Assembly (NCBI RefSeq): GCF_006716065.1
Contig: NZ_VFOL01000001.1
Span: 4,402,001 to 4,466,000 of the forward strand
DNA length: 64,000 bases
Source: Salinispora arenicola
GTDB taxonomy: Bacteria > Actinomycetota > Actinomycetes > Mycobacteriales > Micromonosporaceae
Direction of reading: 5' to 3'
Each line of letters starts with the position of its first letter. Position 1 is the stretch's first letter. Made by a program: the position numbers and the translations under genes. Shown one piece after another: positions 1 through 64,000 of this stretch. The notes beneath the pieces were generated by a model. That model was not told the DNA's origin and ran no database searches. It saw only the letters and a program-made list of their open reading frames with translations.

Positions 1-80
1 AAGCCGCCGGGTAGGAGCGGCATACTACCGATGATCATGTCAAGGTGAGTCTTTCGCCCGCCACAGGCCGGCGCGCCGCG

Positions 81-1478
81 TCACCTGGTCGGATCCAGAC
101 GCACCGTACCGGCGTTGAGGCAGGCGAGCAGGGTGCGGGCCTGGACGTTGAGGTAGTGGCCGTGCTGGGCCAGATTGTTGAGCTGCCCCGGGGTTGCCCA
201 GCGAAACCCGGTGGGCGGGTCGAGGGGCGCCTGCGCCTCGTCGGCCTCGACGAACAGGTACCGGCTCTCGGCGTTGAGGAACCTGCCGCCCTCCTCGGAG
301 TGCACCGCCGCGTAGCGCACACGGTCGGGGCCCGCGACCCGGACGACATCGAGGAAGTACGGGCGCAGCGGCTCCGGCAGGTGCGCCCAGTTACCCGGCG
401 TGCACTGCACCGTCGGTGCCAGTTCGACGGTGTCCAGGAACCCGGCCTCCACCTTCGCCTGCACCAACAGGTGCGGTACGCCCCCGAAATGGCGGAACAG
501 GAAGGCGCTCACACCGATGCCCGTCGGCTCGAACAGCGGCTGCGACCAGCCGGTGACCTCACGGTTGCCCGCCTCAACCGCGACGGCGACCAGACGGAAG
601 TAGCGGCCGTCATCCCGGCCGAGAGTGAAGTCGCTACGCTTCCACTCTTCGATGTCGGCCAGCGGAACCCGCTCGGCGGTCAGGCTGTGGCGGGACCGTT
701 CGACGGTGAACCAGGACCGTAGCTCCATGTCGGTATTCAGGGCGCCAGGCTCGGCCGAGGTCACCGGACAACTGGCCAGGACCGTCCGGGCGTCCATGTT
801 GACGACGTTGTCGTACCGCAGCAGCTCACCGATCTGCCCGAGAGTCAGCCAGCAGAAGTCGTCATCCACCGGCACGTCGTCCACCGTCTCCATCACGATG
901 TTGCGGTTGGACTTCCGATAGAACCAGGAACCGTGCTCCGACTGGAGGACGTCGGTCAGAACAGTCCCGCGGCTGGGATCGGTGAAGTACTCCAGGTACT
1001 TCACCGGCGTCCCCCGGTGCGCGCCGGTGTAGTTACTGTGGGTGGCCTGAACCGTCGGTGACAACTGAAGGAGATTGCGGTTGCCGGGTTCCATCTTCGC
1101 CTGGAGGAGGAAGTGCAGCACACCGTCGAACTCCTTGGCCAGAATACCCAGGATGCCCACCTCAGGCTGGCGGATCATCGGCTGCTGCCACCGGCGAATT
1201 GCTCCCTCGTTGTGATTGACGTCGATACCCTCGATGGAGAAGAACCGGCCGGTGTGGTGGTGCAGGTTGCCGGTATCAGTCGCGAAGAACCAGCCATCCA
1301 GATCATTCAGCGCAATCCGCTCAACTCGGAAGTGGTGAGCCCGAGCCCGCTGGGTGAGCCATCCGGCGACGTCGGCCGTACGCAGCGCGAAGCCCTCGGC
1401 CCGCAGGGCCGCCGAGCGAGCCAACCGTTGGGCCAGCGTGTCGTCGGCGCGTAGGCGCAGCACGGTCGGCGCGGTCAT
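81..1478 (-). CDS. staJ: NDP-hexose 2,3-dehydratase (StaJ-like)
   Basis: Removes water across C2-C3 of NDP-4-keto-6-deoxyglucose, the step that starts 2-deoxygenation of the aminosugar. The 465-residue protein shows the internal duplication typical of this family: a QAKMEPG...LSPTVQ block near residue 126 recurs as QAKVEAG...LAPTVQ in the second half. The ATG at 1478 begins MTAPTVLRLRADD and the frame closes with TGA at 81-83. It is the last visible gene of the leftward sugar run, 73 bases after staK. The family call is firm; the specific role comes from the neighbouring indolocarbazole genes. Confidence 0.9.
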   Translation of the reverse strand: MTAPTVLRLRADDTLAQRLARSAALRAEGFALRTADVAGWLTQRARAHHFRVERIALNDLDGWFFATDTGNLHHHTGRFFSIEGIDVNHNEGAIRRWQQPMIRQPEVGILGILAKEFDGVLHFLLQAKMEPGNRNLLQLSPTVQATHSNYTGAHRGTPVKYLEYFTDPSRGTVLTDVLQSEHGSWFYRKSNRNIVMETVDDVPVDDDFCWLTLGQIGELLRYDNVVNMDARTVLASCPVTSAEPGALNTDMELRSWFTVERSRHSLTAERVPLADIEEWKRSDFTLGRDDGRYFRLVAVAVEAGNREVTGWSQPLFEPTGIGVSAFLFRHFGGVPHLLVQAKVEAGFLDTVELAPTVQCTPGNWAHLPEPLRPYFLDVVRVAGPDRVRYAAVHSEEGGRFLNAESRYLFVEADEAQAPLDPPTGFRWATPGQLNNLAQHGHYLNVQARTLLACLNAGTVRLDPTR

Positions 1479-1551
1479 CGGATGACCTGGACACGGGGCT
1501 GTCGCCTGCCTGACCGCCGGGCCACCCGAGGGCTACCGGCGCGGCGCCGGG

Positions 1552-2556
1552 TCACGACAGGCCCTCCTCGGCACCACTGGCACAGAAGTCGACCGTGTGA
1601 CGCAGCGCATCGGTCAGCGGTACCTTCGGGCGCCAGCCGCTGACCGACCGGAACGGGGTCGCGTCGATCGTGATGTTGTGGAAGTCACCTGGCTCTGCGT
1701 GCGCGGGTGGGGGCACCGAGACGACCCGCACAGGCGGCTTGCCGGTACGTTCGGCGACCAGACTCGCCACCGTGGTGAACACCTCGCCCAGGGGCAGCCC
1801 ACGCCCGGATCCGAGTAGCCACGGCCGCCCGGCCAGGGCGTCAACGTGGTCGACGGCCGCGACAAGCGCCCGCGCCACGTCCTCGACGTAGAGCAGGTCC
1901 CGGCGCACCGTACCGTCGTGCCACATGGTGATCGGTTCCCCGGCCAGGGCCCGACGCACCATGGTGGACACCACACCCTTGTCCCGGGCGGTGGAACGTG
2001 GGCCGTACCCGAACACCGTGGGAAGCCGGATCGACACAGCTCGCAGGGTCCTCTCCGCGTGCGCGTCGAGCAGCACCCGTTCGGCGGCGAGCTTCTGCCG
2101 GTCGTACTCGCCCTGGGGCCAGTCGGGCTCGCTGCCGTCGAGCACCTCCTTGTCGGTGGGCCCGACCTGCGAGACGGCGCCCGCGAAGACCACGGGCAGG
2201 GGCGGGAGGTTCCGGTCGCCGTCCCGCAGCACCGCGACCAGGTCGCGGACCAGACCGACATTGACGCGTTCGGCAGCCGAGTCACCTTCGTTGATACGCC
2301 AGGTCGTCGAGCCGGCGATGTAGGCGATGGTGTGGATGACGACGTCGGCACCGGCAATGGCCTGGGCCAGGCGACCAGGCTCGGTGAGGTCGGCGGTGTG
2401 CACCTCGATCTCGGCGCGGGCGTCCTCGGGGACCGAGGCCGCGCCGCGCGAGACGGCCCGCACCCGAACGTCACGCACGGCGAGCTCGCGTAGCACGGCG
2501 GAGCCGACGAAGCCGGTCGCACCGAGCAGCACAACGAGGGGACGCTTCACTGCCAT
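1552..2556 (-). CDS. staK: NDP-hexose 4-ketoreductase (StaK-like)
   Basis: An extended short-chain dehydrogenase of 334 residues expected to reduce the 4-keto group of the NDP-deoxyaminosugar. The Rossmann motif GATGFVGSAVL lies close to the N terminus and the active-site tyrosine and lysine appear in EYDRQKLAAERVL. I chose the ATG at 2556 because GGAGG sits 7 bases upstream and the ORF then starts MAVKRPLVVLLGATG; a further in-frame start at 2580 has less support. The start lies inside the 3' end of staE, so translation is probably coupled. It belongs to the same family as the other NAD-dependent epimerase/dehydratases of deoxysugar pathways, so the exact carbon acted on is inferred from context. 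Confidence 0.82.
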   Translation of the reverse strand: MAVKRPLVVLLGATGFVGSAVLRELAVRDVRVRAVSRGAASVPEDARAEIEVHTADLTEPGRLAQAIAGADVVIHTIAYIAGSTTWRINEGDSAAERVNVGLVRDLVAVLRDGDRNLPPLPVVFAGAVSQVGPTDKEVLDGSEPDWPQGEYDRQKLAAERVLLDAHAERTLRAVSIRLPTVFGYGPRSTARDKGVVSTMVRRALAGEPITMWHDGTVRRDLLYVEDVARALVAAVDHVDALAGRPWLLGSGRGLPLGEVFTTVASLVAERTGKPPVRVVSVPPPAHAEPGDFHNITIDATPFRSVSGWRPKVPLTDALRHTVDFCASGAEEGLS

Positions 2557-3203
2557 AGCTTCGCCTCCACGTCCCGGCACACCGCGTCGTCGCTCAGCAG
2601 GCCACGATCCAGCGCCTCGGCCAGCGTGGGGGCGGCCCGGTCCCGGTCGGACTGCAACGGAGTGATCCCGGCGGGCAGCGGCAGTCCCAGTGCCGGGTCG
2701 AGCGGCGAGATGGCCAACTCGTCCTCCGCAACGTAGCCCTTGGACATGGCGTACACGATCATGGAGTCGTCCACCAACGACAGGAAGGCGTGACCGACCC
2801 CCACCGGGATGTAGATCGCCCGGCAGGTGTCGCCGCCGAGTTCGGTGCTGTCCCAGCAGCCGAAGGTGGGCGAGCCGACCCTCAGGTCGATGAGAAAGTC
2901 CTGCACCTTGCCGTACGGGCAGTAGACGTACTTCGCTCGCCCCGGTGGCGTGGAGGTGAAATGGATACCCCGCAGCACGCCACGGGCCGACACGTTGTGA
3001 CTGAGGTCGCGTACCGGGAACAGCGGCCAGCCGAACGTCGCGGTGAAGGCCGGCTCCTGGTAGGGCGACGCGAACAACCCTCGCTCGTCCCGATGGACGG
3101 AGGGCGTGAATTCGACGGCACCGTCGATGGCGAGTCGGCGCACCGTCACTCCGTGGACGTCATCATGTCGATGCCCACTGCTCGTGGAACTGTCCTCCGA
3201 CAT
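2547..3203 (-). CDS. staE: NDP-4-keto-hexose 3,5- or 5-epimerase (StaE-like)
   Basis: A RmlC-like cupin of 218 residues that inverts the sugar toward the L-series. The family signature is seen in RGVLRGIHF, which carries the catalytic histidine, and in YIPVGVGHAFLSL. The N terminus has about 20 extra low-complexity residues (MSEDSSTSSGHRHDD). A strong ribosome site, AAGGAG, precedes the ATG at 3203. It overlaps staK by ten bases and follows staI after about 64 bases. Whether one or two centres are epimerised cannot be read from the sequence. Confidence 0.86.
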   Translation of the reverse strand: MSEDSSTSSGHRHDDVHGVTVRRLAIDGAVEFTPSVHRDERGLFASPYQEPAFTATFGWPLFPVRDLSHNVSARGVLRGIHFTSTPPGRAKYVYCPYGKVQDFLIDLRVGSPTFGCWDSTELGGDTCRAIYIPVGVGHAFLSLVDDSMIVYAMSKGYVAEDELAISPLDPALGLPLPAGITPLQSDRDRAAPTLAEALDRGLLSDDAVCRDVEAKLWQ

Positions 3204-3267
3204 CAGGAGATCTCCTTCCGGGAACGGCTGTCGCTGCTGGTTCTTGGTTCCGGGTTCCGGTGCGGGC

Positions 3268-4389
3268 TCACAGTCCGGCCAACACCTCGCGCAGGGCCGC
3301 TGCCACCCGCTCCTGCTCCGACTCCGGCAGGGACGGGTACATGGGCAGTGAGAAGATCTCCCTGGCCAGCCGCTCGGTCACCGGCAGCGAGCCCTCGGTG
3401 TAGCCGAGATGCGCAAAGCCGTCCATGGTGTGTACCGGCCACGGGTAGCTGATGTTGAGCGAGATGTCGTGCGCCCGCAGCGCCTGGATGATCGCGTCTC
3501 GCTGGGGATGGCGGACCACGTAGACGTAGTAGACGTGGGTGTTGCCCGGGTTGGTGGTAGGCAGCCGCAGTCCACCGGGGCCGGAAAGGTCGCCGAGCAG
3601 TTGCTCCCACCGCCGGGCGACCGCGTTGCGCCCGGCCACGTACTCGTCCAACCGGCGAAGCTTGCGTCGCAGGATCTCCGCCTGCACCTCGTCAAGGCGC
3701 GAGTTGTGCCCCGGCGTACGAACAACGTAGTAGACCTTGTCCATGCCGTAGTACCGCAGCTGCCGGAGGTGACGGTCGATCGACTCGTCGGCGGTGATCA
3801 CCGCGCCGCCGTCGCCGTACGCGCCGAGGACCTTGGTGGGGTAGAAGGAGAACGCGGCCGCGTCGCCCATGGTGCCCGCGAGGCGTCCGTGGTGGCGCGC
3901 CCCGTGCGACTGCGCGCAGTCCTCCAGGATCCTCAGGCCGTGCTCCTCGGCGAGCCGGCCAAGTGGCGCCATGTCGACGCACTGGCCGTAGAGGTGCACC
4001 GGCAGAATCGCGCGGGTCCGGGGCGTGATGGCGGCCGCGACCTGATCGGTGTCCATGAGGAAGTCGTCCTCACGGACGTCGACGAAGACCGGCGTCGCTC
4101 CGGCCCCCGCGATGGCGACCACGGTGGGGGCCGCCGTGTTGGAGACCGTGATGACCTCGTCACCAGGCCCGACACCAAGCGCCTCCAGGCCCAGCTTCAA
4201 CGCGTTGGTACCGTTGTCGACCCCGGTGGCGTACGGCAGCGAGTGGTAGGCCGCGAACTCCCGCTCGAAGCCGCGGACGCTTTCGCCGAGCACCAACTGC
4301 CCGGAGCCGAACACGGTTTGCACCGCGTCCAGGATGTCGTCCTTTTCCTTGGCGTATTCCGGTAGGTAGTCCCACACATGGGTCGTCAT
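3268..4389 (-). CDS. staI: PLP-dependent sugar aminotransferase (StaI-like)
   Basis: A DegT/DnrJ/EryC1-family aminotransferase of 373 residues that puts the amino group on the keto sugar; in staurosporine this becomes the 3'-amine. The lysine that binds pyridoxal phosphate is in [16 protein letters not shown], and [13 protein letters not shown] and [14 protein letters not shown] match the family. The ATG at 4389 starts [12 protein letters not shown] and overlaps the staB stop as ATGA, with AGGA nine bases upstream. A longer reading from 4581 runs inside staB and is not credible. Its place beside staB and staE makes the sugar role very likely. Confidence 0.9.
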
Positions 4390-5459
4390 TTTGGTGGCTC
4401 CTGGTCGTCGATACGGTTGTGCGTTCCACGGACCACTCCGGTGGTCGCCCGAGGCGCGGCCTCGGTGGTCTTGGGAGCGCCGTGCTTGGCCGCCTTCCAC
4501 CACTGTGGGTTGTCGCGGTACCAGGCGACGGTTTCGGCCAGCCCATCGGCGAAGGAGACGCGGGGCCGGTATCCGAGACACTCGCGGATCTTGGTGTCGT
4601 CAAGGGAGTACCGCTGGTCGTGCCCCTTGCGGTCAGTGACGTAGCGGATCATGGAACGGTCCGCACCGCACAGGTGTAGCAGGCGCTCGGTCAGCTCCAG
4701 GTTCGTCAACTCGTTTCCGCTGCCCACGTTGTAGACCTCACCGGGGCGCCCTCGGGTGAGTACCCGGTGGAGTGCGCGGCAGTGGTCGGCCACGTGCAGC
4801 CACTCCCGCACGTTCACCCCGGTGCCGTACACGGGCACCGGCAATCCCTCGAGCAGGTTGGTGATGAACAGCGGGACGAGCTTTTCCGGATGCTGGTAGG
4901 GCCCGTAGTTGTTGGAACAGCGGGTGATCGAAACGTCCAGGCCATGGGTTCGCCAGTAGGAACGGGCGATGAGGTCCGCGCTCGCCTTGGAAGCCGCATA
5001 CGGGGAGTTCGGCAGCAGCGGCCACGTCTCGGTCCACGCCCCGTGTTCGATGGAGCCATAGACCTCGTCGGTCGAGACGTGTACGACCCGCGGTACGCCG
5101 ACTGCGACAGCGGCTTCCAGCACCGACTGGGTTCCCAACGCATTGGTGCGTACGAAGGTTGCTCCACCGTCGACCGACCGATCCACGTGTGACTCGGCGG
5201 CGAAGTGCAGAATCGCGTCATGGCCCTTGAACAGGTCCCGCAGCAGTCCCTGGTCGCAGATGTCACCCTGCACAAAGGTCAGGCGTGGGTGTGTGGCCGG
5301 CAGGTTGGCGCGATTGCCGGCGTAGGTGAGTTTGTCCAGGACAGTGACGGAGGCGTCCACCGCTCCGGCAGGGTCCTCCGCAGCGTACTCACCCGCCAAC
5401 AGGGACCGGACATAGTGTGAGCCGATAAAGCCGGCACCGCCGGTGACCAGGATCCTCAC
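4386..5459 (-). CDS. staB: dTDP-glucose 4,6-dehydratase (StaB-like)
   Basis: Makes NDP-4-keto-6-deoxyglucose from NDP-glucose, the common branch point of deoxysugars. The 357-residue short-chain dehydrogenase shows the NAD site [15 protein letters not shown] at the N terminus, STDEVYG (catalytic Thr-Asp-Glu) and [11 protein letters not shown] (Tyr-Lys pair). The C-terminal 30 residues ([15 protein letters not shown]...) extend past the usual end and look disordered. It starts with ATG at 5459, overlapping the staA stop, and ends in an ATGA overlap with staI, so staA-staB-staI are translationally linked. Confidence 0.93.
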
Positions 5460-6379
5460 TGTCGCCCCCTACGCACTGCGGCAGGCCAGTTGGTGACGGC
5501 GACCGGTCCTCCGGCAGCTGCGGTCACCTCCATCACGTACTGTCCATAGGGCGACTTCGCGAGCTGGCGACCGAGACGATGGCAGGCCTCCTGGTCGATA
5601 AAGCCCATCCGCCAGGCAATTTCCTCCAGACAGGCGACCCGGACGCCTTGGCGATGCTCCATGATCTGCACATACTGGCTTGCCTCGGTCAGCGCGTCGT
5701 GTGTTCCGGTATCCAGCCACACGAAGCCACGCCCCAGTGAGACAAGCTCGGCCTTGCCTCGCTGGAGGTAGACGCGATTGACATCGGTGATCTCGAGCTC
5801 ACCACGGGCGGACGGTTGGAGATCACGGGCGATCTCGACCACCTCGTTGTCGTAGAGGTAAAGCCCTGTGATGGCCAGGTTGGAGCGTGGCTGGGCGGGC
5901 TTTTCCACAAGCTCGACGAGTCGTCCCCGTGCGTCCACCTCACCCACTCCGTAGCGCTCCGGGTCACGCACGGGGTAGCCGAACAGAACGCAGCCGTCGA
6001 TGTCGACCACACTGCGCTGCAGCAGGTCACTGAAGCCTGGGCCGTGGAAGATGTTGTCACCCAACACGAGTGCGACCGAGTCGTCGCCGATGTGGTCGGC
6101 GCCGATTCGGAAGGCATCGGCCAACCCACGAGGCTTGTCCTGCTCGGCGTAGCTCAGCGACAGCCCGAACTGGGAACCGTCACGCAACAATCGCTGGAAC
6201 AGCGGAAGGTCGTCTGGCGACGATATGATTTTTATATCAGTGATTCCAGCCAACATGAGAACGGACAGGGGGTAGTAGATCATTGGCTTGTCGTAGACCG
6301 GAAGGAGATGCTTCGACACACCCAGAGTGATCGGATGCAGCCGGGTACCATACCCACCGGCCAGGACTATTCCTTTCAC
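5456..6379 (-). CDS. staA: glucose-1-phosphate thymidylyltransferase (StaA-like)
   Basis: Activates glucose-1-phosphate to NDP-glucose at the head of the aminosugar pathway. The first residues MKGIVLAGGYGTRLHP hold the nucleotidyltransferase signature GxGTRL, and YDKPMIYYPLSVLMLAG and VLGDNIFHG match RmlA. Length 307 is close to RmlA. The start is GTG at 6379 with GGAGG seven bases upstream, overlapping the stop of a tiny upstream ORF (GTGA). Codons near residue 50 (DIKIIS) use ATA and AAA, unusually AT-rich for this DNA. A housekeeping rmlA may exist elsewhere; position makes this the cluster copy. Confidence 0.93.
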   Translation of the reverse strand: MKGIVLAGGYGTRLHPITLGVSKHLLPVYDKPMIYYPLSVLMLAGITDIKIISSPDDLPLFQRLLRDGSQFGLSLSYAEQDKPRGLADAFRIGADHIGDDSVALVLGDNIFHGPGFSDLLQRSVVDIDGCVLFGYPVRDPERYGVGEVDARGRLVELVEKPAQPRSNLAITGLYLYDNEVVEIARDLQPSARGELEITDVNRVYLQRGKAELVSLGRGFVWLDTGTHDALTEASQYVQIMEHRQGVRVACLEEIAWRMGFIDQEACHRLGRQLAKSPYGQYVMEVTAAAGGPVAVTNWPAAVRRGRQ

Positions 6380-6534
6380 ACCACCACCTCCATGTATTCG
6401 CCCTCCCCATATCGGAACAGCATCCGGAACGTGGCCGGCGCTACTGGAAGCCCCCCTTCCAGCGCCCCCACCTCCGCGATGGGCGTCACGGTTTCCTGGT
6501 CAGGCCATTGCCGAGAATTCCGACCAGGTTGCAC
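6376..6534 (-). CDS. possible 52-residue protein between staC and staA
   Basis: A short frame fills the gap between staC and staA almost exactly. It starts with GTG at 6534, one base after the staC stop, and ends with a TGA overlapping the staA GTG. The peptide begins MQPGRNSRQWPD and ends GEGEYMEVVV. Third codon positions are mostly G or C, especially in the second half. No strong ribosome site precedes the GTG, so translation would depend on coupling to staC. I do not recognise it. It could equally be untranslated spacer carrying the staA ribosome site. Confidence 0.35.
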   Translation of the reverse strand: MQPGRNSRQWPDQETVTPIAEVGALEGGLPVAPATFRMLFRYGEGEYMEVVV

Positions 6535-6535
6535 G

Positions 6536-8146
6536 TCAATATTCGCCTCGGATCGTATCGACGAACTTTCCCAGATCAGCAGGCAGTTCGTCGCCTCGCC
6601 AGGCCACATGGCCATCGGGACGAACCAGCACGAGAGAACGCTCGTAGAGCTTGGCTATCTCCGGGTCGCTCCCGCGTCGAACGGTCAGCGGTACGGCTCG
6701 TTTGGCGAATGCCCGCTCCACAGCAGACACGTCCGCCCCCTCGGTAAAGGACAGCAGGACGAAGCCGTGACCGAACAGGTCGAGTGTGGAGGTCTCGGTA
6801 TCCCACCAGGCATGCGCGGCGCGGTAGCCGGGATCGCTGCCCGGGCGCCAGGCGGCATCCGGCTGGCCCTGACGGGGTGGGACCAGTGGGTCAGAGATAA
6901 TGGCCGGGGATCGGTAGGACAGCCCGAAGTGAATCTCAGGCGCGTCGAACTCGCGATGCGCTCCGCCGCGCACCAACTGCTCGGCCATTTCCGCGCGAGC
7001 CTGTTCACCCGCCGGACCGTCCGCGTGGATCTCGGCCGGAACGTGCCGGCGCATGGTGCGTTGTAGGTTGAGGTTCGCCTCCTGCAGGCTCTCCAGGGCG
7101 ATCGGCCTGCGCTCGGCTTCGTACGTGTCCAGCAGGTGGCACCCCGCCCAGCCGTTCAGTGCGGCGGCGAGCTTCCAGCCCAGATCGGCAACATCGCCGA
7201 ATCCGGTGTTGAGCCCGAAGCCACCAGAGGGCGAGAGTGTGTGGGCGGCGTCACCCGCGAGGAAGACCCGTCCCGCTCGGTAGCTGTCGGCCACCCGGTG
7301 CGTGAGATGCCACTGGCTGTCGCTGAGCAGCTCCACTGGTGTGTCGAAGGCGATGGCATCGGTGATCAACGACCTGCCATCCACCTGAGCGGCAGCGTCC
7401 ACACCAACGACCAGGTTGTAGAGGTCACTCCCGTTGAGCGAGCGCATGGGGAAGCGCAACGTGGATGACCGCACAAGGAAGTAGACAAGGGCGACGCGGT
7501 CACCGAGTTGCCGCTTGAGTTCCGGGGCACGGAAGAGGATGTTCCGAAAGACCTGCGTCGTGTGGCGTGGCGGTGCGTCGATGCCGCAGGCCTGCCGAAT
7601 GGGTGAGGCAGCCCCGTCGCAGGCAACCAGGAATTGTGCGCGGACGGTGCCGGTCCTTCCGGAACCGTCCTCGACGAGGGTGGCCTCGACATGGTCGGCC
7701 GCCTGACGCACGCGGTCCACGGTCGTCCTGAGCCGCAGTGGACCGGTGGGGTGCACGCCGACGGCCCGTTGCAACAGTGGATTCAGCCAGTGCGCCGGAC
7801 AGATCTGGTCGGGCTCAGGGGTGTGCACGTAGGGCCCACGGTTCGCCGTCGTGCCCCGCCGATACCGGTGCACCTCGTGGCCACCGACTCTGGTGACCCA
7901 GGCGATGTCCAGGGGATGGTCGGCGGGCCATCCCGCGTTACGGATGGTGTCCGCGAGACCCCAACGGCGAAACAGCTCCATCGAGCGCGGGCCGATCGTA
8001 CTCACCTTGGGGTGCCGGACCTCGCCGTCGCCCGCTTCGACAACCATGCAGTCGATTCCGCGGTACCTCAGGTCCAGTGCCAACGCCATCCCGACCGGGC
8101 CGCCGCCCACGATCAGCACGTCGGTCCACTCGCCGGAGTTTGTCAT
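6536..8146 (-). CDS. staC: FAD monooxygenase directing the aglycone oxidation state (StaC type)
   Basis: A 536-residue flavin monooxygenase that works with the P450 StaP to turn chromopyrrolic acid into the indolocarbazole aglycone. FAD motifs are GGGPVGMALALDLR near residue 14 and GDAAHTLSPSGGFG. Aligned by memory with RebC, the positions I recall as deciding StaC versus RebC behaviour are Val221 (RebC Phe216), Asn244 (Arg239) and Val246 (Thr241). These are the StaC states, predicting K252c with a C7 methylene rather than the dicarbonyl arcyriaflavin. It starts 89 bases after the methyltransferase stop. Confidence 0.92.
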   Translation of the reverse strand: MTNSGEWTDVLIVGGGPVGMALALDLRYRGIDCMVVEAGDGEVRHPKVSTIGPRSMELFRRWGLADTIRNAGWPADHPLDIAWVTRVGGHEVHRYRRGTTANRGPYVHTPEPDQICPAHWLNPLLQRAVGVHPTGPLRLRTTVDRVRQAADHVEATLVEDGSGRTGTVRAQFLVACDGAASPIRQACGIDAPPRHTTQVFRNILFRAPELKRQLGDRVALVYFLVRSSTLRFPMRSLNGSDLYNLVVGVDAAAQVDGRSLITDAIAFDTPVELLSDSQWHLTHRVADSYRAGRVFLAGDAAHTLSPSGGFGLNTGFGDVADLGWKLAAALNGWAGCHLLDTYEAERRPIALESLQEANLNLQRTMRRHVPAEIHADGPAGEQARAEMAEQLVRGGAHREFDAPEIHFGLSYRSPAIISDPLVPPRQGQPDAAWRPGSDPGYRAAHAWWDTETSTLDLFGHGFVLLSFTEGADVSAVERAFAKRAVPLTVRRGSDPEIAKLYERSLVLVRPDGHVAWRGDELPADLGKFVDTIRGEY

Positions 8147-8235
8147 GTCGTCCCGTCTTTCCCTCGTTGCCGGAGATCGGACAGCCCAGCGGGTGCCGGG
8201 GAGCGTTGTACGACGCTCCCCGGCGCCGGAGTGTG

Positions 8236-9084
8236 CTACGGGCGTTCCGCCGTTGCCAGGAGGCAGCCGAAGTCGTCAACGCCTTCCAGGTCGGACGGTT
8301 TGAAAGCGTCGTCGGAGAACTCGAAGTTGCCTTCGTTCAGGGCCGCGGGGCGTTCCTGGAGGACGGGCAGTTTGGCCAACTCGTACGCCAGGCGCAGCGT
8401 GGTCTGTTCGGTCACGTCGAGCAGCTCGCGCATCCGCAGACCGGAACGGTGCAGCATGGCGACGTAGTCGTCGAGGTCCGCCGTGGTGGACATGAGATCG
8501 TTGCAGAACTTGTCAATGCCCTGGTGCCGGACTTCCTTACGCGGGAAGCGCTCGAACACGTCCGTCAGAACGAGCCGGCCACCCGGGACGAGCACCCGGC
8601 ACACTTCGGTGAGCACCTGCTGCCGGTCCGGCATGTGGCACATCGACTCCAGAGCCATCACCGCGTCGAACGAATGGTCCGGGAACGGGAGTCGCATCGC
8701 GTCGCCGTGCTGGAACACGGCGCGGTCGGCGACTCCCGCCTCGGCCGCCAGCCGGTTGGCGCTTTTGACCTGCTCCTCGCTGATGCTGATGCCAGTGACA
8801 CGTGCGCCGGTTTGCGCCACCACTCGCAGGCCGGGCCCGCCAACCCCGCAGCCCAGATCGAGAACGTGGTTCGACGCGCCGACCTTCAAACGCTCGATGA
8901 ACACGTCGGTCAGCCGGTCCATCGCCTCGTCGACCGACGCCGTCGACTCCGGTGAGTCCCAGTATCCAATGTGTACGTTCGGGTTGAACGTACCGTCGGT
9001 CATTGCGCTCAGGGTGAGACGGTCGTACAGCTCGCCGACCGCTTTCGGTACGGGCTGAGATGACACTTTGGACATTATGTACAC
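8236..9084 (-). CDS. SAM-dependent sugar methyltransferase (RebM/StaM type)
   Basis: A class I methyltransferase with the SAM site [15 protein letters not shown] and the later [16 protein letters not shown] segment, which resembles RebM, the rebeccamycin sugar O-methyltransferase. It should act on the attached aminosugar, either at the 3'-amine (StaMA role) or the 4'-hydroxyl (StaMB role); the sequence alone does not decide. Two starts are possible: GTG at 9084, four bases after AGGAG, or ATG at 9075, overlapping the staP stop as TAATG. In the known Streptomyces cluster the gene next to staP is staMA, a weak hint for N-methylation. It is the only methyltransferase in the window. Confidence 0.87.
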
Positions 9085-10328
9085 CTTTCTCCTAGGTTGA
9101 CGAGTACCAGCCGGCTCGGTCCGTGGAAGACCAGGTCGTCGGCGTAGTCGACGTGCTGGGTGCCGTAGCCCAGCGTGGGAACACCGTCCAGCAGTGCCTG
9201 GAGCCCGATCTCGAGCTCGGCGCGGGCCAGCGTCGCGCCGAGGCAGTAGTGGATACCCAGACCGAAACTGAGGTGCCGGTCGGCAGGGCGACGTACGTCC
9301 AGGACATCAGGTGACGGGAAGCGTGCCGGATCCCGATTCGCCGAGCCCAGCAGCGCGACCACTCGGCTGCCGCGTGGTATGTCACACCCGCCGAGGGTGG
9401 TGTCCTGGTGCGCCCATCGGGTCACGGCCTGCACGGGCGGGTCATAGCGCAGGAACTCCTCGACCGCATCCGTCGTCAGCCCCTCGGCGCCGCGGAGCTC
9501 GTCGAGTACCGCCGGATGTTCCCGCAGCGCAAGCACGGCCTTCGCCAACGAATTGGTGGTGGTCTCGTGCCCGGCGGTCAGGAGGTGGACGCAGGTCCCC
9601 ACGATCGCGTCCAGACTCACTGGTGCACCGCGCTCCTGTGCGTTGGCGAGGATCGTGATCAGATCTCCACCGGCACGACCCCGCCGTAGCCGCACCTGCT
9701 CCCGGAAGTACTCGGTGAACTCCTGCGCGGCCACTTCGGCCCGTGCGTAGCCATCCACGTCCCGACCCGCACGGGAGGAACTGGCTTCCTGCAGCGCCAA
9801 CGCGTTGGCACGCAACCATGCGCGACGCTCCTCCGGAATCCCCAGCAGCTCGGAGATGACAAGGATGGGCAACGGCGCGGCGAAGCTCTCGACGAGATCG
9901 ACGTCCACCTGCTGGCCGAGCCGGGACAGGAGTTCCTGTGCGATCCGCGCGATGCGGGGCCGCAGTTCGGTCACGATCCGGGGAGAAAAGCTCCGGTTGA
10001 GTAGCGAGCGTAGTTCGGTGTGGCGTGGCGGGTCCATGAACACCAGCCAGTTCTCGACGATTGCCCGGAGGGCCTTCTGCTCGGCCGGTACCGGGACCGA
10101 TGCCTTCGCGGCGTCGAGGGACCTCCCCCTACCGAAACAGTTACTCGACAGCACCTGGACAACCTCGTCGTAGGAGAACACGTAGAAGGTGTCCGGGGCG
10201 TCGCCGCCTGGTTCGCCCCGGTGCACCGAAGCGACCTCCCGGTAGCGCTGGTACACCGGGTAGGGATTGACGATGTTCTCCCTGCTCCAGCCGGTCAGGG
10301 CGAACCGCGGCAACGTCGCGGATGGCAT
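9075..10328 (-). CDS. staP: cytochrome P450 StaP, aryl-aryl coupling of chromopyrrolic acid
   Basis: Joins the two indole rings of chromopyrrolic acid by forming the C-C bond and drives decarboxylative oxidation. Translation from ATG 10328 begins [14 protein letters not shown], which matches the start of StaP as I remember it; GGAG lies upstream. At 417 residues it has P450 normal length. The haem-binding motif [15 protein letters not shown] places the ligand at Cys362 and AGHETTTN is the I-helix oxygen-activation motif. An in-frame extension to 10469 would overlap staD and is not needed. Its stop is fused with the methyltransferase start. Confidence 0.95.
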
Positions 10329-10393
10329 ACTCTCTCCTTCCCGAAAGTCGGCCCGGGGTTGCCGCTCGGGCACCACGGGAAGCCCTGTCACCG

Positions 10394-13300
10394 TCACGGC
10401 CGGAAGTGGTCGGCCCAGAACGCGCTCATCTCGCCCACCCGGGTCGGCACCAGGGCGGACTTGCCGCACTCTGCCGCGAGGTCGTCGAGACGCAGGGCGA
10501 TGCCCCGCCGGGCCACCTCGGGGCGGGACACCGGGGTGGGCTGCTCCACCAGTTCGAACGACGGTCCAGCGGTCCTTCCACGCCGTCCCGACGGCATGGT
10601 CACCAGCAGTTCAGCAAGCGGGCGCATCAGGCCCGTCATCATGTCGATCGCCCCGTTCATCAGGTCGGACCGCCGCAGGCTCCCGTCGGGGCGTTCACCG
10701 AAGTGTTGCGCCATGAGCTGAAGTGCCATGAAGTACGCGCGGTTGAACAGCGTCATGACCGTTCGGGCATCTGGATCGGTGACTGTCTCCATGGCCCGTT
10801 CGCCATGCCGAAGCGTCGGGTTGCGCAGCACGGGATAGGCCGGGCGCCACGGATCCCCGCCCGGGGCCACCGCGCCACGGAGGAGTTCGCCGATCCGCAG
10901 GAACGAGGTGTAGTGCGACACCTCGTCAGGTCCGGCGGTGAGTACTCCGCCCTCCCCTTGCTCGGTGATGACGTCGATCGCGAACAGGGCGCTCGACAGA
11001 TCGTCGACCTCAAGCTGGTAGTCGGGGTGGCGACTGTTGATCGACTCCCTCAGGAAGAGGTGGTGTTCACCGCCTCCCCGACCCTTGTCGACCAGAAAGA
11101 GGCCGGGGATGTGCTGCAGGCCCTCCCGGATTGCGGAGTACAGGTCGCTCAGCGAGGCGTAGGTGTGTCCGTCGTCCTGGGCCGTCGCGCCACCGGTTCC
11201 CAGCACGTCGGGTACGTGGCTTTCGGGCCGTTCGATCACGGTGAAACGCTCCACGCTACCGATTCCCATGCCTTCGAGGCAGAAGTCCAGCGGTACTGGG
11301 AGCTCGTGGTTGATCGTGGCGAAGTCAATCCACGGCACATGGAAGGGCTCACCCATCGCGACGAGGATGTTGTTGACCAGAAGAAAGTGGATCATTTCCT
11401 CGCGGGCGATGTTCAGCAGCATGCTGCGAACACCCTCGTCGAGGGTTTCACCACCGTCACCACAGGCCAGCCGCAACTGCTCGCGCGTCCACCCACCCTG
11501 CCGCACGTACTCCAGCCCGACTCCGTAGGCGGGCACGGAATAGGCTGCGTACAGGTACTGGAGCATGACGGCCAACTCGACCTTTGCCGCCTCACGCAGC
11601 ACGCGGACGAGTTGATCACGTGTGGCTATCCTGCGGCTACGGCGATTCGTGGCCGGCGCCGTCAGGAGGACCGCATCCGGTACCTGCTGCGCGCGTAGGT
11701 ACTTCAGCAGGAGCCGGGCCTTCGGCTCGGACAGGTCTCGCGTCGGCGGCATGTAGTAGGTCTTGGCCTTGTTGCGGGGATCGCACATCTGCCAGATCAA
11801 CTTTGCGTACGTCTCCACCTTGCACCGGTCCGCCAGGCTGAAGACCTCTGCCTTCATGAAGGAGAACAGGTGCTCGTAGAAGGCAAAAACCTCCCGGTAG
11901 ACCAGCTCGAACGTCACGTCCTTCTGCTCGAGCCCGGCCAGCCGCCAGTCGTCGGGTAGGACGCGGATCGACAGGTAGCCTGCGCCAGGCCAGTATCCGA
12001 GCATGTCGTCGTGGTCGTAGGCCAGCGTGGCGGATCCGGGTGCCTCCGGATCGCAGGGCAGGTCGTCGGCGTCGGTGGACAGCAGGACCAGGGCCGTACC
12101 GGCCGTCGCACCCCGCATGGTGAACCATCCACACCCCGCCTGGTCGGTACCCAGAACGCAGGCGCTCGACCAGCCTCCGGCCTCGTCCAGCCGTCCCGGA
12201 CGCAGCCTGAGCACGTCGATGTCGGAGCAGCGGGCCTTGGGGGAACGGGCCGCAGCCTCACCTGGCAGAGCCCGGGGATTGAAGAACTGCCGTACCGCGA
12301 TCTCGTGGACGGCGCCCGGGCGGCCCCGGATGAAGGCCCGCACGGGAACCTCAACGTCGTGGTGCGCGTCCTCGGCGTCTCGTGGGTGCTCGAGGATGAG
12401 CGCAGATTCGTCGACCTGTACGTTGACCTCTCGTTCCCGTAGCTGTCGCACCGGTCCGCCGGGTCTATGGGAAACCAGGCTCAACGGCTCCTCGGAGGCG
12501 GCCTCGGCGGACATCTCGATGGGAACGGTCACCAGGCCGCAGGCCAGGAGGTACTCCTGCCCGAGATACGCCTCCCGGGGCAGGCGGGCCACCAGTCGAC
12601 CGTCGCCGGCGGTACGCAGTTCGAGATCTCCAACATCGACCGGCCCGGTCCCTACGGTGGGCACCGCCGTGATCATATTGAGGATGGCGTGGGTGTCGGT
12701 CAGCTCGACCGAGAGGTTGTGCAGCCGGCCGTCGGTGCGGCTCGGACCTCGGCTGTCCGGGACGAGTAGGCGACCCGCCGGGTAGGTGCGCGGTTCGTGC
12801 GGGTACCAGGGGGCGATCGTTCCGTTGAGCTGCCACCGGCTCGGCTGGTCGGGCGCGGACGGGACGGACATGCGGCTGAGCGAGAACTGCACCACCAGGC
12901 CGCTTGCGTCGGTGTCCCTGAGCAGACGTACGGCCGGGGAGGCTGCCGGCTCGTCGAGCCAGGTCAGTTCGTCCGCCGTCACCACGAACTGGTGCACGAC
13001 GGACCGGCGCAGGTCGTTGGCCTGCCAGTGGTCGTCGATGTCGACGGCGTGGTCCGCGTTGTGCCACCGTGGCGGCACGAACCCGTGGACGCGGCCGGTG
13101 GCGAGGTAGCCGACGTCGTGGGACCGCCCGTCGCGCCCGAAGCCAAACTGCCCGACCATCAGCGTCGTGGTCCGGTGGGAGGCCGGGTCGACATCGAAGA
13201 CCCGGGCCCGGTTCACCGTCGTGCCGAGGTACTCGTTGTAGTGCCCCCACATGTCAACGGTGCGTCCGACCACCGGGTCCACGGTGTTGATCTCGCTCGT

Positions 13301-13603
13301 GCGGACCTCGACGCTGACGATCCGCGCGTCCACCGAAAAGTGTCCGTTGCCGGCGAAGTCCCTGCCCTTGGCCACGCTGAAGGGTCCGTCGGCGCAGGGA
13401 CGCCCGGCGAGGTCGAAGCGTGGTCCCACCTGGTCGAGGTAGTCGTGGTAGGCGTGAGCCGGACTCGCTACGGGAAAGGCCCTGCCGTCCTCGGTGAGCG
13501 CCGTGTTCGTCGCCAGGTCCACCAGGCCGTTGCGTGGCCCGGTGGGCAGGTGCGTCGTCGCCGATCCACGGAAGTGCAGCCGTGGTAGGTCGAAGACGCT
13601 CAT
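10394..13603 (-). CDS. staD: chromopyrrolic acid synthase (StaD/RebD/VioB family)
   Basis: Dimerises two indole-3-pyruvate imines, made by StaO, into chromopyrrolic acid, the committed step of the pathway. The 1069-residue length and order match StaD, RebD and VioB. The N terminus starts [20 protein letters not shown] as in the family. A ferritin-like helical region begins near residue 655 ([22 protein letters not shown]) with [18 protein letters not shown] further on. ATG 13603 overlaps the staO stop, so staO and staD are coupled, and 65 bases separate it from staP. Confidence 0.95.
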
Positions 13604-15114
13604 GCCAGTTTCCCCAGGCGGCTCGACCGGGTGGTGGCGAACTCACGGTCGGCTCGGAGCTCATGCCATTCGATCTCGTGGGCGGCATCGATGGCCGATT
13701 CGATCGCACCCTCGATCCAGGCGGGCTTCGACGAACAGTGTTCACCCGCGAAGAACAGTCGCCGCTGCGGCCGCACCGCCTCTCGCCGCTCCGATTCGCG
13801 GAGTGCGGCCCCCTGTCCCCATCGAACGGTGGCGGCCCCGAGCGACCACCGGTGCCGGCCCCAGGCCCGACTCGCCACGCCGAGGATCATGCCGGGTGCA
13901 CGCAGTTCGGGGTGCATCTCGCTCAGTTCCCTGATGATCAGCGCGTTTCGCTCCGCCTCGCTCAGGCGGCCGAGTGCCTCCGCGTCGGGCCCGATGCTGT
14001 AGCTGGCGAGCAGTACGGCCCCGAGTGCCGGATCACCGTCGACGGGCGGGTAGTAGGTCTGCCGTACGTGCTGGCCGGTGAAGGAGGCACCACCGCTGAT
14101 CCCGTCCTTCTTCCAGAACGCTTCGCGGCAGTGCAGGGCGACCTTTGTCGCCGGCCAGTACTTCGTCTGGTGGACGATGTCGAGCTTGTCCTGGTCGAAT
14201 CCCACCAACCGCATTGCCCTGAGCACCGTGAACGGAATGGTGCACACCACATAGTCGCAGCTCGTCGCGATGGTCTTCGCACCGTGCCGGACGTGGAGGA
14301 GCACAGAGTCCTGTTGGATCTCGATGCCCACCACCTCGCGGCCGGTCGAGATCGGTCCGCGGATCTGGGCGGCGAGCCGCCGCGGCAACATGTCCATCCC
14401 GGATCTCAGTCGGATGATGTTGGAACCGGTCTCGTCGAGTACGTCGTCGAGGAACCGTTCCAGGTGCGGCGGGCAGAGCGACCGGATCAACGGGTGGTCA
14501 GCGTAGAAGGCGTGCAGGTCGATCCGGTTGCCCGAGCTCCCGCACCGGTACGGTGTCAGATCGATGCCATCGATGAGGTCGAGGAGCTCCGCACCGATCT
14601 CGTTGTGCATTCCGTCGTAGAACTGACGCGGAGCGACAGCCCTGATGGTGGCATCCAGCCAGGCACCAAAGAGCAGGGTGTTCTCCCGGTACTGCCGGTT
14701 CGGCAGCCCAGCGACAAACTCCTTGACCAGCGTTTCGTGCGCGTCACCGACCCGGACGTACCCACCTGAACTGGGCAGGTAGGCGTGGTCATCGGAGAAG
14801 AGCGTCTGAAACCGATGAACCTGGTCCTGGAGACCGAGCTCGGCGATGTAGTGCCTGGTCAGCCTATGCCCTGCGGGGATCCGCATCGCACCGAGTTCGG
14901 CGAAGGGACCGGGCCGGCCGTCGACGGCGAACCGGTGCGTGTCGATTCGGCCACCGACATCCGGGCTCGCCTCGATAATCTCGACACGGTGTCCGAGACG
15001 TTCCAGCTCGTAAGCCGTCACCAGCCCGGCGATGCCCGCGCCGATCACAGTGACCCGCTTCTGCCCATTGATGGCGGAATCTGACCCGCCACTGTTTCGC
15101 AAGGCTGCCACCAC
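13600..15114 (-). CDS. staO: flavin-dependent L-tryptophan oxidase (StaO/RebO family)
   Basis: Oxidises L-tryptophan to the indole-3-pyruvate imine for StaD. It is an amine-oxidase fold FAD enzyme; with the start chosen here the dinucleotide motif VIGAGIAGLVTAYELE falls at residues 23-38 and GGRIDTHRF follows. I prefer the GTG at 15114 because GAGAGGA sits five bases upstream and the protein becomes 504 residues, near the family length. The open frame runs back to 15333, but those 73 extra residues have no family resemblance and would use up the divergent promoter. Stop overlaps the staD ATG. Confidence 0.92.
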   Translation of the reverse strand: MVAALRNSGGSDSAINGQKRVTVIGAGIAGLVTAYELERLGHRVEIIEASPDVGGRIDTHRFAVDGRPGPFAELGAMRIPAGHRLTRHYIAELGLQDQVHRFQTLFSDDHAYLPSSGGYVRVGDAHETLVKEFVAGLPNRQYRENTLLFGAWLDATIRAVAPRQFYDGMHNEIGAELLDLIDGIDLTPYRCGSSGNRIDLHAFYADHPLIRSLCPPHLERFLDDVLDETGSNIIRLRSGMDMLPRRLAAQIRGPISTGREVVGIEIQQDSVLLHVRHGAKTIATSCDYVVCTIPFTVLRAMRLVGFDQDKLDIVHQTKYWPATKVALHCREAFWKKDGISGGASFTGQHVRQTYYPPVDGDPALGAVLLASYSIGPDAEALGRLSEAERNALIIRELSEMHPELRAPGMILGVASRAWGRHRWSLGAATVRWGQGAALRESERREAVRPQRRLFFAGEHCSSKPAWIEGAIESAIDAAHEIEWHELRADREFATTRSSRLGKLA

Positions 15115-15140
15115 AGGTGTCCTCTCAACGCGGTGCACAT

Positions 15141-15157
15141 AGCACAGGGAGTGTGCT
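15141..15157. promoter_or_regulatory. perfect palindrome in the staO-staG divergent region
   Basis: Bases 15115-15392 separate the divergent staO and staG starts and must hold both promoters. Inside lies AGCACA-GGGAG-TGTGCT, six-base arms around a five-base spacer, 26 bases upstream of the staO GTG. Its position suits an operator for the cluster regulator, but I found no second copy by eye near other cluster starts. No convincing -35/-10 pair is visible on either strand here. Confidence 0.3.
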
Positions 15158-15392
15158 CGAAGGGCGATGACGAGATCGACCTTCGGCAATCGTTCCGCCA
15201 ATGCCATCGCCTGCACATCACGCGATGAGGGTGACCACAGGTGGTTTGCCCAACGAAGCGGTGCGCCTGCCCCGGCCAGAGAGTGCTGCCATCCTACGTG
15301 GACGCGTGGGATTCGCCCCGAGATGGTGCTCACGACTCGGCATTCGGTGACACTGGCGAGCGGTGAACCGAAGCCTGACGGAGGCGATGTTG

Positions 15393-16700
15393 ATGCGAGT
15401 GTTGATCGCTACCACACCGGCACCCGGACACGTCGTCAGCATGGTGGATGTGGCGGGCGAACTGACTCGGCGTGGACATGAGGTGCGGTGGTACACCGGC
15501 CGTGCCTTTCAGGAGCAGGTCGAGCAGGCCGGGGCGCGCTTCGAGCCGATGAGTGAGGCACTCGACTTCGGCGGCAGGAGTCGGGAGGAGGCGTTTCCCA
15601 GCCACGCCGGGCTGACCGGCCTCGCCAGTTTCAAGATCGGCGTGCGTGACATCTTCTACCACACGGCGCCCGGCCAGCTCGACGACCTACTTCGCGTGCT
15701 CGAACGCTTTCCCGCCGACTGCATCCTCGCCGATGACATGTGTTATGGCGCGTGTTTCGCGAGCGAGCGTACCGGCCTGCCGATGGCCTGGCTGAGCAAT
15801 TCGATCTACATCCTGGGCAGTAGGGATACCGCACCGCTCGGGTTGGGGCTGCAACCGAGTTCGTCGCCGCTGGGACGGGCCCGTAACGCTCTGCTGCGAT
15901 TCCTCGGTGACCATGTGTCCATGCGAGACCTACGCCGGGAGGCCGACCGCACGCGAGCCTCGGTGAACCTGCCGCGGCTGAGGACACGGGCCATGGAGAA
16001 CATCACGCGCCCCCCAGACCTGTACCTGGTGAGCACCGTGCCGTCCTTCGAGTTCTCCCGCAGCGATCTCCTACCAGGCACGCACTTCATCGGCGGTCTC
16101 TTCGGACTTCCCCCGGAGCGGTTCGAGCCGCCCAGTTGGTGGCAGGAGTTGGATGGAGACAAGCCGGTGGTGCTCATCACCCAGGGCACCACCGCCAACG
16201 ACGTCGACCGGCTACTCGTTCCCGCAGTCCGGGCGCTGGCCCGCGAGGACCTGCTCGTCGTGGTGACCACGGGAAGCGACCTGGATGTCGACCTGCTACG
16301 GCCGCTACCCGGCAACGTCCGGTTGGAGCGGTTCGTTTCCTATCACCATCTGTTGCCCCGCGTGGACGTGATGCTGACCAACGGCGGCTACAACGGTGTC
16401 AACGCCGCCCTCGCCCATGGCGTACCCCTGGTCGCCGCTCCGGCGACCGAGGAGAATCCCGACGTCGCGGCCCGGATCGCGTGGTCCGGAGCGGGCGTCG
16501 TTCTCGCCCGGCGCGCGGTGTCAGAGGCCAACCTGCGTAACGCCGTAGTCACCGTTCTGCACGACGAGCGCTACCGGCAACGGGCACACGTGCTGTCCCG
16601 CGAGCACCAGCGCTACGACGCCCCGCGACGAGCCGCCGAGCTCATCGAGGCCATGGCCGAATCCCAGGGCCGAGTCCCTACCGGAGGTCCCACCCAATGA
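15393..16700 (+). CDS. staG: indolocarbazole N-glycosyltransferase (StaG-like)
   Basis: Forms the first C-N bond between the aglycone indole nitrogen and the NDP-aminosugar. It is a GT-B fold enzyme of the MGT/UGT group: MRVLIATTPAPGHVVSMVDVAGEL at the N terminus, and the sugar-nucleotide site in MLTNGGYNGVNAALAHGVPLVAAPATEENPDVAARI. I choose the ATG at 15393, eight bases after GGAGG; the GTG at 15363 and ATG at 15387 fit the ribosome site less well. The product is 435 residues. Its stop overlaps the staN ATG, so the two sugar-attachment enzymes are made together. Confidence 0.92.
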   Translation: MRVLIATTPAPGHVVSMVDVAGELTRRGHEVRWYTGRAFQEQVEQAGARFEPMSEALDFGGRSREEAFPSHAGLTGLASFKIGVRDIFYHTAPGQLDDLLRVLERFPADCILADDMCYGACFASERTGLPMAWLSNSIYILGSRDTAPLGLGLQPSSSPLGRARNALLRFLGDHVSMRDLRREADRTRASVNLPRLRTRAMENITRPPDLYLVSTVPSFEFSRSDLLPGTHFIGGLFGLPPERFEPPSWWQELDGDKPVVLITQGTTANDVDRLLVPAVRALAREDLLVVVTTGSDLDVDLLRPLPGNVRLERFVSYHHLLPRVDVMLTNGGYNGVNAALAHGVPLVAAPATEENPDVAARIAWSGAGVVLARRAVSEANLRNAVVTVLHDERYRQRAHVLSREHQRYDAPRRAAELIEAMAESQGRVPTGGPTQ

Positions 16701-17923
16701 GTACCACCACGAACACCGAATTGACCGAAGCCCCGGAGACGAACATGCCGGTCGACCCAGGGCTGTTCGACTGCATGCCGGATCTGATCGCGGCCGCCCG
16801 GGTCGCGCCGGTCGTACGAATTCCCTACCTGGGTAGGCATGCGTGGGTCGTGTGCGACCGCGAGCTGGTGAAGCAGGCGCTCACGCACCCCAAGATGGGA
16901 AAGGACATCGCCCTTGTCCCAGAGTGGATGCGCCAGCCGGGACTGATGGTGACAGCACAGCCGGACCCGGAGTACGCGCGGGCGATGATCATGAGTGACG
17001 GTGAGAACCACGCCCGGATCCGACGGATCCACGCGCCGGTACTGAGCCCACGTAACACCGAGCGATGGGGCGAGCGGGTCGCCGACAAGGTCGAGGGATT
17101 CCTCGACGAGCTCAGCCGGGCGGGTTCAGGCGGCAGCACCGAGGTCAACGTGGTCACGAACTACACCCACAAGATCCCGCTGGCGTTCATCTCCGAGATG
17201 CTCGGCCTGCCCCCGGAGGCGGAGCACCGGCTACGCGGCATCACTGACATCATGCTGTACTCATCCGACTACGCTGCCCGCCGGGAGGCGATCGGAGGGC
17301 TGTTCGGGGCGGTCGAGGACTGGGTGCGCAACCCGGCCGACCTGCGCGACGGTGTGATCACCGGGCTACTGGCCGCCTCTGATGGGCCGGATGCCGCGGT
17401 CACCGAGGGCGAGGTCATCGTCTGGACCCTAGGCATGATCATCACGGGCTACGAAACCACGGGGAGTCTGATCTCCACTTCGCTGTACGAGGCCATCCGC
17501 CGACCACCGCACGAGCGACCGAAAACTGACGAGGACATCACGGCTTGGATCGAGGAAACCCTGCGGGTGCACCCGCCGTTTCCGCACCCGACCTGGCGCT
17601 TTCCCTTGGAGGACATTGAGCTTGGCGGCTACCTGATCCCCAAGGGTGCCCCCGTGCAGGTCAGCATCGCGGCGGCGAATCGGAAGCCGGGCGAGGGTGC
17701 CGACAGCTTTGATGCGGAGCGACGGGGGCACGGCCACCTGTCCTTCGGGCTCGGCATGCACTACTGCATCGGCGCCCCACTGGTCCGGCTCGAGGCGCAG
17801 ATTGCGGTGCGTGGCTTCCTGCGACGGTTCCCGCAGGCCCGGTTGAGCGCCGAGACCGCCGTCCAGTGGGAGTCAGAGTGGATGATCCGCCGGATGAGCG
17901 TCCTGCCCGCCGTGCTCTCCTGA
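16697..17923 (+). CDS. staN: cytochrome P450 StaN, second sugar-aglycone C-N bond
   Basis: Expected to close the second C-N bond (C5' to the other indole nitrogen), which makes the bridged sugar of staurosporine. The 408-residue P450 has haem motif FGLGMHYCIGAPLVR with ligand Cys357, the ExxR in WIEETLRVHPPF, and ITGYETTGSL as the I-helix. The ATG overlaps the staG stop (ATGA). Pairing with staG is as in the Streptomyces staurosporine cluster. A bridging P450 separates this cluster from the rebeccamycin type, where the sugar is singly attached. Confidence 0.92.
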   Translation: MSTTTNTELTEAPETNMPVDPGLFDCMPDLIAAARVAPVVRIPYLGRHAWVVCDRELVKQALTHPKMGKDIALVPEWMRQPGLMVTAQPDPEYARAMIMSDGENHARIRRIHAPVLSPRNTERWGERVADKVEGFLDELSRAGSGGSTEVNVVTNYTHKIPLAFISEMLGLPPEAEHRLRGITDIMLYSSDYAARREAIGGLFGAVEDWVRNPADLRDGVITGLLAASDGPDAAVTEGEVIVWTLGMIITGYETTGSLISTSLYEAIRRPPHERPKTDEDITAWIEETLRVHPPFPHPTWRFPLEDIELGGYLIPKGAPVQVSIAAANRKPGEGADSFDAERRGHGHLSFGLGMHYCIGAPLVRLEAQIAVRGFLRRFPQARLSAETAVQWESEWMIRRMSVLPAVLS

Positions 17924-18235
17924 GTCGGTGCGCGCGGCCCGGGAAGGTCAGCCTGAGCCGTGCGCACCCCGGGGCAACGTCATCCCGCGTGGTCATGGCC
18001 TCGACGCGGGTAGGAACGAGGGCAGGCTGCACGACCATGGTGGTTCGGCTCGTGCAGCGGCAAAGTCGGACAGGATCCTCCAGGTCTGACGCGTGCTGAT
18101 CCCTCGTTCACCCGCGGGGGTCCTCCGACCCGACACGGATTCGCAGCTGGTCAGGACGGGGGAACCTGCCCCGCACCCCCCTCCCGAGCTGCAGGGTCAT
18201 CCCGTACGGCTCAGCACCTGGGAACCCCACCGAAA
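17924..18235. other. intergenic region between convergent staN and staR, with a weak inverted repeat
   Basis: No credible gene. Just after the staN stop, GGTGCGC (17927-17933) and GCGCACC (17962-17968) could pair around a 28-base loop, a weak terminator candidate without a T-run. The rest shows nothing recognisable on either strand. Confidence 0.4.
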
Positions 18236-21181
18236 CTACGACGCTTCGGGGCGCGATACGCGTGATGCGTCATATCGGATCAGCGCTGAGCGGGATCGAA
18301 TACCGAGTTTGCGGTAGATTTGGCGCAGGTGAAATCCGACCGTGTGCGGTGAGATGAACAGGTGGTCGGCGGCCTGCTGGTTGGTGAGTCCGTTGGCCAC
18401 GAGTTTGGCAACCTTCCGTTCGGTCTCGGTGAGACTCTCCCAGCCCGACAGTGGACGTTTTGCCTGCTTCCAGTGTCGACGCCACACTCCGAGTCCACGT
18501 AGCTGGGCGCGCACGCGGGCGGCCTCTCGTTCCGCTCCGAGCTGGTTGTAGGCGTTCATGGCACAGTCCAGTTCGGTAATGGCGGACTCGTGGTCACCAC
18601 GGAAGAGAAAGATCCGGGCACGGTCCTCGGCTGTTGCGGCCCGGGCCCAGGGATTTCGGTGTAGTCGGCCGGCCTCGGCGAGGGCGTCGGTGTCCGCCTC
18701 GGCGAGCGCCCGTGCGTGTGTGGCCGCAGCGAACAGTGCGGGAACCCCCGGGTTGAGCTTGCTGAGGTCCTCGATGGTGTCGACCACCCCTCCCGCGATC
18801 TCGGGCTGGTCTGCCGTGAGTGCGCAACGTACCCACCAGGCCGCGACTGCCGGATCCTCCAAGACGATCTCACGAGGTGTGATGGGCTGCGCCCCGGTCT
18901 CGGTCAACACCTCCAGTGCCGCTGCAGGGCCGTCGTTCACCTCGGCCAGCTGTGCCTGCAGCAAGAGATACTCGGCCTGCCAGGGGCTGGAGGAATGCTG
19001 CAGGCCCTCCCCTTCCAACGCCTTCAGATGAATCGCGGCCTGGGCCGGAGTTCCACGACGTAAGGCCACATGGGCCAGGACCAGAAATGCCTGGGGGGCG
19101 AATACCGGCATGTAAGGGCCGTCCTGTCGCAACGCGACTCGGGCAACCTGTTCGGCTTCGTTCAGCTGCCCCTGGGCGAGGTGCAGGGGCGCGCGAAGCG
19201 CGGCCTGGACCGCGGTAGCCGGAGAACTCTCCGTCGAGGCGGTCGTTGTGCCATACCCTCGAACGACCTCCTCCGCCTCACCGAACTCGTCGATTCGGAC
19301 AAGCGCGAAGGCGAGGAAACAGCACGGGTCGAGGACCTGAACGGTCTCACCGACATGGTTGAGCGCGACGGCGTCCCGCAGGATCCCCACCGCGTCCACC
19401 ACGTGGCCAGTTCGCCACCGATCCAACGCGTGGACAGTCATCGCGCTGACCCTGACCGCCCGGTCGCGTCGGTCGGGTCTGCTGAGGATCGTACGTGCCT
19501 GCTCGACCGCCGTACTGTCACCAATCAGGTAGGAAGCGGCGAGACGGGTGATGACCACCTCGGCACGGGGGAGTCCGCCCGCCTGCCTGGCCAGTACGTC
19601 GTCGGTCGCTTGGCGGGCGGCCGACGCGTCGCCTCGCAGCAGCAACGCGGTCGACATCGACGCCTGCAGGGCGGCGATGTCACGGGTGGGTGGCACCGAG
19701 GTGGGGGCCGCGGCCACCTCGATCTCGTCCCTGGCCAGCGTGACCGCCTCGTCCAGGCGCCCCACCTTGGTGAGTGCCTTCACCGCGGTATGGGCAAGAC
19801 GCACGCGTTGGTCCTGTCCGGGGTCCAGCAGTTCCATCCCACGGATCGCCAGGGATGCTGCGATGGTGGGATCGGTGGCGACGAGGCGTCGGGCTCCTTC
19901 GGCGATGACGTCGAGATCCTTGGCGTCACCGGGTCGAGCCACGTGCACCAGTTGAAGGGCGGCACGTTCGGCCCCGTCGGGACGTCGCAGCAACGTTTCG
20001 GCCGCCTGCCGACGCAACAACGCGCGTACCGGTGGCGGCACAGAGTCAAGTAGTACCCGCCAGATCGACTCGGTGCGGAATGCCAGATTCTGCCCACAAC
20101 AGACCAGCACTCCGCGTTCCACCGCCTCATGCACCGCGGTGAGTAGGCCAGCCGGTGATTCGTCGAGCATGGCCGACAGTTCCTCCGGCGCGAACGGTGA
20201 TCCGAGCACGGCCGCCAATCGAAGGGACTTGACAGTCGAATCAGAAAGTCGTAAGAGATTCTCCTCGATCATTGAGGATAGTCGCTTCGGCACCGGTGCG
20301 GGCACATGAACAGCATTCACGTCGCGGGAGCTGCCGGGCGTACCAGGGGTCAACCGTAGGGTGCCCTCGACTGTGCAGATGACACCGTCCTCCATGAGCC
20401 CACGTATCAGCTCGATCACTGCGGAGGGCGTATCGTTGAGGCTTTCCACCAGGGCAAGCAGCGTTGGGTCGGGGACGGAGCCGGTATGGTCGGTGACCAG
20501 TTGCTCCAGTGCCTCGTTCGAGAGCGGACTCAACCGCCGGATCGGTTCGACGGCCACCCTGCCCCGAAGTCTACTCAAACACATCGACGCCTGTTCGGAG
20601 GGCGCGGCGCTCGTCGCGGAGGTAAAGGTCAGCAGCCAGAGGATCGGTCGGCCTTTGAGCGCCAGAATCAGGTCACACAACGCCATCAGGGTGGGAAAGT
20701 CGGCCAGGTGCAGGTCATCGAGGGTCACCACCGTGGGAACGTCATTCGCGGCCCGACGCAGCCGCGCCCCCGTCGCCTCGACCAGGGAGGTCGCCCGTGG
20801 ACTGGAGAATCGGTCTGTGCTGCTGCCAGCCACCCGGACCTGAGTAGCGGCCGGCAGGTGCGCCATGTCAGGCACCGCATCAGGACCAGCCACGACACCA
20901 CCGACGATGGTGAAGCCCATGTCGTCGGCGACGGTGGCCGCCTCGGCCAGTAATCGGGTCTTACCGCCGCCGGGCGCTGCCTTCACCATGAGCACCCGGC
21001 TCCGCCGGTCGGACACGACGCGACGCAGATCGGTACTGATCTGCTCCAGGTGCTCCTCCCAGCCACGCACCTTCCGCAACGGGTGTGCGTGAATGCGCAC
21101 CGGCGGCACAGACTTACCCAAGACGTTCCTCCCCACAGCTCGTGCAGGTCCATCGCGTGATGATGCCAATACTGGCGTCAC
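18236..21181 (-). CDS. staR: large LuxR-family (LAL-type) ATP-binding transcriptional regulator (StaR-like)
   Basis: Probable pathway-specific activator. The N terminus has a STAND/AAA-type nucleotide site, KAAPGGGKTRLL (Lys74) and VVTLDDLHLADF as Walker B; a long helical TPR-like middle follows; the last 70 residues are a LuxR helix-turn-helix, LTETERKVAKLVANGLTNQQAA and ISPHTVGFHLRQIYRKLG. Length is 981 from GTG 21181, but TTG 21121, six bases after GGAGG, has a better ribosome site and gives 961 residues. Codon 310 (20252-20254) is TTA, the rare leucine codon read by the bldA tRNA. It converges on staN and faces a long upstream spacer. Confidence 0.88.
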   Translation of the reverse strand: MTPVLASSRDGPARAVGRNVLGKSVPPVRIHAHPLRKVRGWEEHLEQISTDLRRVVSDRRSRVLMVKAAPGGGKTRLLAEAATVADDMGFTIVGGVVAGPDAVPDMAHLPAATQVRVAGSSTDRFSSPRATSLVEATGARLRRAANDVPTVVTLDDLHLADFPTLMALCDLILALKGRPILWLLTFTSATSAAPSEQASMCLSRLRGRVAVEPIRRLSPLSNEALEQLVTDHTGSVPDPTLLALVESLNDTPSAVIELIRGLMEDGVICTVEGTLRLTPGTPGSSRDVNAVHVPAPVPKRLSSMIEENLLRLSDSTVKSLRLAAVLGSPFAPEELSAMLDESPAGLLTAVHEAVERGVLVCCGQNLAFRTESIWRVLLDSVPPPVRALLRRQAAETLLRRPDGAERAALQLVHVARPGDAKDLDVIAEGARRLVATDPTIAASLAIRGMELLDPGQDQRVRLAHTAVKALTKVGRLDEAVTLARDEIEVAAAPTSVPPTRDIAALQASMSTALLLRGDASAARQATDDVLARQAGGLPRAEVVITRLAASYLIGDSTAVEQARTILSRPDRRDRAVRVSAMTVHALDRWRTGHVVDAVGILRDAVALNHVGETVQVLDPCCFLAFALVRIDEFGEAEEVVRGYGTTTASTESSPATAVQAALRAPLHLAQGQLNEAEQVARVALRQDGPYMPVFAPQAFLVLAHVALRRGTPAQAAIHLKALEGEGLQHSSSPWQAEYLLLQAQLAEVNDGPAAALEVLTETGAQPITPREIVLEDPAVAAWWVRCALTADQPEIAGGVVDTIEDLSKLNPGVPALFAAATHARALAEADTDALAEAGRLHRNPWARAATAEDRARIFLFRGDHESAITELDCAMNAYNQLGAEREAARVRAQLRGLGVWRRHWKQAKRPLSGWESLTETERKVAKLVANGLTNQQAADHLFISPHTVGFHLRQIYRKLGIRSRSALIRYDASRVSRPEAS

Positions 21182-22370
21182 CGATGTGCCCTGTTCACCT
21201 GCACGTCAATGACAGACCGGATATCCCGTGTGCGGCTGGCAGCCCCTCCCGCTAGGCCACGGTTCGCACGACTCGTCGCGCGAACCGATGCCGGGGCTGC
21301 GGTCCTCGCCGAATGGCGGCTCCCGTGCACGAAGTGGATGTCTTGGCTCTATGTTCGGCAGTTGTTTGATCAGAATTTGTAACACCCATGCTGACCACCG
21401 GAATACAGACCTGACACTAGATGCGATCGACGACGATAAGGACACCAACGCTTGAACAGAGCGCTGTAGGACGATTCTTCCCCACCGGCGACTCCCCCGC
21501 CAGCACCCCGCGGCGATGATTGAAGCCAATACCCGACAGGTCGGTTGACCAGGACCAGTGAGGAGTTTCACTGACCGTGGCCGCGCCGCCCTGCCACGCC
21601 GGTGAGTCAGGATCCGGATCCGGTCATGGCCGATGGGCCGATCTGCCGACGCCAGCATCCCCGGCGACGAAACGAAACCGTGCAACGGCGCCGGGGTGGC
21701 TGCCTCTACCAGCCGCGTTGGACACGCGGTTGGCCGCACCCGGTGCAGGTTCGTAGTGACGAACACCCGGGCGAAGACAGCAAGACTCGATTCACGCCGA
21801 TACATTTGCCACCCGCCACGACGTAGCTCAGCACCACCACATCGGGCGCGCCGCAACCCAGTTTGAACCCTGGATCGGGCGTCCCTGCCCGGGAACCGAG
21901 ATAGTGGTAGTCATTCGACCACCCTAAGTGCTTGCACCTATTCGCGCAATGCGGGGTCGGCTCCAGCCCTAGTTGGCCAGCCGGTGGACTTATCCCGATT
22001 TACAACGGATAGGACCCGTGCTGACAGCGGCGAGCAACCCGTCATCCCACCTGGCACGACCCACTCACTCCGGGCCTGGCGTGCCGGAACAGGCGGTGAC
22101 ACACCCAGCTCCGGCACACTGCCCTACATCAATGTGTCCTGCCCCACATGAATCACAAGTAACGCCATTACCTCCACACGATGAAGCCTTGGACGCCACT
22201 TAGTTACGGCCATCACATTCTGCTACACCCGCATCGACTGGATCACCTTTTAGGCAATGGCTACCCACGGGCGATCAACACTTCGGGGCACAGCCCGATG
22301 GATCAACGACCCCACCACGGACCTGCAGCACACCGGCGCAGTGTCCGCGCAGCCTGGAACGGATCTGTAG
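21182..22370. other. 1.2 kb spacer between staR and metH, no credible gene
   Basis: Upstream of staR and downstream of metH. No ORF here shows a family motif or convincing start; a 216-codon leftward frame (21206-21856) has an Arg/Ser/Pro-rich composition typical of antisense readings. The stretch is less GC-rich than its surroundings: 62 of 120 bases in 22141-22260 are G or C (about 52%). I see no tRNA, transposase or obvious terminal repeats. The staR promoter must lie in the first few hundred bases. It probably marks the cluster border. Confidence 0.6.
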
Positions 22371-25300
22371 TCACTTGGCATTGAAGTAACTCGCCTCCGG
22401 ATGGTGCACGACAATCGCGTCGGTTGCCTGCTCCGGGAAGAGCTGAAACTCCTCCGATAGGTGCACGCCGATCCGTTCCGCCCCCAGCAGTTCCACGAGC
22501 TTCGCCCGGTCCGCCAGGTCGGGACAGGCCGGGTAGCCGAACGCATACCGGCAGCCCCGGTAGTCGTTGCGCAGTAGCCCAGCCAGATCGGCCGGATCGT
22601 CCACGGCCACCGTACGATCGCCAGGCAGCGTCAGCTCGGTGCGGATCCGCCGGTGCCAGTACTCGGCAAGGGCCTCGGTGAGCTGAACCGACAGCCCGTG
22701 GACCTCCAGATAGTCTCGGTACTCGTTGCGGGCGAACAACTTCGCCGTGTATTCGCTGATCGGTTGGCCGACGGTGACCAGTTGCAGTGCCACCACATCC
22801 AGTTCGGCACCACGGGGGCGGAAGAAGTCAGCCAAGCAGAGCCGCCGCTCTTGGCGCTGCCGCGGGAAAGTGAAGCGGGCCCGCTCGGCATGGCCGTTCT
22901 CGTCGAGCACGACCAGGTCGTTGCCGTCCGAGTAGGCCGGGAAGTAGCCGTACACGACAGCTGCCTCGAGTACCTGGTCAGCGGCGAGCCGGTCCAGCCA
23001 GTAGCGCAGCCGCGGCCGGCCCTCGGTCTCCACCAGCTCCTCATACGACGGGCCCTTACCGCCCCGGGCGCCGCGCAGTCCCCACTGCCCGAGGAACGTC
23101 GCCCGCTCGTCGAGCAACGCCGCGTAGTCGGCGAGCGGCAGCCCCTTGATGACCCGGGTGCCGAAGAACGGCGGGGTGGGTACGTCCACATCGGTGGCCA
23201 CGTCGGAGCGGACCGATGCGTCGTGCAGCTCCGGCAACGACTCACTGACGACCGCCCGCTGCCGCTCCCGGCGGGCCCGCCGGGCGGCCAGGGCCGCCTC
23301 CCGTTCCGCATCCACCACCGGTGCGCCACCGCGTTTGGCGGCCATCACCCGATCCATCAGGGACAGCCCCTCAAACGCATCCCGTGCGTAGTGCACCTGG
23401 CCAGGGAACATCGACCGCAGGTCGTCCTCGACATACGCGCGAGTCAGTGCCGCACCCCCGAGCAGCACCGGCCAGCGCTCCGCGACACCACGCGTGGCCA
23501 TCTCGACCAGGTTCTCCTTCATGATGACCGTACTCTTCACCAGGAGTCCGGACATGCCGATCGCGTCCGCGCGGTGCTGCTCGGCGGCGTCGAGGATCGC
23601 ATTGATCGGCTGCTTGATGCCGATGTTCACCACCTCGTAGCCGTTGTTCGACAGGATGATGTCGACCAGGTTCTTGCCGATGTCGTGCACATCGCCCTTC
23701 ACGGTGGCGAGCACGATCCGGCCCTTGCCGCCGTCGTCGGCCTTCTCCAGGTGCGGCTCCAGATACGCCACCGCGGACTTCATCACCTCAGCGGACTGAA
23801 GCACGAACGGCAGCTGCATCTGACCGGCGCCGAACAGCTCACCGACCACCTTCATCCCATCCAACAGAATGTCGTTGATGACGACCAGCGCCGTCATCCC
23901 GGCGGCCAGGGCCGCATCCAGATCCGCCTCGAGACCGTTACGCTCACCGTCGATGATCCGCCGCTTGAGCCGCTCGTTCAGCGGCAGGGCGGCGAGTTCC
24001 TCCGCCCGGCTGGCCCGCGCCGAGGCGGCGTCCACACCCTCGAAAGTCTCGATGAAGCGCTGCACCGGGTCGTACCCTTCGCGGCGACGGTCGTAGACCA
24101 GGTCGAGCGCGATCTCCCGTTGCTCCGAGGGGATCTTCGCGATCGGCAGGATCTTACTGGCGTGCACGATCGCCGAGGTCAGCCCGGCCTGGACACACTC
24201 GTGCAGGAACACCGAGTTGAGTACCTGCCGGGCCGCCGGGTTGAGGCCGAACGAGACGTTGGAGATACCCAGGGTGAAGTTGACTCCTGGGTAGCGGGCG
24301 GCTATCTCCCGAATCGCTTCGATGGTCTCGATCCCGTCCCGCCGAGTTTCCTCCTGCCCGGTGGCGATCGGAAAGGTCAGGGCGTCGATGAGGATGTCCG
24401 ACCGGGCCATCCCCCACCGGCCGGTCAGGTCATCGATCAATCGCGTGGCCACGCGCACCTTCCAGTCCTTGGTACGCGCCTGCCCCTCCTCGTCGATGAG
24501 AAGCGCCACCACCGCCGAACCGTGTTCCTTCACCACGGGCATCAGGCGGGCGTACCGAGAGTCTGGGCCGTCGCCGTCCTCGAAGTTGACCGAGTTGACC
24601 ACACACCGACCGCCAAGGGTCTCCAGCCCGGCCTCGATCACACCCGGCTCGGTCGAGTCCAACATGATCGGCAACGTGGAGGCGGTAGCGAACCGGCCAG
24701 CCAGCTCCCGCATGTCCTGGGTGCCATCCCGGCCCACGTAGTCCACACACAGGTCCAACAGATGCGAACCGTCCCGTGCCTGACCGCGGGCGATCTCGAC
24801 ACACGCCTGCCAGTCCCCGGCGAGCATGGCCTCACGGAACGCCTTGGATCCGTTGGCGTTGGTCCGCTCCCCCACCATCAACACGCTCGCGTCCTGCGCG
24901 AAGGACACCTGATGGTAGATCGACGAGGCGCCCGGCTCCGGCCGCGGCTCCCGCGCCACCGGCGACCGGCCACGCAGCCGCTCTGCCAGCACCCGGATGT
25001 GCTCCGGCGTGCTCCCGCAACAGCCGCCGACCAGTGCCACGCCATAGTCGGTGACGAACCGCTCCAGGGCGTCGGCCATCTCGTCCGGCGTCAGTGGGAA
25101 GTACGCACCGTCGGAGGTGAGTACCGGCAGGCCCGCGTTCGGCATCACCGACACCGGAATCCGCGAGTGCTGCGAAAGATAGCGCAGGTGCTCGCCCATC
25201 TCGGCCGGGCCGGTGGAGCAGTTCAGCCCGATCAGGTCGATGCCGAGCGGCTCGATCGCGGCCAGTGCGGCGCCGATCTCGCTGCCCAGGAGCATCGTGC

Positions 25301-25886
25301 CGGTGGTCTCCACAGCCACGTGGCAGATGATCGGGACCGTTCGGCCCAGCTCGGCCATCGCTCGCTTCGAGCCGATCACCGCTGCCTTCACCTGGAGCAG
25401 GTCCTGGCAGGTCTCGATGATCAGCGCGTCCGATCCACCGGCGATCAGGCCAGCGGCGTTCTCCCGGTACGCGTCCCGCAGCGAGGCGTACGAGGCGTGT
25501 CCGAGGGTGGGCAGCTTCGTGCCCGGCCCGATCGAGCCGAGGACGAAGCGAGGCTGCTCCGGCGTCGCATACGCGTCGGCGGCGGTGCGGGCCAGCCGGG
25601 CGCCCGCCTCGGACAGCTCCCGGATACGCCCCTCGATGCCGTATTCGGCGAGGTTAGGGAGGTTAGCACCAAATGTGTTTGTTTCCACACAGTCTGCGCC
25701 CACGGCCAGGTATGCCTCATGCACGCTGCGAACAGCGTCCGGCCGAGTCACGTTGAGGATTTCGTTGCAGCCCTCCAGTCCGTCGAAGTCGTCGAGGGTC
25801 AGGTCTGCCGCATGCAACATCGTGCCCATCGCCCCGTCGGCGACGAGGATCCGGTCGGTCAGCGCGTCGAGCACAGAGATCACCAC
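22371..25886 (-). CDS. metH: cobalamin-dependent methionine synthase
   Basis: Transfers a methyl group from methyltetrahydrofolate through cobalamin to homocysteine. All four modules are present in 1171 residues: homocysteine domain with zinc cysteines Cys289-Cys290 in GGCCGSTPEHI; pterin-binding domain from about residue 335; cobalamin domain with the DxHxxG motif KGDVHDIGKNL, His734 being the cobalt ligand; and the C-terminal reactivation domain with FGYPACPDL. The start is GTG at 25886 without a clear ribosome site. No cobalamin or SAH riboswitch is apparent upstream. A nearby source of methionine and SAM suits the cluster's methylation but is housekeeping. Confidence 0.97.
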   Translation of the reverse strand: MVISVLDALTDRILVADGAMGTMLHAADLTLDDFDGLEGCNEILNVTRPDAVRSVHEAYLAVGADCVETNTFGANLPNLAEYGIEGRIRELSEAGARLARTAADAYATPEQPRFVLGSIGPGTKLPTLGHASYASLRDAYRENAAGLIAGGSDALIIETCQDLLQVKAAVIGSKRAMAELGRTVPIICHVAVETTGTMLLGSEIGAALAAIEPLGIDLIGLNCSTGPAEMGEHLRYLSQHSRIPVSVMPNAGLPVLTSDGAYFPLTPDEMADALERFVTDYGVALVGGCCGSTPEHIRVLAERLRGRSPVAREPRPEPGASSIYHQVSFAQDASVLMVGERTNANGSKAFREAMLAGDWQACVEIARGQARDGSHLLDLCVDYVGRDGTQDMRELAGRFATASTLPIMLDSTEPGVIEAGLETLGGRCVVNSVNFEDGDGPDSRYARLMPVVKEHGSAVVALLIDEEGQARTKDWKVRVATRLIDDLTGRWGMARSDILIDALTFPIATGQEETRRDGIETIEAIREIAARYPGVNFTLGISNVSFGLNPAARQVLNSVFLHECVQAGLTSAIVHASKILPIAKIPSEQREIALDLVYDRRREGYDPVQRFIETFEGVDAASARASRAEELAALPLNERLKRRIIDGERNGLEADLDAALAAGMTALVVINDILLDGMKVVGELFGAGQMQLPFVLQSAEVMKSAVAYLEPHLEKADDGGKGRIVLATVKGDVHDIGKNLVDIILSNNGYEVVNIGIKQPINAILDAAEQHRADAIGMSGLLVKSTVIMKENLVEMATRGVAERWPVLLGGAALTRAYVEDDLRSMFPGQVHYARDAFEGLSLMDRVMAAKRGGAPVVDAEREAALAARRARRERQRAVVSESLPELHDASVRSDVATDVDVPTPPFFGTRVIKGLPLADYAALLDERATFLGQWGLRGARGGKGPSYEELVETEGRPRLRYWLDRLAADQVLEAAVVYGYFPAYSDGNDLVVLDENGHAERARFTFPRQRQERRLCLADFFRPRGAELDVVALQLVTVGQPISEYTAKLFARNEYRDYLEVHGLSVQLTEALAEYWHRRIRTELTLPGDRTVAVDDPADLAGLLRNDYRGCRYAFGYPACPDLADRAKLVELLGAERIGVHLSEEFQLFPEQATDAIVVHHPEASYFNAK

Positions 25887-26145
25887 GGCTTCAGGTTACT
25901 GCGACTACACGGGGTGTGGTCTACCCCCGACTGGTGCGCTACATTCCAATCGGCAGGGAGTTCTATCCGACTTACAGCTCTATAGATGTTTTGTCGGTTG
26001 CTGGATCGGCGCGGCCGACGAGCCGCTTCCCGCCCCTGGCACGTAGGCTGACGGACGTGAGGGACTACAGCGACGCCACGATGCCCGGCGCAGCCGATCG
26101 GGCAAACACCCGGCACCGCCCCGGTGGGTGGGGCGAGGTGACGGT

Positions 26146-27015
26146 GTGACCGAGTTCGACGGACTGCCGGTGCTGCGGTCCCCCGTGGCCATCGCCGCCT
26201 TCGAGGGCTGGAACGATGCCGCCGACGCCTCGACGGCCGCCGTGGAGCACCTGGAACAGGTGTGGCAGGCCCGGCCGGTGACCGAACTGGACCCGGAGGA
26301 CTTCTACGACTTCCAGGTCAGCCGTCCCACGATCACGATGTCGGACGGCGAGACCCGGCGGGTGGAGTGGCCCACCACCCGGTTCATGGCGGCCAGCCCG
26401 GCCGGTACGGAGCGGGATGTGGTGCTGATCCGCGGCATCGAACCAAGTATGCGGTGGCGCACCTTCTGCGAACAGGTGTTGGAGATCTGCCACAGCCTGG
26501 AGGTCGAACGGGTGGTGCTGCTCGGCGCGCTGCTGGCGGATGTGCCCTACACCCGGCCACTACCGATCAGCGGGAGCGCCTCCGACAAGGGCGCCGCGCA
26601 CCGCTACCAGCTCACCCCCACCCGCTACGACGGGCCCACCGGCATTGTCGGGGTCCTCCACGACGCCTGCGCGCGGGCCGAGGTGGACGCGGTGTCGTTC
26701 TGGGTACACGTGCCGCACTACGCCAACAACCCACCCTGTCCCAAGGCGACTTTGGCCCTGCTGCATCGGGTCGAGGAGGTGTTGGACCTGCCGGTGCCGA
26801 TGGCGGACCTGGCCGAGGAGGCCGCCGAGTGGGAGCAACGGGTACGCAGCGCCGCGGAGCAGGACGCCGAACTCGGCGAGTATGTGCGTGAGTTGGAGGA
26901 ACGCGTCGGTGACGCCGGTATCACCCCGCTGACCGGGGACGAGATCGCGCAGGAGTTCGAGAAGTACCTACGACGGCGCGGCGGCTCCGCTGGACCCACC
27001 GCCGGTTCCTGGTAG
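26146..27015 (+). CDS. PAC2 family protein (proteasome assembly chaperone-like)
   Basis: Belongs to the PAC2 family, conserved in Actinobacteria; eukaryotic relatives help assemble the 20S proteasome, but the bacterial role is not settled. The 289-residue protein opens FDGLPVLRSPVAIAAFEGWNDAADA, and VVLIRGIEPSMRWRTFCEQVLE and VLLGALLADVPYTRP are family blocks. The GTG at 26146 has GAGG seven bases upstream; an in-frame start at 26128 is less likely. It is divergent from metH across about 260 bases and is followed by a strong terminator hairpin. Confidence 0.88.
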   Translation: MTEFDGLPVLRSPVAIAAFEGWNDAADASTAAVEHLEQVWQARPVTELDPEDFYDFQVSRPTITMSDGETRRVEWPTTRFMAASPAGTERDVVLIRGIEPSMRWRTFCEQVLEICHSLEVERVVLLGALLADVPYTRPLPISGSASDKGAAHRYQLTPTRYDGPTGIVGVLHDACARAEVDAVSFWVHVPHYANNPPCPKATLALLHRVEEVLDLPVPMADLAEEAAEWEQRVRSAAEQDAELGEYVRELEERVGDAGITPLTGDEIAQEFEKYLRRRGGSAGPTAGSW

Positions 27016-27036
27016 CCGCGCACCGAACTGATCCGT

Positions 27037-27069
27037 CGTGGCCCGCCACCCCAGGGGTGGCGGGCCACG
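27037..27069. terminator. perfect hairpin after the PAC2 gene
   Basis: A complete palindrome centred on base 27053: sixteen bases on each side pair (CGTGGCCCGCCACCCC and its complement), followed by TTCGTGTTT. It starts 21 bases after the PAC2 stop. The stem and the short T-rich tail fit an intrinsic terminator. Confidence 0.75.
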
Positions 27070-27187
27070 TTCGTGTTTCCCGCAGTAGGCGACCAAGGCG
27101 GTTCGGGTGAGTTTCTGAGCCGTCGCGTGTGGACTCGACACACTCTCTACGGCATCCTAGGAACCTAGTGATGATCGAGGAGGCGAC

Positions 27188-27979
27188 ATGCAGATCAACC
27201 CGGGCACGACCGAATTCCCGCACCGGCAGATCGCCGCGCAGATCAAGGCACAGGTGCGCCGCGGTGACTGGGGACCGGGCGAACGGCTACCGTCGATCCC
27301 GGCCATCGCCGAGATGTTCAGCGTCGCCAAGCAGACCGTCCAACGCGCCATCGACCAGCTACGGGTCGAGGGCATCCTGATCACCAAGCCCGGCTCCGGA
27401 ACATACGTGCGCGGCACCCGGCGCCGTCTCAACCGACTCTCCCGGGGTCGGTACGGCGGCTCGCGTGGTTACCACACCGACCTCGCCGCCCGATACCGGC
27501 AGCAGCTCGTCTCGGTCGGGCGAACCCCCGCTCCACCCGAGGTCGCCGACGCCTTCGGCGTTTCCGACGGCACCGAGCTGCTCTGTCGCCGGCACCTGGT
27601 CCGCACGGAGGACTCTCCGGTGGAGGTGGGCACCGCCTGGTTCCTGCCCGCCGACACCGCCGGCACCTCGCTGGAGCGGGCCGAGGCGTTCGGCCGGCCG
27701 CTCTATCAGGAGGCCGAGGAAGCCACCGGCCGCCGGTACGTCACCGCGAGCGATACGATCAGCGCCCGCCAACCCAGCCGGGAGGAGGCGGAGATCCTCC
27801 AGATCCGCCCCGATACCCCGGTGCTGCACCTGTTGCACGTCGCGTACGACGAAGGCCGCAAGCCGATCGAGGTCGCCCAGGCCACCTGGCCGGGCCCGGT
27901 CACCACCCTGACGGAGGCGTACCGGATCCCCGCCCCGGCCGCCGACCCCGACCCGGACCCGGGGCTCGTTCTCGGCTGA
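27188..27979 (+). CDS. GntR/HutC family transcriptional regulator
   Basis: A 263-residue DNA-binding protein. Residues 10-76 form the GntR winged helix (RRGDWGPGERLPSIPAIAEMF, SVAKQTVQRAIDQLRVEG, KPGSGTYVRG); from about residue 95 a UTRA effector domain follows, with FLPADTAGTSLERAEAFGRPLY and HVAYDEGRKPIEVAQATWPG. The ligand cannot be told. GGAGG lies four bases before the ATG. No metabolic gene is adjacent in the same direction, so its targets may be distant or itself. Confidence 0.92.
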   Translation: MQINPGTTEFPHRQIAAQIKAQVRRGDWGPGERLPSIPAIAEMFSVAKQTVQRAIDQLRVEGILITKPGSGTYVRGTRRRLNRLSRGRYGGSRGYHTDLAARYRQQLVSVGRTPAPPEVADAFGVSDGTELLCRRHLVRTEDSPVEVGTAWFLPADTAGTSLERAEAFGRPLYQEAEEATGRRYVTASDTISARQPSREEAEILQIRPDTPVLHLLHVAYDEGRKPIEVAQATWPGPVTTLTEAYRIPAPAADPDPDPGLVLG

Positions 27980-28094
27980 CGGGCCTTCCCACCAGGCCAG
28001 TAGCGCAGTGTCAGGGGCCCACTCGGTGCGGACCCGCCCGCCGCACCCGACGTGGGTCAACGTGGGTCAACGTGGCCGCGCGGACCACCGAGGG

Positions 28095-29333
28095 TCACAG
28101 GCGGACACCGAGCAGGGCGTCCACCGCCCTGGCGAACAGCGCCGGCGCCGCCTGGTCGTCGCCGGTACCGACGAGCGCCGCGTCCGCCCAGGAATCCGCC
28201 AGGGTGAGAGCCCCCGGGGAGTCGAGGTCGTCCGCAAGACGCTCCCGGAACGCAGCCAGGAACGTCCTCGCTGACGGGCCGGAAGGCGCGGCCGCAGCCC
28301 GCCGCCATCGGTCCAGCCGCTTCTGCGCGGTCACCAGCAGGTCGTCGTTCCACGAGCGGTCGCTGCGGTAGTGCCCGCTCATCAGGGCCAGCCGGACCGC
28401 CATCGGATCCACCCGGTCGGCCCGCAACCGGGACACGAAGACCAGGTTGCCGCGGGACTTGGACATCTTCTCCCCGGCCAGGCCGATCATGCCGGCGTGC
28501 ACGTAATGCTGCGCGAACGGGGACTGCCCGGTCAGCAGCTCGGCGTGCGCGGCGGAGCACTCGTGGTGAGGGAAGATCAAATCGTTGCCCCCGCCCTGCA
28601 CATCGATGCGGTGGCCGAGCAGGTTCAGCGCGATCACCGCACACTCGATGTGCCAGCCGGGACGGCCCAGCCCCAGACCGCCGCCCGGCCACGACGGCTC
28701 GTCCGCGCGGGCACTACGCCACAGCAGCGGGTCGAGCGGGTCACGCTTCCCGGCCCGGTCCGGGTCACCACCACGCTCGGGGAAGATCTCCAGCATCTGC
28801 TCCCGGCCAAGGTTCGACTCGTACCCGAACCGGGGCGCCGCCGAGATGTCGAAGTAGACATCACCAGTGCCGTCGTCGATCCGGTAGGCGGCCTCCTCCT
28901 TCACCAGCGTCAGGACCCGCTCGGCGATATCCGGAATCGACTCGACGGCACCGACGTAGTGCGCCGGCGGGATGATCCGCAGCGCCACCATGTCCTCCCG
29001 GAACAGGGCGGTCTCCCGCATCGCCAGGACCTTCCAGTCCTCGCCGTCTCGAGCGGCACGCTCCAGCAGCGGGTCGTCGATGTCCGTAACGTTCTGCACA
29101 TACGTCACGTCCAACCCCGCGTCCCGCCACACCCGCTGGACCAGGTCAAAGGTGATCATCGTGGCGGCGTGCCCGAGGTGGGTGGCGTCGTACGGGGTGA
29201 TGCCGCAGACATACATCGTGCCGGTCCCGGTAGGCGTGCTGGCGGCGACGCCCTGCCGCGCCGAGTCGAACAACATCAGCGGCCCGCCGCGGCCCGGTAA
29301 CCGTGGCACCTCGTGTCCCGCCCAAGAGTCCAT
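28095..29333 (-). CDS. mshC: mycothiol cysteine ligase MshC
   Basis: Joins cysteine to GlcN-Ins in mycothiol synthesis, using ATP. It resembles cysteinyl-tRNA synthetase but lacks a tRNA-binding tail; 412 residues is the MshC length. The zinc and adenylate site [16 protein letters not shown] has Cys43 and the HxGH motif at 52-55; KMSKS is at 289-293. The protein begins [14 protein letters not shown], as MshC does. It ends the leftward block that includes the SCO1664-like, DUF3090 and phosphatase genes. Mycothiol is an actinobacterial thiol, so this gene supports the taxonomy. Confidence 0.96.
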
Positions 29334-29400
29334 GACCGCCAGCCTAACCAGCGGTCAACCGGCTTCGGGGCATGCCACAGGTGATCAACGTGACAGTCGT

Positions 29401-30240
29401 TCACATAGGTGGCCACGGCACCGCCGGCCACTGCCGGGACGGCAGCGGAAACCGACCGGCGGACCGCAGCCGCTCGATTCGTGCGGCCAGTTCGGCGATC
29501 TCGCCGGGGGTCAGGTGGTCGGCAAGCTCCCCGCCCAGTCCCCCGGCGACCGCTCCGGCAAGCACCTCGAGTACCTGCACCACGTCCGTCGGCAACTCGC
29601 GGCCCGCCCAACCCCAGAGCACCGTGCGCAGCTTCTCCTCGACGTGGAAGCTGACCCCGTGGTCCACGCCGTGGATCCGACCATCCGGACCGACCAGCAC
29701 GTGCCCGCCCTTACGGTCGGCGTTGTTGATGACGGCATCAAGCACCGCCAGCCGGGCCAACTGAGGGTCGTCGGCGTGTGCGAGGGCGTACGGGGTGCCC
29801 TCGTCATCGCGGGCCGCGGCGACCGCGAACCACCGGGACGGCAGCGCGTCGGCCGGCACGAACCCCACCAGCGGCTCCGGATCGTCCGGCCCGTCGATCC
29901 ACAGCTGACAGGAGCCGGGGCCGAGCGGCCCGTCGCGGAGCACCGTCGGCGGCACCAGATCCCAACCCGTGGCTCGGGACACCAGGTACGCGGCTACCTC
30001 ACGGCCGGCGAGATTGCCATCCGGGAAGTCCCACAATGGCCGCTCGCCCCGCACCGGCTTGTAGACACACCGTGCGGTCATCCCGTCCAGCGTCAGCACC
30101 CCGCGTAGCGTTGTGTTCGAGGCGTCCACCAGCCGCCCCTCCAGATCCAGCGTGCCCTCGCGGAGCAGCCGAAGGGGCGGGTCGCCATCCCGGCGGCGCC
30201 GGTCGCCGTCCCGGCGACGGCGCAGATCGGACGAGGTCAC
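29401..30240 (-). CDS. SCO1664-family conserved protein (kinase-like fold)
   Basis: A 279-residue member of the SCO1664 family, which resembles phosphatidylinositol 3/4-kinase folds, function unknown. Visible blocks are VYKPVRGERPLWDFPDG, REVAAYLVSRATGWDLVPPT, AVLDAVINNADRKGGHVL and HGVDHGVSFHVEEKLRTVLWG; the NNxDRKxxH and D-H-G motifs look like a catalytic loop and metal site. The GTG at 30240 overlaps the DUF3090 stop (GTGA), so I reject the longer frame reaching 30852. It sits 67 bases upstream of mshC, an arrangement widely conserved in Actinobacteria. Confidence 0.88.
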   Translation of the reverse strand: MTSSDLRRRRDGDRRRRDGDPPLRLLREGTLDLEGRLVDASNTTLRGVLTLDGMTARCVYKPVRGERPLWDFPDGNLAGREVAAYLVSRATGWDLVPPTVLRDGPLGPGSCQLWIDGPDDPEPLVGFVPADALPSRWFAVAAARDDEGTPYALAHADDPQLARLAVLDAVINNADRKGGHVLVGPDGRIHGVDHGVSFHVEEKLRTVLWGWAGRELPTDVVQVLEVLAGAVAGGLGGELADHLTPGEIAELAARIERLRSAGRFPLPSRQWPAVPWPPM

Positions 30241-30815
30241 CGGTGGTAACCGTTGTGACGCGGACAGAGATGACCGACGGGGTCGAGTGGCTGGCCGCAG
30301 AGCGGACACGGCGGACGGCCCGCGTTGACCACCCGCCGGGCCCGTTCGATGAACGCCCGGGTCGCCTCCGGGGTCAACCGCACCCGCAGCCGGTCCAGGT
30401 CGTCGTCCGGCTCCTCGGCGGACTCCTCGTCGTCCGGCTCGTCCACCTCGACCTCGGCCCCGGCCTCGGCTTCGCCGACGGCGATTGCCTCGATCACGAC
30501 CGTCTCGGTGTCCACGTCGAAGGCCAGCCCCAACGTGCCGACCCGAAACTCCTCGTCGACAGGAGTATCCAGTGGGTCGTTGTCGCCGCCGACCGGACCG
30601 GTCTCGGGCAGTTTCACCCCAAACCGTCGCTGCGCCTCGGAGAGCAACTCCTCCAGCTTCTCCGCCAGCAGCGAGACCTGAACCTTCTCCAGCGCGACGC
30701 TGACCAGCCGGCCACCGCCGCGGGCCTGGAGGAAGAACGTGCGATCCCCCGGCGGCCCGACGGTCCCGGCGACGAACCGCTCCGGCGGCTCGAAGGCGTG
30801 CACCTGGTGGGTCAT
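30237..30815 (-). CDS. DUF3090 family protein with C-terminal zinc-ribbon motif
   Basis: A 192-residue protein of unknown function. It begins MTHQVHAFEPPERFVAGTVG and ends in a putative metal site, CPLCGQPLDPVGHLCPRHNGYHR (broken here into CPLC and CPRH pairs), preceded by an acidic stretch around residues 120-140 rich in Glu and Asp. Known only as part of the conserved set with the SCO1664-like and histidine phosphatase genes. It overlaps the next gene by four bases, so the two are likely made together. Confidence 0.88.
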   Translation of the reverse strand: MTHQVHAFEPPERFVAGTVGPPGDRTFFLQARGGGRLVSVALEKVQVSLLAEKLEELLSEAQRRFGVKLPETGPVGGDNDPLDTPVDEEFRVGTLGLAFDVDTETVVIEAIAVGEAEAGAEVEVDEPDDEESAEEPDDDLDRLRVRLTPEATRAFIERARRVVNAGRPPCPLCGQPLDPVGHLCPRHNGYHR

Positions 30816-30963
30816 ACCTCGACCCTATCCGGCGCACCCGCACGGTGCGCACCCCACCGACCGGAAACGCCGCCCGGCGCGCCTGCGGTGCAGGTGGCCG
30901 ACGTCACACGGGCCGCCCAGCCGCATACCCCCTCCCCCGTGATCGGCGCGGGCGACGTGGCGG

Positions 30964-31671
30964 TCAGGGGGTCGAGCCCGCGCCACCACCGACCGCTGCG
31001 TCCGAATCGGCGGGGGCACGACGGGATCGCCGACGGCGCTTCGGCGGGGGCGGAACCAGCGCTGCCAGGTCGCCCCCGGTGTCGTTGAGCCGTACCAGGA
31101 ACGGGCGCAGCGGGGTGTAGCGGATCGCCGTGATCGAGGCCGGATCCACGACGAGACGCTGGAAGAGGTCCAGGTGCAGGCCGAGTGCGTCGGCCACGAT
31201 CGCTTTGATCACGTCGCCGTGGGTACAGGCCAGCCAGACCGCGTCCGACCCGCGCCCCGCGCTCACCCGGGCGTCCCAGGTACGTACCGTGGCCACCGCC
31301 CGCGCCGCCATGGCCGCCATCGCCTCACCGCCGGGGAAGACCGCCGCGCTGGGGTGCTGCTGAACGACCGGCCAGAGCGGATCCTTCGCGAGCTGCTTCA
31401 ACGGCTGGCCCTCCCACCTGCCGTACCCGCATTCGGTCAGCCCTTCCTCCACCGTTGGCTCGGCCTCGGGCAGCGCCAGGTCCAGGGTCTGCCGGCAGCG
31501 GATCAACGGGCTGGTCACCACCGCGGTGAACGGCACCGGCCGGAGACGTTCGCCGACCGCCTCGGCCTGGGCGCAGCCGGCCTCGTCCAGCTCGACCGGC
31601 AGCCGGCCAGCCAGGCCCCCGGCCGCGTTCGCGGTTGTCCGGCCGTGTCGCAAGAGCAGTAGGGTCGCCAC
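30964..31671 (-). CDS. histidine phosphatase family protein (MSMEG_4193-like)
   Basis: A phosphoglycerate-mutase-like phosphatase of 235 residues. The catalytic RHG motif is LLLRHGRTTANAAG at residues 5-18, with phospho-histidine His9; SPLIRCRQTL and the distal histidine in ACTHGDVIKAI complete the site. The C-terminal 30 residues are basic then small (PPPPKRRRRSRRAP...), a tail that may bind nucleic acid or membrane. I take GTG 31671, giving MATLLLLRHG; the frame extends to 31743 without a better start. Substrate unknown. Neighbours are DUF3090 and uppP. Confidence 0.88.
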   Translation of the reverse strand: MATLLLLRHGRTTANAAGGLAGRLPVELDEAGCAQAEAVGERLRPVPFTAVVTSPLIRCRQTLDLALPEAEPTVEEGLTECGYGRWEGQPLKQLAKDPLWPVVQQHPSAAVFPGGEAMAAMAARAVATVRTWDARVSAGRGSDAVWLACTHGDVIKAIVADALGLHLDLFQRLVVDPASITAIRYTPLRPFLVRLNDTGGDLAALVPPPPKRRRRSRRAPADSDAAVGGGAGSTP

Positions 31672-31758
31672 GGTGACCACCCTAGGGCCTGCACCGCCCC
31701 ACTCCCGCCGATGCACCCCGGCCCGGTGCCCGCCCGGGCGCATCGGCGCGCGACCGGC

Positions 31759-32595
31759 TCAGGTGGCGCTGATCGTGCCGGTCAGCAACAGAGCGAGCAC
31801 CAGCGTTCCCAACGCCACCCGGTACAGGACGAAGATGTACAGGGTGTGGTGGGCGACGTAGCGCAGCAGCCAGGCGATCGCCGCGTACCCGACCGCGAAG
31901 GCGACCACCGTGGCCACGATCATCTGTGCCCCACTCGGCACCGAGGTGCCCGGCGCGGCCGGCGCGAAGACGTCCTCGAGACTGAGGATGCCCGACATGA
32001 CCACCGCGGGGATTGCCAGAAGGAACGAGTATCGGGCCGCGGTCTCCCGGGTAAGGTTGAGCAGCAGGCCGGCGGTGAGCGTTCCCCCGGAACGGGACAC
32101 GCCGGGGATCAGCGCCATCGCCTGCGCGAAACCCATGACCACGCCGTCGCGCATCCGGAAGTTCTCCAGCGTACGTGTCTGCCGGCCCCAGTACTCGGCG
32201 AACGCCAGCACGAAGGCGAACAGGATCAGAGTGCTGGCGACCAGCCACAGGTTCCGCGCGGTCTCCCGAATCTGGTCCTTGAACAGCAGGCCGAAGACGC
32301 CAATCGGTATCGAGCCGACGATAACGTACCAGCCCATCCGGTAGTCGAGGCTGCTGCGCACCGACCGGTCCCAGATTCCGATGACCCAGGTACGGGTGAT
32401 TCGCCAGATGTCCTTGGCGAAATAGAGCAGGACCGCTGCCTCGGTGCCGAGCTGGGTGACGGCGGTGAACGACGCCCCGGCATCCTGCTCGAAGAAGATC
32501 GCGGAGGTGATCCGCAGGTGCCCAGACGAGCTGATCGGCAGGAACTCGGTGAGGCCCTGCACGACGCCCAGGACGATGGCCTCGACCCAGGTCAC
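31759..32595 (-). CDS. uppP: undecaprenyl-diphosphatase (UppP/BacA)
   Basis: Recycles undecaprenyl pyrophosphate to the monophosphate carrier used for cell wall synthesis. A membrane protein of 278 residues with about eight hydrophobic segments. The two conserved motifs are present: [13 protein letters not shown] near residue 17 and [15 protein letters not shown]. The GTG start at 32595 overlaps the stop of the upstream oxidoreductase. Loss of this enzyme is usually tolerated because PAP2 phosphatases overlap in function; overexpression gives bacitracin tolerance in other bacteria. Confidence 0.97.
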
Positions 32596-33644
32596 TCCCC
32601 GACTCCCGCGAGATCCAGCGCCTCGGCGACCGTCCGCAGGGTCTGCACGCCGCTGTCCCGGTCGGCCACGAACAGGGTCACCGACAGGGTGGTGACGCCG
32701 GCGGCGGCATACTCCCGCATCCGCTCGGCGATGCGCTCCTTCGGGCCGAGTAGCGAGGTACGGTCGATCAACTCCATCGGCACCGCGGCGGCCGCGTCGC
32801 GCTGCCGCTTGGCCAGGTACAGATCCTGCACCTCACGTGCGGCGTCGCCGTACCCCATCCGGGTGGCGAGCTGGTTGTAGAAGTTCTGCTGCCGGCTGCC
32901 CATGCCGCCGATGTAGAGCGCCGCGTACCAGCGGACCAGTTCGGCGCAGGTGGCGACATCGTCACCGATCACCACCGGCACGGAGGGGACCACGTCGAAG
33001 CCGGCCAGCTCCTTGCCCACCCGGGCCCGACCGGCCCGGATCGCGGCCAGCTGCTCCTCGGCGAACTCCGGCGCATAGAACACGGCGAGCCAACCGTCGG
33101 CGATCTCCCCGGCGAGTTCCAGGTTCTTTGGACCGACGGCGGCCAGGTAGGTCGGGATGTGTTCCCGGGGCGGATGGAAGCCCAGGCGCAGGGCCTTGCC
33201 CGGCCCGTCGGGCAGCGGCAGGGTGTAGAACTCGCCGGCATAGGCGACCTCCTTCCGGGCCACCGCCAGCCGCACGATGTCGACGAACTCACGGGTCCGG
33301 GCGAGCGGCCGACCGAACCGTACGCCGTGCCAGCCCTCGGAGACCTGCGGACCGGACACACCCAGGCCGAGTCGGAACCGACCACCGGAGAGGGCGTCGA
33401 TGGTCGCGGCGGTCATCGCGGTCATCGCCGGAGTGCGGCCGGGAATCTGCATCACCGCGCTGCCCAGATCGATCCGCTTGGTCTGACCGGCCATCCAGGC
33501 GAGCATGCTCGGCGAGTCGGAGCCGTATGCCTCCGCCGCCCACACCACCGTGTAGCCGAGCCGGTCCGCCTCCTGAGCCAGAGCCAGGTGATCAGCAGGT
33601 GTACTCCACGCCGTCTGGTAGCCGAGGCTAAGCCCGAGTCGCAC
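32592..33644 (-). CDS. LLM-class F420-dependent oxidoreductase
   Basis: A luciferase-like TIM barrel of 350 residues, of the F420-binding group common in Actinobacteria. It begins [11 protein letters not shown] (initiated as Met) and holds [44 protein letters not shown] and [18 protein letters not shown], matching that group. GGAGG lies four bases before the GTG at 33644; the frame could reach 33662. The substrate is unknown. It is coupled to uppP, so membrane lipid or polyprenyl chemistry is a possible but unproven connection. Confidence 0.9.
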
Positions 33645-33827
33645 TATTCCTCCCCCATCCACACCACAGGTCGAATCAGGTTACGCAATACCGGTGCCGC
33701 GCTCGATCACCGGCTCACGGAAACGTGGGTCGGCCACGCGCCCCGAACGATCGCCTCGGCAAACGGGCCGGCAGACTTGACGGCAGCGAGGATATCGGTG
33801 CGGCCCTGATGGAAATAAGGTTCAGCC

Positions 33828-34799
33828 ATGCAACAGCGACCGCTCGGCCGAAGCGGGCTGGCGGTATCGCGGCTCGCGCTCGGCACCATGACCTGGGGCC
33901 GGGACACCGATGCCGACGACGCGGCGGCCCAGCTGAGGAGCTATCTCGACGCGGGCGGCAACCTGATCGACACCGCCGACGTCTACGGCGATGGTGACGC
34001 GGAGTCGGTCATCGGCTCGCTCCTCGGCACACTGGTCCCCCGCGAGGAACTGCTGATCGCGACCAAGGCGGGGCTGCGCCCGGGCAACGGCCGGCGCCGC
34101 GACGGCTCCCGCGGTCACCTGCTGCGCACCCTCGACGCCTCGCTGCGCCGGCTCGGCACCGACCACGTCGACCTGTTCCAGGTGCACGGGTACGACCCGG
34201 ACACACCGCTGGAGGAGAGCCTCGCCGCCCTGGACCACGCGGTCGCCAGCGGGCGGGTCCGGTACGTCGGTGTCTCCAACTTCTCCGGCTGGCAGACCGC
34301 CCGCGCCGCGGCCTGGCAGGCGGCCTGGCCCGGCCGGTCGCCCGTGGTGGCCGCCCAGGTGGAGTACTCGCTGCTGCAACGCGGCATCGAGCGGGAGGTG
34401 CTACCGGCCTGCACAGCCCTCGGGCTGGGCGTGCTGCCCTGGTCACCGTTGGGGCGCGGGGTGCTGACCGGCAAGTACCGCAACGGCCGACCGGCCGACT
34501 CCCGGGCGGCCTCACCGCACTTCGAACGGTTCGTCGCGACCTACCTGGAGCCGCGCTGCTCCAGCATCGTGGAGGCGGTCGCCACCGCAGCGGGTGGTCT
34601 CGGTGTCTCACCGCTGGAGGTCGCGCTGGCCTGGATCCGCGACCGGCCCGGGGTCGTCGCGCCGATCCTCGGCGCACGCACCGTGGGGCAGCTGCTCGGC
34701 GCGCTCCAGGTCGAACAGATGACCCTGCCGGAGGAGATCACGACGGCCCTCAACGACGTCTCCGCGGTGCCGGTCGGCTACCCGGAACGCGACGGCTGA
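33828..34799 (+). CDS. aldo/keto reductase
   Basis: NADPH-dependent reductase of the AKR superfamily, 323 residues in an eight-stranded barrel. The catalytic residues are visible: Asp48 and Tyr53 in NLIDTADVYGDGDAES, Lys in LLIATKAG, and His in VDLFQVHGYDP. The cofactor region GLGVLPWSPLGRGVLTGKY is near the C terminus. The ATG at 33828 follows AAGG. It diverges from the F420 oxidoreductase and is followed by a GC hairpin. Physiological substrate unknown. Confidence 0.93.
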   Translation: MQQRPLGRSGLAVSRLALGTMTWGRDTDADDAAAQLRSYLDAGGNLIDTADVYGDGDAESVIGSLLGTLVPREELLIATKAGLRPGNGRRRDGSRGHLLRTLDASLRRLGTDHVDLFQVHGYDPDTPLEESLAALDHAVASGRVRYVGVSNFSGWQTARAAAWQAAWPGRSPVVAAQVEYSLLQRGIEREVLPACTALGLGVLPWSPLGRGVLTGKYRNGRPADSRAASPHFERFVATYLEPRCSSIVEAVATAAGGLGVSPLEVALAWIRDRPGVVAPILGARTVGQLLGALQVEQMTLPEEITTALNDVSAVPVGYPERDG

Positions 34800-34814
34800 C
34801 GCCGGGCGCGAACC

Positions 34815-34834
34815 CGGCCCGGCGGACCGGGCCG
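34815..34834. terminator. GC hairpin after the aldo/keto reductase
   Basis: Eight paired bases, CGGCCCGG and CCGGGCCG, around a CGGA loop, 15 bases after the stop codon. There is no T-run, which is common for high-GC actinobacteria. Confidence 0.45.
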
Positions 34835-34902
34835 AGGGTGGCCGGACCGGACGGGGCGCGTCCGGGGTGGCGCTGAGCTGGGCGGCTGGGCAGCATAGGG
34901 CC

Positions 34903-35094
34903 ATGGACTACGAATACGCGCCGCTGCGGTTGCCAGCGAACGTCGACCGGCTGACCGCTGCGGCGCAGCTCGCTATCCAGGCGGAGTTCTCTGGTTGGGA
35001 GTTGGCCCGGGTCCGGCTGTTCCGGGACGGGACTCGGCAGGTGATGCTGCGCCGCCGCCGGGTCGGCCAGCCCCAGCCCGGCCTGTCCTACTAG
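34903..35094 (+). CDS. small conserved protein, DUF5703-like
   Basis: A 63-residue protein starting MDYEYAPLRLPANVDRLTAA and ending in a basic run (MLRRRRVGQ). AAQLAIQAEFSGWELARVRL, a pattern I associate with DUF5703, suggests a small alpha/beta fold; function unknown. The in-frame GTG at 34867 would add 12 residues without a ribosome site. Small size, strong third-position GC and a family-like core argue it is real. It lies alone between the reductase and a leftward gene. Confidence 0.7.
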   Translation: MDYEYAPLRLPANVDRLTAAAQLAIQAEFSGWELARVRLFRDGTRQVMLRRRRVGQPQPGLSY

Positions 35095-35167
35095 CCGACG
35101 CCGGCCCGGTCCGGGGCTGCTCGCCCCGGAAACGCGGCCCACCGTGGTGCACGCGCCGCACAGGCAG

Positions 35168-35824
35168 CTAGTGGACGTGGTCGTGCTCCTCGTCGTCCAG
35201 TTCGAGGAACGGGTGCTCGTCGAGACGACCTACCAACCGGTCGTCGGCGGCGGGCTGGAACGGGCCCACCGGGTCGTCATCATCGAAGGACTCCAGGTCA
35301 ACCGCGGCGCCGACCTCGCTGACCATGACCACACCGTCCAGTGGCTCCAGCTCCGGCACATCCAGCGCGGCGAGCGATCCGTCCCCGCTCTGCAACAGCT
35401 CCAACACCGCTTCGCCGACCCCCTCGACGGGTGCCGGCTCGTCCTCGTCCGGGGTTTCCGCACGGCGGGCTGATCCGGCGGCCCGGATCAGTGCCGAGAC
35501 GCTTGGTACCCGGTAGTCGCGGCGCTGGCGAACCGAGATGACCCGCGGGTACGCGTCGGTGCCCGGCGCACCGTCGGGGCCGGCGAGGCGCTGGTCGGCC
35601 TCGTCCGGGTCGATCGCCTGCACGTCCCAGGGGGTGACCTCGCCGAAGGCGTCCATCAGTTGTTCGTCGTAGGCGTATGAGGCATTGTTCAACGCGACGT
35701 ACGCCTGCCAGACGTCGTCGTCGTCGATTCGGCCCTGCGCGGCGCGCACGGCGGCCAGGTGATGGCGGGCCGCCTCGACGACGCGTTCGAGGGCACTGTC
35801 CAGCTCACCATGCTGGTCGGTCAT
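35168..35824 (-). CDS. conserved actinobacterial hypothetical protein, acidic C terminus
   Basis: A 218-residue protein I do not assign to a function. The N-terminal 70 residues are helical (LDSALERVVEAARHHLAAVRAAQG, VWQAYVALNNASYAYDEQLMDAFGEVTPWDVQ), followed by a stretch with RVISVRQRRDYRVPSVSALI. The last 90 residues are very acidic and end in a histidine-rich tail, EEHDHVH, which could bind metal. ATG 35824 is the only good start. It lies 51 bases downstream of the M20 peptidase and may share its transcript. Confidence 0.8.
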   Translation of the reverse strand: MTDQHGELDSALERVVEAARHHLAAVRAAQGRIDDDDVWQAYVALNNASYAYDEQLMDAFGEVTPWDVQAIDPDEADQRLAGPDGAPGTDAYPRVISVRQRRDYRVPSVSALIRAAGSARRAETPDEDEPAPVEGVGEAVLELLQSGDGSLAALDVPELEPLDGVVMVSEVGAAVDLESFDDDDPVGPFQPAADDRLVGRLDEHPFLELDDEEHDHVH

Positions 35825-35875
35825 CTATGGTGTCCCTTCGGTGTTCGGAAGGCGCCGCGTCGTCACGGACGTGGC

Positions 35876-37204
35876 TCAGCAGATGCGGAGGAACCGGTCG
35901 AGAACCCGCACGCCGAACTGTAGTCCGTCCACCGGAACTCGCTCGTCGATGCCATGGAACAGCGCGGAGAAGTTCAGGTCAGCGGGCAGGCGCAGCGGCG
36001 CGAAACCGAAGCAACGGATACCCAGCTGCGCGAATGCCTTCGCATCGGTGCCGCCGGAGAGCATGTACGGCACCGGCCGGGCCCCTGGATCCTCGGCGCG
36101 CAGCGCGATGGACATCGCCTCGACCAGGTCACCATCGAAGGTGGTTTCCAGCGCGGGCTGACGCTGGAGGTATTCGATGTCGAGGTCCGGGCCGACCAAC
36201 TCACGCAGTTGCCGCTCCAACAGCTGCGACTGGCCCGGCAGGCTACGGCAGTCGATGGTGGCGGTGGCCCGCCCGGGGATGACGTTGTCCTTGTAGCCGG
36301 CAGCGAGCCGGGTCGGGTTGGCCGTGTTGCGGACGGTCGCGCCGATGAGGTTGGCGATCGGGCCGAGCTTGCCGATGGCCGCTTCCGGGTCGTCCGGGTC
36401 GAGCTCGATTCCGAGCGCCTGGGACACCTCGTCGAGGAACGCACGTACGGTGTCGGTGACCACGACCGGGAAGCGGTGCCGGCCGATTCGGGTCACCGCC
36501 TCGGCGAGGGCGGTGACGGCGTTGTCGTCGTGCACCATCGAGCCGTGGCCCGGCCGCCCCCTGGCGTGCAGCCGCAGCCAGTCGATGCCCTTCTGGGCGG
36601 TCTCGATCAGGTACAGCCGCTGGCTCTCGTTCACCGAGTACGAGAAGCCACCGACCTCACCGATCCCCTCGGTGCAGCCCGCGAACAGGTCCGGGTGGCG
36701 CTGCACCAGAAAGTGCGCTCCGTACTCACTGCCGGCCTCCTCGTCGGCGGTGAACGCCAGCACCAGGTCCCGGGGAGGCTGGTACCCGGTCCGCTGCCAG
36801 TGCCGCACCACCGCCAGCATCATCGCGTCGAAGTCCTTCATGTCGATCGCGCCGCGACCCCAGAGGTAGCCGTCCCGCAGCTCGCCCGAGAACGGATGGA
36901 CCGACCACTCGTCGGCGTCGGCTGGCACCACATCCAGGTGACCGTGCACGAGCAGGCCGGGCCGGGCCCGGTCGACGCCGGGGATGCGGGCGACCAGGTT
37001 GGCGCGGCGGGGTGCGGACTCGTAGAGCACCGAGTCGACACCGACCTCGGCGAGCTTCTCCGCCACGTATTCTGCCGCGTGGCGTTCCCCGACGCTGGTG
37101 TCGTTGTCGCCGGTGTTGGTGGTGTCGATGCGCAGCAGGTCGCGGCAGAGGTCGACGACCTCGTCGGTGGGCGCGGGTTCGGTGCGGGCGGCGTCGCTCG
37201 TCAT
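35876..37204 (-). CDS. M20 family metallopeptidase (dipeptidase/deacylase)
   Basis: A two-zinc hydrolase of 442 residues. Metal ligands and catalytic residues are seen: His89 and Asp91 in LLVHGHLDVVPAD, Asp121 in GAIDMKDF, and Glu155-Glu156 in FTADEEAGSEYGAHF; the dimerisation domain lies in the middle. I use the ATG at 37204 (MTSDAARTEP), two bases after AAGGAG; the frame continues to 37366 but without a likely start. It acts on small peptides or N-acyl amino acids in the cytoplasm; the true substrate is unknown. Divergent from the LysR gene. Confidence 0.93.
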   Translation of the reverse strand: MTSDAARTEPAPTDEVVDLCRDLLRIDTTNTGDNDTSVGERHAAEYVAEKLAEVGVDSVLYESAPRRANLVARIPGVDRARPGLLVHGHLDVVPADADEWSVHPFSGELRDGYLWGRGAIDMKDFDAMMLAVVRHWQRTGYQPPRDLVLAFTADEEAGSEYGAHFLVQRHPDLFAGCTEGIGEVGGFSYSVNESQRLYLIETAQKGIDWLRLHARGRPGHGSMVHDDNAVTALAEAVTRIGRHRFPVVVTDTVRAFLDEVSQALGIELDPDDPEAAIGKLGPIANLIGATVRNTANPTRLAAGYKDNVIPGRATATIDCRSLPGQSQLLERQLRELVGPDLDIEYLQRQPALETTFDGDLVEAMSIALRAEDPGARPVPYMLSGGTDAKAFAQLGIRCFGFAPLRLPADLNFSALFHGIDERVPVDGLQFGVRVLDRFLRIC

Positions 37205-37386
37205 CGCTCCTTGATACCAGGACGCTGGCTGGGTTGGGTTCGCCCCATCCGCCCCGGGGAGTTTCGCCGCGATCCTGGGGGCCAGATCGCACTCACGGTG
37301 CCCCTCGGGTCGGGGCTGACAGTCGCGAACCGCTGGCGTTCGCGCACGGTACCGCCGGCGAAGCACCGGATGCCCAGTCCTGCACG

Positions 37387-37404
37387 CATCGTCAATCGTT
37401 GATG
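37387..37404. promoter_or_regulatory. imperfect palindrome between M20 peptidase and LysR gene
   Basis: The reading CATCGTCAATCGTTGATG has CATC/GATG outer arms with partial inner symmetry, close to the T-N11/12-A form of LysR boxes. It sits 47 bases before the LysR ATG, where an autoregulatory site would be expected. A single imperfect site is weak evidence. Confidence 0.25.
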
Positions 37405-37450
37405 CCTTGTAACCCTTCCCCCGACCGCTCGACGGGCCTACCGTCGGTCT

Positions 37451-38449
37451 ATGAACCTGGAGTTACGCCACCTCCGGGTGGTCTGCGCGATCGCCGAGAC
37501 GGGCAGCGTGACCAAGGCGGCCTCGACGCTCGGCCTGGCCCAGCCGGCGCTCACCGCCCAGCTCCAGCGCATCGAACGCGCCCTCGGTGGCCCGCTGTTC
37601 GAGCGCGACCGGCGTGGTGCCCGGCCCACCCCGCTGGGCGAACTGGTACTCGCCCGCGCCCGGGTGCTGCTACCGGCGATGAAGGGCCTACAGGACGAGG
37701 CGGCCCGGCTCGCCGGGGCCGGGGACGCCCCACGCCGGTACCGATTCGGTGGGGTGAACAGCCCGATCCTCGGGCGGATAGTGCATCGGCTCGCCGCCGA
37801 ACGGCCACCCGCGCAGATCATCACGTACGCGTCCTGGTCGGCCGACGAACTCGCCCAACTCGTGGCCAGCGGTCGGTTGGACTTCACGCTCAGCGGAGTC
37901 TGCGGCGACTCGAGCCCGTCGGGCGAGTTCGGGCTGGCCTGGCGGGAGGTGTCGATCGACCCGGTGCATGTGCTACTGCCGGAAAGCCATCCGCTGGCCG
38001 GCCAGGAAGAGGTGCGCCTGGCGGAACTGCGACACGAGCAGTGGGTGGCCGCACCGGGCGAGGGCTGCTTCGGCGACTGCTTCGCCGCCGCCTGCGCCCG
38101 CGCCGGCTTCACCCCCCGCAAGGTGTACGAGGCAGACGTACGCGGCTGTCTGGACCTGGTGGACGCGGGGGAGGCCATCGCGTTGTGCCAGGCCACCTTT
38201 CGTCCGGTCGCCGGCCAGGTGACCCGACGGTTGGCGGGGATACCGCTGCGGTGGCGGCTGATGCTCGGCTGGCATCCCGAGGCACCGGCCGCCCGAGTCG
38301 CCGACCGGGTGCTGGAGACGGCGCTGGCCGCCTACACCGACGCACTGGCGGCGCACCCGGCCTACCTGGCGTGGCTGCTACGCAACCCAGGTTTCGGGGC
38401 ACGGGACAGCACGGTCGCCGAACCGGTCCACGGGGTGCGAACGGCGTGA
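37451..38449 (+). CDS. LysR family transcriptional regulator
   Basis: A 332-residue regulator. Residues 1-60 hold the LysR winged helix (MNLELRHLRVVCAIAETGSV, TKAASTLGLAQPALTAQLQRIE); residues 90-300 form the two-lobe effector domain. Effector pocket signs are RYRFGGVNSPILGRIV and the cysteine-bearing GEGCFGDCFAAACARAGF, where three nearby cysteines could allow redox sensing, though this is only a guess. It is divergent from the M20 peptidase, a classical LysR target layout. No cofactor or ligand can be read. Confidence 0.93.
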   Translation: MNLELRHLRVVCAIAETGSVTKAASTLGLAQPALTAQLQRIERALGGPLFERDRRGARPTPLGELVLARARVLLPAMKGLQDEAARLAGAGDAPRRYRFGGVNSPILGRIVHRLAAERPPAQIITYASWSADELAQLVASGRLDFTLSGVCGDSSPSGEFGLAWREVSIDPVHVLLPESHPLAGQEEVRLAELRHEQWVAAPGEGCFGDCFAAACARAGFTPRKVYEADVRGCLDLVDAGEAIALCQATFRPVAGQVTRRLAGIPLRWRLMLGWHPEAPAARVADRVLETALAAYTDALAAHPAYLAWLLRNPGFGARDSTVAEPVHGVRTA

Positions 38450-38468
38450 CGCCGGGTATCAGGCGGGC

Positions 38469-38711
38469 ATGACCGACCTCTACCCCGCCGCCGACGACCG
38501 CGAGACACTGCGGCAGGCGGCCACCGCCCACACCGCCGCCGCCCGGGACGTGGAACTCTTCCTGCGCCGCCTACCGGCGGTTCCCGACCCGGCTGACGTC
38601 ACCGAGTACGCCAACCTGCTCTCCAAGGAGCGGCAGACCCGCACCGACCGGGAGGCCGCCGCCGATGCGGCCGGCCTGACGATCGCCAGTCTCGAGCCCG
38701 GCCAGGGTTGA
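38469..38711 (+). CDS. small hypothetical protein, 80 residues
   Basis: A helical 80-residue product starting MTDLYPAADDRETLRQAATA. It has no signal peptide, membrane segment or cysteine. It follows the LysR stop by 19 bases and could be co-transcribed. Third codon positions are strongly GC-biased as in real genes here. No family recognised. Confidence 0.6.
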   Translation: MTDLYPAADDRETLRQAATAHTAAARDVELFLRRLPAVPDPADVTEYANLLSKERQTRTDREAAADAAGLTIASLEPGQG

Positions 38712-38823
38712 TCCGTTCGGTGCGGGTGTCGGCATGCCGAAGGTGGGCAGCGCCTGCCCGCCCGGGCGGGCTCGACCGGCCCATCCATCGCGGGGTCCAC
38801 CCACCGGGTGCGGATCGGGCCGG

Positions 38824-39174
38824 TCACCGTTCTATCAGGACGTCGTGGCCCAGATCCAGCAGGGCGTGCCGCCACTGGTCGTCGGCGTTGCCGCGCGGCG
38901 GCTTCGCGGCCAGCAGATTCTCGATCTCGTCGATCGTGTCCCGCATCGTCTCGATGTCGTCCTGGGTCAGGTCCACCTTGCGTTTGGTGAGCACACGCAG
39001 GATGTGCCGGCCTGGCTCGGGTAGGCCGAGGTCGGGATCGGGACCGAACGTCTCCTCACCGGAGCCCCGGGTCAGCAGCCACTGCCGCAGCTTTTCGGAC
39101 GGCACGTTGACCCGCTCGTGGAAGCTCTCCCAGAGCTGCTCCACCTGCGGGTCGAGCCGCTGCTCGCGTACCAT
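38824..39174 (-). CDS. DUF3140 family protein
   Basis: A 116-residue protein of unknown function. Family features are VEQLWESFHERVNVPSEKLRQWLL, a SGE(E)TFGPDPDLGLPEPG segment and VLTKRKVDLTQDDIETMRDTIDEI. It is mostly helical and charged. The ATG at 39174 overlaps the stop of the 54-residue gene upstream (ATGA), and that gene follows the Clp ATPase closely, so all three probably form one transcript. The link to Clp suggests a role in protein quality control, but this rests on position alone. Confidence 0.82.
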   Translation of the reverse strand: MVREQRLDPQVEQLWESFHERVNVPSEKLRQWLLTRGSGEETFGPDPDLGLPEPGRHILRVLTKRKVDLTQDDIETMRDTIDEIENLLAAKPPRGNADDQWRHALLDLGHDVLIER

Positions 39175-39338
39175 CAGCCCTCCTCTCGCGGACGGTCGGT
39201 CGCCGCCGGGTCCGGCTCGCTGTCCTCCTGGCCCGGACCCTCTGGTGGCACCTGCACCCGGGCCGGGTTTGCCGTCGGCGGCGCGACGATCGGTTCGGTC
39301 CGTTCGGCGTTCTCCTGGTTCTCCTCGGGTTCGGTCAT
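39174..39338 (-). CDS. small acidic protein, 54 residues, between clpC-like and DUF3140 genes
   Basis: Product starts MTEPEENQENAERTEPIVAP and is rich in Glu, Pro and Asp, likely disordered. GGGAGG lies five bases before the ATG, the stop is fused with the DUF3140 start, and only 13 bases separate it from the Clp stop; this tight fit is the main reason to believe it. Disordered acidic peptides next to Clp unfoldases could serve as adaptors or substrates, which I cannot show. Confidence 0.6.
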   Translation of the reverse strand: MTEPEENQENAERTEPIVAPPTANPARVQVPPEGPGQEDSEPDPAATDRPREEG

Positions 39339-39351
39339 TCCGCCTCCCGGC

Positions 39352-41898
39352 TCAACGGGGATGCGTGGTGGCGGCCGCGGTGTAGCCACCGTCCTCGGCG
39401 ACGTCGATGGTGAGCTGGCCGTCGCGGGCGTCCACCACGACACGCTGGCCCGGCGACACCGCTGACTCCAGCAGCATCCGGGACAACTGGGTGTCCACCT
39501 CGCGCTGGATGACCCGGCGCAACGGACGGGCACCGAACTCGGGCTGGTAGCCGTGCTCGGCGAGCCAGTCGATGCCGGCCGTGGTGATCTCGACGTCGAT
39601 GTCCTGTGCGTGCAACCGACGGCGGGTCTCCCCCAGCAGCAACTCGGTGATCTGCCGCAGTTGCTCGGCCTCGAGGCGGCGGAAGATGATGACCTCGTCG
39701 ATGCGATTGAGAAACTCCGGACGGAAGTTCTCCTGGAGCCGACGCAACAGCCGTTCTCGGAGTTCGTCGCTCTCCCCGCCGGCAGCCCCGGCACCGAATC
39801 CGACCGCCCGCTGGGTGCCGGTGATCAGCTCCGAGCCGAGGTTACTCGTCATGATCAATACGGTGTTCTTGAAGTTCACCGTCCGACCCTGGCTGTCGGT
39901 GAGTCGGCCGTCGTCGAGCACCTGGAGCAGGATGTTGAACACGTCCGGGTGCGCCTTTTCGATCTCGTCCAGCAGCACCACCGCGTAGGGGCGGCGACGC
40001 ACTGCCTCGGTGAGCTGCCCGGCCTCCTCGTACCCAACGTAGCCCGGCGGTGCACCGACCAGCCGACTGACCGTGTGCCGCTCCTGGAACTCGCTCATGT
40101 CGACCCGCACCATCCGGTCGGCCTCACCGAACAGCGCCTCGGCAAGCGCCCTCGCCAGTTCGGTCTTACCGACACCGGTGGGGCCGAGAAAGAGGAAGCT
40201 GCCCATCGGCCGCTCCGGGTCCGCCAGCCCGGTCCGGGAGCGGCGCACCGCCTCGGCGACCGCGTTGACCGCGTCGTCCTGACCAACGACCTTCTCGTGC
40301 AGGTGCCCCTCCAGCCGCAGCAGCCGATCCCGCTCTTCCTCGGTGAGCTGTTGCACAGGAATGCCGGTGGCCCGGGAGACCACCTCGGCGATCTCGTGCG
40401 GCCCCACCTGCGGCACGTGGTTGGTGGCGCCCTCGTCACCGCGAGCCTGCCGGATCCGCGCCTCGAACTCGGCGATCCGGTCGCGCAGTGTGGATGCCTT
40501 CTCGTACTGCTCGTCGGCGACGGCCTGCTCCTTGTCCCGGCGTACCTCATCGAGTTGGGTCTCCAACTCGCGCACGTCCGAGGCCGGGGTACGGGTGCGC
40601 AGCCGGACCCTTGCGCCGGCCTGGTCCATCAGGTCGATCGCCTTGTCCGGTAGGTAGCGGTCGGTGACGTAACGATCGGACAGTTCGGCCGCGACGACCA
40701 GGGCCTCGTCGGTGAACCGGACCTGGTGGTGTGCCTCGTAACGGTCGCGAAGCCCACGCAGGATGGCGACCGTGTCCTCGACGCTGGGCTCGGGCACGAA
40801 GACCGGCTGGAAGCGGCGGGCCAGCGCGGCGTCCTTCTCGATGGTCCTGCGAAACTCGTCCAGGGTGGTCGCGCCGATCACCCGAAGCTCACCGCGGGCC
40901 AACGCCGGCTTGAGCATGTTGGACGCGTCCATGCCGCCCTCGCTGCCCGCCCCACCCGCACCGACCAGGGTGTGGATCTCATCGAGGAAGACGATCAGCT
41001 CCTCCCGGTGGGTCCGGATCTCGTCGATGACCTTCTTCAGTCGTTCCTCGAAGTCCCCGCGGTAGCGGGTACCGGCGACCAGGCCGGCCAGGTCGAGCTG
41101 GACAACCCGCTTGCCGAGCAGGGTCTGTGGCACGTCGCCGTCGCAGATACGCTCCGCGAGCCCCTCCACGATGGCGGTCTTGCCGACGCCGGCCTCACCG
41201 ATCAGCACCGGGTTGTTCTTGGTCCGCCGGGACAGGATCTCGACCGCCTGCTCGATCTCGTCGGCTCGGCCGATGACCGGGTCGATCTGATCGTTCTGGG
41301 CAAGGTCGGTGAGATCCTGGCCGTACTGGTCGAGAGTGGGGGTGCCCCGGTCCGGCCGCGGCGCGGACGACGGGCCACGCTCGGCGCCGGCCGCCTGCAA
41401 CGACTCCGGCTGGATGCGGCCGGCGGCGAGCATCCGGCCGGCGGGTGACTCCGGGTTCAGCGGCAATGCCATCAGGATGTGCTCCGGCCCGATGTAGTTG
41501 GCGCCCATGGCCCGGGACAGCTGGTGGGCGTCGAGCAACGCCCGCTTGGCCGCCGGGGTGAGGGACAGGTTCGGCGGGACCTCGCCGCCCGGCGCCCCCT
41601 CGCCCCGCCCGCCGAGGGCGTTGAGCAGGGTGTCGGGTTCTGCGCCGGCACGCCGAACCAGTTCACGCAGCGACTCCCGCTGCAGGGCCGCCCAGAGCAG
41701 GTGATCGGTGTCCAGGTCGCTGCTGTGCCGCTCGGCGGCGCGACGGGCCGCGTCGGCGAGCATCTCTCGGGCGTCGGCGGTCATCAGCCGGGTGATATCG
41801 ACCCGGTGCGCGGGCCGGCGCCCACCCTCGCCCCGGCCGAAGTACCGGGCCAGGAACTCGTCCCACGGGTCGGAGCCGAAGTCACCGGGTCCTATCAT
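39352..41898 (-). CDS. ClpC-type ATP-dependent unfoldase
   Basis: An AAA+ unfoldase with two ATPase domains, 848 residues. After about 40 residues of leader, a Clp_N repeat domain spans to about residue 165; Walker A motifs are GEAGVGKTA (Lys240) and [10 protein letters not shown] (Lys578). Between them, [21 protein letters not shown] is a UVR motif, characteristic of ClpC rather than ClpB. The ATG at 41898 has GGAGG six bases upstream; the longer frame to 42327 overlaps a rightward gene. Actinobacteria usually have an essential clpC elsewhere, so this may be a second copy. Downstream small genes are coupled. Confidence 0.9.
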
Positions 41899-42025
41899 GT
41901 CTGTCCTCCGCTGCTCGGCGCGGCACGGTCGCCAGGGGCTACCCGGCAGTCGTCGGGACAAACTCCGCCGGCGACCCACACCAGGGGTACGCGGGTGCGG
42001 GTGGATCGGGTGGCAGGCTGGCGGC

Positions 42026-42430
42026 ATGAACGGGACACCGCTGCTGATCGTGGACGCCGCCAACGTGGTCGGATCCCGGCCGGACGGTTGGTGGCGGGAC
42101 CGCGCCGGGGCGACCGTCCGGCTGCGGGACAGCCTCGCCCGCCTGGCCGGTTCCGGGGTACCACCGGAGCTGCCGCCGCCGGTCGAGGTGGTGCTGGTGG
42201 TCGAGGGCGCGGCCCGGAAAGTGCCGCCCGTGTCGGGGGTCCGGGTGGTGGCGGCGGAGCGGTCCGGCGACGATGCGATGGTCGACCTGGTCGCCACCAA
42301 CCCGCAGCGCCGTCGGGTCGTCGTCACCGCCGACCGTGAGCTGCGAGAACGCGTAACCCGGCGAGGCGCCGAGGTATACGGCCCACGATGGTTGACCGGC
42401 CGCTTGGTTGATCCCCACGGGTCCTGTTAA
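42026..42430 (+). CDS. small NYN/PIN-like domain protein
   Basis: A 134-residue protein with a nuclease-like alpha/beta core. MNGTPLLIVDAANVVGSRPDGWWRDR carries the first acidic residue of NYN/PIN folds (VDAANV), DDAMVDLVATN a second, and VVVTADRELRERV a third, in the right order for a metal-dependent RNase. RNA cleavage is a family-based guess. The ATG at 42026 is the first start after the divergent Clp gene; no strong ribosome site is visible. The last residues end DPHGSC. Confidence 0.78.
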   Translation: MNGTPLLIVDAANVVGSRPDGWWRDRAGATVRLRDSLARLAGSGVPPELPPPVEVVLVVEGAARKVPPVSGVRVVAAERSGDDAMVDLVATNPQRRRVVVTADRELRERVTRRGAEVYGPRWLTGRLVDPHGSC

Positions 42431-42553
42431 TCGGACTCCTGGCGCTACTGTGTGACAACCGCCCAGTAGGGTTGAACACTGACAGGAGGGATGTTCTCTC
42501 CCCGCGGCCGATAGGCTCTAATGGAGACCTCCCCCGCCCCAGGAGGTTTCGTC

Positions 42554-42814
42554 GTGGCGAGCGTCGCCGAGCTCAAGGCAGCCATCGATGCCGCACTCCA
42601 ACAGATCGGTGACGGCCAGAGCGCTGTGCAAGCCGCCGGCGAGAAGCTGGCCGAAGCGCAACAGACCCTGGCCGGCGCGTTGGAGGGCAGCGGACACGAG
42701 ACGGTGGACGCGGCCCAGGCCTCGCTGACGCAGGCTGGGCAGGAACTGGAGGATTGTTTGGCCGCCACACTCGTCGCGGTCGAGCAGGCCCAGCTGTACG
42801 TCGCGACCCTCTGA
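42554..42814 (+). CDS. small helical protein, first gene of the FtsK-like operon
   Basis: An 86-residue protein starting at GTG 42554, seven bases after AGGAGG. It reads as two helices (SVAELKAAIDAALQQIGDGQ, then AQASLTQAGQELEDCL) with a Gly-Ser-Gly-His-Glu turn near the middle. The size and helical-hairpin pattern recall WXG100 proteins, but there is no W-x-G, and I cannot assign a family with confidence. Nine bases separate it from the next gene. It begins a run of four rightward genes that overlap or nearly touch. Confidence 0.75.
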   Translation: MASVAELKAAIDAALQQIGDGQSAVQAAGEKLAEAQQTLAGALEGSGHETVDAAQASLTQAGQELEDCLAATLVAVEQAQLYVATL

Positions 42815-42822
42815 GTGCCGCC

Positions 42823-43914
42823 GTGTCCATCGTCGAGGATATCGGTGCGCAAGTGCGCGCCACCGCTGATGACCTGCCGCTCGGCCAACTCGCCAGGGCA
42901 CTCGAACGGTTCGGGCTGGCCGCCGAGCGGCTGCGCTGGGTCCGCCAGGAGTCCGCCAACCCGATGGGCGTCCCGGAACTGTCCAGCGCCCTCGAACACG
43001 CCGAGTCCGCCGGCTACGCGCTGCGAGTCGCCCAGGAACAGCTGACGGCGTACCTGACCGCGATCGGGTTGGCCGCCGACGACTCGTCCGCTCCGCGTGC
43101 CGCCCCCGAACGACGACCGGCGCACGACGCCCCCCGCACCACGTCGCCGGCGACCACCGCGCCCCAGCCGGCCACCGCCGCCGCGCCCCGTTGGTGGGCG
43201 GAACGGGTGGCCGAGCTGACCGGGGGTGGCAAACTGACAGGACAACCAGACGAGGCGATCGCCGACTCCGGCGAACTGCTACGCCGTGTGGTGCACGAGG
43301 TCCGCGCCGGCAACCGGGAACGACTGCGCGCCGAGCTGGGCCGCGCCCACGCTGACGTGGGGCTGGGACTCGCCGCGCTGACCCCGCCCCTGCTGCGGGA
43401 GTTGGCCGGGGAACTGCTCGGACACCCGCCGCGGGCCGAGGACCTGCCCCGGCTCCACCGACAGCTGGACAGCCGGACCCACGACCTGCTGCCCGGCCTG
43501 CCCGCGCCGGTGCTGGACACGCTCCTGGCCCGAGTCTGCCGGATGCCGCCGCCACGCCGGAACGACACCGAGCAGCCACACGCCGCCGACCCGGCGGTCA
43601 CCGCCGGGGTGCTGGCCGGCATCCTGCTCGACCGACTCGGGCGCGAGCTACCTCCCCCGGCGGAACGCGAGCGCCGGACCGACGACGCGCGGGCCCGTGA
43701 CGCAGCGGCGGACGACCGGCGGCAGGCCACGGCGGCTAGGGACCAGCGCACCGACGCCGAGTGGGAACGGCGCGCCGCCGCTGTCGGCCAGCAGGCCGCC
43801 ACCGCCCAGCGGCGGGCCGCCGCGGCCCGCCGGGGCGGCCCGTCCCCGTCCGAACACCGCGCTGGGGCAACCGGCATAGGGCGTCCAGCGTCTCGACGAG
43901 ACACCGATGGCTGA
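42823..43914 (+). CDS. helical coiled-coil protein, second gene of the FtsK-like operon
   Basis: A 363-residue protein of unknown function. It begins MSIVEDIGAQVRATADDLPL from GTG 42823. Residues 1-85 are helical; 90-125 are Pro/Ala/Thr-rich and probably flexible; 130-270 is a second helical domain (ELLRRVVHEVRAGNRERLRAE, LAALTPPLLRELAGELL); the end is a basic coiled coil (DDRRQATAARDQRTDAEWERRA). No membrane segment. It overlaps the ATPase gene by eight bases, so stoichiometric synthesis with the ATPase is likely. Confidence 0.75.
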   Translation: MSIVEDIGAQVRATADDLPLGQLARALERFGLAAERLRWVRQESANPMGVPELSSALEHAESAGYALRVAQEQLTAYLTAIGLAADDSSAPRAAPERRPAHDAPRTTSPATTAPQPATAAAPRWWAERVAELTGGGKLTGQPDEAIADSGELLRRVVHEVRAGNRERLRAELGRAHADVGLGLAALTPPLLRELAGELLGHPPRAEDLPRLHRQLDSRTHDLLPGLPAPVLDTLLARVCRMPPPRRNDTEQPHAADPAVTAGVLAGILLDRLGRELPPPAERERRTDDARARDAAADDRRQATAARDQRTDAEWERRAAAVGQQAATAQRRAAAARRGGPSPSEHRAGATGIGRPASRRDTDG

Positions 43915-46579
43915 CCGGAGGGCGCAGCTCGCGGCTCGCGTCCGGCAGACGCTCGGTGAGGCCCTCGGCGCGACCCGGACCCGGCTGGCCACGGCGCAGA
44001 CCGAGCTGGCCACCGAGCGGATCCGACTGGACCGCATCCGGCGGGCCGCCGGCGCGGTACCCGCGCGGGTCGGTGCGGAACGGGACCGACGCCTCGCCGA
44101 GATCGACGAACGGCACGCGGCCCGAATCGCCGCCCTCTCCCGCCGGGCAGCCGACGCGGCCCGACGGGAGGCGCCGGGGGCGGCTACTGCCCTGTGGCCG
44201 CAGTGGCGCCCCACCCCCGTCCGCCGGGCGGAGCCACCCGGCGCGCTGCGGATCGGAACGCTCGCCGTGCCAGGCGGGGAGCCGGTGCCCATGCTGGTGC
44301 CACTGCTCGACGCCGGCCACGTCGAGCTGACCGGCGTCGACCGGGCGGCGGGCGAGGCGGTGGTGGCCGCGCTGCTGCTACGCGCGGTGGGCCGGGCCGG
44401 GCCGGGCGCTGTCCGACTGACCGGCTACGACCCGGAGCACCTCGGCGGTGGCCTGGCCGGTTTCGCACCGCTGGGCACCGCCGGGTTGCTGACCTTCGTC
44501 GGCCCAGGCGGGCTGGGCCGCCTGCTCGACGACCTCGTCGAGCAGATCCACCGGATCAACTCCACCGTCTTGGCCGGTGAGTACAGATCCCTACGCGAGC
44601 TGGCTGCCTCCAGTGGTCGCCGGCCCGAGCCGTGGCGGGTGGCGGTGTTGCTGGGCGGAGAGGAGCCGTCCCGGCACGAGCGTGGCCAGCTCGACCGGGT
44701 GGTCCGCACCGGTGCGGCGTGTGGCGTACACCTGGTCGTGCGCGGCCTGGCGTTGCCCGACGATCCCACCGTGACCCGGATCGACATCGAATCGGGCCAG
44801 GCCGGGCTTGCCGGCTTCCCACCGGTCGACCTCGACCCAGCACCCCCGGCGGCCCTGGTCACCGAGACCTGCCGAACCGTCGCGACCCGGGTCAACGCCG
44901 GTCCGGCACCCACGCCCTTCACCGACCTGCTGCCGCCGCCGGCCAAGATGTGGCAGGAGGACTCGGCGACCGGCCTGATCGCGCCGGTTGGCGAGGGCCC
45001 GGACGGCCAGCCGGTCGAGGTCACCCTCGGCGACTACCCGCCGCACGCCCTGATCGGCGGTCCGTCCGGCACCGGCAAGACAAATCTGATCTTCGCGTGG
45101 ATTGGTGCGCTCGCTGCCCGCTACTCCCCGGCCGAGCTGGAGTTCTACCTGCTGGACTTCAAGGAGGGCGTGTCCTTCGCACGGTTCGCCCAGGGTCGCC
45201 GCGACCCGAGTTGGCTGCCGCACATGCGGCTGGTCGGAATCAACGTCAACACCGACCGGGAGTTTGGTCTCGCGCTGCTTCGCTTCCTCGCCGAGGAGCT
45301 ACGCCGGCGTGCCGACGCGGCGAAGAAGCACGAGGTCACGAAGCTCGCCGAGCTGCGTGCGGTGGATCCGGCCGGGCACTGGCCCCGGATCGTCGCGGTG
45401 GTCGACGAGTTCCAGATGCTGCTCGCCGGCCGGGACGCGGTCGCCCGAGAGGCCGCCGACCTGCTCGAGGACCTGGCCCGCCGGGGTCGCTCGCAGGGCA
45501 TCCATCTGGTACTCGCCTCGCAGGACGTCCGGGGGATCGAGGCGCTGTGGGGGAGGCCTGCCCTGGTCGCCCAGTTCACCCTGCGAATCGCCCTGCCCAA
45601 GGCGCTACGGATCCTCGCCGAACGCAACGACGCGGCGCAGTCGCTACCCCGCCACCATGCCGTCGTCAACGCCGAATCGGGGTTGGCCGAGGGGAACGAG
45701 GTCGCGCGGATTCCGTCGGCGAGCGACTGGGAAACGTGGAGCGGGTTGCAGCACCGACTGTGGCGGATGCGCCCGCCGGATGCTGCCCCGGCCCGGTTGT
45801 TCGACGGTGACGCGATACCCCGGCTGTCCGACGCACCAGATTTCCAGGCACTGTCCACACCGGAAACCGGGACGGTGCGAGCGCCGACGGCGCTGCTCGG
45901 CGAAATCATCGACGTGCAGGCGCGCTCGGCGACGCTTCGGTTGCCCCGCGCGCCCGGGCGAAATCTCGCCGTGCTGGGCACCCGTGTGGACGAGGCGTGC
46001 GCCGTTCTCGCCGCTGCCGCCCGGTCACTCGCCCGGCAGCACCGCCCCGGAACCGCACGGTTCTCCATCGCCTGCCTGGATCCGGACGCCGACTCGGCCG
46101 CCCGGTCCCTCTTCGCCGATCTCGCCGAAGACGCCGCCTGGTACGACGAGGAAAGCGTCACCGAGTTGATGGCCGAGACCGCCGCCGGACTGGACACCGC
46201 CGGCGTCGGCGACCCGCACTACCTGTTGCTGTTCGCGGTCGACGCCGCGGCCGGCGCGCTCGCCACGCGGGTCGGCGGCCGAACCGGCCTCGAACAGCTA
46301 CGTCGGGTCCTGCACGACGGGCCGGAGCGGCGCACGCACGTGCTGGCCTGGTGGCGGGGTGTCGCACGGATGCGCGCCGACCTGGGGGGGCCGGCGGCGC
46401 GTACCGACCAGATCGGGGCATGGGTGGCGCTCGACACGCACGGCGGAGAACTGGGCACCTCGCTCTACCCCGGCACGGGCGGCCCGGACTGGTACCCCCG
46501 CCCGTGGCGGGGCCTGTTCTTCGACCGGGCGGTGCACCGCACCGGGCAAACGATCATCCCTTACGGACCGCAGCAGTGA
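43907..46579 (+). CDS. FtsK/SpoIIIE-type ATPase with three ATPase-like domains, EccC-like layout
   Basis: An 890-residue P-loop motor. Residues 1-95 are coiled coil (LATAQTELATERIRLDRI) instead of the usual membrane anchor. Residues 110-310 look like a degenerate FtsK domain. The central domain is intact: GGPSGTGKTNLIFAW (Lys391), LLDFKEGVSFARF and IVAVVDEFQMLL (Asp500-Glu501), then ARRGRSQGIHLVLASQD. Residues 650-880 look like a third domain whose P-loop has decayed (LAVLGTRVDEAC). One canonical site among three recalls EccC of type VII secretion, but EccC has transmembrane helices. It might instead move DNA. Coupled to genes on both sides. Confidence 0.85.
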   Translation: MADRRAQLAARVRQTLGEALGATRTRLATAQTELATERIRLDRIRRAAGAVPARVGAERDRRLAEIDERHAARIAALSRRAADAARREAPGAATALWPQWRPTPVRRAEPPGALRIGTLAVPGGEPVPMLVPLLDAGHVELTGVDRAAGEAVVAALLLRAVGRAGPGAVRLTGYDPEHLGGGLAGFAPLGTAGLLTFVGPGGLGRLLDDLVEQIHRINSTVLAGEYRSLRELAASSGRRPEPWRVAVLLGGEEPSRHERGQLDRVVRTGAACGVHLVVRGLALPDDPTVTRIDIESGQAGLAGFPPVDLDPAPPAALVTETCRTVATRVNAGPAPTPFTDLLPPPAKMWQEDSATGLIAPVGEGPDGQPVEVTLGDYPPHALIGGPSGTGKTNLIFAWIGALAARYSPAELEFYLLDFKEGVSFARFAQGRRDPSWLPHMRLVGINVNTDREFGLALLRFLAEELRRRADAAKKHEVTKLAELRAVDPAGHWPRIVAVVDEFQMLLAGRDAVAREAADLLEDLARRGRSQGIHLVLASQDVRGIEALWGRPALVAQFTLRIALPKALRILAERNDAAQSLPRHHAVVNAESGLAEGNEVARIPSASDWETWSGLQHRLWRMRPPDAAPARLFDGDAIPRLSDAPDFQALSTPETGTVRAPTALLGEIIDVQARSATLRLPRAPGRNLAVLGTRVDEACAVLAAAARSLARQHRPGTARFSIACLDPDADSAARSLFADLAEDAAWYDEESVTELMAETAAGLDTAGVGDPHYLLLFAVDAAAGALATRVGGRTGLEQLRRVLHDGPERRTHVLAWWRGVARMRADLGGPAARTDQIGAWVALDTHGGELGTSLYPGTGGPDWYPRPWRGLFFDRAVHRTGQTIIPYGPQQ

Positions 46580-47241
46580 ACCAACCAGTGACAAGCGAGT
46601 CGTACGCGGCGCAGGTGCGACGGCTGGCCGACCTGACCGAACGGGTGTCGGCGCAGCGTAACGAGGCAAACACCTGGTACGAGCAGCAGTGCGCGAGTGC
46701 ACGCCGGGCCGTGGCCGAGGCCGAGGACCAGGTCCGTCGAGCGGAACGGGAACTGTCAGCGGCACGTGAGCTGCAGGAGCGGGTCGAAGCCGAGGTCCGG
46801 CTGCTGTGGCAGCAGCTACGCGGGCGGTTCCGGTCTGCGGAGCGCCGCACGGGCGGGCCACCACACCCGGTGGACGGCGCTGCCGGCGATCCGCTGCCGA
46901 TGCTGGCCGCGGTGCGGGACCTGCTGGCCCGTACCGGCCAGCCCGGTGAGCTGCCCGGATCGGTCAATCCGCTGCTGGCAGCCTGCGGCGTGGTCGGGGC
47001 ACTGGTCACGTATGCCCTGGGCACGGTGGCCCGCACGGCCGGAGAAGGGTACGGCGGGGACCTGGCGGTCGGGCTGCCGGTGCTGGCACTGGTGGTGACC
47101 CTGCTCGGCCCACTGGTTGGCCTGATCCCGGCGAAGGTGTTCGCTGACCGGCGGCACGCGGTGCTCGGTCCCCGCCCGATGGCGGTGGTGGTGGGCGCCG
47201 GGCTGCTGACGACGGTCCTGCTGCTGACCGTGGCCCGCTGA
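46576..47241 (+). CDS. coiled-coil membrane protein, last gene of the FtsK-like operon
   Basis: A 221-residue protein from GTG 46576, overlapping the ATPase stop (GTGA). Residues 10-90 form a coiled coil (VRRAERELSAARELQERVEA). Three hydrophobic segments follow: LLAACGVVGALVTYALG, LPVLALVVTLLGPLVGLI and AVVVGAGLLTTVLLLTV. It may supply the membrane anchor missing from the ATPase. No signal peptide or enzyme motif is visible. It converges with the JmjC gene 60 bases away. Confidence 0.8.
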   Translation: MNQPVTSESYAAQVRRLADLTERVSAQRNEANTWYEQQCASARRAVAEAEDQVRRAERELSAARELQERVEAEVRLLWQQLRGRFRSAERRTGGPPHPVDGAAGDPLPMLAAVRDLLARTGQPGELPGSVNPLLAACGVVGALVTYALGTVARTAGEGYGGDLAVGLPVLALVVTLLGPLVGLIPAKVFADRRHAVLGPRPMAVVVGAGLLTTVLLLTVAR

Positions 47242-47301
47242 ACCTGCCCGGTGGGCGTACCGCGCAGGCCACCGCATCGCCTCAGCACGTCCGGCGGGCA
47301 G

Positions 47302-48600
47302 TCAGGCGGGTACGGCGACCGCCTCACGGAGCAGGCGGCGCACAAGGGTGACCCGGTCCGTGTCATCGGCCAGACCGGGCAGGTCACCGACCCGGGTGAC
47401 CTCACCGGACAGCAACGCGTGTAGGGCCGGGGCACACTCCTCCGGCAGGGTGATCGTACGGTCGAAGACCCGTAGCGCCACCCGCTGCCCCGCTGGGGCG
47501 AGGTGCCACCGTAGACCCGGGCGGGGAATAACGCGACTGTCCGGGCCGAGCGTGTCCAACGCAGCTGCCTGGGCGAGGGGATGCAGCGGAGCCGGTCGGG
47601 CCGCCGGCCATGCGCGCTGTCTCAGCCGGGCGGCCAGCGTTGTCGGATCCATGTGCAGGAGCCAGTCCCGCAGCACCTCCACCGTTTCGGTGAGCTCGGG
47701 CTCGACCGCGTCCGGGTCGGACACGTCGATGCCGAACGGAAGGGTGGCCCGCAGCCGCTGGTCCTCAGCGGCGAGGGCGAGCAGTTCCTCGACCAGCGTG
47801 TACCGGGTCAGCGCCCGGACTCCCACGGTCAGATGCAGGGAGCTGCGCTCCTGGGCCTGCGCGCTGTGCAGCCAGCCACGGGGAAGGTACAGCGCGTCGC
47901 CGGGGGCGAGCGTCACGTCGAGGGCCGGCGCACCCGTCGCGGTCGCGGAGACCTCGTCGGCCCGACCGCCCCACGGCTGCCGCTCCAGTGGATCGGGTAG
48001 CACCGGGGGATGGATCCGCCAGTGCTTCCGCCCATCGACCTGGAGAACGAACACGTCGTGGGTGTCGTAGTGGGTGGCGAAGCCCTGACTGCCGGCGGGG
48101 GTCAGGTAGGCGTTGATCTGCATTGGCTGCCCGACGTCCAGGCCGAGGTCCCGGGCGAAGTCGACAAGCGCGGGCCAGGTGCGGTGCAGGCCCTGCAACA
48201 CCAGGGTGGCGCCGCCGGCGTACAGGTCCAGGACCCTCTCGTCGAGGACCTGGTCGGCGATCTCGGCGCCCGCACCCCCGCCGCCGGTGTAGCGGGCTGC
48301 CGGCACCAGTGCGCCGTCCTGCGCCACCCTGAGAAAGGGGGTACGCAATCCGCGCCGACTGAGCAGTTCGTCGGCATCAGCCGGGCTCAGCAGGTCGAGG
48401 AATCCGTCCGGGTTGGACAACTCGTCGGCGCGGGACAGCATCGGTGTCCGTCCCCAGTGCGCGGCGGCGAACTTCGCCGGCTCAACCGAGACACACCGGG
48501 CCAGCGCCGACGTGGTACGCCCGGATGGTGCCCGGGGCGCGGTGGTGACGGTCGAGGACGCCGGGCGGCCGTGACCGCCCGGCGAGTCGAGATGGGACAC
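47302..48600 (-). CDS. JmjC/cupin-family 2-oxoglutarate oxygenase (ROXA-like)
   Basis: A 432-residue iron- and 2-oxoglutarate-dependent oxygenase of the cupin_4/ROXA type, whose characterised members hydroxylate arginine or histidine in ribosomal proteins. The iron triad is clear: His177 and Asp179 in FATHYDTHDVFVLQVDG, and His245 in YLPRGWLHSA. KHWRIHPP provides the 2-oxoglutarate lysine region. A C-terminal winged-helix-like part follows, as in ROXA. It starts with GTG 48600 eight bases after the stop of the repeat peptide gene, so that peptide may be its substrate. Function beyond the fold is inferred. Confidence 0.88.
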   Translation of the reverse strand: MSHLDSPGGHGRPASSTVTTAPRAPSGRTTSALARCVSVEPAKFAAAHWGRTPMLSRADELSNPDGFLDLLSPADADELLSRRGLRTPFLRVAQDGALVPAARYTGGGGAGAEIADQVLDERVLDLYAGGATLVLQGLHRTWPALVDFARDLGLDVGQPMQINAYLTPAGSQGFATHYDTHDVFVLQVDGRKHWRIHPPVLPDPLERQPWGGRADEVSATATGAPALDVTLAPGDALYLPRGWLHSAQAQERSSLHLTVGVRALTRYTLVEELLALAAEDQRLRATLPFGIDVSDPDAVEPELTETVEVLRDWLLHMDPTTLAARLRQRAWPAARPAPLHPLAQAAALDTLGPDSRVIPRPGLRWHLAPAGQRVALRVFDRTITLPEECAPALHALLSGEVTRVGDLPGLADDTDRVTLVRRLLREAVAVPA

Positions 48601-48608
48601 GGCCCGGC

Positions 48609-48851
48609 TCAGTCAGCGCTGCCGTCGGCACCACCATCGTGCTGCCCGGGAGTAGCCCCACCGTCGGCCGGGCCCTCCGCACTGCCGTCGGCACCACCAT
48701 CGTGCTGCCCGGGAGTAGCCCCACCGTCAGCCGGGCCCTCCGCACTGCCGTCGGCACCACCATCGTGCTGCCCGGGAGTAGCCCCACCGTCGGCGGGACC
48801 CTCGGGGGCGGCGCCGCCGGAAGTCGTCATGTCGTCGTCGTTGAGTGCCAT
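48609..48851 (-). CDS. 80-residue repeat peptide upstream of the JmjC oxygenase
   Basis: A short protein with a 16-residue head, MALNDDDMTTSGGAAP, then three almost identical 21-residue units and a final Asp. Each unit starts EGPADGGATP and ends GQHDGGADGSA, with a single histidine. The ATG at 48851 has GAGG seven bases upstream. The composition (Gly, Asp, Ala) predicts no fold. The layout of a short head, tandem cores and an adjacent modifying enzyme resembles a multicore RiPP precursor, but no leader homology or cleavage site is recognised. Confidence 0.7.
   Translation of the reverse strand: MALNDDDMTTSGGAAPEGPADGGATPGQHDGGADGSAEGPADGGATPGQHDGGADGSAEGPADGGATPGQHDGGADGSAD
48615..48803. repeat. 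three tandem 63-bp repeats within the peptide gene
   Basis: Units lie at 48615-48677, 48678-48740 and 48741-48803 and differ by only a handful of bases, nearly all silent. Unit length is a multiple of three, so copy number can change without breaking the frame. Confidence 0.97.
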
Positions 48852-49235
48852 GGGTGCTCCTCGGATGTGCCCCGCCGAACGCCGGGGTTCCTCGAACGGC
48901 GGGTGTGCCCCACCTCCGATCCTCCCCACCACACGGTAGCCGCCCCGGGTTTCCGGCGCGGGCGGTTCGCCGGTCGGCCGGCTCAGGTCCTGGCCTCCCA
49001 CCGGACGGGGCCGGGTATTCCGTCCTGCCTATGCCCGCCGTCCGTCGTCGTCGCGCCGCGGCGGACCCACCGGGCCACGGCGCTGCCGTACCGGACTGAG
49101 CCGGCCGGGCCGTGGTGGCCGCGCTTGCCCACCGGACACCCCGACGACGTGCACGACAGCGCCTCGGCGGCGATCCGGTTTCCTCCCCGCCGTCATCTGC
49201 CCAGACACCTCCGATGGTCCATCCGCGGCGACGGG
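48852..49235. other. intergenic region upstream of the repeat peptide gene
   Basis: No credible gene. On the minus strand, two copies of GGGGCACA followed by CCC or TCC lie about 80 to 10 bases upstream of the peptide ATG and could be direct-repeat operator halves. The remainder is very GC-rich with no clear promoter. Confidence 0.4.
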
Positions 49236-49634
49236 TCAGGCCGCCCGGCGTTCCCGGGTCTGTTTGCAGGTCACGCAGGTCGTCGCCGACGGGAAGATCT
49301 CCAGCCGCTCGACCGGGATCGACCCGCCACAGCCCTCGCAGAAGCCGTAGGTGCCCTCCTCCAGCCGGGACAGGGCGTGCTCGTACTGGGCCCGGCGGTC
49401 CAGGATCGTGCGCAAGAGGGACTGCGCGGTGTCCCGCTCCGCGGTCTTCGTGCCACTGTCGGCCTGGTCGTCGCCGGCGGTGTCCCCGACCTCCACCAGG
49501 CGCAGCACCTGGCTCTGCAGCACAGCCTGCTCATACTCCGCGGCCAGTTCGTCGTAGCGGGCCCGCAGGGACTGCCGAATCTGGTCGGCTTCCGCCTGGG
49601 GTCGGGGCGTGTCGACCGGGTCGTGGACGAGCAT
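49236..49634 (-). CDS. DksA/TraR-type C4 zinc finger protein
   Basis: A 132-residue member of the DksA/TraR family, which binds in the secondary channel of RNA polymerase in proteobacteria; actinobacterial members are less understood. Residues 15-90 form a long coiled coil (RQSLRARYDELAAEYEQAV, LLRTILDRRAQYEHALSRLE). The zinc site is complete: Cys99, Cys102 (FCEGCG) and Cys120, Cys123 (CVTC). The ATG at 49634 gives a normal family length; the frame extends to 49907 without support. Located downstream of a winged-helix regulator. Confidence 0.87.
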   Translation of the reverse strand: MLVHDPVDTPRPQAEADQIRQSLRARYDELAAEYEQAVLQSQVLRLVEVGDTAGDDQADSGTKTAERDTAQSLLRTILDRRAQYEHALSRLEEGTYGFCEGCGGSIPVERLEIFPSATTCVTCKQTRERRAA

Positions 49635-49821
49635 CGCTGCCTGCCTTCCTGAGTCCCCCGGGACCACCGGCCCCGGTGCTGGTCGTCGCGGCACGGGTCG
49701 CGCCCGTGCGGTGAGCCGACCGATTACCCCGCACCGCAGCGGATCAAACCGCCGGGCCTGGCCGGATACTCGGGCTTCACCGGCGCCGGAACCCGCCCCG
49801 CCAGGTGGGCTCCGGGACAGC

Positions 49822-50433
49822 TCAACCGCTGCGGTCGATGGTGACCCGGGCGTCGTCGGCGAGCCGGTAGCCGACCCCGTAGACGGTGGTGACCAGGGGG
49901 ACGTCAACGCCCACCTTGCCCCGCAGTCGACGGACGTGCACGTCCACCGTGCGTACCCCGGCGTGCTCGTAGCCCCACACGGCGTTGAGCAGTTGCAGCC
50001 GCGTGAAGACCCGCCGGGGATGGGCCACCAGGTGCAGCAGCAGATCGAACTCCAGCCGGGTCAGTGACAACGGCTCGCCGTCACGGAGCACGGACCGGGA
50101 TGAGGCGAGGATGTGCAGCGTGGGGATGGTCGGGGCGAGCGACCGGCTCGGCGAGCGGCCGGCCGGGACCGGCTCCGCCCGCCGGTCCACGTGCCCGTTG
50201 CCGGTCATCGTGACCGTGCCCTCTCCGCACTCCATCAGCTCGCGAGCCGCGTCCAGCAGCCGCCGGGCCGCCGGATTGATCGCCTCGTCGTTGGCCAACG
50301 GGATCGACAGGGTCACCGTGAGTACGGGGGCGACCGTATTCGCGGGACGGCGCTGGCCGCCCGGTGGTCGACCGGGAACAGCGGGTTGGGACGTATGCCA
50401 TCCGGCGCGCGACGAAGCGGGGCTGACCGACAT
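49822..50433 (-). CDS. winged-helix (OmpR/PhoB-type) regulator without receiver domain
   Basis: A 203-residue protein. Residues 105-195 are a trans_reg_C winged helix ([60 protein letters not shown]). The N-terminal 100 residues are not a phosphoryl receiver: there is a hydrophobic stretch ([20 protein letters not shown]) followed by [20 protein letters not shown], a small unrecognised domain. ATG 50433 has GGAGG three bases upstream. Phosphorylation control is therefore unlikely; it may act constitutively or sense a ligand. Divergent from the DUF3500 gene. Confidence 0.85.
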
Positions 50434-50872
50434 GGTCCTCCTTGGCTGGTCCGGGTATCTCCCCACGGCCCGGGACGCCGCTTCATCGATGCTTCCCGGC
50501 GCCCGTTCGGGGGTCAAGGGGCGACTGCGTTGCATGAATGTGACAATTGGCGAACACATCGGAGCGGAATGCTCGCTCTGCGTACGAGGTCAAATGATTA
50601 CAGCAGAGTCGCTGAGATGGCCCAATCCGGGGGTCCTCACATGGTTCACATTCACCGTTCCAGCGGGCAGAGCAGGGGTCGACAACCCGCGATTCACGTT
50701 GCGGCGAGATTGGGCACGCTCCCGCGGTGGCTTGTGGAGATCGGTGGCGCGACAGTGGCGAACTGCAGCGGCACCCCGCTCCCGGAACCCCGGACCGAAA
50801 CGACTTCGGCCGACCTCGCTCCGCGCTCTGCCGGCGGCTCCCGCCGCCGCGCCGAACGGGTATACAGGAGCG
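50434..50872. other. divergent intergenic region, winged-helix regulator and DUF3500 gene
   Basis: No convincing gene in 439 bases, though a stretch at 50530-50680 is less GC-rich and has a rightward open frame ([15 protein letters not shown]). GGGTATAC lies at 50859, just upstream of the DUF3500 ribosome site, but no matching -35 is seen. Both promoters presumably fall here. Confidence 0.4.
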
Positions 50873-51820
50873 GTGAAGGATCCTCTGGCCAACCAGCTGC
50901 GCGCCGCCACGGCGGAACTGCTCGCCGCCCTTGACGAGCCGGAGCGGGACCGGGCGACCCACCGGTTCGATGATCTGACGGCACGCCACTGGCTCGAGTA
51001 CCGGCCCCGGCCCCGCCCCGGGATCTGCCTCGTCGATCTGGGCCGCTCCGCCCGCAAAGCCACCCACCGACTGTTGGCGACGGCCCTGAGTCCGTCAGCG
51101 TACGCCCAGGCCGTGACAATCATCGGTCTCGAGGAGATTCTCGACCGGGCCGAGGGGTGGCGCCGCGGCCGACACAGCGATGACTACTGGGTGGCGGTTT
51201 TCGGCGACCCGATCCACGACGATGCGTGGGGGTGGCGGGTCGAGGGGCACCACCTGTCGGTCAGCATGACCATCGTCGCCGACCAGGTCTCCCCCGCGCC
51301 AGTCTTCTTCGGGGCAAACCCCGCAGCCGTCCGTTGGGGCGGCCGCCCGGTCACCCGCCCGCTCGGCCCCGAGGAGGACCTGGGCCGGGCACTGCTGGAC
51401 GCGCTCAGCCCGCAGGACCGGGCGGCGGCGATCGTCGCCGACACGGCTCCCACCGACATCGTCAGCGCGACCCGGCCCCGCGTGGACGCACCGGTGGCGC
51501 CGCTCGGCGTGTCCGCCGACCGGCTGGGTCCGACCGCCCGGGCCATGTTGGACCAACTCGTCGCCCTCTACCTGGACCGACTTCCGTCGGAGCTGGCGAT
51601 CCGGGAAGCGCGTCGACTCGCCGGATCACCGCTGCACTTCGCCTGGGCCGGACCGACCTGGCCGGGGCAGCGCCACTACTACCGGGTGCAGGGCGACGAC
51701 CTGCTGATCGAATACGACAACACCGCCGACGAGGGCAACCACGCCCACACGGTGCTCCGCCGCCCGACCAGCGACTTCGGTGCCGACCTGCTGGCCGCCC
51801 ACCGCCGGGCGTCCCACTAG
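50873..51820 (+). CDS. DUF3500 family protein
   Basis: A 315-residue protein of a widespread, uncharacterised family. Recognised blocks are DDYWVAVFGDPIHDDAWGWRVEGHHLSV, HFAWAGPTWPGQRHYYRVQGDDLLIEYDNT and NHAHTVLRRPTSDFG, with several conserved histidines and acidic residues that could hold metal. The GTG at 50873 follows AGGAG by two bases. No signal peptide, so this copy seems cytoplasmic, whereas relatives are often secreted. Role unknown. Confidence 0.88.
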   Translation: MKDPLANQLRAATAELLAALDEPERDRATHRFDDLTARHWLEYRPRPRPGICLVDLGRSARKATHRLLATALSPSAYAQAVTIIGLEEILDRAEGWRRGRHSDDYWVAVFGDPIHDDAWGWRVEGHHLSVSMTIVADQVSPAPVFFGANPAAVRWGGRPVTRPLGPEEDLGRALLDALSPQDRAAAIVADTAPTDIVSATRPRVDAPVAPLGVSADRLGPTARAMLDQLVALYLDRLPSELAIREARRLAGSPLHFAWAGPTWPGQRHYYRVQGDDLLIEYDNTADEGNHAHTVLRRPTSDFGADLLAAHRRASH

Positions 51821-51989
51821 CGGCTCCAGCGCCGCTGGCCACCCACCGCTGGGCCGCCCACTGACGCCACCGGGAAGCGCTGTGGAGCCACACCGGCGGG
51901 TGATCCGTGGCGCGGAACCCTCCGGAGGTCACCTCGTCGGCGCCGCCGGGCAACCGAAGGCACACCTCCGGCACACCGGCGGGTGCGGC

Positions 51990-52730
51990 TCAGCTGTCGC
52001 GAGGCCGGGAAACCGTGTTGACCAACCGCTCGGCCACCTCCCGCAACGGGATGCCGAGCGATGACGCGGCGCCGCGCAGCACCGCCAATGCCTCCTCAGC
52101 CCGACACCCACGCTGGGTCATCACGACCCCGATCGCCTGCCCGACGACGCTCTCGCCAAGCAGTGTCGCGTCGACCTGGCCTGCCTCGGCCACCGCCCGA
52201 GCCCGATCCCGTACCGCGGCGAGCAGCAGACCGGCGTGCTCGGCCATCAGCATCGCGGTCAACTGGTGCTGGGGTGTGAGTGTCTCCCGGGCCCCGGCAT
52301 AGAGGTTGAGCGCGCCGATCACCTGCTCGTCGATGTCCACCGGCGCGGAGATCACGGCCGACACCCCGAGCCCCCGGGCCCGCCAGGTCCAGTCCGGCCA
52401 ACGCGTCTCACGGCTCAACCTCTCGGCGACCACCAACTCCCGCCGCCCGATCGCCGACATGGCCGGTGAGTCCGGGCCGTGACGCAGGTCGTCCAGGCCC
52501 GCCAGCCGGGTGTCGGAGACTGCGGCTCCAGCCGGTTCGCCAGCTCGTAACGAGGTGAACCCGCACCAGCTGACCCCCGCGACGCTGTCCCGAGCGATCC
52601 GGACAAGGACGGTCAACGCCGCGTCGAGGTCCGCTGCGCCGACCAGCCCGGCGGTCAGCTCCCGGAGCAGCGTCGCGGTCTCCAGAGCACCGAACGTCTC
52701 CCCGACCGGCTCCCGCATCTCCAGGTTCAC
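51990..52730 (-). CDS. GAF-ANTAR RNA-binding antiterminator
   Basis: A 246-residue regulator. Residues 20-175 form a GAF sensor domain (RIARDSVAGVSWCGFTSLRA, SAVISAPVDIDEQVIGALNLYAG); the last 60 residues are an ANTAR RNA-binding domain (LLGESVVGQAIGVVMTQRGC, EEALAVLRGAASSLGIPLREVAERLV). ANTAR proteins bind paired hairpins in leaders and prevent termination. GTG 52730 lies nine bases after GGAGG. A SigB/F-type promoter is seen upstream, suggesting stress control. Such proteins are abundant in actinobacteria; targets are unknown. Confidence 0.9.
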   Translation of the reverse strand: MNLEMREPVGETFGALETATLLRELTAGLVGAADLDAALTVLVRIARDSVAGVSWCGFTSLRAGEPAGAAVSDTRLAGLDDLRHGPDSPAMSAIGRRELVVAERLSRETRWPDWTWRARGLGVSAVISAPVDIDEQVIGALNLYAGARETLTPQHQLTAMLMAEHAGLLLAAVRDRARAVAEAGQVDATLLGESVVGQAIGVVMTQRGCRAEEALAVLRGAASSLGIPLREVAERLVNTVSRPRDS

Positions 52731-52821
52731 CAGGACCCACCTCCACCTCACCGGACGCCGCGCGTCGCACCCATCGGGGCCGCCCTGTTCCGTCCCGTCC
52801 CGGCTCCGCAGACTCGGCCTA

Positions 52822-52846
52822 CTACCCCGAGGAGAGGGGTCGAAAC
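52822..52846 (-). promoter_or_regulatory. candidate SigB/F-type promoter for the GAF-ANTAR gene
   Basis: Minus-strand GTTT (52843-52846), 15 bases, then GGGTAG (52822-52827). This fits the GTTT-N14-16-GGGTA pattern of actinobacterial SigB/SigF promoters. It lies about 90 bases upstream of the start codon. The same motif with the same spacing occurs before ctaD. Confidence 0.55.
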
Positions 52847-52900
52847 CATCCAAACGGGGCGCCCTCCGGAGCCGGAGGCTACCGGAAGGGGCCCGACGCG

Positions 52901-55192
52901 TCAGCGAGAGTCGGAGCTCAGCCGCCGACCGACCGACGCGATGAGCCGGTCGAGCTCCGAACCGAACGGGTTGTCGTGCACAAGGTACGTCCACGTGGCG
53001 CTCGGTCGGACCAGTTTGGCCTCATCCGGCTCCCAGTCGTCGTCAAAGTCCGTCTCGGTGAATGTCTCGATGGTGCGCCGCTCGATCTCCGGTACCAGGT
53101 CGTTGAACGAGGGCACGGCGGCACGGTGGAACTCGTCAAGCGGATCCAGTCGGCCCAGCGCCCGCAGGTGCACGCCCTCGCGGACCTCGGAGAGCTCGGC
53201 GAGATGCTCGGCCCACAGTCGGTCCAGATGGAACAGCGCGATCGACCGGGCGACCCGGGCAAGGAGATCCTCGTCCATCTCACCCGCCTTGTCCGACACC
53301 TTGTCGAGCAACATCAGGGCGGCGACATCGCTGGTCAACAACCGCTCGCGGCGTTCCGCCAACGCCTTGCGCTGCTGCTCCACCACCACGCTGTAACGCC
53401 AGGTGTTGCGGTGGATCTCGTGGTTGACCCCCTCCGCCACCCGCTGGGCGTGCTCCACGGCGTAGTCCACCTGCGGATCGGTGACCAGGCCGTCGGCGTT
53501 CATCCGCGGCGAGGGCGGCACCGTGTCACCGGCGTGGCGAACAACAAGATCGTCCTGCAGACTGACAAAGAAGACCGACCCACCCGGATCACCCTGCCGG
53601 CCGGCCCGCCCACGTAGCTGGTCGTCGACGCGCCGGCTGTCGTGGCGGCCGCTGCCGATAACGTACAGGCCCCCAAGCTCGGCCACCCGGTCCCGGTCCG
53701 CCTGGTCGCTACCGCCGAGGCGGATGTCGACTCCCCGGCCAGCCATCTGGGTGGAGACCGTCACCGCGCCGTACGCGCCGGCCTCGGCGATGATCGCCGC
53801 CTCCTCGTCGTCGTTCTTGGCATTCAGCACGATGCAAGGGACGTCGGCCGCATCGAGGCCCGCCGCCAGGCTTTCGGACTCCTTCACGTCGAGGGTGCCG
53901 ACCAGCACCGGCCGCCCCCGCTCGTGGTTGCGCCGGATCTCGTCGATCAGCGCCTCCTCCTTCTCCGCCCGCGTCGCGTAGATCCGGTCCGGCTCGTCCT
54001 CACGGACACACGGAGTGTTCGGCGGGACCACCGCCACCTCCAGCCCGAAGAACTCGCGCAACTGGTCGCCGACCAGCACCGCGGTCGCCGTCATCCCGCA
54101 CACGGTCGGGTAGAGCCCGATGTACGCCTGCACGGCGATCGTGCCGAGCACCTCCCCCTCGGCGGTGGCGTCGAGCCCCTCCTTGGCCTCCACCGCTGCC
54201 TGCAGTCCGTCAGGCCAACGGCGGCGCTGCGCCACCCGGCCACGCATCTCGTCAATCAGCTCGACCGTGCCCTCCCGCACGATGTAGTCCACGTCGCGGT
54301 GTAGCAGGGCGTGCGCGTGCAGCGCCACGTTCACCGCGGAGAGCTGGGCGACGTGCTCCTCGTCGTACAGGTCGATACCGAGTTTGGCCTCGACGGCGCG
54401 AAGGCCGTCGGCGGTGAAGGCGACACTGCGACCGTCCTCAGCGACCGTGTAGTGCCGGCCCCTGCGCAGGCCGGGCATCAGCGCCGCAGCGGTGTGCACC
54501 GGATCCTGTTCACCGGGGACCGCGCCGGCGAGGACCATCGGCACCCGGGCCTCGTCGATCAGGATCGAGTCCGCCTCGTCGACGATCGCGGTTCGCAGTG
54601 CCGGCTGCACCCGGGCCTCGGCGTCGGTGACGAGCTGATCGCGCAGGTAGTCGAAGCCAGCCTCGCTGACCGACACATACGTCACGTCACAGGCGTACGC
54701 CGTGCGGCGTTGTTCCGGGGTGGACGCCTCGTTGACCCAGCCGACGGACAGGCCGAGCAGGTCGTAGACCGGCTCCATCCACGTGGCGTCCCGGCGGGCC
54801 AGGTAGTCGTTGACGGTCAGGACGTGCACCGGGCCGTTGCCGAGCCGGACGTGCCCGTACGCGGCCACCGCCGCGGTCAGCGTCTTGCCCTCGCCGGTGG
54901 CCATCTCCGCGACCTTGCCGGACAGCAGCGCCATCGCACCGAGCAACTGCACGTCGTACGGCCGCTGGTCCAGACCACGGTGGGCGGCCTCACGGCCGAG
55001 CGCACAGATCTCCGCATAGCCTTCGGCCTGACCGGCGGCCTCGGTCAACTCGACGTCGTCGAGGACCCGCAGTTTTTCCGACCGTGCCTCGATGGCGGGC
55101 AGAAGTTTCTCTAGTGGCGCGAGGTCGACTGTCGTCCCCGGGCGCTGGAGGAACCGGCGGACCCTGCTCTTCAACCGTTGCGACACACCCAT
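52901..55192 (-). CDS. secA2: accessory preprotein translocase ATPase SecA2
   Basis: The second SecA of Actinobacteria, which exports a small set of proteins. At 763 residues it is shorter than SecA1. It starts MGVSQRLKSRVRRFLQRPG; Walker A is MATGEGKTLTAAV (Lys103), the DEAD box is VDEADSILIDEA (Asp205), and QMAGRGVDIRLGG and DDQLRGRAGRQGDPGG are motifs V and VI. It lacks the C-terminal zinc region of SecA1. No ribosome site is visible before the ATG at 55192, so it may be leaderless; the frame extends to 55330. Clients are not seen nearby. Confidence 0.93.
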   Translation of the reverse strand: MGVSQRLKSRVRRFLQRPGTTVDLAPLEKLLPAIEARSEKLRVLDDVELTEAAGQAEGYAEICALGREAAHRGLDQRPYDVQLLGAMALLSGKVAEMATGEGKTLTAAVAAYGHVRLGNGPVHVLTVNDYLARRDATWMEPVYDLLGLSVGWVNEASTPEQRRTAYACDVTYVSVSEAGFDYLRDQLVTDAEARVQPALRTAIVDEADSILIDEARVPMVLAGAVPGEQDPVHTAAALMPGLRRGRHYTVAEDGRSVAFTADGLRAVEAKLGIDLYDEEHVAQLSAVNVALHAHALLHRDVDYIVREGTVELIDEMRGRVAQRRRWPDGLQAAVEAKEGLDATAEGEVLGTIAVQAYIGLYPTVCGMTATAVLVGDQLREFFGLEVAVVPPNTPCVREDEPDRIYATRAEKEEALIDEIRRNHERGRPVLVGTLDVKESESLAAGLDAADVPCIVLNAKNDDEEAAIIAEAGAYGAVTVSTQMAGRGVDIRLGGSDQADRDRVAELGGLYVIGSGRHDSRRVDDQLRGRAGRQGDPGGSVFFVSLQDDLVVRHAGDTVPPSPRMNADGLVTDPQVDYAVEHAQRVAEGVNHEIHRNTWRYSVVVEQQRKALAERRERLLTSDVAALMLLDKVSDKAGEMDEDLLARVARSIALFHLDRLWAEHLAELSEVREGVHLRALGRLDPLDEFHRAAVPSFNDLVPEIERRTIETFTETDFDDDWEPDEAKLVRPSATWTYLVHDNPFGSELDRLIASVGRRLSSDSR

Positions 55193-55381
55193 GAGCGGCA
55201 ACGGTACGCGACCGGACCGATCTTCAGCTGCCCCGCCTGGCCGAAGGCGCCAGTGGGCGAGCACGACCTGCGGTTCCTTCCCACGGCCACACGGTCGGGG
55301 CGCGGGCGTGGTCGGCTCGACCGACCACATCAGCGAATTCTCCGAAAATACCGCTCTAGCCTGAATAATCCCTCTCGCCTG

Positions 55382-55406
55382 GTTTCATGGTCGGAGGGGT
55401 GGGTAG
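55382..55406 (+). promoter_or_regulatory. candidate SigB/F-type promoter for ctaD
   Basis: GTTT (55382-55385), 15 bases, then GGGTAG (55401-55406), 40 bases before the ctaD ATG. This is the same element and spacing as the one upstream of the GAF-ANTAR gene, on the opposite strand. Confidence 0.55.
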
Positions 55407-55445
55407 CCACACCCGTCCCATCTGTCGACAGCGGGGTGATAGTCC

Positions 55446-57446
55446 ATGCCCAAGCGGGTCACCACGGAACCACAGGACCGGGGTCCGGCGATCCTGGCGC
55501 CGGCTCGCTTCGGCGGCTACCCGGGCCCGCGACGGCCGGCGTTGCCCGGCGGCAAGCTGGCACGATGGCTGGCCACCACCGATCACAAGCAGATCGGCCT
55601 GCTCTACCTGATCACGTCCTTCGGCTTCTTCGTGCTGGCCGGCATCGAGGCGATGCTGATCCGGGGCGAGCTGGCCCGGCCCGGACTCCAGTTCCTCTCC
55701 CCCGAACAGTACAACCAGTTGTTCACCACCCACGGTCTCGCGATGTTGCTGCTCTTCGCCACGCCGGCGGCACTGGGCACAGCCAACTACATCGTCCCGA
55801 TCCAGATCGGGGCGCCGGACGTCTCGTTCCCCCGGCTAAACGCCTTCGGCTACTGGCTGTTCCTCTTCGGCGGCCTGCTGCTCTACGGCAGCTTCCTGAC
55901 CCCAGCCGGATCCGCCGACTTCGGCTGGTTCGCCTACACACCGCTGAGCCAGGCCGAGAACTCCCCCGGAATCGGCCCCGACATGGTCCTGGTCGGGCTG
56001 GTGCTCGGTGGCCTCGGCACCATCCTCACGGCGGTCAACCTGATCACCACCATCATCACCCTCCGGGCACCCGGCATGACCATGTTCCGTATGCCGATCT
56101 TCACCTGGAACATGCTGTTCACCAGTGTGCTGATCCTGATGGTGTTCCCACTGCTGGCCGCCACGCTGCTCGCCCTGCTCGCCGACCGCCTCCTCGGTGC
56201 GCACGTCTTCGACCCGGCCAGCGGCGGGCCGCTGCTCTGGCAGCACCTGTTCTGGTTCTGGGGACATCCCGAGGTCTACATCATCGCAATCCCCTTCTTC
56301 GGGATCATCACCGAGATCATTCCGGTCTTCGCCCGCAAGCCCGTCTTCGGGTACACCGGTCTGGTGCTCGCCACCACCGCCATCACCGTGCTGTCCATGG
56401 CGGTGTGGGCACACCACATGTTCGGTACCGGTCAGGTACTGCTGCCGTTCTTCAGCATCCTGAGCTACCTGATCGCCGTGCCAACGGGGGTGAAGTTCTT
56501 CAACTGGATCGGCTCCATGTGGAAGGGGCAGCTCACCTTCGAAACACCGATGCTCTTCTCCATCGGTTTCCTGGTCACCTTCCTGTTCGGCGGTCTCACC
56601 GGAGTGCTGCTGGCCAGCCCGCCCGTGGACTTCCACGTGACCGACAGCTACTTCGTGGTGGGGCACTTCCACTACGTGCTCTTCGGCACGGTGGTCTTCG
56701 CCTTCTTCGGCGGAATCTACTTCTGGTTCCCGAAGATGACCGGCCGACTACTCGACGAACGGCTCGGCAAGGCGCACTTCTGGACCATGTTCCTGGGCTT
56801 CCACGGCACCTTCCTGGTCCAGCACTGGCTGGGCAACGAGGGAATGCCCCGCCGATATGTCGACTACCTGCCCGGCGACGGCTTCACCATCCTGAACACC
56901 ATCTCGACCGTCTCCTCGTTCGTACTCGGGGCATCTACTCTGTTCTTCATCTGGAACGCCTGGAAGTCCTGGCGATACGGACCCGTGGTCAACGTGGACG
57001 ACCCATGGGGCTTCGGTAACTCCCTGGAGTGGGCGACCACCTGCCCGCCGCCGCTGCGCAACTTCGACCGGATACCCAGGATCCGCTCCGAGCGGCCGGC
57101 CTTCGACGCCAAGTACGGCCCGCTCGTCGCCGACCTCGGCCGCGACCTGCCGCAGCGCATCACCCGGCCACCGCAGGACCTCCGCGACGAACTGCACGCG
57201 GAGAGGCGGCCACCCGAGGCACCCAGCGCCGGGGGCGCGGTCGGCGCGCGCGAGGCGGTGGCCTACCAACCCGCCCCCGAGTCCGGGGCGCGACCGGTCG
57301 AGGTACCGGAGCCGGACATGGTGCGTCGCCCCGGCTTCGAGGAGACCGACGAGCCCGAGGGGACCGACCTCGAAGCCCAGGACGAACAGCAGCAAAACGA
57401 CCGCTGGCGCCACCCGCGCGGCCACGGTGACCCCACCGAAAGCTGA
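55446..57446 (+). CDS. ctaD: cytochrome c oxidase subunit I
   Basis: The haem-copper catalytic subunit of the aa3 oxidase, a 12-helix membrane protein. Metal ligands are visible: THGLAM for haem a, [10 protein letters not shown] (with the covalent His-Tyr pair) and HHMF for copper B, and [11 protein letters not shown] for the haem pair; the K-channel lysine is in PTGVKFFNW. Total length is 666; after about residue 550 there is a 110-residue hydrophilic, acidic tail not found in most relatives. No other oxidase subunits are adjacent, so this may be a second copy under stress control. Confidence 0.96.
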
Positions 57447-57448
57447 GC

Positions 57449-57486
57449 TGGGCCGGCCCCGGCCGGAGAGCCCGGCCCCCGGCCCA
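57449..57486. terminator. bidirectional hairpin between ctaD and the sigma factor gene
   Basis: TGGGCCGG (57449-57456) pairs with CCGGCCCA (57479-57486), and a second internal GC stem is possible. It lies between convergent stop codons, where a shared terminator is expected. No T-run. Confidence 0.5.
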
Positions 57487-57499
57487 CGCGCAAGCCCGG

Positions 57500-58624
57500 T
57501 CAGGCAAGGCCGGCCGCAGTGAGCGAACGGCGCACCGCCGGTTGCACCCGGGTCAGCCGAAGGGGGACGCCGGTACGGGCCGCCGCCTCTCGACCGGCCG
57601 CGAGGGCGGCGATCCCACCAGCGTCAACGCCACCCGCGCCGACCAGGTCGACGACCACCTCGGCCGGTTGGCCGGTCACCGCCTCGAGCATCGCCCGGCG
57701 CAACCGGTCCGCACCGTCCCGGCCGACGTCCCCACCGACCTCGACGACCACCCGGTCACCGTTCTGCTTCACCGAGATCCGCGGCTGGCCAGCCTCTGCC
57801 TCGGTGACACCGTTCTGCCACGGTGGCGGCGCGTCGGCGAGCATCGCCTGCCGCAGCCAGGTCAGCGCCCGCGACAGCAGCCGAGACACGTGCATCTGGG
57901 AGATGCCGAAGCGGGCGGCGATCTCCGCCTGGGTCTGGTTGCCGTAGAAGCGCATGGCGAGAATCCGTCGTTCCCGCCAGGGCAGCCGATGCAACAGACC
58001 GCTGACGGTGACCCGGTCGTCCACCGACTCCAGGGCGTTGTCGGACTCACCCACCAGGTCACCGAACTCAGCCGAACTCTCGCCGCCGACCGGAGCGTTG
58101 AGCGATGCCGGACTGTAGCCGGCGGCCGACTCCAACGCCGCGAGGATCTCCTCCTCCGGAGTCTCCAACCGCCCCGCCAGTTCCGCCACCGTGGGCGCCC
58201 GGGACAACTCGCTGGTCAGCGCCGCAGTGGCCTGACCCACCTCGAGGATGAGGTCACGCAGCCGACGCGGCACGTGCACCCCCCAGGTACGGTCCCGGAA
58301 GTGACGCTTGATCTCCCCGACGATGGTGATCGCCGCGTACGCGGTGAAGGAGCCGCGCTCCGGGTCGTAGCGATCCACCGCGTTCACCAACCCGAGCCGC
58401 GCGACCTGCTCCAGGTCCTCCAGCGGCTCCCCCCGCCCGCGGTACCGACGGGCCAGCCGCCCGGCGAACGGCAAGGCGAAGCGAACCAGGTCGTCGCGCG
58501 CCTCCTGACGCCGCTCGGGCGGCAGCCCCTCGATCCGCGCCGCGTACGCCAGAGCTGCCGCGTCGAGGTCCTCCAGTCCCCGTTCGGTCGGTGACGATGT
58601 GCTTGTGGTGGTCTGTCCGAACAT
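57500..58624 (-). CDS. SigB/SigF-type sigma factor fused to a STAS domain
   Basis: A 374-residue protein. Residues 40-262 are a sigma-70 factor of the stress/sporulation group: region 2 (LEQVARLGLVNAVDRYDPERGSFTAYA), region 3 (APTVAELAGRLETPEEEI) and region 4 (LPWRERRILAMRFYGNQTQAEIAARFGISQMHVSRLLSRAL). Residues 280-374 form a STAS fold, usual in anti-sigma antagonists (VVVDLVGAGGVDAGGIAAL, RVQPAVRRSLTAAGL). The place where antagonists carry a phosphorylated serine (D-S-x-G) reads Asp334-Ala335-Gly336-Gly337. GGGAGG lies five bases before the ATG. No anti-sigma kinase is adjacent. Confidence 0.9.
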   Translation of the reverse strand: MFGQTTTSTSSPTERGLEDLDAAALAYAARIEGLPPERRQEARDDLVRFALPFAGRLARRYRGRGEPLEDLEQVARLGLVNAVDRYDPERGSFTAYAAITIVGEIKRHFRDRTWGVHVPRRLRDLILEVGQATAALTSELSRAPTVAELAGRLETPEEEILAALESAAGYSPASLNAPVGGESSAEFGDLVGESDNALESVDDRVTVSGLLHRLPWRERRILAMRFYGNQTQAEIAARFGISQMHVSRLLSRALTWLRQAMLADAPPPWQNGVTEAEAGQPRISVKQNGDRVVVEVGGDVGRDGADRLRRAMLEAVTGQPAEVVVDLVGAGGVDAGGIAALAAGREAAARTGVPLRLTRVQPAVRRSLTAAGLA

Positions 58625-58846
58625 CCGCGCCTCCCTCAGGAAGGTCCCGCCCGGATTTGGCAAACCGGTCGTGCGCGTGGTGGCACCACGCACCGGGTCG
58701 GAAGTGGGTTTCGTGGCTGGGACGCCAGCGGGCGACCGTGCCGTCGCGCACGGCATGATCCGGCCGCCGCAGCCAGCGGTGTTCCCGCTCCGTAGGTACT
58801 CAATCACGGGATCCCGGGTTCGCGAGGATGTTTCGGTGCGCCAGTG

Positions 58847-60280
58847 TCAGGAGACGAGTAGTCCCTGGTGGGAGCCGGCATCGCGGAGCACCGCCAGGGC
58901 TGCTGCGATGGTCATCGGCGGCGGTGTCGGCAGGTCGTACGACTGCGCCCGCAACACCTCGGTGGCGCGGCGGGTAGGTACCGAGGTGACGGGGTATCCT
59001 CGCGCCGCTGACCGATCCAGGGCCCGTCGACGACGACCGAAGCCGGCCACAGCCAGCCACTGAGGCAGGCCGGCGACCGCCGGCGACCGCAGCCCGGGCG
59101 GCTCGGGCAGCACGTCCACCGAGCTGAACGGCTCACTGCCGGCGAGCCACCACTCCACCCCCTCCACGCTGCGCTGGGTGGCGTTCTCACACCAGTAGGG
59201 CACCATGCCCGCCCGGACCACCTGCCATGGGTCGAGCAGCCGGCCGCACTCGACGACCAGTCGGTTACCGGTCTTGCCGGCCGCGCGCAGCCAGTGCCGG
59301 TACAGGTCCGCGGTCGCCGCGCTCAACACCGCGGGGTTCGGGACGAGCATCCGATGCGACGAGCACCGGTGCACCACAGCCCATTGCTGGACGGACTGCT
59401 CGAAGCCGGGTTCCACCGCGTGTTCGGCCGCCCGAGGCGACCCGACGGCCTCCGGTGGGCACCACCGCGCGCCGTCCCCGCCACTGGAACGCAGCACCTG
59501 GCGCAACACGGGGCTGTCCGGGTGGAAGTCCACCGGGTCGAGACCGCTGCTCGGGCAACCGACCTGAAAGCTGTGTCCGGGGGCGGAGTCGAACACGGGC
59601 CAGGTGCGGGCGTCGCAGAGCAGCAGCACCGGCGCACCGGGCTCCAGGCAGTCGGCCAGAAACCTGAGATAGGCCGCTGGCAACCGGCGCCAGCGGGCGG
59701 CCAGCGCGACCGTCGCCCCCGCCAGCGCGCCCCGGGTGGCCGGACAGTGCACCTGCCGTATGTGCACGTCAGGGTTGTCCTTTAGGAGCCGCGCGGTCAG
59801 CGCGGCACCGTGGTCGAGCGCGGCCTGCGGCTCGTCCACCGCCCCCTGCGGCCAGTGCACACTCAGCTCGAAGCCGGCGGGTAGCCACGGCACCCCAAGG
59901 GCGAGAGCGAGGTGGGCCGCCGCACCGTGCGGGGACCCGAGCAGTACGCCGGGATAGCGGCGACGCGGGTACTGGTCGGCGAACCAGCGAGCCACCTGGC
60001 CGGCGTCCACCTCGGCGGCCTGTCCACCGGTCAGGGCGACCCGGCCGGCGGCCCGGGCAACCGCTGCCCGCCGGACCGATTCGGGTACCCCGGCCAGGCG
60101 GAGCAGCGGCCCGGGATGGCCCAGGTCGGCGCAGTCGGTGCCGCGTAGGGCCCGCGCGATGGCGGCGACCAGGGTCCGGGCCGCGCTGCCCGCCGCCACG
60201 GCCCGGCCGCCAGCCAGCCCGGTGGTGCGCCCCTCGCGCACCCTGTGCGCCGGGCCCACCTTTCCTCGTTCGCTAGCCAC
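58847..60280 (-). CDS. hypothetical protein, 477 residues
   Basis: I do not recognise this protein. It is cytoplasmic in appearance, with no signal peptide or membrane segment. Notable blocks are GVLLGSPHGAAAHLALALGVPWLPAGFEL, LLLCDARTWPVFDSAPGHSFQVG and VPYWCENATQRSVEGVEWWL; the repeated hydrophobic-strand plus small-residue pattern suggests an alpha/beta fold. Eight cysteines are scattered. The ATG at 60280 begins MASERGKVGPAHRV. It lies upstream of the sigma-STAS gene (223 bases), on the same strand, and could share stress functions, but position is the only reason. Confidence 0.75.
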   Translation of the reverse strand: MASERGKVGPAHRVREGRTTGLAGGRAVAAGSAARTLVAAIARALRGTDCADLGHPGPLLRLAGVPESVRRAAVARAAGRVALTGGQAAEVDAGQVARWFADQYPRRRYPGVLLGSPHGAAAHLALALGVPWLPAGFELSVHWPQGAVDEPQAALDHGAALTARLLKDNPDVHIRQVHCPATRGALAGATVALAARWRRLPAAYLRFLADCLEPGAPVLLLCDARTWPVFDSAPGHSFQVGCPSSGLDPVDFHPDSPVLRQVLRSSGGDGARWCPPEAVGSPRAAEHAVEPGFEQSVQQWAVVHRCSSHRMLVPNPAVLSAATADLYRHWLRAAGKTGNRLVVECGRLLDPWQVVRAGMVPYWCENATQRSVEGVEWWLAGSEPFSSVDVLPEPPGLRSPAVAGLPQWLAVAGFGRRRRALDRSAARGYPVTSVPTRRATEVLRAQSYDLPTPPPMTIAAALAVLRDAGSHQGLLVS

Positions 60281-60464
60281 GCGGCCCGGCTTCCCGTCCC
60301 GATGGGGTTCAAACGGGGCATCCCATACTCCCCGGGATTAATGCCGTGAACCCGGCGGATGATCGGCAGGACGGGATACCTGGCGCCCGACCCGGCGACG
60401 AAATCGACCATCCGGTTCGCCTGACCGGTTCACCGCCGTCGACCACCGGTACGCGTCGCCCCCG

Positions 60465-61589
60465 TCAGGCACGGCCCCTTCCGGGGGTGGCGACATCGAC
60501 GTAGCGCAGCACCGCGCCCACACCGCCGGTCAGCTCCGGCGCCTCGTCGGGGCCGAGGACGGTCAACTCCGCATCGGTCCCCACCAGCGCCCGCACCAAG
60601 GCGGCATCCACGCGAACCTGTTCCGGGTCACGAACCGACATGGCGGACAGTTGCCCGGGGTCGGTGGCGATCTGGGTGGGATCCGCCCCGATCCACAGCT
60701 CTCCGGTCGCCGAAGGGTCGTCCACGATGAGCATGTTCTCGACCTGGTCGCGCTGCAGCGCGGAGACCACCGCGTCCAATCCGGCCCCAACATCCTCCTG
60801 CTGGCCAAACCGGTCCAGGACGGCGCTGACCCGCTGGTCGGCGACCTCGGCGATGGTCTGCACGGTCACATCGTCCAACAGGGTGGGGTCGGCACCGTCG
60901 GCACGCTTACCGGCATCGGTGCGGACCAGCACGTCCTGCCAGCGTTCCGGTAGCTGCGCGGCGACCACACCGGTGGCTCGTACATCACCGGCCACCACCA
61001 CCACGTCGGCGCCCACCCGCTCGGCCAGTTCCGCGGTGGCCGCGGCGACGTCACCCGCGTTGCGGTGCCAGGCTTCCATCGCTGCCCGCTGGTACCGGGA
61101 CTGGGACCATCCGCCCGGCCGTACCCGCCGCAACTGGTACTCCTCCCGGCCCCGCACGTGGGCGCGTCGGTGCACACCGCCCGCGCTGACCGCCATCGCG
61201 TCGGCTCCGGTCCGGTCGGCGATCACCCGCACCCACGCCACCTGCTCGCCACGCTGGGCCAGGAGCGGCATCACGTGCGGCAGCGGCGCGAACGCGGCGA
61301 TGTCCCGCAGCGGCGGGGCAGACAGGTACTCCGACAGGGCCACCCGACCGTGACTGGCGAACACGGCGATGCCGTAGTCGCCCGGCATCGGGTCGTGACC
61401 ACGAACCACCCGATCGATCGCCTCGATCGACGCCGGATCGGCCTGTTGCTCCTGAAGCTGCTCCCGGAGCGCACGCCAGCGCAGGTCCAGCGCGGCGTGG
61501 GCGTCCTCGGTGTCGGCGGAGGCATCCAGGTAGACCGAGCACCATGGACCCGGCCGATCATAGAGCGGGCGCAGGAAGGACAGCTGCAT
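60465..61589 (-). CDS. eRF1-like protein of the Vms1/Rv2629 family
   Basis: A 374-residue protein of the bacterial-archaeal eRF1-like group that includes mycobacterial Rv2629; eukaryotic Vms1 relatives release peptidyl-tRNA from stalled ribosomes. It begins MQLSFLRPLYDRPGPWCSVYLD, and GGWSQSRYQRAAMEAWHRNAGDVAAATAEL holds the family glutamine and arginine region; DVVVVAGDVRATGVVAAQLPERW follows. A role in ribosome rescue or hibernation under stress is plausible. GGGGG lies shortly before the ATG at 61589. It is followed by an unknown gene and the sigma factor. Confidence 0.82.
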   Translation of the reverse strand: MQLSFLRPLYDRPGPWCSVYLDASADTEDAHAALDLRWRALREQLQEQQADPASIEAIDRVVRGHDPMPGDYGIAVFASHGRVALSEYLSAPPLRDIAAFAPLPHVMPLLAQRGEQVAWVRVIADRTGADAMAVSAGGVHRRAHVRGREEYQLRRVRPGGWSQSRYQRAAMEAWHRNAGDVAAATAELAERVGADVVVVAGDVRATGVVAAQLPERWQDVLVRTDAGKRADGADPTLLDDVTVQTIAEVADQRVSAVLDRFGQQEDVGAGLDAVVSALQRDQVENMLIVDDPSATGELWIGADPTQIATDPGQLSAMSVRDPEQVRVDAALVRALVGTDAELTVLGPDEAPELTGGVGAVLRYVDVATPGRGRA

Positions 61590-61739
61590 GCTCGACCCCC
61601 TTTCAGCTCGACCCTGCGTTTACCCGCGCCGACCGGCTTGTCACCTAGCCCACGCCAGCCACGTGACCAGGGTTCATTCACGCCGTTCAACCACGCTGGC
61701 CGATACGATCGACGGAGGCTCAAACCCTGGGTGGTGGTG

Positions 61740-62279
61740 ATGAACAGCGACCTACATGCCCCACGGATCACTCATCCGACGGCGCGCATCGTCACCGGAC
61801 GGATCGTACGGTTGCTCGAGGGTTACCCGCGCGAGGTGCGGGTGGGGCAGCCGGTGTTGGTGGCGGTGCTCATGGCGGCCGGCGTGGCCGGGTTGCTGGT
61901 GGCCCTGCTCCAGACGATCGCGTCGGCCGGCTCCGGCCGCGGTCGCCGCACGTTCAAGGACCTCAAGAAAGGGCCGGAGTACCTGGTCACCCCCATCCGC
62001 CTGCGGGACTCCGCAGGACGACTGTGTGAGGTCGAGCTACACGGACATCTTCCGCAGAGCGCCCTACACCCAGCCGACCACGTACAACTCACCCTGCGCC
62101 GCCAGGACGACCCGGAGCTACCGCCGAAAATCGAGCGGATCGTCAACCTGACCACCGGACAGCTACTCACCCCGCGCACGGCGACGCTCTGGTCGCATCT
62201 CGGACCGCCGCTGCTGCTGCAGGCCAGTCTGGGCGTGCTACTCCTGGTCGGGGTGGCCGCCTGCACCGCCGTGACGTGA
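61740..62279 (+). CDS. small membrane protein with two hydrophobic segments
   Basis: A 179-residue protein with one hydrophobic helix near residues 38-62 (QPVLVAVLMAAGVAGLLVAL) and one at the C terminus (LLLQASLGVLLLVGVAACT). The middle (KGPEYLVTPIRLRDSAGRLCEVELHGHL, HPADHVQLTLRRQDDPELPPKIERI) looks like a beta domain. The N terminus is charged. I choose the ATG at 61740. No family recognised. It is divergent from the eRF1-like gene. Confidence 0.72.
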   Translation: MNSDLHAPRITHPTARIVTGRIVRLLEGYPREVRVGQPVLVAVLMAAGVAGLLVALLQTIASAGSGRGRRTFKDLKKGPEYLVTPIRLRDSAGRLCEVELHGHLPQSALHPADHVQLTLRRQDDPELPPKIERIVNLTTGQLLTPRTATLWSHLGPPLLLQASLGVLLLVGVAACTAVT

Positions 62280-62445
62280 CCGGCCCGCCGAGCACCCCGG
62301 TCCATACATGCGTAAGGGCACACCCACGACGCGTAACCGGTAGGAACCTCACCGATCCGGGTAGGTAGGAGAAGACCGACGGGCCTTCCGCCACCCCCCA
62401 CGCTGTGCGACTGTCAGGGGGACCGGCGGTGACAGGGTGGTGGCC

Positions 62446-63924
62446 ATGGGCGAGGAAGTCGACGTGCGGACCTTCAACCGTGCGGATCGGGCCCGATACC
62501 GCGAGAAGGTCCGCCGCTGCCTCGACGTCTTCGCCGAGATGCTGCGGGAGTCCCGATTCGACGTCGACCGGCCCACGAGCGGGCTGGAGATCGAGCTCAA
62601 CCTGATCGACGATGAGTCGCTGCCAGCGATGCGCAACACCGATGTGCTGGCGGCGGTGGCCGACCCAGACTTCCAGACTGAGCTGGGCCAGTTCAACCTG
62701 GAGATCAACGTGACTCCCCGGCGGCTCGCCGGCACCGGGGCGTCGGAATTCGAGCGGAAGGTACGCGACAGCCTCAACGCGGCCGAGGCCAGGGCACGCA
62801 CCGTCGGCGCCCATCTGGTCATGATCGGGATCTTGCCGACGCTACGGCCGGAACACCTGACCTCGGCCACGCTCTCGGCGAATCCTCGCTTCGAACTGCT
62901 CAACGAGCAGATCTTCGCCGCTCGCGGCGAAGATCTGCGAATCACCATCAATGGTGTGGAGCGGCTGGCGGTCACAGCCGACACCATCACCCCGGAAGCA
63001 GCCTGCACCAGCACCCAGTTCCACCTCCAGGTCAGCCCTGCCCAGTTCGCCGACTACTGGAACGCCGCGCAGGCGATCGCCGGTATCCAGGTGGCGCTGG
63101 GCGCGAACGCACCACTGTTCTTCGGACGGGAGCTGTGGCGGGAGACGCGGATTCCCCTGTTCGAACAGGCGACCGACACTCGAGCGGAGGAGATCAAGGC
63201 GCAGGGCGTCCGCCCCAGGGTGTGGTTCGGCGAACGCTGGATCACCACGGTCTTCGACCTGTTCGAGGAGAACGTCCGCTACTTCCCCGCGTTACTGCCC
63301 GTCTGCGACCCGGAGGACCCCGCCGAGGCGATCGCCGCCGGCGCCGTGCCGAGGCTCGCCGAGCTGCGCCTGCACAACGGCACCATCTACCGGTGGAACC
63401 GGCCGGTCTATGACGTGCTGAACGGACGGCCGCACCTCCAGCTGGAGAACCGGGTGCTACCGGCCGGGCCCACGGTCGTGGACACCGTCGCGAACGGGGC
63501 CTTCTTCTTCGGTCTCGTCCGCGCGCTGGCGGAGAGTGACCGCCCACTGTGGTCGCAGATGTCGTTCAGCGCCGCCGAGGAGAACTTCACCACCTGCGCC
63601 CGGTACGGCATCGACGCGCAGATCTTCTGGCCGGGCCTCGGCTACCTGCCGGTCACCGAGCTGGTGCTACGCCGGTTGCTGCCCCTGGCCTACCACGGGC
63701 TGAACCGCTGGGGAGTGGACCCGAACGAGCGCGATCGCCTGCTGGGCATCATCGAGCAGCGTTGCCTCACCGGTCGCAACGGCGCCAGTTGGCAGGTGGC
63801 CACACTGCACCGGCTTGAGTCCGCCGACCATCTGGGGCGACCCGAGGCACTACGCGAGGTGGTCCGCCACTACGTGGATCTCATGCACAGCAACCGACCG
63901 GCCCACGAGTGGCCCCTGCCCTGA
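62446..63924 (+). CDS. GCS2-type glutamate-cysteine ligase family protein
   Basis: A 492-residue ligase related to glutamate-cysteine ligase and YbdK-like carboxylate-amine ligases. Visible are the N-terminal LEIELNLIDDESLPAM (substrate/metal glutamates), LGQFNLEINVTPRRL, TSTQFHLQVSPAQFADYWNAAQAI and LHNGTIYRWNRPVYD. Mycothiol producers lack glutathione, so gamma-glutamylcysteine may serve ergothioneine (EgtA role) or another peptide; no egt genes are in view. I take ATG 62446 (MGEEVDVRTF); an in-frame GTG at 62437 is possible. A perfect hairpin lies inside the gene. Confidence 0.85.
   Translation: MGEEVDVRTFNRADRARYREKVRRCLDVFAEMLRESRFDVDRPTSGLEIELNLIDDESLPAMRNTDVLAAVADPDFQTELGQFNLEINVTPRRLAGTGASEFERKVRDSLNAAEARARTVGAHLVMIGILPTLRPEHLTSATLSANPRFELLNEQIFAARGEDLRITINGVERLAVTADTITPEAACTSTQFHLQVSPAQFADYWNAAQAIAGIQVALGANAPLFFGRELWRETRIPLFEQATDTRAEEIKAQGVRPRVWFGERWITTVFDLFEENVRYFPALLPVCDPEDPAEAIAAGAVPRLAELRLHNGTIYRWNRPVYDVLNGRPHLQLENRVLPAGPTVVDTVANGAFFFGLVRALAESDRPLWSQMSFSAAEENFTTCARYGIDAQIFWPGLGYLPVTELVLRRLLPLAYHGLNRWGVDPNERDRLLGIIEQRCLTGRNGASWQVATLHRLESADHLGRPEALREVVRHYVDLMHSNRPAHEWPLP
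62907..62938. repeat. perfect inverted repeat inside the ligase gene
   Basis: Fourteen bases (GCAGATCTTCGCCG) pair exactly with bases 62925-62938 around a CTCG loop. It falls in codons for LNEQIFAARGEDLRI, so the coding sequence tolerates it without interruption. Confidence 0.9.
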
Positions 63925-64000
63925 CCGCTGCCCGGCCTGGCCGGAGCCCGGATCGGCCCGGCGGTTTCCCGGACCGGTCCGCCGTGGGACTGGACGCGGC

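What the first reader, a model, noticed from the sequence alone, without database searches (positions are those of the whole stretch)
47302..48851. Repeat peptide coupled to a JmjC oxygenase: possible RiPP-like system
An 80-residue peptide made of three near-identical 21-residue units sits eight bases upstream of a ROXA-like oxygenase with a complete His-Asp-His iron site. Characterised relatives hydroxylate histidine or arginine in proteins, and each repeat has exactly one histidine. The layout matches a multicore precursor with its modifying enzyme.
Basis: inference. Interest (0 to 1): 0.85.

Follow-up and report, generated by a model that had tools for sequence, protein, structure and literature searches.

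The report
Acidic repeat peptide with own oxygenase
A small aspartate- and glycine-rich repeat peptide is encoded directly next to an iron oxygenase, and the two are inherited together in many actinobacteria, so the enzyme very probably modifies the peptide; histidine, the target first suggested, is not conserved, whereas the aspartates are.

Summary
In detail: an 80-residue peptide (leader plus three identical 21-residue units) ends 8 bases before a JmjC_2 (PF08007) oxygenase with an intact H177-D179-H245 site. The pairing is not chance: the peptide lies directly upstream of the enzyme in 80 of 80 named Micromonosporaceae loci, and in a class-wide sample 34 of 35 genomes with a peptide hit have it next to the enzyme. 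Within the genus the pair is core (enzyme match in 117 of 121 genomes, peptide in 120). In a tree of 73 enzymes peptide type needs 4 changes, the minimum.

Histidine as target is not supported: 116 of 271 units and 19 of 73 full peptides have none, while the three Asp per unit are essentially invariant although codons vary. Other branches pair with pure (DGGA)n or DGTD/TDGDA cores, mostly behind a similar acidic leader. The enzyme family has Gly (64 of 65) where NO66 uses Ser421 to hold its substrate His.

Best reading: a dedicated enzyme-substrate pair; the enzyme oxidises the repeats, most likely at Asp. It works like a RiPP pair, but modification, processing and docking are unproven; a fused-chain fold showed no docking. 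The biological role is inferred only.

The parts
48609..48851 (-). repeat peptide gene, 80 aa (stop codon 48609-48611)
   Evidence: homologous gene at the same place in 80 of 80 named loci
48804..48851 (-). leader part, residues 1-16, MALNDDDMTTSGGAAP
   Evidence: loose leader pattern in 110 of 120 listed DGGA-type and 88 of 101 DGTD-type hits (shuffled 13 and 29), and in 38 of 54 class-wide upstream peptides (shuffled 3)
48741..48803 (-). repeat unit 1 (21 aa)
48678..48740 (-). repeat unit 2 (21 aa)
48615..48677 (-). repeat unit 3 (21 aa)
48857..48862 (-). ribosome-binding-like GAGGAG before the peptide ATG
   Evidence: sequence
48905..48930 (-). SigB-type promoter-like element (GGTGGG ... 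GGGCAC here; GTTAGA-N14-GGGTAC in many Micromonospora)
   Evidence: compared with promoters listed in PMC8346170
47302..48600 (-). JmjC_2 (PF08007) 2-oxoglutarate/Fe(II) oxygenase, ROX-type, 432 aa
48064..48072 (-). iron-ligand codons H177 and D179
   Evidence: invariant in 65 of 65; role from ROX family knowledge
47866..47868 (-). iron-ligand codon H245
   Evidence: invariant in 65 of 65
47302..47541 (-). C-terminal winged-helix / RRE-like domain, residues 354-432
   Evidence: strand and helix order in the model; profile similarity to PqqD weak

Best explanation
The two genes form a dedicated enzyme-substrate pair. The acidic leader (typically L-x-D-D-D-[IM]-x-T) is probably the recognition part. 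The ROX-type JmjC oxygenase oxidises the repeated core at many sites, most likely hydroxylating the beta-carbon of the invariant aspartates in D-G-[GT]-[AD] repeats. The product would be a polyacidic, hydroxylated repeat peptide, plausibly metal- or cation-binding, made by a core and perhaps stress-controlled operon. Shown: gene pairing, shared leader with variable cores in most members, conserved Asp, intact enzyme site, co-inheritance. Inferred: that the peptide is the substrate, that Asp is the target, leader recognition, the chemistry and the biological role.
For: Directly upstream in 80 of 80 named loci. In 70 class-wide genomes with an enzyme match whose upstream region was read, 46 have a DGGA core, 8 DGTD/TDGDA repeats, 8 a 35-37-aa peptide ending SDGTDSSSDFI or close to it, 2 an acidic non-repeat peptide, 6 none of these. 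Reciprocal: 34 of 35 genomes with a peptide-profile hit have it directly upstream of the enzyme. Peptide type follows the enzyme tree with 4 changes, the minimum, shuffled mean 23.1. Asp5, Asp14 and Asp18 in 270-271 of 271 units although codons vary. Similar leader before two different cores. ROX fold, NO66 E 5.2e-28. NO66 holds its substrate His by Tyr328 and Ser421 (PMC4556315 passages); here Tyr165 is kept (65 of 65) but Ser421 is replaced by Gly260 (64 of 65), as expected if His is not the substrate. JmjC/cupin enzymes PbsQ and BipG hydroxylate an Orn residue of RiPP precursors (passages); beta-hydroxylation of Asp in a RiPP is known, though by an MNIO enzyme (PMC13060819 passage).
Against: No mass-spectrometric or biochemical datum. 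AlphaFold2 of a relative's enzyme joined to its peptide leaves the whole peptide disordered (mean pLDDT per ten residues 31-43 over residues 1-90), so no docking is predicted. Gly, Ala and Glu of the repeat are as invariant as Asp. Asn163 and Tyr165, which line the substrate site of NO66, are kept in 65 of 65. 6 of 70 enzyme loci show no such peptide and 2 show an acidic non-repeat one. The leader pattern is missing from 16 of 54 class-wide upstream peptides (18 of 52 by another pattern), among them L114, L117, L122 and L124-L126. The RRE test was weak. No conserved protease or exporter.
Confidence: 0.55

Rival explanations
1. Peptide is the substrate but the reaction is not Asp hydroxylation: hydroxylation of Pro, Thr, Glu or Gln, a cross-link, backbone cleavage, or a change tied to aspartimide at the D-G steps.
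For: Glu1, Gly2, Ala4, Gly7 are as invariant as Asp in the 21-residue unit. A 2-oxoglutarate enzyme cross-linking Cys and Tyr, and HEXXH enzymes cleaving the backbone, are reported in RiPPs (PMC12636437 passages).
Against: Across the other cores (DGGA arrays, DADGTDGD, SDGTDSSSDFI) Asp is the common constant, while Pro, Glu and Gln are absent from several cores. ROX enzymes are hydroxylases (family knowledge).
Confidence: 0.2
2. One reading: histidine (or arginine) of each repeat is hydroxylated as by NO66, MINA53 or YcfD.
For: Nearest solved relatives are histidyl hydroxylases. Asn163/Tyr165 are kept. 155 of 271 units contain a His; 111 of 120 listed DGGA-type database hits contain one.
Against: 116 of 271 units and 19 of 73 full peptides lack His. 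84 of 101 DGTD-type peptides lack His. The position is among the most variable (H, Q, R, V, A). The His-holding Ser is Gly in 64 of 65 enzymes.
Confidence: 0.08
3. The peptide is not a substrate but a regulator, chaperone or inhibitor of the enzyme, which acts on another protein (for instance a ribosomal protein, as other ROX enzymes do) or on a small molecule.
For: Nearly universal in the genus, like a housekeeping enzyme; no docking in the fused fold; no processing genes.
Against: Expansion of the cores (2 to 6 units in the 73 full peptides; long DGGA arrays elsewhere) fits a many-site substrate better. Different cores track enzyme branches.
Confidence: 0.14
4. Mechanical repeat or spurious reading frame without function.
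For: GC-rich 63-base tandem DNA repeat; low-complexity protein.
Against: Silent variation with constant residues over 80 loci, conserved ribosome-binding site and promoter region, pairing in 34 of 35 genomes.
Confidence: 0.01

Closest known systems
Ribosomal oxygenases NO66 / MINA53 / YcfD (JmjC_2, PF08007)
   Same: Overall fold (NO66: 450 alignment columns, TM-score 0.66), HxD...H iron site, Asn163/Tyr165 of the substrate site
   Different: 25% identity to NO66; Ser421 of the NO66 substrate pocket is Gly; linked to its own repeat peptide gene
JmjC/cupin hydroxylases of biphenomycin-type RiPP clusters (PbsQ, BipG)
   Same: A JmjC/cupin oxygenase beside a ribosomal precursor peptide (passages of PMC12257519 and PMC12707348)
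   Different: Those act on an Orn residue made by an arginase-type enzyme in a large cluster with MNIO, rSAM, protease and transporter; here there are two genes, an Asp/Gly repeat core, and core-genome distribution
RRE domains fused to PF08007 (mSystems 2025, PMC12710340)
   Same: The paper reports RRE-like folds fused to PF08007 in fish and algae and bacterial JmjC homologues (~30% identity) in 'RiPP-like genomic contexts' (passage); the C-terminal domain here has a similar strand-helix order
   Different: The passages seen name neither this peptide family nor its repeats; PqqD profile similarity here is only 4% probability
Multicore RiPP precursors (general knowledge, recalled)
   Same: Shared leader, tandem identical cores, neighbouring modifying enzyme
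   Different: No proteolysis or export genes found, modification unproven, nearly universal in the genus

Membership tests
Ribosomally synthesised and post-translationally modified peptide (RiPP) | short precursor gene beside a modifying-enzyme gene | tested here: met
   80 of 80 named loci; 34 of 35 reciprocal
Ribosomally synthesised and post-translationally modified peptide (RiPP) | leader/core division | tested here: inconclusive
   by sequence only: similar leader before different cores in most peptides (110 of 120, 88 of 101; 38 of 54 class-wide), but missing in 16 of those 54
Ribosomally synthesised and post-translationally modified peptide (RiPP) | modification of the core | not testable with these tools
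   no proteomic data at hand
Ribosomally synthesised and post-translationally modified peptide (RiPP) | leader removal and export machinery encoded nearby (common, not universal) | tested here: not met
   20 loci fetched, enzyme called in 18; apart from the enzyme and a Suc_Fer-like gene (9 loci) no ORF family of 100 aa or more recurs in more than 4 loci. A prolyl oligopeptidase gene lies upstream in the 35-37-aa branch (Pfam in L139; by eye in others)
RRE (PqqD-like) domain protein | C-terminal domain with the PqqD fold or profile | tested here: inconclusive
   strand/helix order compatible; hhalign to 19 PqqD sequences: probability 4.3%, E 0.003, against 0.2% and 0.1% for two other parts of the enzyme; no Pfam hit over cut-off
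RRE (PqqD-like) domain protein | binds the leader | tested here: inconclusive
   no ordered leader in the fused single-chain model; this is not a proper complex prediction
ROX-type JmjC oxygenase | JmjC_2 domain and HxD...H iron triad | tested here: met
ROX-type JmjC oxygenase | ROX fold with winged-helix C-terminus | tested here: met
   (winged helix from strand and helix order; coordinates were not inspected)
NO66-type histidyl hydroxylase | Tyr328 and Ser421 hold the substrate His | tested here: not met
   Tyr kept 65 of 65, Ser replaced by Gly 64 of 65; roles from PMC4556315
NO66-type histidyl hydroxylase | substrate with a conserved His | tested here: not met

The most novel reading that the evidence does not exclude
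A widespread, previously undescribed class of two-gene 'poly-aspartate hydroxylation' systems of the class Actinomycetes: a leader-guided JmjC oxygenase writes beta-hydroxyaspartate many times into DGGA/DGTD tandem repeats, making a ribosomal polyanionic metal-binding polymer as a core, stress-controlled cell component rather than a secreted antibiotic.
Probability: 0.3. Interest if true: 0.87.

Novelty: new variant of a known kind. Interest (0 to 1): 0.72.

Why it matters
It links an orphan, almost universal gene pair of a major antibiotic-producing genus to a testable reaction. If confirmed it would be a JmjC/ROX enzyme with a repeat-peptide substrate in bacteria, would help explain JmjC genes annotated only as 'cupin', and would show RiPP-like logic used for what looks like a housekeeping product. 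The natural series of cores (one His, no His, pure DGGA, DGTD) is a ready-made set for finding the modified residue.

Tried and rejected
Rejected: His/Arg as target. Rejected: chance repeat. Rejected as unsupported: a full RiPP cluster. In 18 of 20 fetched loci in which the enzyme was called, the only neighbour family shared by more than 4 loci is a PF06999 Suc_Fer-like gene directly downstream in 9 (Pfam confirmed for the two submitted, L111 and L115, which are the genes of L164 and L165; the other seven belong by BLAST clustering only). One 4-locus and one 3-locus family (the latter an ABC-type ATPase by eye) lie at varying offsets. The window's own genome has no PF06999 match.

Led nowhere: NCBIfam and Pfam for the peptide, no family; Pfam with the C-terminal domain alone, only sub-threshold matches; paper searches for peptide strings and for 'BatC protein' (a name NCBI gives some relatives), 0 papers; fused-chain fold, no docking. 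A conserved SigB-like promoter was found only in Micromonosporaceae (0 of 36 diverse loci), and the pattern was chosen after seeing the alignment.

Papers. Passages seen: PMC12710340 (outline and abstract; part of its reference list), PMC12257519, PMC12707348, PMC13060819, PMC12636437, PMC8346170, PMC4556315. The JACS 2025 paper of Xia et al. was seen only as a citation; the Nature 2014 ROX paper was not held. 'Not in print' rests on the ten searches in one open-licence library.

Corrections made: in the first tree L147 was labelled as having no peptide; one search found one and the tree count was repeated. Rows dropped: L108 and L130 (enzyme frame broken in my parse) are not in the trees; L052, L054, L061, L072, L081 (leader cut or not matched) and L042, L059 (N bases) are not among the 73 'full' peptides. 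The unit count used a pattern that fixed the invariant positions; the figures cited are, which required 11 of 21 identities to the consensus and still includes a few gapped units of L042 and L059.

Full report
What is there. On the minus strand an 80-aa peptide (48609-48851) is followed after 8 bases by a 432-aa JmjC_2 oxygenase (47302-48600). The peptide is a 16-residue leader, MALNDDDMTTSGGAAP, three protein-identical 21-residue units and a final Asp; the units differ pairwise at 3 or 4 of 63 bases, all silent. The genome (5.63 Mb, one contig) has one copy of the pair. Among the 80 named loci returned, the closest enzymes are those of Micromonospora thermarum (85%) and Salinispora pacifica (84%).

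The enzyme. Pfam JmjC_2 E 4.4e-29. Nearest solved structures by sequence are NO66, then MINA53 and YcfD. The AlphaFold2 model has mean pLDDT 92.8 with one low-confidence stretch, residues 1-27, and Foldseek's best match is NO66 (E 5.2e-28, 25% identity, 450 alignment columns, TM-score 0.66). In 65 aligned relatives H177, D179, H245 and K192 never vary. In NO66 the hydroxylated His is held by Tyr328 and Ser421 (PMC4556315, passages). By the alignment, counted by hand from the iron ligands, Tyr328 corresponds to Tyr165 (65 of 65) and Ser421 to Gly260 (Gly in 64 of 65) (counts). So the iron site is intact but the His pocket is only half kept.

The pairing. 109 loci were confirmed in the named-genome scan and the best 80 kept; all 80 have the peptide upstream on the same strand, some cut by contig ends. 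In an even sample of 296 genomes of the class, 98 have an enzyme match. I read the upstream region in 70 of those 98: all 50 with E of about 1e-64 or better, and 20 of the other 48. Of the 50, 46 have a DGGA peptide, 2 a DGTD-type, 2 an acidic non-repeat peptide; of the 20, 6 have TDGDA/DGTD repeats, 8 a 35-37-aa peptide ending in SDGTDSSSDFI or close to it, 6 none of these. In the reverse direction the peptide profile hits 35 of the same 296 genomes, and in 34 the hit is directly upstream of the enzyme; the exception, G078, is a weak hit (E 9.2e-5) in a genome without an enzyme match. A sample of 198 genomes of the phylum gave 6 hits, five in the class and one weak outside it (E 6.4e-4).

Core, not patchy. 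In 121 genomes of the genus an enzyme match is found in 117 and a peptide match in 120; the four genomes without an enzyme match have 590 to 890 contigs. Of the 117, G317 (990 contigs) matches only at the 30% level and G333 and G396 only over the C-terminal part. Adjacency was not checked one by one in this set. Most RiPP clusters known to me are patchy, so this points to a physiological role (inference).

Which residues matter. In 271 units from 80 loci, Asp5, Asp14 and Asp18 are present in 271, 270 and 270; the Gly and Ala around them are nearly as constant, while their codons vary (Gly GGT/GGC/GGG/GGA, Ala GCC/GCG/GCT). The 'His' position is H 128, Q 109, R 31, V 2, A 1; 116 units have no His; 19 of 73 complete peptides have none. 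In other families the core can be an almost pure DGGA array (L090, L111, L116), or DADGTDGDATDTTDGD repeats in Nocardioides, Marmoricola and kin, 84 of 101 without His. Against this, 111 of 120 listed DGGA-type database hits do contain His; that set was found with a His-containing query.

Leader and core. A loose form of the motif L-x-D-D-D-[IM]-x-T occurs near the start of 110 of 120 listed DGGA-type hits (of 189) and 88 of 101 DGTD-type hits, against 13 and 29 after shuffling. In the class-wide loci it occurs in 38 of 54 upstream peptides, against 3 after shuffling (34 of 52 with another pattern); several DGGA peptides, such as L114, L117, L122 and L124-L126, lack it. A shared leader before different cores is the layout of a leader-guided modification, but it is not universal here. 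A tree of 73 enzymes needs 4 changes of peptide type, the least possible for five labels, against a shuffled mean of 23.1; near-copies add to that clustering, and deep branches are weakly supported.

What does not fit or is missing. Folding the peptide joined to the enzyme of a relative (L023) leaves the peptide disordered. The C-terminal winged helix has the order of an RRE, but a profile comparison with PqqD gives 4% probability. No protease or exporter family recurs nearby; a PF06999 Suc_Fer-like gene follows the enzyme in 9 of 18 loci outside the genus but the family has no match in this genome.

Possible control. Upstream of the peptide a GTTA-N~16-GGGTAC element is found in 56 of 66 Micromonospora/Salinispora loci and 7 of 9 other Micromonosporaceae, against about 1% of background windows, and in 0 of 36 diverse loci. 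It resembles promoters of SigB-type stress sigma factors of Streptomyces coelicolor, e.g. GTTAGA-N13-GGGTAC (PMC8346170, passages). In the window the -10-like box reads GGGCAC. The pattern was chosen after seeing the alignment.

Conclusion. The pair is real, widespread and co-inherited. The most likely mechanism is multi-site oxidation of the repeat by the JmjC enzyme, probably leader-guided, with Asp the most likely target; histidine is unlikely. It works like a minimal RiPP pair, but is not filed as a RiPP, because modification and processing are untested. A 2025 paper already noted bacterial PF08007 homologues in 'RiPP-like genomic contexts' (PMC12710340), without naming this family in the passages read.

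Noticed in passing
L139, L141-L144, L146-L148 (class Actinomycetes, family f18): A distant branch of the JmjC enzyme (about 30-36% identity) has a conserved 35-37-aa peptide, MDPIEVEVEDLAEVTSRDITAGGDSDGTDSSSDFI or close to it, between a prolyl oligopeptidase gene and the JmjC gene: possibly a separate three-gene RiPP-like system.
   Followed up: partly
L131-L136, L119, L129: DGTD/TDGDA repeat peptides of Nocardioides-like actinobacteria have a leader like that of the window's peptide but a different core.
   Followed up: partly
L156-L159, L162, L164-L166, L168: A PF06999 Suc_Fer-like gene lies directly downstream of the JmjC gene in 9 of 18 diverse loci; its part in the pathway is unexplained.
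   Followed up: partly
window 48905-48930 and the same place in other Micromonosporaceae: Conserved SigB-type promoter-like element before the peptide gene.
   Followed up: partly
L123 and L128: Two related genomes have, in place of the repeat peptide, an acidic non-repeat peptide with DDPELAGADLDEDQ...GPTIEPGA or close to it at its end.
   Followed up: no
genomes G342 (contig C92) and G369 (contig C28), same genus: The listed peptide-profile hit lies on a contig other than that of the enzyme: a second copy or a split assembly, not examined.
   Followed up: no
P0126 (595 aa) and P0128 (518 aa): Two relatives of the JmjC protein are 163 and 86 residues longer than the window's, apparently at the C-terminal end; not examined further.
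   Followed up: no
window 43907-46579 and 52901-55330: By eye, a long FtsK/SpoIIIE-like ATPase gene and a SecA-like gene flank the region; families not checked.
   Followed up: no
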